From Bacteroidota bacterium (GTDB lineage: Bacteria > Bacteroidota > Ignavibacteria > UBA10030 > UBA8401), in contig SXSI01000007.1 in assembly GCA_005792285.1 (NCBI GenBank), positions 1 to 37,042 on the forward strand: a stretch of DNA of 37,042 nucleotides, in the 5' to 3' direction. Below the pieces are notes generated by a model. The model had not been told where the DNA came from. It ran no database searches and saw only the letters and a program-made list of their open reading frames with translations. This document shows positions 1 to 37,042 of this stretch, in pieces (the first letter of the stretch is position 1; every line of letters starts with the position of its first letter). A program made the position numbers and the translations under genes.

Positions 1-1
1 C

Positions 2-2929
2 ATCATCATGATGGCCACCTTAGGCAAGGCTACACATGGACTTCCTGTTGAAATTGAAGTAGAAAAATCTCTCGGCATAAAAAATAAAGATGAGATTGTA
101 ACTTACGGTATCGAAAAATTTAATGCCGAATGTAAAAAATCTGTTTGGAAATATAAAACCGAATGGGAAAAATTAACTCGAGAAATGGGTTATTGGGTTG
201 ATATGTCTTCCCCTTATATCACTTTCGAAAATAATTATATCGAATCGGTTTGGTGGGCTTTAAGTGAGTTCTATAATAAAGGGATCATTTACAAAGGATT
301 TAAAATCCAACCATATTGTCCTCGTTGCGAAACCCCACTTTCGTCTCATGAAATTTCTCTTGGTTACAAAAATGTAACAGATAATTCCATTTATCTTAAA
401 TTTAAATTAGTTGATGAAGTGAATACTTTTATTCTTTCTTGGACGACAACTCCTTGGACACTTCCTGGAAATGTTGCTCTTGCAGTTGGAGAGAAAATAG
501 ATTATGTGAAATTGAAAGTTGGTGAAGAAATTTGGATTATCGCAAAAGATTTAACTTCAGCATTGGGAGAAGAGTATCCAATAATAAAAAATATAAAAGG
601 AAAAGATTTAGTTGGGAAAAAATATATTTCTTTATTTGATATTGATGTTCTAAAATCAGAAAAATCATTTACAATTTATGATGCAGATTTTGTTACAACA
701 ACCGATGGTACCGGAGTTGTTCATACAGCAGTTATGTACGGTGAAGATGATTATCAATTAGGAAAAAAAATTGGACTTCCACAACATCACACAGTTGATA
801 AATCCGGACATTTTACAAATGATGTAAAAGGTTTTGATGGATTATATGTAAAAGACAAAGAAACAGAAAAGAAAATTATTATTCATTTAAAAACAAATAA
901 TAATTATGTAAAAACTTTACCATATGCACATGAGTATCCACATTGCTGGCGTTGTTCTTTCCCACTATTATATTATGCAAGAAATTCGTGGTACATAAGT
1001 ACAACAAAATATTCTTCGGAAATGATTTCGTATAACAATACTATCAATTGGTTTCCAAAAGAAGTTGGTGTTGGTAGATTTGGAAATTGGTTGGAAGAAA
1101 ATAAAGATTGGGCATTATCACGCGATCGATATTGGGGAACTCCATTACCAATTTGGGTTTGTGAATCATGCAACAAACAAAAAATTGTTGGAAGTATTTC
1201 GGAATTACAGAAAGGTGAAAATGTTCCTCAAGAAATTGATTTGCATAAACCTTTTGTTGACAAAATAACTTTTAAATGTTCATGTGGTTCAACAATGTTT
1301 AGAACGCCAGAAGTAATTGATGCCTGGTTTGATTCAGGTTCAATGCCTTTTGCACAATTGCATTATCCATTTGAAAATAAAGAACAATTTGAAGCTTCTT
1401 ATCCGGCAGATTATATTTCTGAAGGAATTGATCAAACACGAGGATGGTTTTACACGCTTCATGCAATCGGATCTTTTTTATTTAAAAAACCAGCATTTAA
1501 AAATGTTTTAGTAAATGAATTAATTTTAGATAAACAAGGACAGAAAATGTCGAAGTCAAAAGGAAATACAGTTGATCCTTTTGTATTGATGAAAAAATTT
1601 GGAGCTGATACAACTCGATGGTATTTAGTTATTAATAGTCCGGTTTGGAGGCCAACACTTTTTGATGAAGATGGAATAGCAGAAGTTCAACGAAAATTAT
1701 TTAACACTTTATTAAATACATATTCCTTTTTTACTTTGTACGCTAATATTGACGTATTTATTTATTCCGAAGCAAAACTTCCTATAAACGAACGACTTGA
1801 AATTGATCGTTGGATTTTATCATCGCTGAATAGTTTAATTTTAATTTCAACCGAAGCAATGGAATCGTATGACATTACAAAATCTGCAAGAGCAATTAAT
1901 AATTTTGTAATTAATGATTTATCGAATTGGTATATTCGAAGAAACCGACGAAGATTTTGGAAAAGTGAAAATGGAAAAGATAAAACTGCAGCATATCAAA
2001 CTCTGTTTGAATGTTTAATAAAAGTTTCAGAATTAATGGCTCCTATTTCTCCATTTATTTCCGATTTGTTGTACAAAAATTTAACTTCAGTAATAAATAA
2101 AAATCATAACTCATCTGTGCATTTAGCAGAATATCCAATTGCTGATAAAAGTAGCATTGATAATAAATTGGAAGATGATATGAATATGGCAGTTACAATT
2201 TGTGAACATGTTCGTGCAATGAGAATGAAAGCCAATTTAAAAATCAGACAACCACTTCAAAGAATATTAATTCCTATTATTGATGAGAAACAGAAACTGC
2301 AAGTTGAGAGAATGAAAGAAATAATTCTTGACGAAATAAATGTTAAAGAAATAAGTTTTGTTTCAGAAGAAAGTGGAATTGTTAAAAAGAAAGCAAAAGC
2401 AAACTTTCGAACTTTGGGTGTAAAATTTGGGAAAGGAGTTCAGCCAATTGCAACTGCAATTAAGGAATTGAATTCAAAACAAATTTCAGAACTTCAAAGA
2501 AACAATAAAATTATTTTATCAATCGATGGCAATAACATCGAAATTGTAATTGATGATGTCGAAATTATTCACGAGGAAATGATAGGATTCATGGTTGAAT
2601 CAAACAATATTGCAATGGTTGCTCTCGACACAACACTTACTCCTGGACTTCTTCAAGAAGGTTTGGCGAGAGAATTTGTAAACAGAATTCAAAACATGCG
2701 AAAAGATGCAAATTTTAATGTTATGGATAGAATTGCAATTTATTTTAAAGGAACAGTAAATCTTGAAAAAGCATTGATAAATATGGAGAATTATATTAAA
2801 ATTGAAACATTAGCAACCAATTTAAGTAACAATTTTGTAACTAAAGATTTTTCTGCAGAAGATGAAATTAATGGAGAAAAATGTTCTATTTCGATAGAAA
2901 AAGTTGTAACATTGGCAGGTAAATTTTGA
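2..2929 (+). CDS. ileS: Isoleucine--tRNA ligase, 5'-truncated
   Basis: Charges tRNA-Ile with isoleucine in the cytoplasm. About 975 residues are in the window. The N-terminus, including the HIGH-motif segment that precedes THGLPVE in this family, lies upstream, so the ATG at 8 is not a real start. Seen in order: THGLPVEIEVEKSLGI near the start, the inserted CP1 editing domain (TTTPWTLPGN, then DGTGVVHTAVMYGEDD), CxxC-type zinc pairs, DAWFDSGSMPF, and the KMSKS signature at about residue 512 from position 8. An anticodon-binding domain follows (WYIRRNRRRFW). There is no C-terminal zinc finger, which with the overall layout fits the eukaryote-like (type II) IleRS clade. The first gene of a tight plus-strand group; its stop abuts the next gene. 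The first 27 or so bases do not fit the family (see findings). Confidence 0.95.
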   Translation: MIMMATLGKATHGLPVEIEVEKSLGIKNKDEIVTYGIEKFNAECKKSVWKYKTEWEKLTREMGYWVDMSSPYITFENNYIESVWWALSEFYNKGIIYKGFKIQPYCPRCETPLSSHEISLGYKNVTDNSIYLKFKLVDEVNTFILSWTTTPWTLPGNVALAVGEKIDYVKLKVGEEIWIIAKDLTSALGEEYPIIKNIKGKDLVGKKYISLFDIDVLKSEKSFTIYDADFVTTTDGTGVVHTAVMYGEDDYQLGKKIGLPQHHTVDKSGHFTNDVKGFDGLYVKDKETEKKIIIHLKTNNNYVKTLPYAHEYPHCWRCSFPLLYYARNSWYISTTKYSSEMISYNNTINWFPKEVGVGRFGNWLEENKDWALSRDRYWGTPLPIWVCESCNKQKIVGSISELQKGENVPQEIDLHKPFVDKITFKCSCGSTMFRTPEVIDAWFDSGSMPFAQLHYPFENKEQFEASYPADYISEGIDQTRGWFYTLHAIGSFLFKKPAFKNVLVNELILDKQGQKMSKSKGNTVDPFVLMKKFGADTTRWYLVINSPVWRPTLFDEDGIAEVQRKLFNTLLNTYSFFTLYANIDVFIYSEAKLPINERLEIDRWILSSLNSLILISTEAMESYDITKSARAINNFVINDLSNWYIRRNRRRFWKSENGKDKTAAYQTLFECLIKVSELMAPISPFISDLLYKNLTSVINKNHNSSVHLAEYPIADKSSIDNKLEDDMNMAVTICEHVRAMRMKANLKIRQPLQRILIPIIDEKQKLQVERMKEIILDEINVKEISFVSEESGIVKKKAKANFRTLGVKFGKGVQPIATAIKELNSKQISELQRNNKIILSIDGNNIEIVIDDVEIIHEEMIGFMVESNNIAMVALDTTLTPGLLQEGLAREFVNRIQNMRKDANFNVMDRIAIYFKGTVNLEKALINMENYIKIETLATNLSNNFVTKDFSAEDEINGEKCSISIEKVVTLAGKF

Positions 2930-2943
2930 TAACAAAGAAAAAT

Positions 2944-3339
2944 ATGAAATTAAATTATTATGGTAAAAGAGAATTAAAGCATTTCGGAAAAATTATTTTT
3001 GAAAAGAAAAAAGAAATTTTCGAAAATCTAGAAACTCTTAAAGAGACAATGCTCGATGCAAACTCCGGTGAATATGATAATGACTCAATGAATTTTTCAA
3101 TGCATGCAGAACAAGGATCTGATGCGATGGAACGCGAAAAAACTTTTTTGTTTGCTTCTCGTGAATCTAAATTTTTAAATTATCTTGATGATGCATTAAA
3201 AAGAATTAAAAAAGGGAATTATGGAATTTGTGTTGATTGTCAAAAATTAATCAGCAAGAAAAGACTCGAAGCAGTACCACATGCTCAACTTTGTGTGAAG
3301 TGCAAGTTGAAAAAAAATTCCGGTAGAAAAACTCTTTGA
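2944..3339 (+). CDS. TraR/DksA family zinc-finger transcriptional regulator
   Basis: Small RNA-polymerase-binding protein of the DksA/TraR family. Members enter the polymerase secondary channel and, often with ppGpp, adjust initiation at stable-RNA and biosynthetic promoters. A C4 zinc finger is visible: C96, C99, C117 and C120, in CVDC and CVKC pairs, counted from this start. It is preceded by an acidic coiled-coil-like region (GSDAMEREKTF) that should form the channel tip, and followed by a basic tail. The ATG at 2944 is preferred. A TTG at 2926 in the same frame would overlap the ileS stop and add six residues. At 131 residues it is slightly shorter than E. coli DksA. Its stop overlaps the lspA TTG start. 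Whether it is a true DksA orthologue cannot be told from sequence alone. Confidence 0.88.
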   Translation: MKLNYYGKRELKHFGKIIFEKKKEIFENLETLKETMLDANSGEYDNDSMNFSMHAEQGSDAMEREKTFLFASRESKFLNYLDDALKRIKKGNYGICVDCQKLISKKRLEAVPHAQLCVKCKLKKNSGRKTL

Positions 3340-3920
3340 ACATTCTTTACGTTACATTCCTGATTGTAATTTTAGATCAGGCAACTAAAATATTAGTTAA
3401 AGGTATTCAACTCCCAACTTTTGGAATCGAAATAAATGGAATGATGCTTGGTGCATCAATTCCTGTTTTAGGGGATTTCTTTAGAATTACATTTGTCGAA
3501 AATCCGGGAATGGCATTTGGAATCGGGGTAAGTTCTAAAGTAATTTTTACTTGCCTAACAATATTAGTTACAATCGGTTTATTCTATTATTTATTTACTT
3601 TAAGAAAAGAATCTCTATTGATGCGTTTACCGTTGGCATTTATACTCGGAGGTGCAGTTGGTAATATGATAGATCGAACATTCTACGGTGTAATTTATAA
3701 TTACTCAAGTATCTTTCAGGGAAGTGTTGTTGATTTTATTGACATTGATTTTATTGATATTAATTTATTCGGGCTCGAATTAAATCGTTGGTGGATATTT
3801 AATATTGCTGATGCCTCGGTAACTATAGGAATTTTTGTAATTATTTTATCAAGTTTTATTTCTAAAAAAACTAATCAAATGAAGGAAGTGGATAGTTTTA
3901 CAACTCCTACTTCTTCGTAA
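3336..3920 (+). CDS. lspA: Lipoprotein signal peptidase (signal peptidase II)
   Basis: Inner-membrane aspartyl protease that cleaves the signal peptide of prolipoproteins just before the lipidated cysteine. At 194 residues it is slightly long for the family (about 160-170). Seen: first membrane segment with DQATK at residue 14, VENPGMAFGIG around 54-64, GNMIDR, VVDF with candidate catalytic Asp133, and NIADAS with candidate catalytic Asp159, followed by the last membrane helix. The start is TTG at 3336, overlapping the upstream stop in the sequence TTGA. A later start would cut the first membrane helix. The overlap suggests translational coupling to the DksA/TraR gene. At least one putative lipoprotein substrate is encoded in this window (21619-22356). 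Confidence 0.95.
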   Translation: MNILYVTFLIVILDQATKILVKGIQLPTFGIEINGMMLGASIPVLGDFFRITFVENPGMAFGIGVSSKVIFTCLTILVTIGLFYYLFTLRKESLLMRLPLAFILGGAVGNMIDRTFYGVIYNYSSIFQGSVVDFIDIDFIDINLFGLELNRWWIFNIADASVTIGIFVIILSSFISKKTNQMKEVDSFTTPTSS

Positions 3921-3932
3921 AAATAATTAGTT

Positions 3933-4901
3933 ATGAAAAATATCCTGCAAATAATAATTCCTGCAGGACAAAAAAGGGAGCGGATCGATCGTTACTTAAC
4001 TTCACATGTTGAAAATGCAACTCGAACAAAAGTTCAAGATGCAATTCGTAATGGGGAAGTTCTTGTAAATAATAAAAGTATTAAAGTTAGTTATTCAGTT
4101 TCTCCGGGAGATGTAATAATTGTAAATAGTAATAAACCACTTCCACCAGTTGTCTTGCCGGAAAATATTCCTTTAGAAATATTTTATGAAGACTATGACC
4201 TTCTTGTAGTTAATAAACCTGCAGGAATGGTAACTCACCCAGCTTATAAAAATTATTCCGGAACTTTAGTTAATGCATTAATGTTTCGTTTTGGAATTCA
4301 ACAACTTGATCCAACACAACGTCCGGGAATTGTTCACCGTCTCGATAAAGATACTTCCGGATTATTAGTAGTTGCAAAAAATGTAATTGCACTCCAAAAA
4401 TTATCAAAACAGTTTGCATTAAAAACTTCAAAAAGGGAATATCGTGCAATTGTTTGGGGAATATTTAAACAAAAAAAAGGAATAATAGATGCGCCTCTTG
4501 GAAGAAGTAAAAGTGATCGTAAAAAAATTGCTGTAATTACTGGAGGAAAACCTGCTGTAACTGAGTATGAAGTTTTAGAAGAATTTGAATTTATTTCATT
4601 TTTAAAATTAAAATTGCGAACTGGGCGAACTCATCAAATTCGTTCACATTTAAATTCTCTTCAACATCCTGTTTTTGGTGATGCTTCTTATAATGGTAGA
4701 ATTGCAAATTGGAATGGATTAACTGGAAAGAAAAAAGTATTCGTTCAAAATTTATTGGAAATTTGTCAGCGACAAGCATTGCATGCTTCGATTCTCGGTT
4801 TCACTCATCCAACAAGTGAAAAGGAATTAATATTTACGAGTTCACTTCCGAAGGATATTGACGAAATACTTAAAAAATTAAGAAAAAGTAAAAAGGATTA
4901 A
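3933..4901 (+). CDS. rluD: RluA/RluD-family ribosomal large subunit pseudouridine synthase
   Basis: Isomerises uridines in 23S rRNA to pseudouridine. The RluD-type layout is an N-terminal S4 RNA-binding domain (about residues 16-70; ERIDRYLTSHV and GEVLVNNKSIK), followed by the RluA-type catalytic domain with VNKPAGMVTHP and GIVHRLDKDTSGLLVVAKN. The catalytic aspartate is Asp138 in HRLD. A conserved RTGRTHQIRSHL lies further on. The 322 residues match the family. The exact target positions (the RluD trio versus another RluA-family site) are inferred from the S4 domain and order of motifs, not proven. It starts at ATG 12 bases after lspA and ends tail-to-tail with mreC, sharing the TTAA at 4898-4901. 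Confidence 0.9.
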   Translation: MKNILQIIIPAGQKRERIDRYLTSHVENATRTKVQDAIRNGEVLVNNKSIKVSYSVSPGDVIIVNSNKPLPPVVLPENIPLEIFYEDYDLLVVNKPAGMVTHPAYKNYSGTLVNALMFRFGIQQLDPTQRPGIVHRLDKDTSGLLVVAKNVIALQKLSKQFALKTSKREYRAIVWGIFKQKKGIIDAPLGRSKSDRKKIAVITGGKPAVTEYEVLEEFEFISFLKLKLRTGRTHQIRSHLNSLQHPVFGDASYNGRIANWNGLTGKKKVFVQNLLEICQRQALHASILGFTHPTSEKELIFTSSLPKDIDEILKKLRKSKKD

Positions 4902-5719
4902 GGATTTGAAGAAATAGATATTTTTTCGATTTCCGGTAAATAACTCATTATAAAAACTTCTTCCAATGCTGCGAAATTTACAAATGGCACTACATCAATT
5001 TTAATAAATAGTTTTCTCGGAACGTCTGTGACTTTGCTAACCAATCCAATTTTTATATTATTTGGAAAAGCATCACTAAACTCTGAAGTAATTATCACAT
5101 CTCCCGGTTTTGCATCGCTTGTTTTTACAATATTTGTCAACTCATGATTTTTCCCATTCCAAGTAAAAATACCATCAGCACGTGAACGTTGTAATCTTGA
5201 ACTTGCTTTAAAATCAACATTATTTAAAGTTTGAACTATCGAATAATTATCAGTTACGAATAAAACTCTTCCAACAAGTCCATTCCCAGTTATAACCGGA
5301 TTTCCAACTTCGACGCCTTCTGACTTTCCTTTATTTAAAGTTAAAGTATTTCTTAAAATATTAAGATTACGTCCAACTATTTTTGCAGGGAAAATATTTA
5401 CGTCGGTAGTTTCCCGTAAAGCAAGAAGTTCGCGAAAACGAAAATTTTCTAATCGTGCTTCGCGGAGTTGATTTACTTCATGTGAAAGGTCGACATTTAA
5501 TTGTCGAAGTAATTCATTTTCTCTTTGAATAGAAAAAAAATTGGGAATTAAAGAAAATGTTTCCTGCAAAATTGCAATCGATCCAACTGAAACAGATCTA
5601 ATAAATTTGATATTTGAATTATCGTTTGTAAAAATTAAAATTAAAGAGGTGAGAAGAAAAAAGGATAAAATAAAATAATTACGAAGTTGAAAATAAAAAA
5701 GTACCGCTCTTTTAAACAT
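4898..5719 (-). CDS. mreC: Rod shape-determining protein MreC
   Basis: Bitopic membrane protein of the elongasome, linking MreB to periplasmic cell-wall synthases. Seen: short cytoplasmic N-terminus, one membrane segment (about residues 12-31), a coiled-coil-like stretch (about 62-95, rich in Glu, Leu and Arg), then the MreC beta domain with NVLRNT-like ILRNTLTLNKG, GVEVGNPVITGNGLVGRV and PGDVIITSEFSDAFPNNIKIG. The length of 273 residues is normal. It lies 17 bases downstream of mreB on the same strand. No mreD, pbp2 or rodA follows; the next gene is the convergent rluD, which overlaps the stop codon. Confidence 0.94.
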   Translation of the reverse strand: MFKRAVLFYFQLRNYFILSFFLLTSLILIFTNDNSNIKFIRSVSVGSIAILQETFSLIPNFFSIQRENELLRQLNVDLSHEVNQLREARLENFRFRELLALRETTDVNIFPAKIVGRNLNILRNTLTLNKGKSEGVEVGNPVITGNGLVGRVLFVTDNYSIVQTLNNVDFKASSRLQRSRADGIFTWNGKNHELTNIVKTSDAKPGDVIITSEFSDAFPNNIKIGLVSKVTDVPRKLFIKIDVVPFVNFAALEEVFIMSYLPEIEKISISSNP

Positions 5720-5736
5720 TGGCGGAAATATTCCTA

Positions 5737-6765
5737 TTATAATCTTTTACTGCGAATTAAAACTTTTGAATAACGGTTTAAATTCTCTAAAACTTTTCCA
5801 GTTCCTCTAACAACTGCAGTCAATGGATCTTCTGCAATATAAACTGGAAGATTTGTTTCAAGTCGTAAACGTTCATCAAGTCCGCGAAGTAATGCGCCGC
5901 CACCAGTTAAAATAATTCCGCGATCAAGAATATCTGCAGCGAGTTCCGGTGGAGTTCGTTCTAAAGTTAATTTAACTGCTTCAACAATATTTTGCACTGT
6001 CTCATTAAGGGCTTCTCTAATTTCTGCTGAATTGGCATCTGTAGTTTTTGGAATTCCATTAACTAAATCTCTCCCTTTTACTTGAATGGTTATTTCTTCT
6101 TTTAATGGCATTACTGATCCAATTTGACATTTAATATTCTCAGCGGTTCTTTCACCAATTAACATATTATAATTTTTTTTGAAGAAATAAATAATTGCAT
6201 TATTTAATTCATCTCCAGCAATTCTAATTGATTCTTCAATTACAATTCCCGAAAGTGCAATTATTGCAATATCAGTTGTACCACCACCAATATCTATAAT
6301 CATACTTCCGATTGGAGCATCGACATCAATTCCAACTCCAATTGCAGCGGCCATTGGTTCTGCAATTAAATAAACTTCTTTTGCGCCGGCGTGTTCTGCA
6401 GAATCACGAACAGCACGCTTCTCAACTTCAGTTACTCCGCTTGGAACACAAATAACAATTCGGCGACTTGGAAACCAATTTGCATGAATTTTTTTTATGA
6501 ACTCTCGCAACATTCCTTCTGCAATTTCAAAATCAGCAATCACGCCATCTTTCATCGGACGAATTGTTCTGATGTCGCGATGAGTTCTGCCGAGCATTTC
6601 TTTTGCTTCTGTTCCGATAGCAACAATTTTTCTTGTGTTCCTATCATAAGCAACAATGGATGGTTCGCTGAGAACAATCCCTTTCCCGCGCATGTAAATT
6701 AAAGTATATGCTGTTCCTAAATCAATTGCTAAGTCAGCCGTAAATAAGTTGAAAAATTGTTTCAT
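5737..6765 (-). CDS. mreB: Rod shape-determining protein MreB (bacterial actin)
   Basis: ATP-dependent actin-like protein that forms membrane-associated filaments and steers lateral wall growth. The 342 residues match the family. Nucleotide-binding motifs are visible: DLAIDLGTAYT (phosphate 1) at the N-terminus, DIGGGTTDIAII (phosphate 2) in the middle, and GIILTGGGALLRGLDERL (adenosine motif) near the end. RPMKDGVIADFEIAEGML is also typical. The second residues MKQFFNLF could provide an amphipathic membrane-contact helix. The gene is separated from purH by only 37 bases on the same strand and is followed by mreC, so all three are probably co-transcribed. Confidence 0.97.
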   Translation of the reverse strand: MKQFFNLFTADLAIDLGTAYTLIYMRGKGIVLSEPSIVAYDRNTRKIVAIGTEAKEMLGRTHRDIRTIRPMKDGVIADFEIAEGMLREFIKKIHANWFPSRRIVICVPSGVTEVEKRAVRDSAEHAGAKEVYLIAEPMAAAIGVGIDVDAPIGSMIIDIGGGTTDIAIIALSGIVIEESIRIAGDELNNAIIYFFKKNYNMLIGERTAENIKCQIGSVMPLKEEITIQVKGRDLVNGIPKTTDANSAEIREALNETVQNIVEAVKLTLERTPPELAADILDRGIILTGGGALLRGLDERLRLETNLPVYIAEDPLTAVVRGTGKVLENLNRYSKVLIRSKRL

Positions 6766-6802
6766 AATGTTAGTTCGATTATATCGAAAAAAGTTTTATA
6801 AT

Positions 6803-8347
6803 TCAATGTTTAAAATGACGAATTCCAGTAAAAATCATAGCAACATTATTTTCGTCTGCAGCTTTGATAACTTCATTGTCTCTTATCGAGCCGCCAGGTT
6901 GAATTACTGCAGTTGCTCCTGCTTTAATTGCTTCCAATAAACCATCTGCAAAAGGGAAGAAGGCGTCCGAAGAAACTACAGATCCAATTAATGATAAGCC
7001 AGCTTCGTTTGCTTTTCGAACTGCAAGTTTAGATGAATCGATTCGTGACATTTGTCCGGCACCAACTCCTAAAGTTCTATCTTTATTTGCATAAACAATT
7101 GCATTTGATTTTAAATGTTTGGCAACTTTAAATGCAAAAAGTAATCCAAGAAGTTCAACTTCAGTCGGTTTTCGTTTTGTAACTACTGATGCTTCATTGT
7201 ATAAAAATGATTTTAAATCTTTTGTTTGAATAATAAATCCATCGGAGATTGTTTTAATTTCAATTGAAGAATTTAAATAATTTTTTGAAACTTGAATAAT
7301 TCTGCGATCTTTTTTCTTTTGTAATAATAAAATTGCTTCTTCGCTAAAAGATGGAGCAATAATTATTTCACTAAAAATTTCGTTCATTGCCGTTGCAGTT
7401 TCAAAATTTAATTCTCTGTTAACTGCAAAAATTCCACCAAAAGGAGATTGAGTATCAGTTGCAAATGCTTTTTTAAAAGCATCAACTAATTTAATATCAC
7501 TTCCAACTCCACAAGCATTTGTATGTTTTATAATTACAGCAGTTGGCTCTTCAAATTCCGAAACAAGTTCAATCGCAGATTGCGCATCAATTATATTATT
7601 GAACGATAATTCTTTGCCGTGAAGCTGTTTTAAATTTTCGGTTGGTTTTGGCGAAGTTGAATAAATAGCAGCTTTTTGATGGGGATTTTCACCATATCGA
7701 AGTTCCTTCGACTTAGTTAATTGCAAATTAAAAGTTTGTGGAAGTGTTTCTGTTTTCTCATTTTTCGATTGAAAATAATTTGCAATTGTTGAATCATAAA
7801 GTGAAGTGTGTTCAAATACTTCTTGTGCAAGTGAAAATCTAAGTTCATTGCTGACTTCACAATTTAATTTTTTCATTTCGAGAAGAACTTGCTCATATCG
7901 ATTTGGATTTACAATTACCGTAACGAACTTATGATTTTTTGCAGCCGATCTTAACATTGTCGGACCACCAATATCAATTTGTTCCATTGCTTCATCGAAG
8001 GATATATTTTCTTTTGCAATTGTTTCTGCAAATGGATAAAGATTTACAACTACTAAATCAATTGATTCGATACCATGTTTTTGCATTTCTTCCAAGTGCG
8101 ATTTGTTGTTCCGTAAACTCAACAAGCCACCATAAATTTTTGGATGCAATGTTTTAACTCTGCCATCTAATATTTCTGGGAAGTTTGTAATATCTGAAAC
8201 TTTTTTAACTGGAATATTATTTTTTTGCAAAATAAAATACGTTCCACCAGTTGAGATTAATTCAACGCCAAGTTTAACTAACTCATTCCCAAACTCAGCT
8301 ATTCCATTTTTATTGGAAACACTTAATAATGCTCTTTTAATTTTCAT
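6803..8347 (-). CDS. purH: Bifunctional AICAR transformylase / IMP cyclohydrolase
   Basis: Catalyses the last two steps of IMP synthesis: formyl transfer from 10-formyl-THF to AICAR, then ring closure. Two domains are seen. The N-terminal cyclohydrolase (about 1-195) has ALLSVSNKNGIAEFG, ELISTGGTYFIL and DGRVKTLHPKIYGG. The C-terminal transformylase begins at about 210 with LRYGENPHQKAAIY, followed by the catalytic Lys-His in VIIKHTNACGVG, then TDTQSPFGGIFAVNRE and DAFFPFADG, and ends at IFTGIRHFKH. The 514 residues match the family. It sits 19 bases after purN on the same strand, forming a purN-purH pair whose next gene is mreB. Confidence 0.97.
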   Translation of the reverse strand: MKIKRALLSVSNKNGIAEFGNELVKLGVELISTGGTYFILQKNNIPVKKVSDITNFPEILDGRVKTLHPKIYGGLLSLRNNKSHLEEMQKHGIESIDLVVVNLYPFAETIAKENISFDEAMEQIDIGGPTMLRSAAKNHKFVTVIVNPNRYEQVLLEMKKLNCEVSNELRFSLAQEVFEHTSLYDSTIANYFQSKNEKTETLPQTFNLQLTKSKELRYGENPHQKAAIYSTSPKPTENLKQLHGKELSFNNIIDAQSAIELVSEFEEPTAVIIKHTNACGVGSDIKLVDAFKKAFATDTQSPFGGIFAVNRELNFETATAMNEIFSEIIIAPSFSEEAILLLQKKKDRRIIQVSKNYLNSSIEIKTISDGFIIQTKDLKSFLYNEASVVTKRKPTEVELLGLLFAFKVAKHLKSNAIVYANKDRTLGVGAGQMSRIDSSKLAVRKANEAGLSLIGSVVSSDAFFPFADGLLEAIKAGATAVIQPGGSIRDNEVIKAADENNVAMIFTGIRHFKH

Positions 8348-8366
8348 ACCTACAAAGTTAGAAATA

Positions 8367-8963
8367 TTATTTCAATCTTATTTTATCATTTGCAATCATA
8401 ATTACAGCTTTCGGTAAAATTCTATGTTCAACTTCCAACACTCTTTTTGCTAAGGATTCAGTTGTATCATTATCAAGTACAGGTATTTTTTCTTGTAAAA
8501 TAATTTCACCTTTATCGTAATCTTCATTTACAAAATGAACTGTTGCACCTGTTACTTTATTTTTTGATTCGAGTACTGCTTTATGCACAAACTCACCAAA
8601 CATTCCTTCTCCGCCAAAATTTGGTAAAAGAGCGGGATGAATATTGATAATTCGATTTTGGTAATTCGAAATTATTTTAGTTGGTACTTTTTTCATATAA
8701 CCGGCTAATACAATTAAATCGCAATTTAACTTTTTAAGCTCATTTAAAATTGCGTTTGAAAAGTCTTCTTCACTTAAAAATTGCATTACGGTAAAATTAA
8801 AACCTACAATCTTTTCATTTTCAGAAATTGTTAAAGCATTTGAGTTTTTGTTATTACTGATTACACCGACAACTTTAAATAAATTTTCGGAATTTTTAGA
8901 AACATCAATTAAATTTTGCAAGTTACTTCCTTTACCGGAAGCAAATACTACTACACGAAGCAT
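8367..8963 (-). CDS. purN: Phosphoribosylglycinamide formyltransferase (folate-dependent)
   Basis: Transfers the formyl group of 10-formyl-THF to GAR in purine synthesis. Seen: VVFASGKGSNLQNLID (phosphate-binding glycine loop) at the N-terminus, and INIHPALLPNFGGEGMFG carrying the catalytic Asn and His. Downstream are TGATVHFVNEDYDKG, with the conserved Asp, and ILQ. The 198 residues match the family (E. coli PurN 212). It directly precedes purH and lies 30 bases after the LD-carboxypeptidase gene. The third purine gene in the window, purE, is on the other strand about 11 kb away. Confidence 0.96.
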   Translation of the reverse strand: MLRVVVFASGKGSNLQNLIDVSKNSENLFKVVGVISNNKNSNALTISENEKIVGFNFTVMQFLSEEDFSNAILNELKKLNCDLIVLAGYMKKVPTKIISNYQNRIINIHPALLPNFGGEGMFGEFVHKAVLESKNKVTGATVHFVNEDYDKGEIILQEKIPVLDNDTTESLAKRVLEVEHRILPKAVIMIANDKIRLK

Positions 8964-8993
8964 AAAAATATTTTATTTATTAATTTAAAAGAA

Positions 8994-9944
8994 TTATGAA
9001 ACTGCACCTTCTAGTAATTCAATTTGGTTTTTACCGGCATCAACTCTTACAGAAATTCCAAATGGCAATGTAAATTTTTTAGGAATATGACCGTATGGAA
9101 AATTTGTGAGAATCGGTTTTTTCATTTTACCAAAATACTCGGCCAAAATTTCTTCAACTGTTAAAAATGGTTGCGTTGGATCTTTTTGTACAATATCTGT
9201 TAATTGTCCAATTACAATTCCTTTTGCTTGTTCTAATATTTTACTTAATGCAAGTTGATTAAGTAATCGATCGAAACGATAATTTTGTTCATCAACTTCT
9301 TCCAAAAATAAAATTGAGTCTTTAAATGAAGGGATATATTGCGATCCAAGTATCGATGCGATTAGAGTTAAATTTCCACCGAGCAAAATTCCAGTTTCTC
9401 TTCCTCTGCGAAGAGGAGTTGTTTGAGTAAATGTTGCGTTGTGAAGTACTCCGAATTTTTTTGTTGAAAGAAGCATCGTCCAAAAAATTCCTTCAGTTGC
9501 AGGATCAATTTTATTCCACATTTCAACACTTACCATCGGTCCTGAAAAAGTAACTAAATTTGTTTTTTTAAATATCGCAAGTTGAAGTGCAGTAATATCG
9601 CTGTAGCCAACAAGTATTTTTGGATTTTGTTTAATCAGTTTATAATTAATTAATGGAAGTAATCTCGGAGTTCCATAACCGCCGCGCAGAGAAAAAATTG
9701 CTTTAACTTGCTTATCCTTAAACATATCATTTATATCATGCGCGCGGTTGGAATCTGTTCCTGCTAAATATCCATGAGTTGCTCGAACGTGTTTTCCCAA
9801 TTTAACTTTGTAACCAAGTTGTTCTAAATAGTTAACACCTTTTTCAATTTTTTCATCGGACGTTACTGGACTTGCCGGAGCAATAATTCCAATTACATCA
9901 CCACGATGCAAAGCAGGTGGTTTAATAATTTTTAATTTTCCCAT
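8994..9944 (-). CDS. LD-carboxypeptidase (peptidase family S66)
   Basis: Serine peptidase of the S66 family, which includes LdcA (trims the terminal D-Ala from murein tetrapeptides during cell-wall recycling) and MccF (microcin C immunity). Seen: GIIAPASPVTSD near the N-terminus and FSLRGGYGTPRLLP, then GYSD with the nucleophile Ser115. The other triad candidates are Glu215 in FLEEVDE and His286 in PYGHIPKK. The length of 316 residues and the position of Ser115 match characterised LdcA proteins. No signal peptide is visible, so it should be cytoplasmic, which fits recycling. It lies between nuoF and purN. LdcA is the likelier role; MccF-like activity cannot be excluded. Confidence 0.9.
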   Translation of the reverse strand: MGKLKIIKPPALHRGDVIGIIAPASPVTSDEKIEKGVNYLEQLGYKVKLGKHVRATHGYLAGTDSNRAHDINDMFKDKQVKAIFSLRGGYGTPRLLPLINYKLIKQNPKILVGYSDITALQLAIFKKTNLVTFSGPMVSVEMWNKIDPATEGIFWTMLLSTKKFGVLHNATFTQTTPLRRGRETGILLGGNLTLIASILGSQYIPSFKDSILFLEEVDEQNYRFDRLLNQLALSKILEQAKGIVIGQLTDIVQKDPTQPFLTVEEILAEYFGKMKKPILTNFPYGHIPKKFTLPFGISVRVDAGKNQIELLEGAVS

Positions 9945-9977
9945 AATTTATTTTTGCGGAAGTTTACAATAACACCT

Positions 9978-11228
9978 TTAAACAGGTTCAACTTTTTTTA
10001 TTCGTCTTTCAAATTCTTCAGGAAATCTTTTAATCATACTTTGAACCGGCCAGGCTGCAGCATCACCTAAAGCGCAAATTGTGTTTCCTTCAATATTATT
10101 TGCAACATCGAGTAGTAATTCAAGATCTTCTTTTTTAGCTTCGTTTTTTTCAAATCGATTTAAAATTTTTTCCATCCAACCGGTTCCTTCGCGACATGGT
10201 GTACATTGTCCGCAAGATTCATGATGATAAAATTTTGTAATCCGAGTTATTACACGAATTAAATCTGTCTCTTCATCCATCACAATTAATCCGGCAGTTC
10301 CAACTGATGAGCCTGCAGCTTTTAATGATTCAGCATCCATCTTGACACCTTCAATATTTTCTCCGCGCAAAATCATTGTTGATGAACCTCCGGGAATTAT
10401 AGCTTTTATTTTTTTATTTCCAGGAATTCCTTCAGCAAAATTATAAATTAACTCTGTTAATAAAGTTCCTGTAGGAACTTCGTAAACTCCCGGTTTATTT
10501 ACATGTCCACTTATTCCAACAAGAATTGGTCCCGGATGTTTTGGTGAACCAATCGAAGAATACCATTCAGCTCCTTTATTAATTATAAGAGGAATGTTTG
10601 CAAGAGTTTCAATATTGTTAATTGTTGTCGGGCAATTCCATAATCCTTTTTGTGCCGGAAATGGTGGTTTAACACGAGGATAACCACGATCACCTTCGAT
10701 AGAATTCATTAATGCCGATTCTTCTCCACAAATATATGCACCTGCTCCTTTATGAATAAAAACATTAGTTGAAAAATTTGAACCTAAAATATTTTGACCG
10801 ATATAATTTTTCGAATAGGCATCATCCAAAGCTTTTTGAAATATGCGAATCCATTTTCCATATTCACCTCTTATATAAACGTATGCGGTTTTAATTTCCA
10901 TCGAATAACAGGCAATTAAAATTCCTTCAATAATTAAATGAGGATTAAATTCAAAAAGATTTCTGTCTTTAAAAGTTCCTGGTTCGGATTCATCGCCATT
11001 AACAGCAAGATATTTTGGTTTGGAATTATCTTTTGGCATGAAGGACCATTTTAAACCTGTTGGAAAACATGCTCCGCCACGACCACGCAAATTAGATTTT
11101 TTTATTTCATTTATTATTGCGTCAGGATTTAATGTTATTGACTTTTTGAATGCCTGATAACCGCCATTATTTTCGTAAACATCAATCAAATGATAATCAG
11201 GAATTTCCGGTAGTAAATATTTTTCCAT
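9978..11228 (-). CDS. nuoF: NADH-quinone oxidoreductase subunit F (NADH dehydrogenase I chain F)
   Basis: The NADH-oxidising subunit of complex I; it carries FMN and the N3 [4Fe-4S] cluster. Seen: the NADH site GRGGACFPTGLKW (about 49-61), FMN-site residues NGDESEPGTFKDR (77-89) and GAGAYICGEESALMNSIEG (161-179). The cluster ligands are Cys339, Cys342 and Cys345 in ESCGQCTPCREG, plus Cys385 in NTICALGD. The 416 residues are normal. It starts 2 bases after the nuoE stop. It is the last nuo gene of this cluster: nuoG and the membrane-arm genes nuoH-N are not next to it, and LD-carboxypeptidase follows instead. Confidence 0.97.
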   Translation of the reverse strand: MEKYLLPEIPDYHLIDVYENNGGYQAFKKSITLNPDAIINEIKKSNLRGRGGACFPTGLKWSFMPKDNSKPKYLAVNGDESEPGTFKDRNLFEFNPHLIIEGILIACYSMEIKTAYVYIRGEYGKWIRIFQKALDDAYSKNYIGQNILGSNFSTNVFIHKGAGAYICGEESALMNSIEGDRGYPRVKPPFPAQKGLWNCPTTINNIETLANIPLIINKGAEWYSSIGSPKHPGPILVGISGHVNKPGVYEVPTGTLLTELIYNFAEGIPGNKKIKAIIPGGSSTMILRGENIEGVKMDAESLKAAGSSVGTAGLIVMDEETDLIRVITRITKFYHHESCGQCTPCREGTGWMEKILNRFEKNEAKKEDLELLLDVANNIEGNTICALGDAAAWPVQSMIKRFPEEFERRIKKVEPV

Positions 11229-11230
11229 AA

Positions 11231-11758
11231 TTAATCTCCACCACCGAATTCTGTTTCATCATCAACATCATCATTTCCATTTAATTTAGTTACGTTTGAA
11301 AAATTATTTAAAAGTTTCAATGTTTTATCTTCATTAAGATTCTCAAAATAATCTTCTCCAACAGCAATCATCGGAGCACCGCTGCAAGCGCCCATGCATT
11401 CAACTTCTGTAATTGTAAATTTCCCATCTTCTGAAGTTTCGCCACATTTAATTCCGCAATGTTTTTCTACTGTTGAAAGAATTTTATCAGAACCTTTTAA
11501 CATGCATGAAATATTTGTACAAACTTCGATATGAAATCTTCCGAGTGGCTTTTCATGGAACATTGTATAAAATGAAACAACTCCAAGAATATGAGAATAG
11601 GAAAGGCTCAAAAGATTTCCGAGGAACTTCATCATTTTCAGAGAAATGTATCCCTCTTGTTCCTGCGCAATCCACAAAGCCGGCAATAAAGCTGCTCGTG
11701 GTTCAGGATACCTTTTAATTATTTCGTCAACTCGTTTTAAATTTAAATCGTTTAACAT
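11231..11758 (-). CDS. nuoE: NADH-quinone oxidoreductase subunit E
   Basis: Thioredoxin-fold complex I subunit carrying the N1a [2Fe-2S] cluster, next to NuoF. The ligand pattern is visible as Cys80 and Cys85 (EVCTNISC) and Cys121 and Cys125 (ECMGAC), counted from this start. The reading frame is open further upstream to 11803, but that start would overlap nuoD by 41 bases and add residues unlike the family. The ATG at 11758, 4 bases after the nuoD stop, begins at the typical VDEIIKRYPEPRAALLPALW region and is preferred. The 175 residues end in an acidic, glycine-rich tail (DDVDDETEFGGGD), which is longer than the core family needs. Confidence 0.95.
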   Translation of the reverse strand: MLNDLNLKRVDEIIKRYPEPRAALLPALWIAQEQEGYISLKMMKFLGNLLSLSYSHILGVVSFYTMFHEKPLGRFHIEVCTNISCMLKGSDKILSTVEKHCGIKCGETSEDGKFTITEVECMGACSGAPMIAVGEDYFENLNEDKTLKLLNNFSNVTKLNGNDDVDDETEFGGGD

Positions 11759-11762
11759 AAAA

Positions 11763-13025
11763 TTATTTGTCAGCCTCTCCCATAACCGGATCGATACTTC
11801 CAATTATTGCAACAACATCCGAAAGCATTGAGTTGTGAATTAAAGTTGGCAAACTTTGTAAATTGCAAAATGAAGGGGAACGAATTTTTAATCTCCACGG
11901 TTGTCCTTCGCCACGACTTTGAATATAAAATCCCAATTCTCCTTTTGAACCTTCAACTGCATGATAAACTTCGCCAATTGGTGGAACAGCTCCAATATTA
12001 ATTAACATGAAGTCATGAATCATCTCTTCCATTTTTGTATAAATTCTTTCTTTTCTGGGAAGAACTTTTTTTGTATCAAATGCATGTATCGGGCCTTGCG
12101 GAATTTTTTCTAATGATTGTTGAAGAATTAAAATACTTTGTTTCATTTCATTCAGCCGAACATAATATCTTGCTAAACAATCTCCTCCTTCAAAAGTAGG
12201 AACTTCAAAATCAAATTCATTGTACAATAAATATGGCTCAACTCGGCGAATATCATGTTCAATACCAACTGCGCGAAGATTTGGTCCTGTCATTCCAAGT
12301 GAAATTGCTTTCTCACGAGTAATTACTCCGACACCATCCATTCTTTCAACAAAAATTCTATTTGTGTTTAATAATTTTTCACATTCAAAAAGTTTTTCAG
12401 GAAATTGATTTATAAAATCTTCCATCATCTTTTTTACTTCGGGTGTTATATCTTGAGCAACTCCGCCGATACGAGTATAACTTGTCGTAAATCTTGCACC
12501 GGTTAAATTTTCAAAAATATCATACAACTTTTCTCTTTCACGGAAGGTCCAAAGAAAAACTGTCAATGCGCCAATATCCATCGCTAAAGCTCCCATCGCG
12601 AGACAGTGTGAAGAAATTCTAGCTAACTCTGAAATTATTGTACGAATAAATTGTGTTCGTCTCGGAGCTTCGATTCCCAATAATTTTTCAACAGCAAGTA
12701 CGTAAGCAGTATTATTTAATAACGGAGAAAGATAATCGAGACGATCTGTATGTGGAATGTATTCGTGATAAGAACAATTTTCAGCTAACTTTTCATAACC
12801 TCTGTGAAGATAACCAAGTTCCGGAATACATTGAATTACAGTTTCGCCATCAAGTTTTAAAAGCAATCGAAGTACACCATGCGTTGCAGGATGTTGAGGT
12901 CCCATATTAAGAACCATTGCGTTTTCAAGTGAATCATCAAATTGAACACTCGTATCTTTATTGCCAAGTGCTTTAATAATTTTTTCTTGCCGAACTTTTC
13001 GATAATCCAAAGTTGAAGTTTGCAT
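11763..13025 (-). CDS. nuoD: NADH-quinone oxidoreductase subunit D
   Basis: The 49-kDa-type subunit of complex I, related to [NiFe]-hydrogenase large subunits; it lines the quinone site together with NuoB. Seen: NMGPQHPATHGVLRLLLKLDGE near the N-terminus, PELGYLHRGYEKLAE, YIPHTDRLDYLSP with the conserved quinone-site His and Tyr candidates, and the C-terminal GELGFYIQSRGEGQPWRLKIRSP-type segment, ending SIDPVMGEADK. The hydrogenase nickel cysteines are absent, as expected. The 420 residues are normal. It lies 7 bases after nuoC and 4 bases before nuoE. Confidence 0.98.
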   Translation of the reverse strand: MQTSTLDYRKVRQEKIIKALGNKDTSVQFDDSLENAMVLNMGPQHPATHGVLRLLLKLDGETVIQCIPELGYLHRGYEKLAENCSYHEYIPHTDRLDYLSPLLNNTAYVLAVEKLLGIEAPRRTQFIRTIISELARISSHCLAMGALAMDIGALTVFLWTFREREKLYDIFENLTGARFTTSYTRIGGVAQDITPEVKKMMEDFINQFPEKLFECEKLLNTNRIFVERMDGVGVITREKAISLGMTGPNLRAVGIEHDIRRVEPYLLYNEFDFEVPTFEGGDCLARYYVRLNEMKQSILILQQSLEKIPQGPIHAFDTKKVLPRKERIYTKMEEMIHDFMLINIGAVPPIGEVYHAVEGSKGELGFYIQSRGEGQPWRLKIRSPSFCNLQSLPTLIHNSMLSDVVAIIGSIDPVMGEADK

Positions 13026-13032
13026 TCTAAAA

Positions 13033-13527
13033 TTATTTTTTTGGATTTGTATCAGGAAGTAGAAGAGAATTTGGAATCCCCATTAATGGGAAATTTTTAC
13101 GAAGAGGATAATATTCAAAATCTTCTGGCATAAACATTCTGCGAAGGTCGTTGTGTCCGTCGAAAATAATTCCAAACATGTCGTAAGCTTCACGCTCGCA
13201 CCAGTTTGCTGCTTCCCAAACATTACTCACAGTTGGCACATTTGGATTGGTTTCGTCTGTAAATATTTTTATACGAATTCTATGTTTAAGTGGAATTGAA
13301 AGTAAATTGTAAATTACTTCGAATCTATTTTCCGGAGTGTAAGCGTCGGCTCCACATAAATCGGATAAATAATTAAATTGGCATTTTGGATTGTCTCGCA
13401 AAAATTCAGAAATTTTTACAATATTTTCTTTTTTTACAATTATAGTAGTTTCATTTCTAAATTCTTTAACTTCAATAATAGAATCTGGAAAAGTTTTTTT
13501 TAATAAATCGACAACTACTTGGTTCAT
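13033..13527 (-). CDS. nuoC: NADH-quinone oxidoreductase subunit C
   Basis: The 30-kDa-type subunit of the complex I peripheral arm; it has no cofactor and acts structurally beside NuoD. Seen: an N-terminal ferredoxin-like half, then the conserved FNYLSDLCGADAY, RFEVIYNLLSIP and the signature NVWEAANWCEREAYDMFGIIFDGHNDLRRM, ending with YPLRKNFPLMG. The 164 residues fit a free-standing NuoC rather than a NuoCD fusion. It is 3 bases after nuoB and 7 before nuoD. Confidence 0.97.
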   Translation of the reverse strand: MNQVVVDLLKKTFPDSIIEVKEFRNETTIIVKKENIVKISEFLRDNPKCQFNYLSDLCGADAYTPENRFEVIYNLLSIPLKHRIRIKIFTDETNPNVPTVSNVWEAANWCEREAYDMFGIIFDGHNDLRRMFMPEDFEYYPLRKNFPLMGIPNSLLLPDTNPKK

Positions 13528-13530
13528 TAT

Positions 13531-14061
13531 TTAGATTTGTGAGTTTTGAAGTTCAAGAATTTTTCGTTCATCAGCAACGGTCATTGGAGAACCTTTACTT
13601 TCGCCCTTTTGAATTTTATCTTGAATAACCATTAATGCTTGTAATAAATTATCAGGTCGCGGAGGACAACCTGCTAAATAAACATCAACAGGCAAAAATT
13701 GATCGATCCCCTGAACAACTGAATAAGTTCTGTACATTCCACCAGATGAAGTGCAAGCACCCATTGCAATTACCCATTTTGGATCTGGCATTTGATCATA
13801 AATTTTTCGAACAACAGGCGCCATTTTATAAGTTGTAGTCCCGGCAACAATAAGTAGATCACATTGTCGTGGTGAGAAGCGCATTACTTCCGAACCAAAT
13901 CTGGAAATATCAAACCTTGGTGCACCAACTGCCATAAGTTCAACTCCGCAACATGAGATTCCCATTGGCATTGGCCAGATAGAATTTTTTCTACACCAAT
14001 TTATTGCTGAATCAATTTTTGTAGTAATTATACTATCGCCGAAGGAATGTTCTAATCCCAT
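13531..14061 (-). CDS. nuoB: NADH-quinone oxidoreductase subunit B
   Basis: Carries the terminal [4Fe-4S] cluster N2 that reduces quinone in complex I. The four ligands are visible: the tandem Cys37-Cys38 in [10 protein letters not shown], Cys103 in MGACTSSGG and Cys132 in [12 protein letters not shown]. The quinone-site segment [15 protein letters not shown] is intact. The 176 residues are normal. The start overlaps the end of nuoA by 10 bases, and the stop is 3 bases before nuoC, so the operon is tightly coupled. Confidence 0.98.
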
Positions 14062-14405
14062 TGCAATGCACCTTTTCGAATAACATAAAAATAACCAATT
14101 AATAAAATTCCGATGAAAACTAACATTTCAATTAAACCAAAAAGTCCAAGCTGTCGAAAATTTACTGCCCATGGATATAAGAAAATTACTTCGATATCGA
14201 ACAAAATAAATAGAACAGCAACCATATAATATTTTACAGAAAATCTTTCGTGTGCAGTTTGAATTGGTTCCATTCCACTTTCATAGGTAGAAAGTTTTTC
14301 ACGATTTGGATTTCGTGGACCGAGCAATTGGTGTAATTTTAATAGGAGAAGTGCAAGAGCTGTGCTTGCAAGTAACATCAATAAAATTGGGATGAATGAT
14401 TCCAT
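14052..14405 (-). CDS. nuoA: NADH-quinone oxidoreductase subunit A
   Basis: Small membrane subunit of complex I at the junction of the membrane and peripheral arms. Three membrane segments are predicted (about 5-23, 61-82 and 87-108). The conserved loop [12 protein letters not shown] and the following [21 protein letters not shown] are typical, including the acidic FDIEVIF in the second helix. The 117 residues are normal. It is the first gene of the nuoA-F cluster, 66 bases downstream of the acyl-CoA synthetase gene on the same strand. Confidence 0.97.
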
Positions 14406-14448
14406 GCTGATAAATGATTACCTACAAATTACGGCAAAAATCAGTGCG

Positions 14449-14471
14449 AATCAATTCATTATTAATTGATT
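14449..14471 (-). repeat. AT-rich inverted repeat between acyl-CoA synthetase and nuoA
   Basis: Arms AATCAATT (14449-14456) and AATTGATT (14464-14471) are perfect 8-base inverted repeats around a 7-base loop. The element begins directly after the acyl-CoA synthetase stop codon. On the minus strand it is not followed at once by a T run, so it is at best a weak terminator. It could instead be a 3'-end stabiliser or a protein-binding site ahead of nuoA. Confidence 0.35.
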
Positions 14472-16286
14472 TTAGCCAAGTTTATACATTTCTTCGATTA
14501 AGGAAGAATATTTTTCCTCGACAACTTTTCGTTTCACTTTCAATGTCGGAGTAAGCTCGTTATTCTCAATTGTAAATGTATCCGAAATTAATCTGAATTT
14601 TCTAACTCGTTCGAAGTTTGCTAAATCTTTTTGTAGTCTTTCAAGTTCAGCACTAAAAAGTGAAATAACTTTTTCGTTTGAAATTAAATCTTTTTTCGAA
14701 GTGTAAGTTATTTTTTCACTTTTTGCGAAGTCGGTTAAATTGTCAAACTCTGGAACTAAAAGTGCTGAGCAAAACATTCGTTTGTCACCGAGAATCAAAA
14801 TCTGATCTATATATTTACTTTGTATTAATTGATTTTCAATAATTTGAGGAGCAATATTTTTTCCACCAGAACTAACAAAAATGTGTTTCTTTCGATCTGT
14901 AATTACCAGGTTCTTGTTTGTATCGAACATTCCAATATCGCCAGTGTGAAACCAACCATCTTTGTCTATAACTTCATTTGTAGCAGTTTGATTTTTAAAA
15001 TATCCCACCATAATATTTGGACCTTTAGCTAGAATTTCTCCATCGGCTGCAATTTTAACTTCAACGTTGGCAAGTGGTTTTCCAACTGTTCCGAAATTAT
15101 AATCATTAAGTCTGTTCAATGTTAAAACTGGTGAAGTTTCAGTCAAGCCGAAACCTTCCAAAATTGTAATACCAATTGAAGCAAAAAATTCGCCGAGTGA
15201 TTTTGGAAGTGCTGCTCCGCCAGAAACAAAGAATCGAAGTTTCCCACCCATTCGCTCTTTTAATTTTTTGTAAACAAGTGCGTTTGCAATTTTATATTTG
15301 AATGCAAGAGATGAAGAAACATTTCCTGATTTACTTGCACACAAATAATTTTTACCAACACTCATCGCCCAATAAAAAATTTTTTTCTTTATTGGTGAAC
15401 CGCTGTCGACTTGTTTAATTAATCTCGTTTGAACTCTTTCAAAAAATCGCGGAACTGCTGTCATCATAGTTGGATGAACTTCTCCCAAATTATCACGAAC
15501 AGTTTCTACACTTTCGGCGTAAGCAATTGTCGCACCGCAACCGAACACCGAATAATATCCACCCATTCTTTCGAAGATGTGACATAGCGGTAAAAACGAT
15601 AATGTTAAATCAGTATCATCAATTGGAATCTCATTCATACATGCAGTCATATTTGATATAATATTACTATGAGAAAGCATTACTCCTTTTGGATTTCCTG
15701 TGGTTCCGGATGTATATATAATAGTAAGTAGATCTTCAGCTTTAACTTTTGAGATTGAATTTTCAAGTTCGGTTGAATGTGTTTTTTCATATTCAATTCC
15801 AAGTTGCATTACTTTTTTAATTTGAAAAGTATTTGGGAATGTTGATTCATAAGTTTCATTCATCACAATTATAGTTTTCAAAGTTGAAACCTGATCTTGA
15901 ATTTTAAGAATTTTATTTAATTGTGTTTGGTTTGAAACTATAACAACTGAAACTTCAGCATCGTTTAAAATATATTCTATTTGTTTGGGAGTTAGAGTTG
16001 GGTACATCGGAACATCGGTTGCACCGATCGAGACAGTTGCCATATCACTAACAAACCACTCTGGACGATTTTCTGAAATTATTGCAATTTTATTTCCATT
16101 AGAGACTCCCAAAGAAAATAATCCATTTGCAAATGAACGGACATTTTCTCTCAACTCTTTATAGCTTATTGGAAGAAAGTTACCCTCACTTTTATAATAT
16201 AATGCAGGGCGGGATTGGTTTAAATACTTCTGAGATATTTTTTCGAACATCTCCGGGATTGTCGAACATTTCACTTGTAGTGCCAT
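14472..16286 (-). CDS. Long-chain fatty acid--CoA ligase (AMP-forming)
   Basis: Activates fatty acids to acyl-CoA via an acyl-adenylate, for beta-oxidation or lipid remodelling. Seen: the ATP/AMP signature YTSGTTGNPKGVMLSH at about residues 191-206, FLPLCHIFER, the acyl-site loop ILEGFGLTETSPV, then GWFHTGDIG, ITDRKKHIFVSSGGKNIAP and a C-terminal lid ending LKVKRKVVEEKY. The pattern matches the bacterial long-chain (FadD15/AAE) subgroup. The frame is open to 16358, but the start at 16286 is chosen because it has a strong AGGAG ribosome-binding site five bases upstream and begins at the usual family N-terminus. This gives 604 residues. It is the first gene of the long minus-strand block, upstream of nuoA-F. 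Confidence 0.93.
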   Translation of the reverse strand: MALQVKCSTIPEMFEKISQKYLNQSRPALYYKSEGNFLPISYKELRENVRSFANGLFSLGVSNGNKIAIISENRPEWFVSDMATVSIGATDVPMYPTLTPKQIEYILNDAEVSVVIVSNQTQLNKILKIQDQVSTLKTIIVMNETYESTFPNTFQIKKVMQLGIEYEKTHSTELENSISKVKAEDLLTIIYTSGTTGNPKGVMLSHSNIISNMTACMNEIPIDDTDLTLSFLPLCHIFERMGGYYSVFGCGATIAYAESVETVRDNLGEVHPTMMTAVPRFFERVQTRLIKQVDSGSPIKKKIFYWAMSVGKNYLCASKSGNVSSSLAFKYKIANALVYKKLKERMGGKLRFFVSGGAALPKSLGEFFASIGITILEGFGLTETSPVLTLNRLNDYNFGTVGKPLANVEVKIAADGEILAKGPNIMVGYFKNQTATNEVIDKDGWFHTGDIGMFDTNKNLVITDRKKHIFVSSGGKNIAPQIIENQLIQSKYIDQILILGDKRMFCSALLVPEFDNLTDFAKSEKITYTSKKDLISNEKVISLFSAELERLQKDLANFERVRKFRLISDTFTIENNELTPTLKVKRKVVEEKYSSLIEEMYKLG

Positions 16287-16329
16287 AACAACTCCTTTCC
16301 AAAAAATAAATAAAATATTTCTTGCATAA

Positions 16330-16358
16330 GATATAAAAAGTTTCTTACCATTGAACAA
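16330..16358 (-). promoter_or_regulatory. Candidate promoter for acyl-CoA synthetase
   Basis: Read on the minus strand: TTGTTC (16358-16353), a 17-base spacer, then TATATC (16335-16330). The predicted start lies near 16323, leaving a leader of about 36 bases that carries the GGAAAGGAG ribosome-binding site before the ATG at 16286. Matches to the sigma-70 type consensus are moderate, and AT-rich DNA yields such matches by chance. Confidence 0.35.
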
Positions 16359-16475
16359 TTAAAAAATAGTAAAAAGAAAATTAGAAAAAGTTTAATAACG
16401 GTTGTTTGTGATAATACGCAAAATTTTTTCCAGTTTTCGATTTCTTTGAAAAGCTTACACCACCTAATACTTAAC

Positions 16476-16504
16476 TTGACTCAGTACAATCAAGGCATTA
16501 TTTT
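16476..16504 (+). promoter_or_regulatory. Candidate promoter for nrdJ
   Basis: TTGACT (16476-16481), a 17-base spacer, then TATTTT (16499-16504). The -35 element matches five of six consensus bases. The predicted start near 16511 gives an untranslated leader of about 120 bases before the nrdJ ATG. That is long enough for regulation, though no known riboswitch is recognised in it. Confidence 0.45.
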
Positions 16505-16632
16505 GAATGTACTTAGCTAAGCGCAAAGTTGATTGTGAAGTAGGCGTTTTTTATTTAGAAAAACAGTATTTATGAGTATTAAAAAAAATAAAAATTTTTC
16601 AGTTTCGAAACCCATCCAAAAAAGGAACACAC

Positions 16633-19365
16633 ATGAAAGAATCTGATACCAAATTGAGAAGCACACAAGTGTTCTCAGGGTTGAATGATACATTAACAAC
16701 AAAGGGATTAACATTTTCTAGATATTTTACAAAAAAAGGAGTTCATCCTTTTGATGAGATTGAGTGGGAATTAAGAACCGCGAGCATCACAAATGAAAAA
16801 GGGGACAAAATATTTGAACAGAAAAATGTAGAAATCCCAAAATCGTGGTCGATGACCGCAACCAATGTTGTTGTATCAAAATATTTTCATGGATTAATTG
16901 GAACACCAGATAGAGAAACAAGTGTCAGGCAATTAGTTGAACGTGTTGCGAAGACAACTTATGAGTGGGGAAAAAAAGGAAACTACTTTGCAACTGATGA
17001 AGATGCAGAAATTTATTATAATGAACTTTGCTACATACTAGTAAATCAATACATGGCATTTAATAGTCCGGTTTGGTTTAATCTCGGAATTGAAGATAAG
17101 CCACAAGTTTCTGCCTGTTTCATAAATTCAATTCAAGATTCAATGGATTCAATTTTAAATTTAGTAAAAACCGAAGGAATGCTTTTCAAATGGGGTTCGG
17201 GAACTGGAACAAATATTTCAACTTTACGTTCATCGCGCGAAAATTTAACAAGTGGCGGAACTGCTTCAGGACCTGTTTCTTTTATGCGTGGATATGATGC
17301 TTTTGCAGGTGTTATCAAATCAGGTGGAAAAACAAGAAGAGCCGCAAAAATGGTAATTCTAAATGTTGACCATCCAGATATTCTTGACTTCGTGAATTGT
17401 AAAGCAGAAGAAGAAAAGAAAGCATGGGCTCTAATCGACGCTGGTTATGATGGTGGATTTAATGTTCATGGTGGAGCTTACGATACAATTTCTTACCAAA
17501 ATGCAAATCATTCTGTACGAGTTAGCGATGACTTTATGAAAGCTGCTCTTGAAGATAAAGAGTGGTCAACGAAATCTATCAAGAACAATAAACCAATGGA
17601 TACATTTCGTGCAAGAGATTTATTGAGACAAATTGCCGAAGCTGCTTGGATTTGTGGCGATCCTGGAATGCAATACGATACAACAATTAATAACTGGCAC
17701 ACATCATCTAATACTTCTAAAATTAACGCATCGAATCCTTGTAGCGAATATATGTACTTGGATGATTCGGCTTGTAATCTTGCATCTTTAAATTTAATGA
17801 AATTCAGAAAAGAAGATGGAGAATTTAATGTTTCGTCTTTTGATTACGCAATTAGATTAACAATTTCTGCACAAGAAATTTTTGTAGATAATGCGAGTTA
17901 TCCAACTCCAACAATTGGAGCAAACAGTCATAAATTTCGTCCATTAGGACTTGGTTACGCGAATCTCGGCGCACTATTAATGGCGCGCGGTCTCGCATAC
18001 GATAGTGATGTAGGTCGCGATTATTCTGCGGCTATTACTTCTTTAATGTGTGGAGTTGCCTATCATCAATCTGCTCTCATTGCAAAAGAAATTTCTCCTT
18101 TCGAAGGATACAAAGTAAATGAAGAACCAATGTTGAATGTTATGAATCGACATAGTATTTATGCAGATCAAATTAGTAATGTTTCTATTCCACAAGATTT
18201 AATTTTAGCTTCACAAAAATGTTGGAAGGATGCAATCGCAGTTGGAAAAGAATTTGGATTCAGAAATGGACAAGCAACAGTTCTTGCTCCAACCGGAACA
18301 ATTGGATTTATGATGGATTGCGACACAACAGGAGTTGAGCCAGATATTGCTCTAGTAAAATATAAACGACTTGTTGGTGGTGGAATGATGAAGTTAGTCA
18401 ACGGAACTGTTGGTGAAGCATTGAAAAAACTTGAATACGATAGCGAACAAATTGAACACATTTTAAATTATATAGATAAGAATGATACAATTGAAGGAGC
18501 GCCATATTTAAAAGAAACAGATCTTCCGGTTTTTGATTGCGCATTTAAACCTGCAAAAGGAAAACGATCGATTCATTATATGGGACATATAAAAATGATG
18601 TCTGCAACACAACCATATCTTTCCGGTGCAATTTCTAAAACTGTAAATATGCCGACTGACGTAACTCCTGAAGAAATAATGCAAGCATATATTGAAGCAT
18701 GGAAATTAGGATTGAAAGCAATTGCAGTTTACCGAGATGGTTGCAAACGAACTCAGCCGTTAAGTACTTCTTTAGAGACAGAAAAAAAAGCAATTGCTAC
18801 TAAACAAATAGCTCGTCGCAGACTTCCAGATGAACGACGTTCGATTACACATAAATTTAGTATTGCCGGACATGAAGGTTACATTACAGTTGGTATGTAC
18901 GAAGATAATTATCCGGGAGAAGTTTTTATTACAATGTCAAAAGAAGGTTCAACAATTTCTGGTTTGATGGATGCATTTGCAACTTCAACTTCGATGGCGC
19001 TACAATATGGTGTTCCATTAAAAGTTTTGGTTGATAAATATACTCATATGAGATTCGAGCCATCAGGTTTTACAAACAATTCAAACATCCCGATTGCAAA
19101 ATCTTTATGTGATTATATCTTCAGATGGTTGTCGTTAAAATTTTTAGAAAATCAACAAGTTCCAGCACCAGTTTCAGAATTAACAAATCTTGAACCAACA
19201 TTACAATTTGCAAAAGAGGGAAATAGTAAGGTCGAAAAATCTGAAAAAGTTATTTTTCAAACTCAAGCAGATGCACCACCTTGTCATGAATGTGGTTCAA
19301 TAATGGTTCGTTCCGGGAGTTGTTATAAATGTTTACAATGTGGTTCAACAAGTGGTTGTTCTTAA
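16633..19365 (+). CDS. nrdJ: Adenosylcobalamin-dependent (class II) ribonucleoside-diphosphate reductase
   Basis: Reduces ribonucleotides to deoxyribonucleotides with a cobalamin-generated thiyl radical; oxygen-independent. Seen: NSPVWFNLGIE, VSACF with Cys162 as a candidate disulfide cysteine, and GSGTGTNISTLR. Next come the active-site loop NPCSEYMYLDDSACNLASLN with Cys370, and LAPTGTIGFMMDCDTTGVEP at about 550-570. The sequence ends in a C-terminal cysteine-rich tail (CHECG, CYKC, CGS, CS; about 884-910) of the type that re-reduces the active site. The 910 residues suit the long class II type. The start follows AAAGGAA six bases upstream. A rho-independent terminator follows, so it is probably monocistronic. 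No small (NrdB) subunit gene is nearby, as expected for class II. Confidence 0.95.
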   Translation: MKESDTKLRSTQVFSGLNDTLTTKGLTFSRYFTKKGVHPFDEIEWELRTASITNEKGDKIFEQKNVEIPKSWSMTATNVVVSKYFHGLIGTPDRETSVRQLVERVAKTTYEWGKKGNYFATDEDAEIYYNELCYILVNQYMAFNSPVWFNLGIEDKPQVSACFINSIQDSMDSILNLVKTEGMLFKWGSGTGTNISTLRSSRENLTSGGTASGPVSFMRGYDAFAGVIKSGGKTRRAAKMVILNVDHPDILDFVNCKAEEEKKAWALIDAGYDGGFNVHGGAYDTISYQNANHSVRVSDDFMKAALEDKEWSTKSIKNNKPMDTFRARDLLRQIAEAAWICGDPGMQYDTTINNWHTSSNTSKINASNPCSEYMYLDDSACNLASLNLMKFRKEDGEFNVSSFDYAIRLTISAQEIFVDNASYPTPTIGANSHKFRPLGLGYANLGALLMARGLAYDSDVGRDYSAAITSLMCGVAYHQSALIAKEISPFEGYKVNEEPMLNVMNRHSIYADQISNVSIPQDLILASQKCWKDAIAVGKEFGFRNGQATVLAPTGTIGFMMDCDTTGVEPDIALVKYKRLVGGGMMKLVNGTVGEALKKLEYDSEQIEHILNYIDKNDTIEGAPYLKETDLPVFDCAFKPAKGKRSIHYMGHIKMMSATQPYLSGAISKTVNMPTDVTPEEIMQAYIEAWKLGLKAIAVYRDGCKRTQPLSTSLETEKKAIATKQIARRRLPDERRSITHKFSIAGHEGYITVGMYEDNYPGEVFITMSKEGSTISGLMDAFATSTSMALQYGVPLKVLVDKYTHMRFEPSGFTNNSNIPIAKSLCDYIFRWLSLKFLENQQVPAPVSELTNLEPTLQFAKEGNSKVEKSEKVIFQTQADAPPCHECGSIMVRSGSCYKCLQCGSTSGCS

Positions 19366-19386
19366 ATAAATAATATACAATCGTTT

Positions 19387-19417
19387 AAAAAGCGCCGACT
19401 TAAATCGGCGTTTTTTA
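19387..19417 (+). terminator. Rho-independent terminator after nrdJ
   Basis: Stem CGCCGA (19393-19398) and TCGGCG (19405-19410) with loop CTTAAA, followed by TTTTTT (19411-19416) and preceded by an A run. It begins about 22 bases after the nrdJ stop. It is a clear GC-rich hairpin in AT-rich DNA and separates nrdJ from the following gene series. Confidence 0.92.
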
Positions 19418-19475
19418 TTTTATCGATAGTTGAATGTCTCCTGAATTTTAAACATTTTAAGTAATAATTATAAAT

Positions 19476-20219
19476 ATGATACTCATTATTCCAGCAATTG
19501 AGATTAAAAATAAAATCTGTGTTAAAGATATAACACCTTTATCACAAGAGGGAAGAGAATATTCGGACGACCCAATTGAAATGGCAGTTTTGTGGAGGGG
19601 TGAAAATGCGAAGTCGTTGCATATTACAGATGCAAATGGATATTGCGATGGTGAATATCCAAATGGTGAAATAATTAAAAAAATTGTTGAGAGGTTGGAT
19701 ATTCCAATTGAAATTGGTGGAAGTATTGAATCGATCGAACATATAGAATATCTTTTTAGTTTAGGTGTTTACAGAGTTGTGTTGTCTGCAAAAGTTTCGT
19801 TGGATTTTAATTTTGTACAACACGCGTCATCTCGATTTTCATATAGTAAAATTGTTCCGCATCTTTTAGCAGTTTCAGGAATTTTACAAAATGGTGAAGA
19901 AGTAATTCCATATGCAAAGCGACTTCACTATCATGGTGTAAAAAGAATTATTTATAGTGATGTTGAAACATCATCTGAAATCCCAACACCACGTTTTGAT
20001 TTTGTAAAACAATTAGCATTGGATACAGATTTAAAAATTACGATTATGGGTGGAGTCAGTTCATATCAACAATTAAAATTAATTCAGGAATATGAATCAC
20101 TTGGAGTTGACTCATTGATAATTGGAAAAGCATTATATGAAAATGCATTTCCTTGTCAAGAATTGTGGAGAATTAACGAACGATCACTTAAAGATTTAGG
20201 ACCAACAAGAAGATTATAA
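19476..20219 (+). CDS. HisA/HisF-like beta/alpha-barrel protein, probably not a true HisA
   Basis: The fold and motifs follow HisA (ProFAR isomerase of histidine synthesis). The N-terminus IIPAIEIKNKICV resembles IPAIDL, then come LHITDANG, PIEIGGSIES in strand 3 and the C-terminal phosphate loops TIMGGVSS and IIGKALYEN. The 247 residues match HisA. However, the first catalytic Asp is replaced by Glu9 (PAIEI). The strand-5 region (about residues 124-133, LLAVSGILQN) has no Asp where HisA has its second catalytic one. No other his gene is nearby; the next gene, 11 bases on, is purE. It may bind a phosphoribosyl ligand or have a different activity. Calling it hisA would probably be wrong; the true substrate is unknown. 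Confidence 0.75.
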   Translation: MILIIPAIEIKNKICVKDITPLSQEGREYSDDPIEMAVLWRGENAKSLHITDANGYCDGEYPNGEIIKKIVERLDIPIEIGGSIESIEHIEYLFSLGVYRVVLSAKVSLDFNFVQHASSRFSYSKIVPHLLAVSGILQNGEEVIPYAKRLHYHGVKRIIYSDVETSSEIPTPRFDFVKQLALDTDLKITIMGGVSSYQQLKLIQEYESLGVDSLIIGKALYENAFPCQELWRINERSLKDLGPTRRL

Positions 20220-20230
20220 AGGAAAAAATT

Positions 20231-20683
20231 ATGCCAAAAGTTGCAATTATTGTAGGAAGTTCTTCAGATGACGAAGCTATGAAAGGATGTATTCAATACC
20301 TTGAATATTTCGGAATTGAATATACTTATCAAGTTTTATCAGCACATCGAAATCCAGATGAGTGCGTTTCATTTGTAAGAAATGCAGAATCGAATGGATA
20401 TAAAATTATTATTGCAGCAGCAGGAATGGCAGCGCACTTACCAGGTGTTGCTGCAGCGAATACTATTTTGCCAGTTATTGGTGTTCCACTTTCCGGCTCG
20501 GAATTAAAAGGAGTTGATGCACTTTATTCAATTGTACAAATGCCATCAGGAATTCCAGTAGCAACAGTTGCAATTGGTGGTTCAAAAAATGCTGCAGTAC
20601 TCGCAGCAGAAATTTTAGCTTTAGACAATTCTACAATTAAATTAAAATTGATAAACTTCAAAAAAAACGGATCGAAGATTTAA
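20231..20683 (+). CDS. purE: N5-carboxyaminoimidazole ribonucleotide mutase (PurE, class I)
   Basis: Converts N5-CAIR to CAIR in purine synthesis. Seen: IVGSSSDDEAMKGC at the N-terminus, the catalytic loop VLSAHRNPDE with its His, IIAAAGMAAHLPGVAAA, and PVIGVPLSG followed by VQMPSGIPVATVAIGG. The SAHR and AAHLPGV motifs fit class I, which usually works with PurK. No purK is seen in the window. The 150 residues are normal for the hexa/octameric enzyme. A GGAAAAAA stretch precedes the ATG. It is 11 bases after the HisA-like gene and 20 before the SDR gene. Confidence 0.96.
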   Translation: MPKVAIIVGSSSDDEAMKGCIQYLEYFGIEYTYQVLSAHRNPDECVSFVRNAESNGYKIIIAAAGMAAHLPGVAAANTILPVIGVPLSGSELKGVDALYSIVQMPSGIPVATVAIGGSKNAAVLAAEILALDNSTIKLKLINFKKNGSKI

Positions 20684-20703
20684 AATAGTTTTTCCAAATT
20701 AAC

Positions 20704-21612
20704 ATGAAAAGAATTTTGATTTGCGGGAGTAATGGATTATTGGGGCAACGACTTGCACAACTTTTATCTGTTAATTCAAATTTTGAAGTATTAAACACAT
20801 CTCATCACAGAACTTTTTTTTTAAATCATGGATCTTTCGATTATACTCAACTTGATATAACTTCGAGAAGTGATATTAAAAGTTTAGTAAATAGTTTTAA
20901 TCCTGAAATAATTATAAATGCTTCAGGTTTAACTAATGTCGATTTATGTGAGAAGGAGAGAGAGCATGCATGGAAAGTAAATGTTGTTGGAGTTAAAAAT
21001 TTAGCAGATGTTTGCCGAAATCTCGGTGCAAAATTAATTCACATTTCAACCGATTATGTTTTTGATGGGAATGATGGACCATATTCGGAAACAGCGAGAC
21101 CAAATCCAATTAATTATTATGGAAGAAGTAAACTTGCCGGCGAGAATGCAATTTTAAGTAGCGATATTAATTATACAATATTAAGAACAATTGTACTTTT
21201 TGGAGTTGGAAATAATATTAAATACAACTTCGCTCTTTGGGTTATAAATAGTCTTTTGGAAAATAAACCAGTTCGATGTGTGACAGATCAAATTAGTAAT
21301 CCAACTTATGTTGGTGATCTTGCGAATGCCTGTTTACTTTCAATTGTACAAACAGAAAGCACAACATTTCATATTTCTGGTTCAACAATTTTAAGTAGAT
21401 ATGAATTTGCTTGTACGATAGCAAAAGTTTTTAAATTAAACTCATCACTCATTCAGCCAATTCTTACAAAAGATTTACAACAACCTGCAACTCGCCCGAA
21501 AAAATCTGGATTTGTTTTAGATAAAGCCCAAAAAATTCTAAATTATAATCCTACTTCAATAGAAGACTCTTTAGAATTAATGAAAAAAGAATTTTCAGTT
21601 TTACAAAAGTAA
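20704..21612 (+). CDS. SDR-family NAD(P)-dependent reductase, dTDP-4-dehydrorhamnose reductase (RmlD)-like
   Basis: An extended short-chain dehydrogenase. Seen: Rossmann glycine motif ILICGSNGLLGQRLAQLL at the N-terminus, then INASGLTNVDLCEKERE. STDYVFDGNDGPYSE and the catalytic YYGRSKLAGE (Tyr and Lys) follow, in the order found in RmlD and in MAT2B-like sugar-nucleotide reductases. The 302 residues fit. No rmlA, rmlB or rmlC gene lies next to it, so a role in dTDP-rhamnose synthesis is only the family default. Between purE and a lipoprotein gene it gives no pathway clue. Confidence 0.85.
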   Translation: MKRILICGSNGLLGQRLAQLLSVNSNFEVLNTSHHRTFFLNHGSFDYTQLDITSRSDIKSLVNSFNPEIIINASGLTNVDLCEKEREHAWKVNVVGVKNLADVCRNLGAKLIHISTDYVFDGNDGPYSETARPNPINYYGRSKLAGENAILSSDINYTILRTIVLFGVGNNIKYNFALWVINSLLENKPVRCVTDQISNPTYVGDLANACLLSIVQTESTTFHISGSTILSRYEFACTIAKVFKLNSSLIQPILTKDLQQPATRPKKSGFVLDKAQKILNYNPTSIEDSLELMKKEFSVLQK

Positions 21613-21618
21613 TTTAAG

Positions 21619-22356
21619 ATGTTAAGAAATATTATTTTTATAGGAATAGTTATATTTTTTTCTGGATGTAAAACAACAGAGGTAACTAAAGTCAATCGAC
21701 TTTCTTCAACTGTAAAAATAATTTCAGTAAATCTTCACCATACATTAAATTCCAAATTCGAAGTTACAAAATTTGTAAAAAAAATTAAAAATCTTAATCC
21801 GGAAATATTACTTGTTCAACAAATTGGTCGTCCGGGATATGGTGGTGGTTTCGACGCCATAAAAGAATTAAGCCGGCAACTCGAAATGAGACAATATTTT
21901 GCAGAAGCAAGAGATGATTTAAGTTTCAGTTCAGGTAATGCAATTTTTAGTATTTATCCAATTATGCAATCGGCAATTGTAAAGTTGTCAAATCCCAAAA
22001 AAAAGATTCAACACTCTGCTGCGTTCGGAGTTATTGATGTTGGCGTAAGTTCGCTTGCAGTAATTAGTACAGAATTGGTAAATAATTCATCGGAAAATAG
22101 AGTTATACAATTTAAAGAACTCAATTCATTTATTTCAAAAAATAATGCATTTCCTATTTTACTTGCCGGAGATTTTTATGAAAAAAATGAATTTGTAAGA
22201 GAAAACAAACTAGTAGAACTGATGAATTCTGAAGGAATGAATAAAGGAGAAATTTCAAATGATCATTTTTATTTTTCAATAAAAAGGCTCGAGATAGAAT
22301 CTGCAGAAGAAATTTTTAAGGATTGTCATTTTATATCGTTGAAGGTCATTCAGTAA
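21619..22356 (+). CDS. Putative lipoprotein with a degenerate endonuclease/exonuclease/phosphatase-like fold
   Basis: The N-terminus is a lipoprotein signal: a hydrophobic segment and lipobox FFSGC with Cys17 as the lipidated residue, so it should be exported and processed by LspA. The rest resembles the EEP superfamily: IISVNLHH at the start, NPEILLVQQIGR where catalytic members have LQE, SGNAIFS, a central AGDFYEK where they have GDFN, and a final KDCHFISLKV where they have SDHxP. The metal-binding Glu is Gln68, and the Asn of GDFN is Tyr. This suggests a non-catalytic protein with the fold retained. The assignment rests on weak motif-level similarity. It lies 6 bases after the SDR gene and 20 before serS. 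Confidence 0.6.
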   Translation: MLRNIIFIGIVIFFSGCKTTEVTKVNRLSSTVKIISVNLHHTLNSKFEVTKFVKKIKNLNPEILLVQQIGRPGYGGGFDAIKELSRQLEMRQYFAEARDDLSFSSGNAIFSIYPIMQSAIVKLSNPKKKIQHSAAFGVIDVGVSSLAVISTELVNNSSENRVIQFKELNSFISKNNAFPILLAGDFYEKNEFVRENKLVELMNSEGMNKGEISNDHFYFSIKRLEIESAEEIFKDCHFISLKVIQ

Positions 22357-22376
22357 TCATTTTGTATATTTAGGAC

Positions 22377-23642
22377 ATGTTAGATATTAAGATAATTCGG
22401 GAAGAAACTGAAAAAGTCCGAACGGGGATTAAAAATAAAAACGAAGTCGATAATTTAAATGAAATTTTAGAATTAGATGAAAGTCGTCGTAAGAAAATTC
22501 AACAAGTAGAAAAATTAAAAGCTCAGCGAAACGAAGCTTCAGCAAAAGTTGCTCACTTGAAAATGTCAGGCGAGAATACTGAAGAAATTATAAAATCGAT
22601 GAGCGAAATCAAAACTATGATCCTAGAATTGGACGATGAATTAAAAGTCATCGATCATAAGCTTCAAGAATTATTGTTGACTGCTCCGAATATTCCACAC
22701 TCATCCGTTCCAATTGGAAATTCACCGGAAGAAAATAAAGTTATTTTTGAATCACAAAATATTCCGGAACCAAAATTTGCAATTATGCCTCATTGGGAAA
22801 TTGCAGAAAAATTACAATTAATAGATTTTGACAGAGGCTCAAAAGTAACAGGAGCAGGTTTTCCATTTTACATTGGGAAGATGGCGATGTTTCAACGCGC
22901 ATTAATAAATTTCTTTTTAGACAGCGCTTCAGTAAATGGTTACACAGAATTAATTCCACCGGTTGTTGTGAATGAAGCGAGCGCTCGAGGAACTGGACAA
23001 TTGCCGGACAAAGAAGATTTAATGTACGCTGTTCAGCGAGATGGATTATTTTTAGTTCCAACTGCAGAAGTTCCGGTTTCAAATTTTCACAGAGATGAAA
23101 TTCTCGATGAAAAAAAATTACCATTAAAATATTCTGCGTACACTCCTTGTTTCAGAAGAGAAGCAGGATCTTACGGAAAAGATGTTCGGGGATTAAATCG
23201 CCTACATCAATTTGATAAAGTTGAATTAGTAAAATTTACACTTCCTGAGAAATCGTACGATGAATTGGAATTACTACGAACAGACTCAGAAAATCTTCTT
23301 AAACAACTTGGTTTAAGATATCGAGTTTTATTAATGTGTACTGGAGATATGGGTTTTACTCAAACAAAAAAATATGATTTAGAAGTTTGGTCTTGTGGAC
23401 AAAAAAAATGGTTGGAAGTTTCTTCCTGCAGTAATTTTGAAGCATTTCAATCTCGCAGAATGAATATTAAATATCGTTCTTCTGAAACAAAAAAAATGGA
23501 ATTTGTTCACACATTAAATAGTTCAGCTTTAGCATTACCACGTGTTGTTGCTGCATTAATGGAACAATATCAAACTGAAGCGGGAAAAATTTCAATTCCA
23601 AAAGCAATTCAAAAATATTTATCTTTTACTGAAATAGGTTAA
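22377..23642 (+). CDS. serS: Serine--tRNA ligase
   Basis: Charges tRNA-Ser (and tRNA-Sec where present) with serine. Seen: the N-terminal coiled-coil tRNA-binding arm (about 25-100, Lys/Glu-rich), then class II motif 1 near GYTELIPPVVVNE, motif 2 with YSAYTPCFRREAGSYGKD and RGLNRLHQFDKVELV, and motif 3 with NSSALALPRVVAALMEQYQ. The 421 residues are normal. It starts at ATG 20 bases after the lipoprotein gene and ends 3 bases before the first ABC exporter gene. Confidence 0.98.
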   Translation: MLDIKIIREETEKVRTGIKNKNEVDNLNEILELDESRRKKIQQVEKLKAQRNEASAKVAHLKMSGENTEEIIKSMSEIKTMILELDDELKVIDHKLQELLLTAPNIPHSSVPIGNSPEENKVIFESQNIPEPKFAIMPHWEIAEKLQLIDFDRGSKVTGAGFPFYIGKMAMFQRALINFFLDSASVNGYTELIPPVVVNEASARGTGQLPDKEDLMYAVQRDGLFLVPTAEVPVSNFHRDEILDEKKLPLKYSAYTPCFRREAGSYGKDVRGLNRLHQFDKVELVKFTLPEKSYDELELLRTDSENLLKQLGLRYRVLLMCTGDMGFTQTKKYDLEVWSCGQKKWLEVSSCSNFEAFQSRRMNIKYRSSETKKMEFVHTLNSSALALPRVVAALMEQYQTEAGKISIPKAIQKYLSFTEIG

Positions 23643-23645
23643 TTC

Positions 23646-25406
23646 GTGAAGTTGCTGTATCATCTTTTACCATACTTACAAAAGTACCGTTCAACATTAT
23701 CTTGGGGATTGGTAACAATTATTTTGGCTAATTTGCTTGGCGTTGTACTTCCACATTTTATTGGAAATGCGATCGATACAATGCAGCAATTGCCTAAGGA
23801 TGGAGAAAAATTATTATCTGAAATGATTTGGTACTCTCTTCTTGTAATTTCATTTACAATTATGAGTGGAGTTTTTACGTACTACACTCGCCAAACAATT
23901 ATAGTTGTATCGCGCAAAATTGAATTTGATTTACGAAATACATTTCTCTCTTTTTTACAACAACAACCACTTTCATATTTCCAAAAAACACCAACGGGTG
24001 ATTTAATGGCCCACGCTACGAACGATATCAACGCAGTTCGTAATGCACTTGGTCCTGGAATAATGTATCCGATTGATTCATTAATGACATTAGTTTTTTC
24101 ATTGATGTTTATGTTTGTGAAAAGCTGGACTTTGACATTAATAGCGCTAATTCCACTTCCGTTAGTTTCGTTGGCAGTTTATTATGCAGGAAAAACAATT
24201 CATACTAAATCAATTGAGAAACAAGAAACCTACAGTAAACTTACAACACGCGCACAAGAAAATCTTTCCGGAATTAGAGTTGTAAAATCTTATGTAAGAG
24301 AAGAATATGAAATAGGATTATTTGAAAAATTAAGTACTTCATATCTTAAAAAAAATCTTGAGTTAGCAAAAGTACAATCATTAATGTGGCCGATGATGTT
24401 TTTACTTGTTGGTTCATCAATTTTACTTACAATTTATTTTGGCGGACTTAAAGTTATAAATAATGAAATTACAATTGGAACATTAACAGCATTTCTTGCA
24501 TATCTGGTAATGTTAATTTGGCCTATGATAGCATTTGGTTGGGTTATAAATATTCTCCAACAAGGAGGAGCATCGATGGGCCGACTTCAAAAAATTATCG
24601 ATCGTGAACCAGAAATTAAAAATTCAACTGACACCAATTATGTGATAACTGATATTGATGGCGAAATTGAATATAAAAATGTTTCTTTTACTCACGAAAG
24701 TGCAAACAGGACTGCTTTAAAAAATATTAATCTTAAAATTTCAAAAGGTTCAACTTTAGCAATTGTCGGACATACAGGTTCTGGAAAAAGCACATTAATT
24801 AATTTAATTCCTCGTTTGTATGATATCACAGAAGGTAATTTATTAATTGATGGAAATGACATTCGTACAATTCCGCTTGAAACACTTCGTACAAAAATTG
24901 GATATGTTTCTCAAGAGACATTTTTATTTTCCGACTCAATTGCAGAAAATATTTTTTATGGAGTTGAAGATAAAAAAACAGATGAATTAATTTCATCAGC
25001 TTCAGTTTCGCAAATTTCAGTTGATGTCGAGGAATTTCAAAATAAATATGAAACAATAATTGGTGAACGCGGGATAACGCTTTCCGGCGGACAAAAACAA
25101 CGCACAAGTATTGCACGTGCAATTATAAAAAATCCAAAAATATTAATTATTGACGACGCACTTTCCGCGGTTGATACTTACACAGAAGATAAAATTTTAC
25201 ATCGACTTCGTGAAGTAATGAAAGAACGAACTAGTATAATTATCAGCCATAGAATTTCAACAGTAAAAGATGCAAATCTTATTATAGTTTTAGAAAACGG
25301 TGAAATTGTTGAAAAGGGAACTCACGACGAATTAGTAAAATTAAATGGAATTTATTCTGACCTATATTCAAAACAATTATTAGAACAAGAATTGGAAAAA
25401 TTATAA
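23646..25406 (+). CDS. ABC exporter half-transporter, subunit with degenerate Walker B
   Basis: Type IV (MsbA/LmrA-like) ABC exporter with a membrane domain of six predicted helices (about residues 1-310) fused to an ATPase domain. Walker A GHTGSGKST is at 375-383, the signature is a canonical LSGGQ at 479, and Walker B is ILIIDDALSAVD with Asp504 where the catalytic Glu is expected. This is the mark of the degenerate-site subunit in heterodimeric exporters. The gene starts with GTG, 3 bases after serS. Its TAA overlaps the ATG of the partner gene (TAATG), so equal expression is likely. The substrate (drug, lipid or peptide) cannot be inferred. Confidence 0.92.
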   Translation: MKLLYHLLPYLQKYRSTLSWGLVTIILANLLGVVLPHFIGNAIDTMQQLPKDGEKLLSEMIWYSLLVISFTIMSGVFTYYTRQTIIVVSRKIEFDLRNTFLSFLQQQPLSYFQKTPTGDLMAHATNDINAVRNALGPGIMYPIDSLMTLVFSLMFMFVKSWTLTLIALIPLPLVSLAVYYAGKTIHTKSIEKQETYSKLTTRAQENLSGIRVVKSYVREEYEIGLFEKLSTSYLKKNLELAKVQSLMWPMMFLLVGSSILLTIYFGGLKVINNEITIGTLTAFLAYLVMLIWPMIAFGWVINILQQGGASMGRLQKIIDREPEIKNSTDTNYVITDIDGEIEYKNVSFTHESANRTALKNINLKISKGSTLAIVGHTGSGKSTLINLIPRLYDITEGNLLIDGNDIRTIPLETLRTKIGYVSQETFLFSDSIAENIFYGVEDKKTDELISSASVSQISVDVEEFQNKYETIIGERGITLSGGQKQRTSIARAIIKNPKILIIDDALSAVDTYTEDKILHRLREVMKERTSIIISHRISTVKDANLIIVLENGEIVEKGTHDELVKLNGIYSDLYSKQLLEQELEKL

Positions 25407-27190
25407 TGTCAATGCAAGATGATGAAATATTAGGAAAAGCATACGACAGTAATTTGATGATGAGATTGATCCGATATCTTCGTCCATACAAATGGCAAGT
25501 AACTGGCGCGATAGTTTTAAGTATGGTTGTTGCATTGCTGGAATCGGTTCGTCCATTCTTTACAAAAATTGCAGTTGACGATAATATTGCAAAAGGTGAT
25601 AAAGAAGGATTGCTTTACACAACGATGTTGTTTTTTGCAGTGTTAATGATTCGAGGTGTTATGCAATTTTTTAATGCATATCTAACTCAATGGATTGGAC
25701 AAAAAACAATTTACGATTTACGAATAGAAATTTATCGACATCTGCAATATCGGTCACTTCGGTTTTTTGATAAAAATCCTATCGGCCGTTTAATTACCAG
25801 AGTTACAAATGACGTTGAAGTTTTGAATGAAATGTTTTCATCCGGGATTGTAATGGTTTTTAGTGATGTGTTTATGATTATTGGCATTGTCTGGTTGATG
25901 TTTTCAATGAACTGGAAATTGGCCATTATTACATTATCTGTATTGCCATTTTTATTTTATGGTACTTTTCTTTTTAGAAAAAAAGCCCGTGAAGCTTATC
26001 GCGAAGTTAGATTACAAGTTGCAAAAATTAATACTTTTATGCAGGAACATATTAGTGGAATGTTGGTTGATCAGATTTTTAATCGTCAAAAAAAATCATT
26101 TAAAAAATTTGAATATATAAATGGAGCACATCGCGATGCAAATATTAAATCAATTTTTTATTACGCATTATTTTATCCAAGTGTAGATATTATTGGTTCA
26201 GTTGTCGTCGGTTTAATAATCTGGTATTCTGCAAATGGAATTATTGAAGGAACTGTAACAATCGGAACTATAATGGCATTTTTACAATTTAACGAAATGT
26301 TTTGGCGGCCGATTCGTGATCTTTCCGAAAAATATAACATAATGCAAACTGCAATGGCTTCATCTGAAAGAATTTTTAAATTATTAGATGACAAAACTGC
26401 AATCATAGATTCTGAAAATCCTGTCTCATTAAATAAAACAAAAGGTAAAATTGAATTCAAAAATGTTTGGTTCGCTTACAATGACGAAGAATGGATTTTA
26501 AAAAATATTTCACTCACTATTTTTCCGGGAGAAACGATTGCAATCGTCGGACATACTGGAGCAGGAAAAACTACAATTATTAATCTTCTGGACAGAATGT
26601 ATGATATTCAAAAAGGAGAAATATTAATTGATGGAATAAATATTAAAAATGTATCCCAAGTGGATTTAAGAAAAAATATTGGTTTAGTAATGCAAGATGT
26701 ATTTCTTTTTTCCGGCGATGTGAAAACAAATATCGATCTCGGAAATGAAGAAATATCAATTGATAAAGTTAAACACTCAGCTGAAATGGTTGGAGTTAAG
26801 AAATTCATCGATTCATTACAAGGTGGATTTTCCGGAGAAGTAAAAGAAAGAGGTTCAACATTTTCAGTTGGTCAAAAACAATTAATTTCATTCGCAAGAA
26901 CACTTGCTTACAATCCACAAATTCTTGTTTTAGATGAAGCAACTTCAAGTGTCGATACTGAAACTGAAATTCTAATTCAACAAGCAATAATAAAATTATT
27001 GCAAGATAGAACTTCAATTGTAATTGCGCATCGGCTTTCAACAATTCAACGAGCAGATAAAATAATTGTTATGCATAAAGGGGAAATTCGCGAAAGTGGA
27101 AATCATCAAGAACTACTTGCAGTTGGTGGAATTTATCAGAAACTTTATCAGCTGCAATATAAAGAACAAGAAAAGGCTTCATTAAATTAG
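25406..27190 (+). CDS. ABC exporter half-transporter, catalytic partner subunit
   Basis: The second half of the heterodimeric exporter: membrane domain (about 1-320), then the ATPase domain. Walker A GHTGAGKTT is at 382-390 and Walker B LVLDEATSSVD has the catalytic Glu511. The signature at 486 is FSVGQ rather than LSGGQ. Together with the partner's Asp504, this predicts one hydrolytic site (this Walker B with the partner's LSGGQ) and one degenerate site. The 594 residues are normal. The start overlaps the upstream stop by 1 base, and its stop overlaps the rimO GTG by 1 base. The substrate is unknown. Confidence 0.92.
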   Translation: MSMQDDEILGKAYDSNLMMRLIRYLRPYKWQVTGAIVLSMVVALLESVRPFFTKIAVDDNIAKGDKEGLLYTTMLFFAVLMIRGVMQFFNAYLTQWIGQKTIYDLRIEIYRHLQYRSLRFFDKNPIGRLITRVTNDVEVLNEMFSSGIVMVFSDVFMIIGIVWLMFSMNWKLAIITLSVLPFLFYGTFLFRKKAREAYREVRLQVAKINTFMQEHISGMLVDQIFNRQKKSFKKFEYINGAHRDANIKSIFYYALFYPSVDIIGSVVVGLIIWYSANGIIEGTVTIGTIMAFLQFNEMFWRPIRDLSEKYNIMQTAMASSERIFKLLDDKTAIIDSENPVSLNKTKGKIEFKNVWFAYNDEEWILKNISLTIFPGETIAIVGHTGAGKTTIINLLDRMYDIQKGEILIDGINIKNVSQVDLRKNIGLVMQDVFLFSGDVKTNIDLGNEEISIDKVKHSAEMVGVKKFIDSLQGGFSGEVKERGSTFSVGQKQLISFARTLAYNPQILVLDEATSSVDTETEILIQQAIIKLLQDRTSIVIAHRLSTIQRADKIIVMHKGEIRESGNHQELLAVGGIYQKLYQLQYKEQEKASLN

Positions 27191-28485
27191 TGAAAACCAA
27201 AACTAAAAAAATTCACATTTTAACTCTTGGCTGTGCAAAAAATACAGTCGATTCGGAATTTCTTCAAAGACAACTTCGCGCAAATCAGTTTACAATTTCA
27301 GAAGAAATAAATGGTTCAGATCTTTGCATAATTAATACTTGTGGTTTTATTGAATCAGCAAAACAACAATCTATTGATACAATTTTAGAAACTGTTGAAA
27401 AGAAAAAAGCCGGACTAATTCAAAATTTATTTGTGATGGGATGTTTGTCCGAAAGATATCACGAAGCTTTAAAAAAAGATATTCCGGAAGTTGACAAATA
27501 TTTTGGCTCGAATAATTTACCCGATATTTTAAAAGAATTAGGAGCGGAATATAAATATGAACTTCTTGGCGAAAGAGATTTATCAACTCCATCGCATTAT
27601 GCATATCTAAAAATTTCTGAAGGTTGTGATAATCCATGTTCATTCTGTGCTATTCCAATTATGAGAGGAACTCACAAATCAAAACCAATCAATGAAATTA
27701 TGAAAGAAGTTGTAAATCTTTCTGAAAAAAATATTAAAGAATTAATTGTGATTGGACAGGATACAACTTATTATGGATTAGATTTGTATGGTGGTAGAGA
27801 ACTTCCATCTTTATTAAAATCTCTTTCTACGGTAAATGGAATTGAGTGGATAAGGTTAATGTATGCATTCCCTGCAAAATTTCCTTTGGAAGTTCTTGAT
27901 GTAATCTCTGATTCTAAAAAAATTTGTAAGTATATCGATATTCCAATTCAACACGCATCAGATTCAGTTTTAAAATCAATGCGTCGCGGACTTACAAGAA
28001 AAATATTGAGTGAACTTTTAAATAAAATTAGAAAAAAAATTCCGGGGATTGCATTGAGAACTACAATTATTACAGGTTATCCAAATGAAACCGAAAAAGA
28101 CTTCGAAGAGTTGATTACATTTTTAAAAGAAATTGAATTTGATCGTCTCGGAGTATTTACATATTCGCAAGAAGAAAACACTTCGGCATTTGGACTTGGC
28201 GATCCAATTCCTCAAAAAGTAAAAGAAGAACGACAATCATATATAATGGATATTCAAAAAGAAATTTCATACAAACGTAATGTTGGGAGAATTGGGAAAA
28301 CTGCAAAGGTTTTAGTCGAACGGATTGAAAATGAAAATTATATTGGAAGAACTGAATGGGATGCGCCTGAAATTGACAATGAAATAATTATACCAAAAAG
28401 TAAGCATTTAAAAATCGGTTCTTTTGTAAATGCAAAAATTGTTGATTCTCTTGAATATGATTTGTTTGGTGAAATTGTTGAATAA
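27190..28485 (+). CDS. rimO: Ribosomal protein S12 methylthiotransferase RimO
   Basis: Radical-SAM enzyme that adds a methylthio group to the conserved aspartate of ribosomal protein S12. Seen: the N-terminal MTTase domain with ILTLGCAKNTVDSE (Cys15), NTCGFIE and MGCLSERY providing the auxiliary cluster cysteines. The radical-SAM motif is Cys146, Cys150 and Cys153 in CDNPCSFC, followed by AIPIMRGTHKS. A C-terminal TRAM-like domain follows. IPIMRGTHKS and TLGCAKN favour RimO over MiaB. The 431 residues are normal. It starts with GTG overlapping the ABC gene stop (TAGTG). Confidence 0.96.
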   Translation: MKTKTKKIHILTLGCAKNTVDSEFLQRQLRANQFTISEEINGSDLCIINTCGFIESAKQQSIDTILETVEKKKAGLIQNLFVMGCLSERYHEALKKDIPEVDKYFGSNNLPDILKELGAEYKYELLGERDLSTPSHYAYLKISEGCDNPCSFCAIPIMRGTHKSKPINEIMKEVVNLSEKNIKELIVIGQDTTYYGLDLYGGRELPSLLKSLSTVNGIEWIRLMYAFPAKFPLEVLDVISDSKKICKYIDIPIQHASDSVLKSMRRGLTRKILSELLNKIRKKIPGIALRTTIITGYPNETEKDFEELITFLKEIEFDRLGVFTYSQEENTSAFGLGDPIPQKVKEERQSYIMDIQKEISYKRNVGRIGKTAKVLVERIENENYIGRTEWDAPEIDNEIIIPKSKHLKIGSFVNAKIVDSLEYDLFGEIVE

Positions 28486-28511
28486 TACCAACCATTATTG
28501 TAACTTTAGAA

Positions 28512-29801
28512 ATGAGAATTCCCGCACCTAAGTTATTTATAATAGTTTTTGTTTTTTTTACAGTTAGTTCCTCTCAGGAATATTTTACACCTAATGTCGA
28601 TCAATCTCCAAAATTTGAAAAAAGAATACTTGGATTTTTTGTACCAGATTCTACTTATGGCCGACTCGATGTTTATATAAAATTATTTTCAAACACATTT
28701 CACTTTGAAAAAAAGGGGACAAAATTTAATTCAAGCGCCGAGATAAGTATTTTAATTATTAATTCTGATAAATCAATTTATACAGAAAAAATATGGATTG
28801 AACAATTTAATGTTGATACATATGATGAAACTTTTAAAACAAATCTCGGACAAGTAATTCAACGAACTTTTAGTGTACCACTTGCAAATTACAGTGTAAA
28901 AATAAGTGTAAAGGATCTTTCAACTAAAACTATATCGACAGAGGAAATATTATTTAATGATTTTACTTTGGGAAGAAATGAGTATTTGGGGATAAGTTCG
29001 ATATTGTTGCTAAATAATATTATTCGGACTAATTCTGGAACATCGCTAACTCCAAATTTATCAAACGTAATTGGTGAAGGAAAAGATACATTAAAAATAT
29101 TTTACGAATTATATAATTTTGTACCAAAAATAAATGATTCACTTTTAGTCTCGTATCAAATTATTAGTTCTTCAAACGATACAATTTATTCTAAAAATAA
29201 AAAGTATTTATCGAGAACAAATTTACAGCTTATTGAAAGTTTTGAAATTACAAAAATACCACTCGGAAAATCAAAATTAAAAATTACTGCTTCATCTCTA
29301 AGAAATCTAAAAGAAAATATTTCTAACTCATTGGAAATTATATCGAGAATTGGAAATGGTTTAATCGAAATTACAGATATTGAACTGGCAATTCAGCAAA
29401 CAAAATATATTGCAACGGACGCTGAATATAAAGAAATGGTTTTCGCAAAGTCAAAAGATGATAAAAAAAATCTGTTCGATAAATTTTGGAAGAAAAAAGA
29501 CAAGCTCCCTGCAACTGAAATAAATGAATACTTTTTAGAATATTATCAGCGAATTGAATATTCAAATAAAATGTTTTCGCATTTTACTGAAGGATGGAGA
29601 ACGGATATGGGAATGGCGTTTATTTTACTCGGACCTCCAAATAATATTGAGAGACATCCATTTGAAATTAATGCAAAACCTTTTGAAGTTTGGTCATATT
29701 ATATTTATAACCGACAGCTAATTTTTATTGACCAAAGTGGATTTGGTGATTATCGCTTAACAACCCCAATTTGGGATTTAATTCAGAGAATCTCTAAATA
29801 A
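28512..29801 (+). CDS. GWxTD domain-containing exported protein
   Basis: A protein of unknown function named for the GWxTD motif, here GWRTD at residues 361-365, inside FTEGWRTDMGMAFILLGPP. EVWSYYIYNRQLIFIDQSGFGDYRL follows near the C-terminus. The N-terminus (about 1-21) is a likely signal peptide without an evident lipobox, so it is probably periplasmic or surface-exposed. The family is common in the FCB group. Residues about 22-300 are beta-rich without a motif I recognise. The next gene, 11 bases on, is a short Omp85 protein, which suggests an outer-membrane or envelope role. The 429 residues are typical. Confidence 0.88.
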   Translation: MRIPAPKLFIIVFVFFTVSSSQEYFTPNVDQSPKFEKRILGFFVPDSTYGRLDVYIKLFSNTFHFEKKGTKFNSSAEISILIINSDKSIYTEKIWIEQFNVDTYDETFKTNLGQVIQRTFSVPLANYSVKISVKDLSTKTISTEEILFNDFTLGRNEYLGISSILLLNNIIRTNSGTSLTPNLSNVIGEGKDTLKIFYELYNFVPKINDSLLVSYQIISSSNDTIYSKNKKYLSRTNLQLIESFEITKIPLGKSKLKITASSLRNLKENISNSLEIISRIGNGLIEITDIELAIQQTKYIATDAEYKEMVFAKSKDDKKNLFDKFWKKKDKLPATEINEYFLEYYQRIEYSNKMFSHFTEGWRTDMGMAFILLGPPNNIERHPFEINAKPFEVWSYYIYNRQLIFIDQSGFGDYRLTTPIWDLIQRISK

Positions 29802-29812
29802 CATTCTGCTGA

Positions 29813-31297
29813 GTGTATCAAAAGCTAATATTTACAATAGTAATATTCACGCAATTCTTATTAACTCAACCGAATAATTTATACTCATTAAAAGAATTTT
29901 CGATAAAAGGGAATCAGCAACTTTCCGATCTTCAAGTTTCAGAATTAATTAATATTAAAAAAAATGATAAAATATCTTCATCGGTAGTTGAAAGTGGAAT
30001 TGATAATTTGCTTCATTGGTACGAAGAAAATGGTTATCCACTTGCAACTATTGAAGTAAATAAATTAGAAATTGATTCGGTAAAAAATGAATTATTACTT
30101 TCATTAATTATATCAGAAGGAAAATTAATTTTACTGAATGATATATTGGTTGAGGGAAATCAAACTACAAAAGGAAATATAATCAAACGAGAAGCCGAAA
30201 TTATTCCATTTGAAATTTATAGACAAAGTAAAATAAAAACTATTAAATCCAGAATTGAGAAAATGCAGTTATTTAGTTCTGTCGAGGAACCTTCAATTCA
30301 ATTGTCGGATTCAACTGCAATTTTAAAAATAAAAGTTCAGGAAGGAAATTATAATTCATTCGACGGAATTGCCGGATATGTTCCATCGGGAGATGGGAAA
30401 GGGACAATTACAGGATTGATGCATATTTCATTTAAAAATATTGCAGGGACCGGAAGGAAATTATATATTGATTGGGAAAAAGAAAATCAACTATCTCATA
30501 ATTATTTAATAAAATATAGTGAGCCTTGGGTTTTGAGTTTTCCAATTGATTTAAATTTATCAATAAGACAACGAAAAAACGAAAATCTATTTGTATTATT
30601 TTCATATGATATAAATGGAGCTTATAAATTAATTGAAAATATTATCGCAACAGGAACATATTTCCGCTCTGAAGTTACTCCACAAGAAGGAATATTAAAT
30701 CTTTCAAATTCAAGTGAATCATTAATTGGAGGGAGTATTTCTTTTGATTCACGAAATAATGTCCGCAATTACAGAAAAGGAATTTTCTTTTCCACAAAAT
30801 TATTAAGTGGTAATAAAAAAAATAAAATTAACGATTCAAGTGAAACAATAAAAATTACAAAATCTAATATTCATTTAGAAAATATATTTAGTTTAACTGA
30901 AGAAAGTGGACTTTATAATTATCTCTCATTCAATTCTGTATTTGCTTCCAAGTTAGAAATTAGCGACAGAATTCCACTTGGCGGGACTACAACTTTGCGC
31001 GGTTATCGTGAGTATGAATTTTATGGAACTACTACTTCGTTCCTTCAAACTGAATTTAGATATTACACTGGAATGACTTCTCAACTTTACGGTTTTTTTG
31101 ATTGCGGAACTTTTTGGAATAAAAATCTTCCGAATAGTCAGTTGCATTATGCAAATGAAAAAAAACTTTTATATGGTTATGGCGGTGGTGTTCGGTTGCA
31201 AATTAGTTCATGGTTGTATAGTTTTACAATTGGATATGCACAAAAAGATAAATTAACAGATGGAAAACTTCACATAGGACTATTAAATGAATTCTAA
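29813..31297 (+). CDS. Short Omp85/TamA-like outer-membrane protein with POTRA repeats
   Basis: An outer-membrane barrel protein of the Omp85 superfamily. Seen: a signal peptide (about 1-19), one or two POTRA-like segments (FSIKGNQQLSDLQVSELINIKK and EGNQTTKGNIIKREAEI-type repeats, about 25-180), then a beta-barrel. The lid-loop signature LRGYREYEF begins at residue 395 (Arg396, Gly397, Tyr398), preceded by IPLGGTTT and followed by FLQTEFRYY. At 494 residues it is much shorter than BamA (five POTRA, about 800) and closer to TamA. It may export or insert surface proteins, possibly the GWxTD protein upstream. It starts with GTG 11 bases after that gene and overlaps the prenyltransferase gene by 11 bases. 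Confidence 0.85.
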   Translation: MYQKLIFTIVIFTQFLLTQPNNLYSLKEFSIKGNQQLSDLQVSELINIKKNDKISSSVVESGIDNLLHWYEENGYPLATIEVNKLEIDSVKNELLLSLIISEGKLILLNDILVEGNQTTKGNIIKREAEIIPFEIYRQSKIKTIKSRIEKMQLFSSVEEPSIQLSDSTAILKIKVQEGNYNSFDGIAGYVPSGDGKGTITGLMHISFKNIAGTGRKLYIDWEKENQLSHNYLIKYSEPWVLSFPIDLNLSIRQRKNENLFVLFSYDINGAYKLIENIIATGTYFRSEVTPQEGILNLSNSSESLIGGSISFDSRNNVRNYRKGIFFSTKLLSGNKKNKINDSSETIKITKSNIHLENIFSLTEESGLYNYLSFNSVFASKLEISDRIPLGGTTTLRGYREYEFYGTTTSFLQTEFRYYTGMTSQLYGFFDCGTFWNKNLPNSQLHYANEKKLLYGYGGGVRLQISSWLYSFTIGYAQKDKLTDGKLHIGLLNEF

Positions 31298-32120
31298 AAT
31301 AAAATTATTAAAAACGTTTTTTATAATTATCAGACCGTTGAATGCTTTAATTACCTTTTTGGTAATTGCAACCGCAATAATTTTGTCGGGAGCTTCAATT
31401 TTAAATTGGCAAATTATTTTACTTCCATCTTTAATTGGAGCAATTGTTGCATCTGCAGGAATGATTATAAATGATATTTTCGATCAGGAAATTGACAAAA
31501 TAAATCGTCCAGAAAGAGTATTGCCAAGTAAATTAATTTCAGAAAAAACTGCGTATAAATGGTATTTTATTTTAAACGGAATTGCATTAATTATGACTTT
31601 AAATTTACCAGTTTATTCTCAGACGGTAGTTTATATGGCTCTGTTTTTGATTTATTTTTATAGCGCACATTTAAAAAAATCTTTTTTGTTTGGTAATTTA
31701 AATGTTGCTGGATTAACTGGTTTGGCTTTTATTTTTGGTGGATCAATAACAGGAAATTATTCGGATGTTTTGCTTCCAGCACTTTTTGCATTTCTAATTA
31801 ATTTTGCAAGAGAAGTTGTAAAAGATTTTGAAGATATGGAAGGTGACTTAAAAGAAAATGCAAAAACATTTCCAATTAAATTTGGAAAATTAGCTACACA
31901 AATATTAGTTACACTAATTTTACTTTTACTTATCTATTCTACAAACCCAATTTTAAAAAATATCGAATATATTTATTTTGTTTCAGCACTTATTTATCTT
32001 CCAATTGCAATTTCATTATTTTATTTATGGAAAGATTGTTCGAAAAACGAACTGCATAAAGTCAGCACAATTTTGAAGTACACAATGTTAGCAGGATTAA
32101 TTATTATTTTTAGTTTATGA
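31287..32120 (+). CDS. UbiA-family prenyltransferase, DGGGP synthase-like
   Basis: Integral-membrane prenyltransferase with about eight or nine predicted helices. Two Asp-rich motifs coordinate Mg and the prenyl diphosphate: NDIFDQEID (Asn62, Asp63, Asp66, Asp70) and DFEDMEGD (Asp180, Asp183, Asp187). The pattern NDIFDxExDKINRPERVLPS and AREVVKDFEDMEGD resembles the archaeal-type geranylgeranylglyceryl phosphate geranylgeranyltransferase branch, which also occurs in FCB-group bacteria. Menaquinone (MenA) or tocopherol-like roles are possible alternatives. The 277 residues fit. It overlaps the Omp85 gene by 11 bases and the rnhB ATG in ATGA. Confidence 0.85.
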   Translation: MNSKIKLLKTFFIIIRPLNALITFLVIATAIILSGASILNWQIILLPSLIGAIVASAGMIINDIFDQEIDKINRPERVLPSKLISEKTAYKWYFILNGIALIMTLNLPVYSQTVVYMALFLIYFYSAHLKKSFLFGNLNVAGLTGLAFIFGGSITGNYSDVLLPALFAFLINFAREVVKDFEDMEGDLKENAKTFPIKFGKLATQILVTLILLLLIYSTNPILKNIEYIYFVSALIYLPIAISLFYLWKDCSKNELHKVSTILKYTMLAGLIIIFSL

Positions 32121-32740
32121 ATTTGCTAATCGAAAAAAAATTATGGTCAAAAGGAAACAACTTTATCGCTGGAGTTGATGAAGCTGGACGCGGTCCACTT
32201 GCAGGTCCGGTTGTTGCTGCTGTAGTTGTATTCGATGAAGCTACACTAAAAAAAACATTCAATAAAAAAATTAATGATTCAAAAAAATTATCATCTAAAT
32301 TAAGAGATGAATTGTACACTCATATTTTAGAATCTGCAAATTCAGTTGAAGTTGGAGTGGTAACTAAAAATGTGATTGATAAAATAAATATTCTTGAAGC
32401 CACTAAACAAGCGATGAATATTGCTTTGCAAAAACTTTCAATTAATCCCGAAATAGTATTAGTTGATGGAAATTTTTACAAACATCAGAAATATTCAATT
32501 ACAAATCTTGTAAAAGGAGATGCTCGTTCATATATTATTGCAGCCGCATCAATTGTTGCAAAAGTAACTCGAGATAAAATTATGATTGAATATGATAAGC
32601 AATTCCCGCAATTTGGATTTGCAAAACATAAAGGTTATGGTACTGCACTTCATATTCGAAATATAAATGAATATGGATATTCACCATTGCATCGTACAAG
32701 TTTTCATTTACAAAGTAAATTAATTTCAGAAAAAAAATAA
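32117..32740 (+). CDS. rnhB: Ribonuclease HII
   Basis: Cleaves RNA in RNA-DNA hybrids and single ribonucleotides in DNA. Seen: IAGVDEAGRGPLAGPVVAA with the catalytic Asp21-Glu22, then Asp117 in VLVDGN, and YDKQFPQFGFAKHKGYGT near the C-terminus with the fourth acidic residue. The 207 residues are normal. The ATG overlaps the upstream TGA. The stop is immediately followed, without a spacer, by the ATG of the cyclase-like gene. The later position of yraN beside rnhB is a common bacterial arrangement, here with one gene inserted. Confidence 0.97.
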   Translation: MNLLIEKKLWSKGNNFIAGVDEAGRGPLAGPVVAAVVVFDEATLKKTFNKKINDSKKLSSKLRDELYTHILESANSVEVGVVTKNVIDKINILEATKQAMNIALQKLSINPEIVLVDGNFYKHQKYSITNLVKGDARSYIIAAASIVAKVTRDKIMIEYDKQFPQFGFAKHKGYGTALHIRNINEYGYSPLHRTSFHLQSKLISEKK

Positions 32741-33427
32741 ATGACCGAATCATCACCTCCAATATTGTTGTCAAATACTTCGGTATTAGTTTGCATTCCT
32801 TTGTTTGTTGAAAATGAAAGTAAAACATCGATACAATATTTTCAGGCAACTTTAAATTCCAGAATCGAAAAACATCAAGGTACATTAAGTGTAACTGAAA
32901 CAAATATTCCGATCGCATATTTTAATGAAGTTACTTCGGCAGTTAATTGTGCAATAAATATTCAGGAAACACTTTCAACTTATAACACAAATAGAAATTT
33001 ATCCGAACAGATTAATGTGAAAATCGGAATTCATATTGGCGAAATATTTATTTCTGAAAATATTCCGCAAGGTAAAATTGTAAATGTGGCAAATGATATT
33101 GCTTCAATTACACCGGAAAAAATGATTTATCTTTCGAAGGAAGTTTATAATCGTGTAAGAATAAAATTACTAATTCAAATGAAATCTATTGGCTTGGAAT
33201 TATTACCAACTTCAAATATTCAAAAAGAAATTTACTCTGTAGATTGGGAAAAAATTGCGATTAATTTACTTGAGTCACTCCGTAAAATTACTGATGATAG
33301 CAGCAGAAAACCAATTAGTGCCAGATTTATTGAACCTCGCAAAGACCAAAATAAATTAGTTGTGTTTCTTGTTTTTGGAATTATAATAGCAATTGTTCTT
33401 TACATGCGCTATCAGAAATGGTTTTAA
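32741..33427 (+). CDS. Tail-anchored protein with a degenerate class III nucleotidyl cyclase-like domain
   Basis: I do not know a named family for it. Residues about 14-160 track the class III adenylate/guanylate cyclase domain: a strand where active enzymes have the DIxGFT Asp (here VLVCIPLF), then IEKHQGTLSV, IPIAYFNEVTSAVNCAINIQETL, KIGIHIGE (94-101), GKIVNVANDIAS (111-122) and YLSKEVYNRV. The two metal-binding aspartates appear lost, the second being Asn or Thr in TETNIP. The transition-state Asn is kept (Asn115) but its Arg is not (VNVANDI versus VNIAARL), so catalysis is unlikely. A C-terminal membrane helix (about 206-222) follows a short linker. It starts at the rnhB stop and overlaps yraN by 10 bases. 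Confidence 0.65.
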   Translation: MTESSPPILLSNTSVLVCIPLFVENESKTSIQYFQATLNSRIEKHQGTLSVTETNIPIAYFNEVTSAVNCAINIQETLSTYNTNRNLSEQINVKIGIHIGEIFISENIPQGKIVNVANDIASITPEKMIYLSKEVYNRVRIKLLIQMKSIGLELLPTSNIQKEIYSVDWEKIAINLLESLRKITDDSSRKPISARFIEPRKDQNKLVVFLVFGIIIAIVLYMRYQKWF

Positions 33428-33795
33428 AAAATAATCCAAAAAAAATTTCTAAAACCCAAATTGGAAATTTGGGTGAAATCAAAGCTGTAAAATATTTAAC
33501 TCAAAAAGGTTTCAAAATTGTTGATCAACATTTTTATTATCAACATGGCGAAATAGATATAATCGCAAAAGATAAAACCGAATTGGTTTTTGTCGAAGTT
33601 AAATTCAGGACTCAAGATAAATTTGGAGCTCCCGAAGAATCTGTAACTCCAAAAAAACAAGAACTACTACGCAGAACTGCAGAAGGATATTTATACAAAA
33701 ATAATTTAAATGACATTTCATGCCGCTTCGATGTTATCTCAATTTTATCAAAAAATAAAAAAACTACTTTTCAACATTTTATAAACGCTTTCTAA
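33418..33795 (+). CDS. yraN: YraN family (UPF0102) nuclease-fold protein
   Basis: A small protein of the PD-(D/E)XK nuclease-like fold. Its role is uncertain, and Holliday-junction-resolvase-like activity has been proposed for the family. Seen: IGNLGEIKAVKYLTQKGF, then YYQHGEIDIIAKDKTELVFVEVKFRTQDKFG, which supplies the E...D...ExK active-site layout, and SVTPKKQELLRRTAEGYL. The 125 residues are normal. The ATG at 33418 overlaps the preceding gene. It closes the rnhB-(cyclase-like)-yraN group, and cstA starts 18 bases later. Confidence 0.93.
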   Translation: MVLKNNPKKISKTQIGNLGEIKAVKYLTQKGFKIVDQHFYYQHGEIDIIAKDKTELVFVEVKFRTQDKFGAPEESVTPKKQELLRRTAEGYLYKNNLNDISCRFDVISILSKNKKTTFQHFINAF

Positions 33796-33812
33796 AAATT
33801 ATCCGCTAAATT

Positions 33813-35585
33813 ATGAATGCATTTCCATTTTTATTAATTGCAATTTTAGTTATGGCAATAGCGTATCGTTACTACAGCGCATTTATTGCAGCTAAAATTT
33901 TAGTTTTAGATGACTCGATCATAACTCCGGCGCACAGATTAAACGACGGAGCAAATTATCATCCGACAAATAAGTGGGTTTTATTTGGCCACCATTTCGC
34001 AGCAATTTCCGGTGCCGGCCCATTAATTGGTCCAGTTCTCGCAGCGCAGTTTGGTTTTCTTCCGGGATTTTTATGGTTGTTGATTGGCGTAGTTCTCGCC
34101 GGCGCTGTTCACGATTTTGTTTCACTTGGACTTTCAATTCGACACGATGGAAAGTCGCTCGCAGAAATTGCTCGCCGAGAAATCGGTCCAATTTCCGGAA
34201 TTGTTGGTTCGATTGCAGTTTTGATAATTGTAATTATTGCGCTCGCCGGTTTGGGACTCGCAGTTGTCAACGCACTTTATGAAAGCTCGTGGGGAACTTT
34301 TACAATTGGAATGACAATTCCACTTGCGCTTTTTGTAGGACTTTACATGTACAAAATTCGCAAAGGTAAAATTGCTGAAGCAAGTATAATTGGCATCATC
34401 GGAGTTTTATTGTCAGTTTATTTTGGTGGAGTAATTGCCGAATCAAGTTATGCAGAATATTTTACTTTTTCGAAAAATGGAATTACAATTTTAATGTGTC
34501 TTTACGGATTTGTTGCATCGGTTTTGCCTGTTTGGTTGCTTCTTTGTCCGCGCGATTATTTAAGTTCGTACATGAAAATCGGAACGATTGCATTTTTAAT
34601 TCTCGCAATTTTTATTGTTATGCCAGAAATAAAACTTGAAATGTTTACAAAATATATTCATGGCGGCGGACCAATTATTCCCGGAAAAATTTATCCATTT
34701 GTATTTATAACAATTGCATGTGGTGCAATTTCCGGATTTCACTCACTTGTTTCGAGTGGCACAACTCCAAAAATGATTAGTAAGGAATCCGATGCTCGTA
34801 TGATTGGATATGGCGCAATGCTTGTTGAAGGACTTGTTGGAATAATTGCGCTCATTGCAGCGAGTTCACTTTTTCCAGCAGATTATTTTGCAATAAATGT
34901 TTCGCCAGAAAAATTTGCAAAACTCGGAATAAATCCTGTTATGCTCGAACAACTTTCAAGACAAGTTGGTGAAGAACTTGCGGGACGAACCGGTGGCGCA
35001 GTTTCTTTGGCAGTTGGTTTTGCGCAAATTTTTGCACAAGTTCCTGGATTGAAAAATATGCTCGCATATTGGTATCACTTTGCAATAATGTTTGAAGCAC
35101 TTTTTATTTTAACAACAATTGATACCGGAACACGAGTTGCAAGATTTTTATTACAAGAATTTTTCGGAAAAATTTATAAACCATTTGAAAAAACCGACTG
35201 GCTTCCCGGCACAATTATTTCTTCCGGATTAATTGTGGTTGCGTGGGGATATTTTATTTGGACAGGAAGTATTTCAACAATATGGCCAATGTTTGGAGTT
35301 GCGAACCAATTACTTGCTGCAGTTGCGCTTTGTGTTGCAACTATCGCATTAATAAATCGTGGCAAAACAAAATACATTTGGGTTACTGTGGTTCCATTTA
35401 TTTTTGTAGTTACTACAACTTTAATTGCCGGATATTTAAGTATTGTAGATAATTTTTTACCATTAACTCAAAATCCCAATACAGCTTTTCAGGGATATTT
35501 AAATTCTACTTTAACAGGAATTATTATGATTTGCGCCGTTATAATTGTTATTGATGCAATAAGAAAATGGAGAAATACAATATGA
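33813..35585 (+). CDS. cstA: Carbon starvation protein CstA family transporter
   Basis: Polytopic inner-membrane transporter with about 15-16 predicted helices. CstA-family members take up peptides or pyruvate. Seen: the family N-terminus [54 protein letters not shown], the central [21 protein letters not shown], and [15 protein letters not shown]. At 590 residues it is of the short type, lacking part of the C-terminus of E. coli CstA (about 700). Codon use is richer in GC-ending and CG-containing codons (GCG, CGC, CTC) than its neighbours, especially over 33900-35100. The stop overlaps the ATG of the next gene in ATGA. Confidence 0.95.
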
Positions 35586-35908
35586 ATTTGAAAGATAAAA
35601 AATGTGTGCCTTGCGAAGGTGGGATTTTACCATTTACAGAGGAACAAGCAAATGAGTTTATAAATTCGGGAAAGGGATGGAAGCTTGCCGGGAAAAAAAT
35701 TGAGAAGGAATTTACATTTAAAGATTTTCTTGCCAATGTAGATTTTGTAAATAAAGCTGCAAGTATTTCGGAAGCAGAAGGACATCATCCCGATATTTTA
35801 ATTTATAGCTGGAACAAACTTAGGATAACAATTTGGACACATTCAATTGGCGGACTTAGCGAAAACGACTTTATACTTGCTGCGAAAATTGATGAGTTAA
35901 AGTTATAA
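35582..35908 (+). CDS. 4a-hydroxytetrahydrobiopterin dehydratase (pterin-4a-carbinolamine dehydratase)
   Basis: Dehydrates 4a-hydroxytetrahydropterin, recycling the cofactor of aromatic amino-acid hydroxylases. Seen: the catalytic pattern [23 protein letters not shown] with its three conserved His and the following GGLSENDF Asp, and an N-terminal [15 protein letters not shown]. From this start it has 108 residues, normal for the family. The ATG at 35582 overlaps the cstA stop in ATGA and is preferred to an upstream in-frame ATG at 35567 within cstA. No aromatic hydroxylase or pterin-biosynthesis gene is nearby, so its partner is unknown. Confidence 0.93.
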
Positions 35909-35918
35909 TGTGGCTTCC

Positions 35919-35937
35919 CGCCTGCGGCAGGCAGGCG
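35919..35937. repeat. GC-rich interspersed-type palindrome (REP-like)
   Basis: CGCCTGC (35919-35925) and GCAGGCG (35931-35937) are perfect inverted arms around GGCAG. An alternative hairpin pairs GCCTGC (35920-35925) with GCAGGC (35927-35932), because GGCA is tandemly repeated. It begins about 10 bases after the dehydratase stop. The GC content contrasts strongly with the surrounding AT-rich DNA. Only one copy is seen in this window. Confidence 0.7.
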
Positions 35938-36010
35938 ATACGATTGCTTCAGAATCTACTCAGCCACCAAAATTGTTCTCTGAGTTCTCGCAATTGCAAA
36001 AGTAAAAAGT

Positions 36011-36038
36011 TTGAAAATAAATAAGTCTTTTGTATTTT
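36011..36038 (+). promoter_or_regulatory. Candidate promoter upstream of the carB leader terminator
   Basis: TTGAAA (36011-36016), a 16-base spacer and TATTTT (36033-36038). The predicted start near 36045 is only a few bases before the terminator hairpin at 36051. If real, this would make a very short attenuated leader for carB. The match is modest, and the sequence could be chance in AT-rich DNA. Confidence 0.25.
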
Positions 36039-36050
36039 AGCGCAGTTAAA

Positions 36051-36082
36051 TCCTGACAAACAAAATTGTCGGGATTTTTTTT
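36051..36082 (+). terminator. Rho-independent terminator between the dehydratase gene and carB
   Basis: Stem TCCTGACAA (36051-36059) and TTGTCGGGA (36066-36074), with one G-T wobble and loop ACAAAA, followed by eight T (36075-36082). It would end the cstA operon transcript about 140 bases after the dehydratase gene, or act as an attenuator ahead of carB, which starts 23 bases further on. Confidence 0.88.
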
Positions 36083-36104
36083 ATATATATAAAAATTTTA
36101 TATC

Positions 36105-37042
36105 GTGCCAAAAAGAACAGACCTTAAATCAATTCTAATAATAGGAAGCGGACCAATTGTAATCGGTCAAGCTTGCGAATTTGATTATTCCGGAACTCAA
36201 GCGTGTAAAGTTTTAAGGGAAGAAGGATATCGAGTAATTCTAATAAATAGTAATCCTGCAACAATTATGACAGATCCTGAACTTGCAGATGCTACATATA
36301 TTGAACCGATCACTCCGGAATTTATCGAACTGATAATCGAAAAAGAAAAACCAGATGCAATTTTGCCAACAATGGGTGGACAGACTGCATTAAATGTTGC
36401 AGTTGCTTTGGCCGAAAAAGGAATTCTAAAAAAATATAATGTAGAATTAATTGGTGCAGATCTTCAAGCAATTAAAAAAGCAGAAGATCGCGAACTTTTC
36501 CAAAAAACTATGCGCGAAGCTGGTCTCGAAATGCCACGCGGAGGATTTGTTCATAGCAGTGATGAAGCTTTAAAAATTGTTGACGCAATCGGATTTCCAA
36601 TTATCATTCGCCCATCTTTTACACTTGGCGGAACTGGTGGTGGCATTGCGTATAATATTGAAGAATTTGTTTCCATTGTCGAACATGGATTGAATAATAG
36701 TCCGATTCACGAAGTTCTCGTCGAACAATCAATAATCGGTTGGAAGGAATTTGAACTTGAAGTAATGCGTGATACAAAAGATAATGTTGTAATTATTTGT
36801 TCGATAGAAAATTTGGATCCAATGGGAGTTCATACCGGCGATTCAATTACAGTTGCACCGGCACAAACTTTAACAGATAAAGAATATCAATCTTTGCGCG
36901 ATGCAGCAATAAAAGTTATGCTTGCAATTGGTGTTGACTCCGGTGGTTCAAATGTTCAATTTGCAATCAATCCCGATAATGGAAAAATGTACATTATCGA
37001 AATGAATCCACGTGTTTCGAGAAGTTCTGCGCTTGCTTCAAA
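36105..37042 (+). CDS. carB: Carbamoyl-phosphate synthase large subunit, 3'-truncated by window
   Basis: Large subunit of the synthetase that makes carbamoyl phosphate from bicarbonate, ATP and glutamine-derived ammonia, for pyrimidine and arginine synthesis. About 312 of the usual 1,070 or so residues are present. Seen: a short N-terminus (PKRTDLKSI), then [53 protein letters not shown] and [11 protein letters not shown]. The first ATP-grasp domain follows, with [40 protein letters not shown] and [17 protein letters not shown]. The frame is open to the end of the window. The start is GTG at 36105, without a clear Shine-Dalgarno, 23 bases after a terminator. No carA precedes it. Confidence 0.97.

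Follow-up and report, generated by a model that had tools for sequence, protein, structure and literature searches.

The gene between rnhB and yraN in the window (the whole stretch of 37,042 nucleotides that was analyzed), here called X, encodes a protein that, judged by ancestry and predicted fold, is a member of the class III nucleotidyl cyclase domain superfamily. X is a lineage-restricted pseudoenzyme variant of this known fold, and the reading that we favor, with moderate confidence, is that of a tail-anchored pseudoenzyme serving as a membrane-tethered, non-enzymatic interaction module that is probably dimeric.

The X reading frame has an ATG start and a TAA stop. It follows rnhB with zero spacing, as rnhB ends at 32740 and X starts at 32741, and it overlaps yraN, which starts at 33418, by 10 bases, the same arrangement and coordinates that the earlier note had given for the gene.

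32117..32740, + strand: rnhB, ribonuclease HII (RNase HII), upstream neighbor (Pfam PF01351, E 1.6e-42)
32741..33427, + strand: X, pseudo-cyclase gene, 228 aa, predicted cytoplasmic domain and C-terminal tail anchor (open reading frame, same-slot orthologs in 6 genomes, dN/dS)
33418..33795, + strand: yraN, UPF0102, downstream neighbor (Pfam PF02021, E 2.6e-28)

The gene row in the window reads UbiA prenyltransferase, RNase HII, X, UPF0102/YraN, CstA and pterin dehydratase. Directly upstream of UbiA (28512-31297) come a GWxTD-domain protein and, after it, an Omp85/POTRA outer-membrane protein. Relatives of X were sought in 60 related genomes, and full-length relatives were found in six beyond the window's own (G001, G002, G004, G010, G012 and G015), with 25-54% identity to the window protein. 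Five of the orthologs were recovered by contig scan, and all come from unclassified Bacteroidota MAGs. All seven genomes hold the gene in the same slot, rnhB-X-yraN, with UbiA upstream and CstA just past yraN; since intact orthologs share this slot in six further genomes, X is more than a chance ORF. Within family f1, X is present in 7 of 22 genomes and in three of nine genera (g1, g2 and g4). The window's genome and that of its genus-mate measure ~1.7 Mb (window G+C 32%), against genomes of ~3-4.5 Mb elsewhere in the family, and this reduced lineage keeps X.

Sequence profiles and predicted structures point to the same fold for the first 170 or so residues of the protein.

32759..33244, + strand: class III cyclase-fold domain, residues 7-168 (PF00211, AlphaFold2, structure match to 3mr7)

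The window protein matches PF00211 over residues 62-140 with 23.3 bits, above the cut-off of 21.9, and individual matches at E 0.1 or better were obtained for two of the seven orthologs. A profile built from all seven retrieved 3mr7, a cyclase from Silicibacter, at E 1.1e-17, and the mycobacterial Ma1120 cyclase at ~4e-10. None of the profile libraries searched has a separate entry for the family. The AlphaFold2 (AF2) model, made from an alignment of 14 sequences, has a mean pLDDT of 86, with ~90 or more across most of the cyclase domain, and follows the cyclase order of elements before ending in helices at 169-188 and 204-227; in the AF2 models of X, the first two helices of the cyclase fold are merged into one. 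When this model was compared with 3mr7 by VIA-align, 164 residues (model residues 6-170) superposed at 1.9 A with a Z-score of 24.3, and the best 50 VIA-align rows were class III cyclases; Foldseek was also run. A prediction from an alignment of orthologs only gave the same fold (mean pLDDT 81, Z 23.8 to 3mr7), which rules out that the fold was imposed by the cyclases in the alignment. The fold assignment of the earlier note, which had been drawn from motif order, is thus borne out by predicted structures that hold the cyclase core and by a PF00211 score above the cut-off, and all the motifs quoted there are found in the translation.

Exceeding the PF00211 cut-off does not show that a protein makes cAMP, and the catalytic columns, scored by aligning the X orthologs with 49 related cyclases, indicate loss of the entire active site.

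32774..32776, + strand: position of the first metal-binding Asp, residue 12, Asn here and N/N/S/Q/Q/A/V in the seven orthologs (Asp in 100% of 49 cyclases)
32903..32905, + strand: position of the second metal-binding Asp, residue 55, Asn here and N/N/G/S/E/S/N in the orthologs (Asp in 100% of 49 cyclases)
33083..33097, + strand: VN..A.R motif region, residues 115-119 (Asn in 98% and Arg in 100% of 49 cyclases)
33206..33208, + strand: position of the invariant Lys of beta7, residue 156, P/T/L/G/S/S/S in the orthologs (Lys in 100% of 49 cyclases)

The transition-state Arg at 119 is absent from all seven orthologs (D/D/G/A/E/S/S), and Asn 115, although kept in the window protein, is Asn in two of seven and otherwise D or E. 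The adenine-side Asp 112, found in 92% of the 49 cyclases, is lost in X, as is the beta7 Lys, which we take to have a role in phosphate binding; Gly 54, 98-100% invariant in the cyclases, is kept in three orthologs. Column assignment in beta1 is less certain owing to the divergent N-terminus of X. The window protein has five Asp residues (119, 168, 185, 186 and 202), and because none precedes residue 119, neither metal Asp can sit at a shifted beta1 or beta2-beta3 position, so that a displaced catalytic Asp is ruled out in this protein; residues 86-137, where the transition-state Arg would be expected, hold no Arg. The absence of both metal Asp residues and of the transition-state Arg, as claimed in the earlier note, is therefore upheld, with none of them shifted. 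Two marks of an active class III cyclase are the metal Asp pair and the transition-state Asn together with Arg, and X has neither, which makes catalysis by X very unlikely on sequence grounds.

Conservation in the family lies elsewhere in the protein. Core residues G47, F61, V68, C70, A71, Q75, G96, H98, G100, G111 and G151 are invariant, Asp 101 is replaced by Glu in all seven orthologs to give an invariant GxHxGE, and R41, S105, P125, Y130, R138, W169, S179 and L180, among others, are invariant in X and not in cyclases. A large cyclase from another genome (L024, G053), in which the VN motif reads AI (GADTAIVSRIEA) and the Asp and Arg motifs are kept, is possibly a second, partly degenerate cyclase.

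The domain is followed by two further helices, the second of which is the predicted membrane anchor.

33245..33304, + strand: conserved helix after the domain, residues 169-188, with family-invariant W169, S179 and L180 (alignment, AF2)
33350..33421, + strand: C-terminal transmembrane helix, predicted tail anchor, residues 204-227 (hydropathy, AF2 helix, hydrophobic C-terminus in 7/7 orthologs)

There is one C-terminal hydrophobic stretch in the window protein, with the best 19-mer at 206-224 (mean Kyte-Doolittle 2.5). The corresponding 19-residue stretch in six orthologs measured has a mean hydropathy of 2.1-3.0 and ends 0-4 residues from the C-terminus, and the seventh ortholog has the same hydrophobic end in the alignment. 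Hydropathy and the AF2 helix at 204-227 thus agree with the single C-terminal membrane helix foreseen in the earlier note. A lone hydrophobic helix at the C-terminus, without an N-terminal hydrophobic signal, is predicted to make X a tail-anchored protein; since positive charges flank the anchor on both sides, the topology given here rests on the absent N-terminal signal.

Pseudoenzymes are well studied among kinases and, to our knowledge, little studied among cyclases. The X family is a clean case, in which all catalytic positions are lost and the fold is retained under selection, and it lets one ask what the cyclase fold does without nucleotide binding or turnover. X is like the PF00211 class III domain and the Silicibacter pomeroyi cyclase 3mr7 in its complete fold, motif order and core G/F/C/Q/H residues, but it lacks the metal Asp pair, the Gly-Asp-Gly turn, the adenine-side Asp, the transition-state Arg and the beta7 Lys, has lost the Asn in most orthologs, and is a stand-alone protein with a C-terminal tail anchor. 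Cyclases of the MFTDI type, multi-domain proteins from the same phylum with an N-terminal cyclase domain, are among the best matches outside the family (up to ~110 bits); unlike X, they are ~650-1000 aa long, have intact catalytic residues and lie outside the rnhB-yraN slot. DUF2652 cyclase-like proteins of Bacteroidetes and Actinobacteria are, like X, small single-domain class III relatives of unknown function (PMC4886424). Nearly all of them retain both metal Asp residues and they are without membrane helices (PMC4886424), the opposite of X, where the metal Asp residues are absent and a membrane helix is predicted; DUF2652 was absent from the Pfam matches of X and its orthologs, and X is not assigned to that family. 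Tail-anchored proteins exist in E. coli, and bacterial proteins of this type share with X a single hydrophobic helix at the extreme C-terminus and the lack of an N-terminal signal (PMC6794478). In the literature searched, we found no tail-anchored protein with a cyclase fold, nor any account of a dead class III cyclase from bacteria that is tail-anchored or stands alone, and a search on rnhB/yraN returned nothing useful.

Inactive cyclase domains of eukaryotes, such as C2 of mammalian adenylyl cyclase, resemble X in that the fold outlives the catalytic residues (PMC4174876). These catalytically inactive C2 domains keep the wreath-like dimer (PMC4174876), and a dead cyclase domain can for that reason still dimerize. 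They also retain half of the active site and form a pair with a catalytic partner, whereas in X both halves are gone and the protein stands by itself, with a tail anchor. As we envisage it, a class III cyclase domain lost its whole catalytic site a single time, in the common ancestor of the X family, and gained the short helix and the single predicted C-terminal membrane anchor. X would be translated, with coupling, from the rnhB-yraN transcript and inserted post-translationally with its domain facing the cytoplasm, and there it would act without catalysis as a membrane-tethered interaction module, as a dimer held together probably by the retained cyclase core. Of this picture, the analysis shows the ancestry, the predicted fold, the missing catalytic residues, the single origin, purifying selection, the hydrophobic tail and the conserved slot, and the common transcript, membrane insertion, topology, dimerization and a scaffold or regulatory role are inferred. 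More tentatively, and with slightly less than even confidence, we suggest that the cyclase fold has been turned fully into a non-nucleotide, tail-anchored scaffold or adaptor that neither senses nucleotides nor serves as one half of a catalytic heterodimer.

The main rival is that X is a regulatory subunit that heterodimerizes with the resident CHASE2-cyclase and restrains it as a dominant-negative-like half. Class III cyclases function as dimers, and exactly one genuine class III cyclase is present in each of G000 and G001. The G000 cyclase (L124, 730 aa) is a membrane protein of CHASE2 and PF00211 with intact Asp/Asp/Arg motifs, the G001 copy is closely similar, cNMP-binding proteins are present, and X and the CHASE2 cyclase are predicted to share one membrane. 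However, all 17 family genomes searched have PF00211 proteins, and as these genomes include ten X-less ones, the family's PF00211 proteins do not need X. X also comes from a different cyclase subfamily than the CHASE2 cyclase: with the X profile, the family's other ~730-aa cyclase loci scored weakly (11-20 bits or below reporting), while soluble MFTDI-type domains scored strongly. Furthermore, X is unable to complete a hybrid active site because the metal and transition-state half-sites are both missing, and we consider this rival unlikely.

A role as a nucleotide sensor, with ATP, cAMP or another nucleotide bound in the cyclase cleft without turnover, is less likely still. The fold and cleft scaffold are predicted to be retained and GxHxGE is invariant, but the metal, ribose and triphosphate columns (D12, D55, D112, N115, R119 and K156) vary freely among orthologs, and the ortholog alignment contains no substitute set of conserved polar residues at the old ligand positions. 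This free variation makes nucleotide binding at the old active site unlikely as far as the alignment can tell, and it weakens the suggestion of the earlier note that X might bind a nucleotide, since the residues in question are free to vary and not just substituted.

Equally improbable is that X is a partner of its operon neighbors, drawing YraN, RNase HII or the CstA transporter to the membrane. The slot and the tight spacing are retained in all seven genomes, and within family f1 the adjacency of yraN and cstA is seen in X-bearing genera only. In a comparison of the family's yraN loci (L061-L064, L035, L039, L043, L045 and L048), the gene after yraN was CstA in g1, g2 and g4, PhoH in g3, g5 and g9, and a CarB-like carbamoyl-phosphate synthase in g6 and g8, the latter two identities being read from sequence. 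Against this partnership, other families of the order also have UbiA-rnhB-yraN-cstA but no X, so that the arrangement looks like an ancestral one that was retained. The slot also holds one CstA subtype in g2 and another in g1/g4, with X present in both cases, and the link to YraN, RNase HII or CstA is one of gene order alone. A CstA partnership was set aside as the main reading, as ancestral gene order and subtype replacement explain it.

X is under purifying selection, which speaks for the tail-anchored interaction module that we favor. Pairwise dN/dS values for five pairs were 0.15, 0.17, 0.26, 0.32 and 0.19 (Nei-Gojobori), which are approximate because dS is near or above 1, and together with the intact same-slot orthologs they indicate a selected gene and not a remnant. 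Between G000 and G001, X is 54% identical compared to 67% for RnhB and 63% for YraN; X evolves faster than its neighbors, and the constraint on it is therefore moderate. That X is a decaying, functionless cyclase remnant, as the loss of all catalytic residues and the fast divergence might suggest, has a negligible probability given seven intact frames at 25-54% identity, dN/dS of 0.15-0.32, core residues that do not vary, and the survival of X in the two small genomes of the genus (1.7 Mb, where other family members have ~3-4.5 Mb), and a pseudogene is ruled out by the intact orthologs and dN/dS.

A tree of 55 cyclase domains recovered X as one clade (support 100/99) on a long branch, indicating that inactivation traces to one event or one lineage; the tree does not place the parent cyclase subfamily. 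Outside the family, the relatives with the highest scores are cyclases of multi-domain or response-regulator type, and their catalytic motifs are intact. In the species tree g1 is separated from g2/g4 at support values of 61 and 82, which are weak to moderate (82 for the outside position of g1), and since the tree does not unite the three X genera, it suggests that X was gained at the base of the family and then lost in other genera, or else that long-branch effects are at work, g1 being fast-evolving.

The survey of rnhB-yraN loci agrees in part with the earlier note, which had looked to these loci in Ignavibacteria for conservation of the gene: X is conserved at these loci, and the residues in question are again missing, but this holds for only three of the family's nine genera. 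In ten X-less family genomes with both genes on one stretch (G003, G005, G006, G008, G009, G011, G013, G017, G018 and G021), rnhB and yraN abut, overlap or lie no more than ~30 bases apart. A common insertion between rnhB and yraN was ruled out, as the genes abut in the family's other scorable genera and nearly everywhere else in the order. Two other reading frames were seen between these genes. A genome from another family of the order (G029) has a 245-aa ORF there (L058:817-1656) with no resemblance to X, and G043 has a 74-aa ORF (L060:1229-1453) that presumably resembles DUF433 antitoxin-like proteins.
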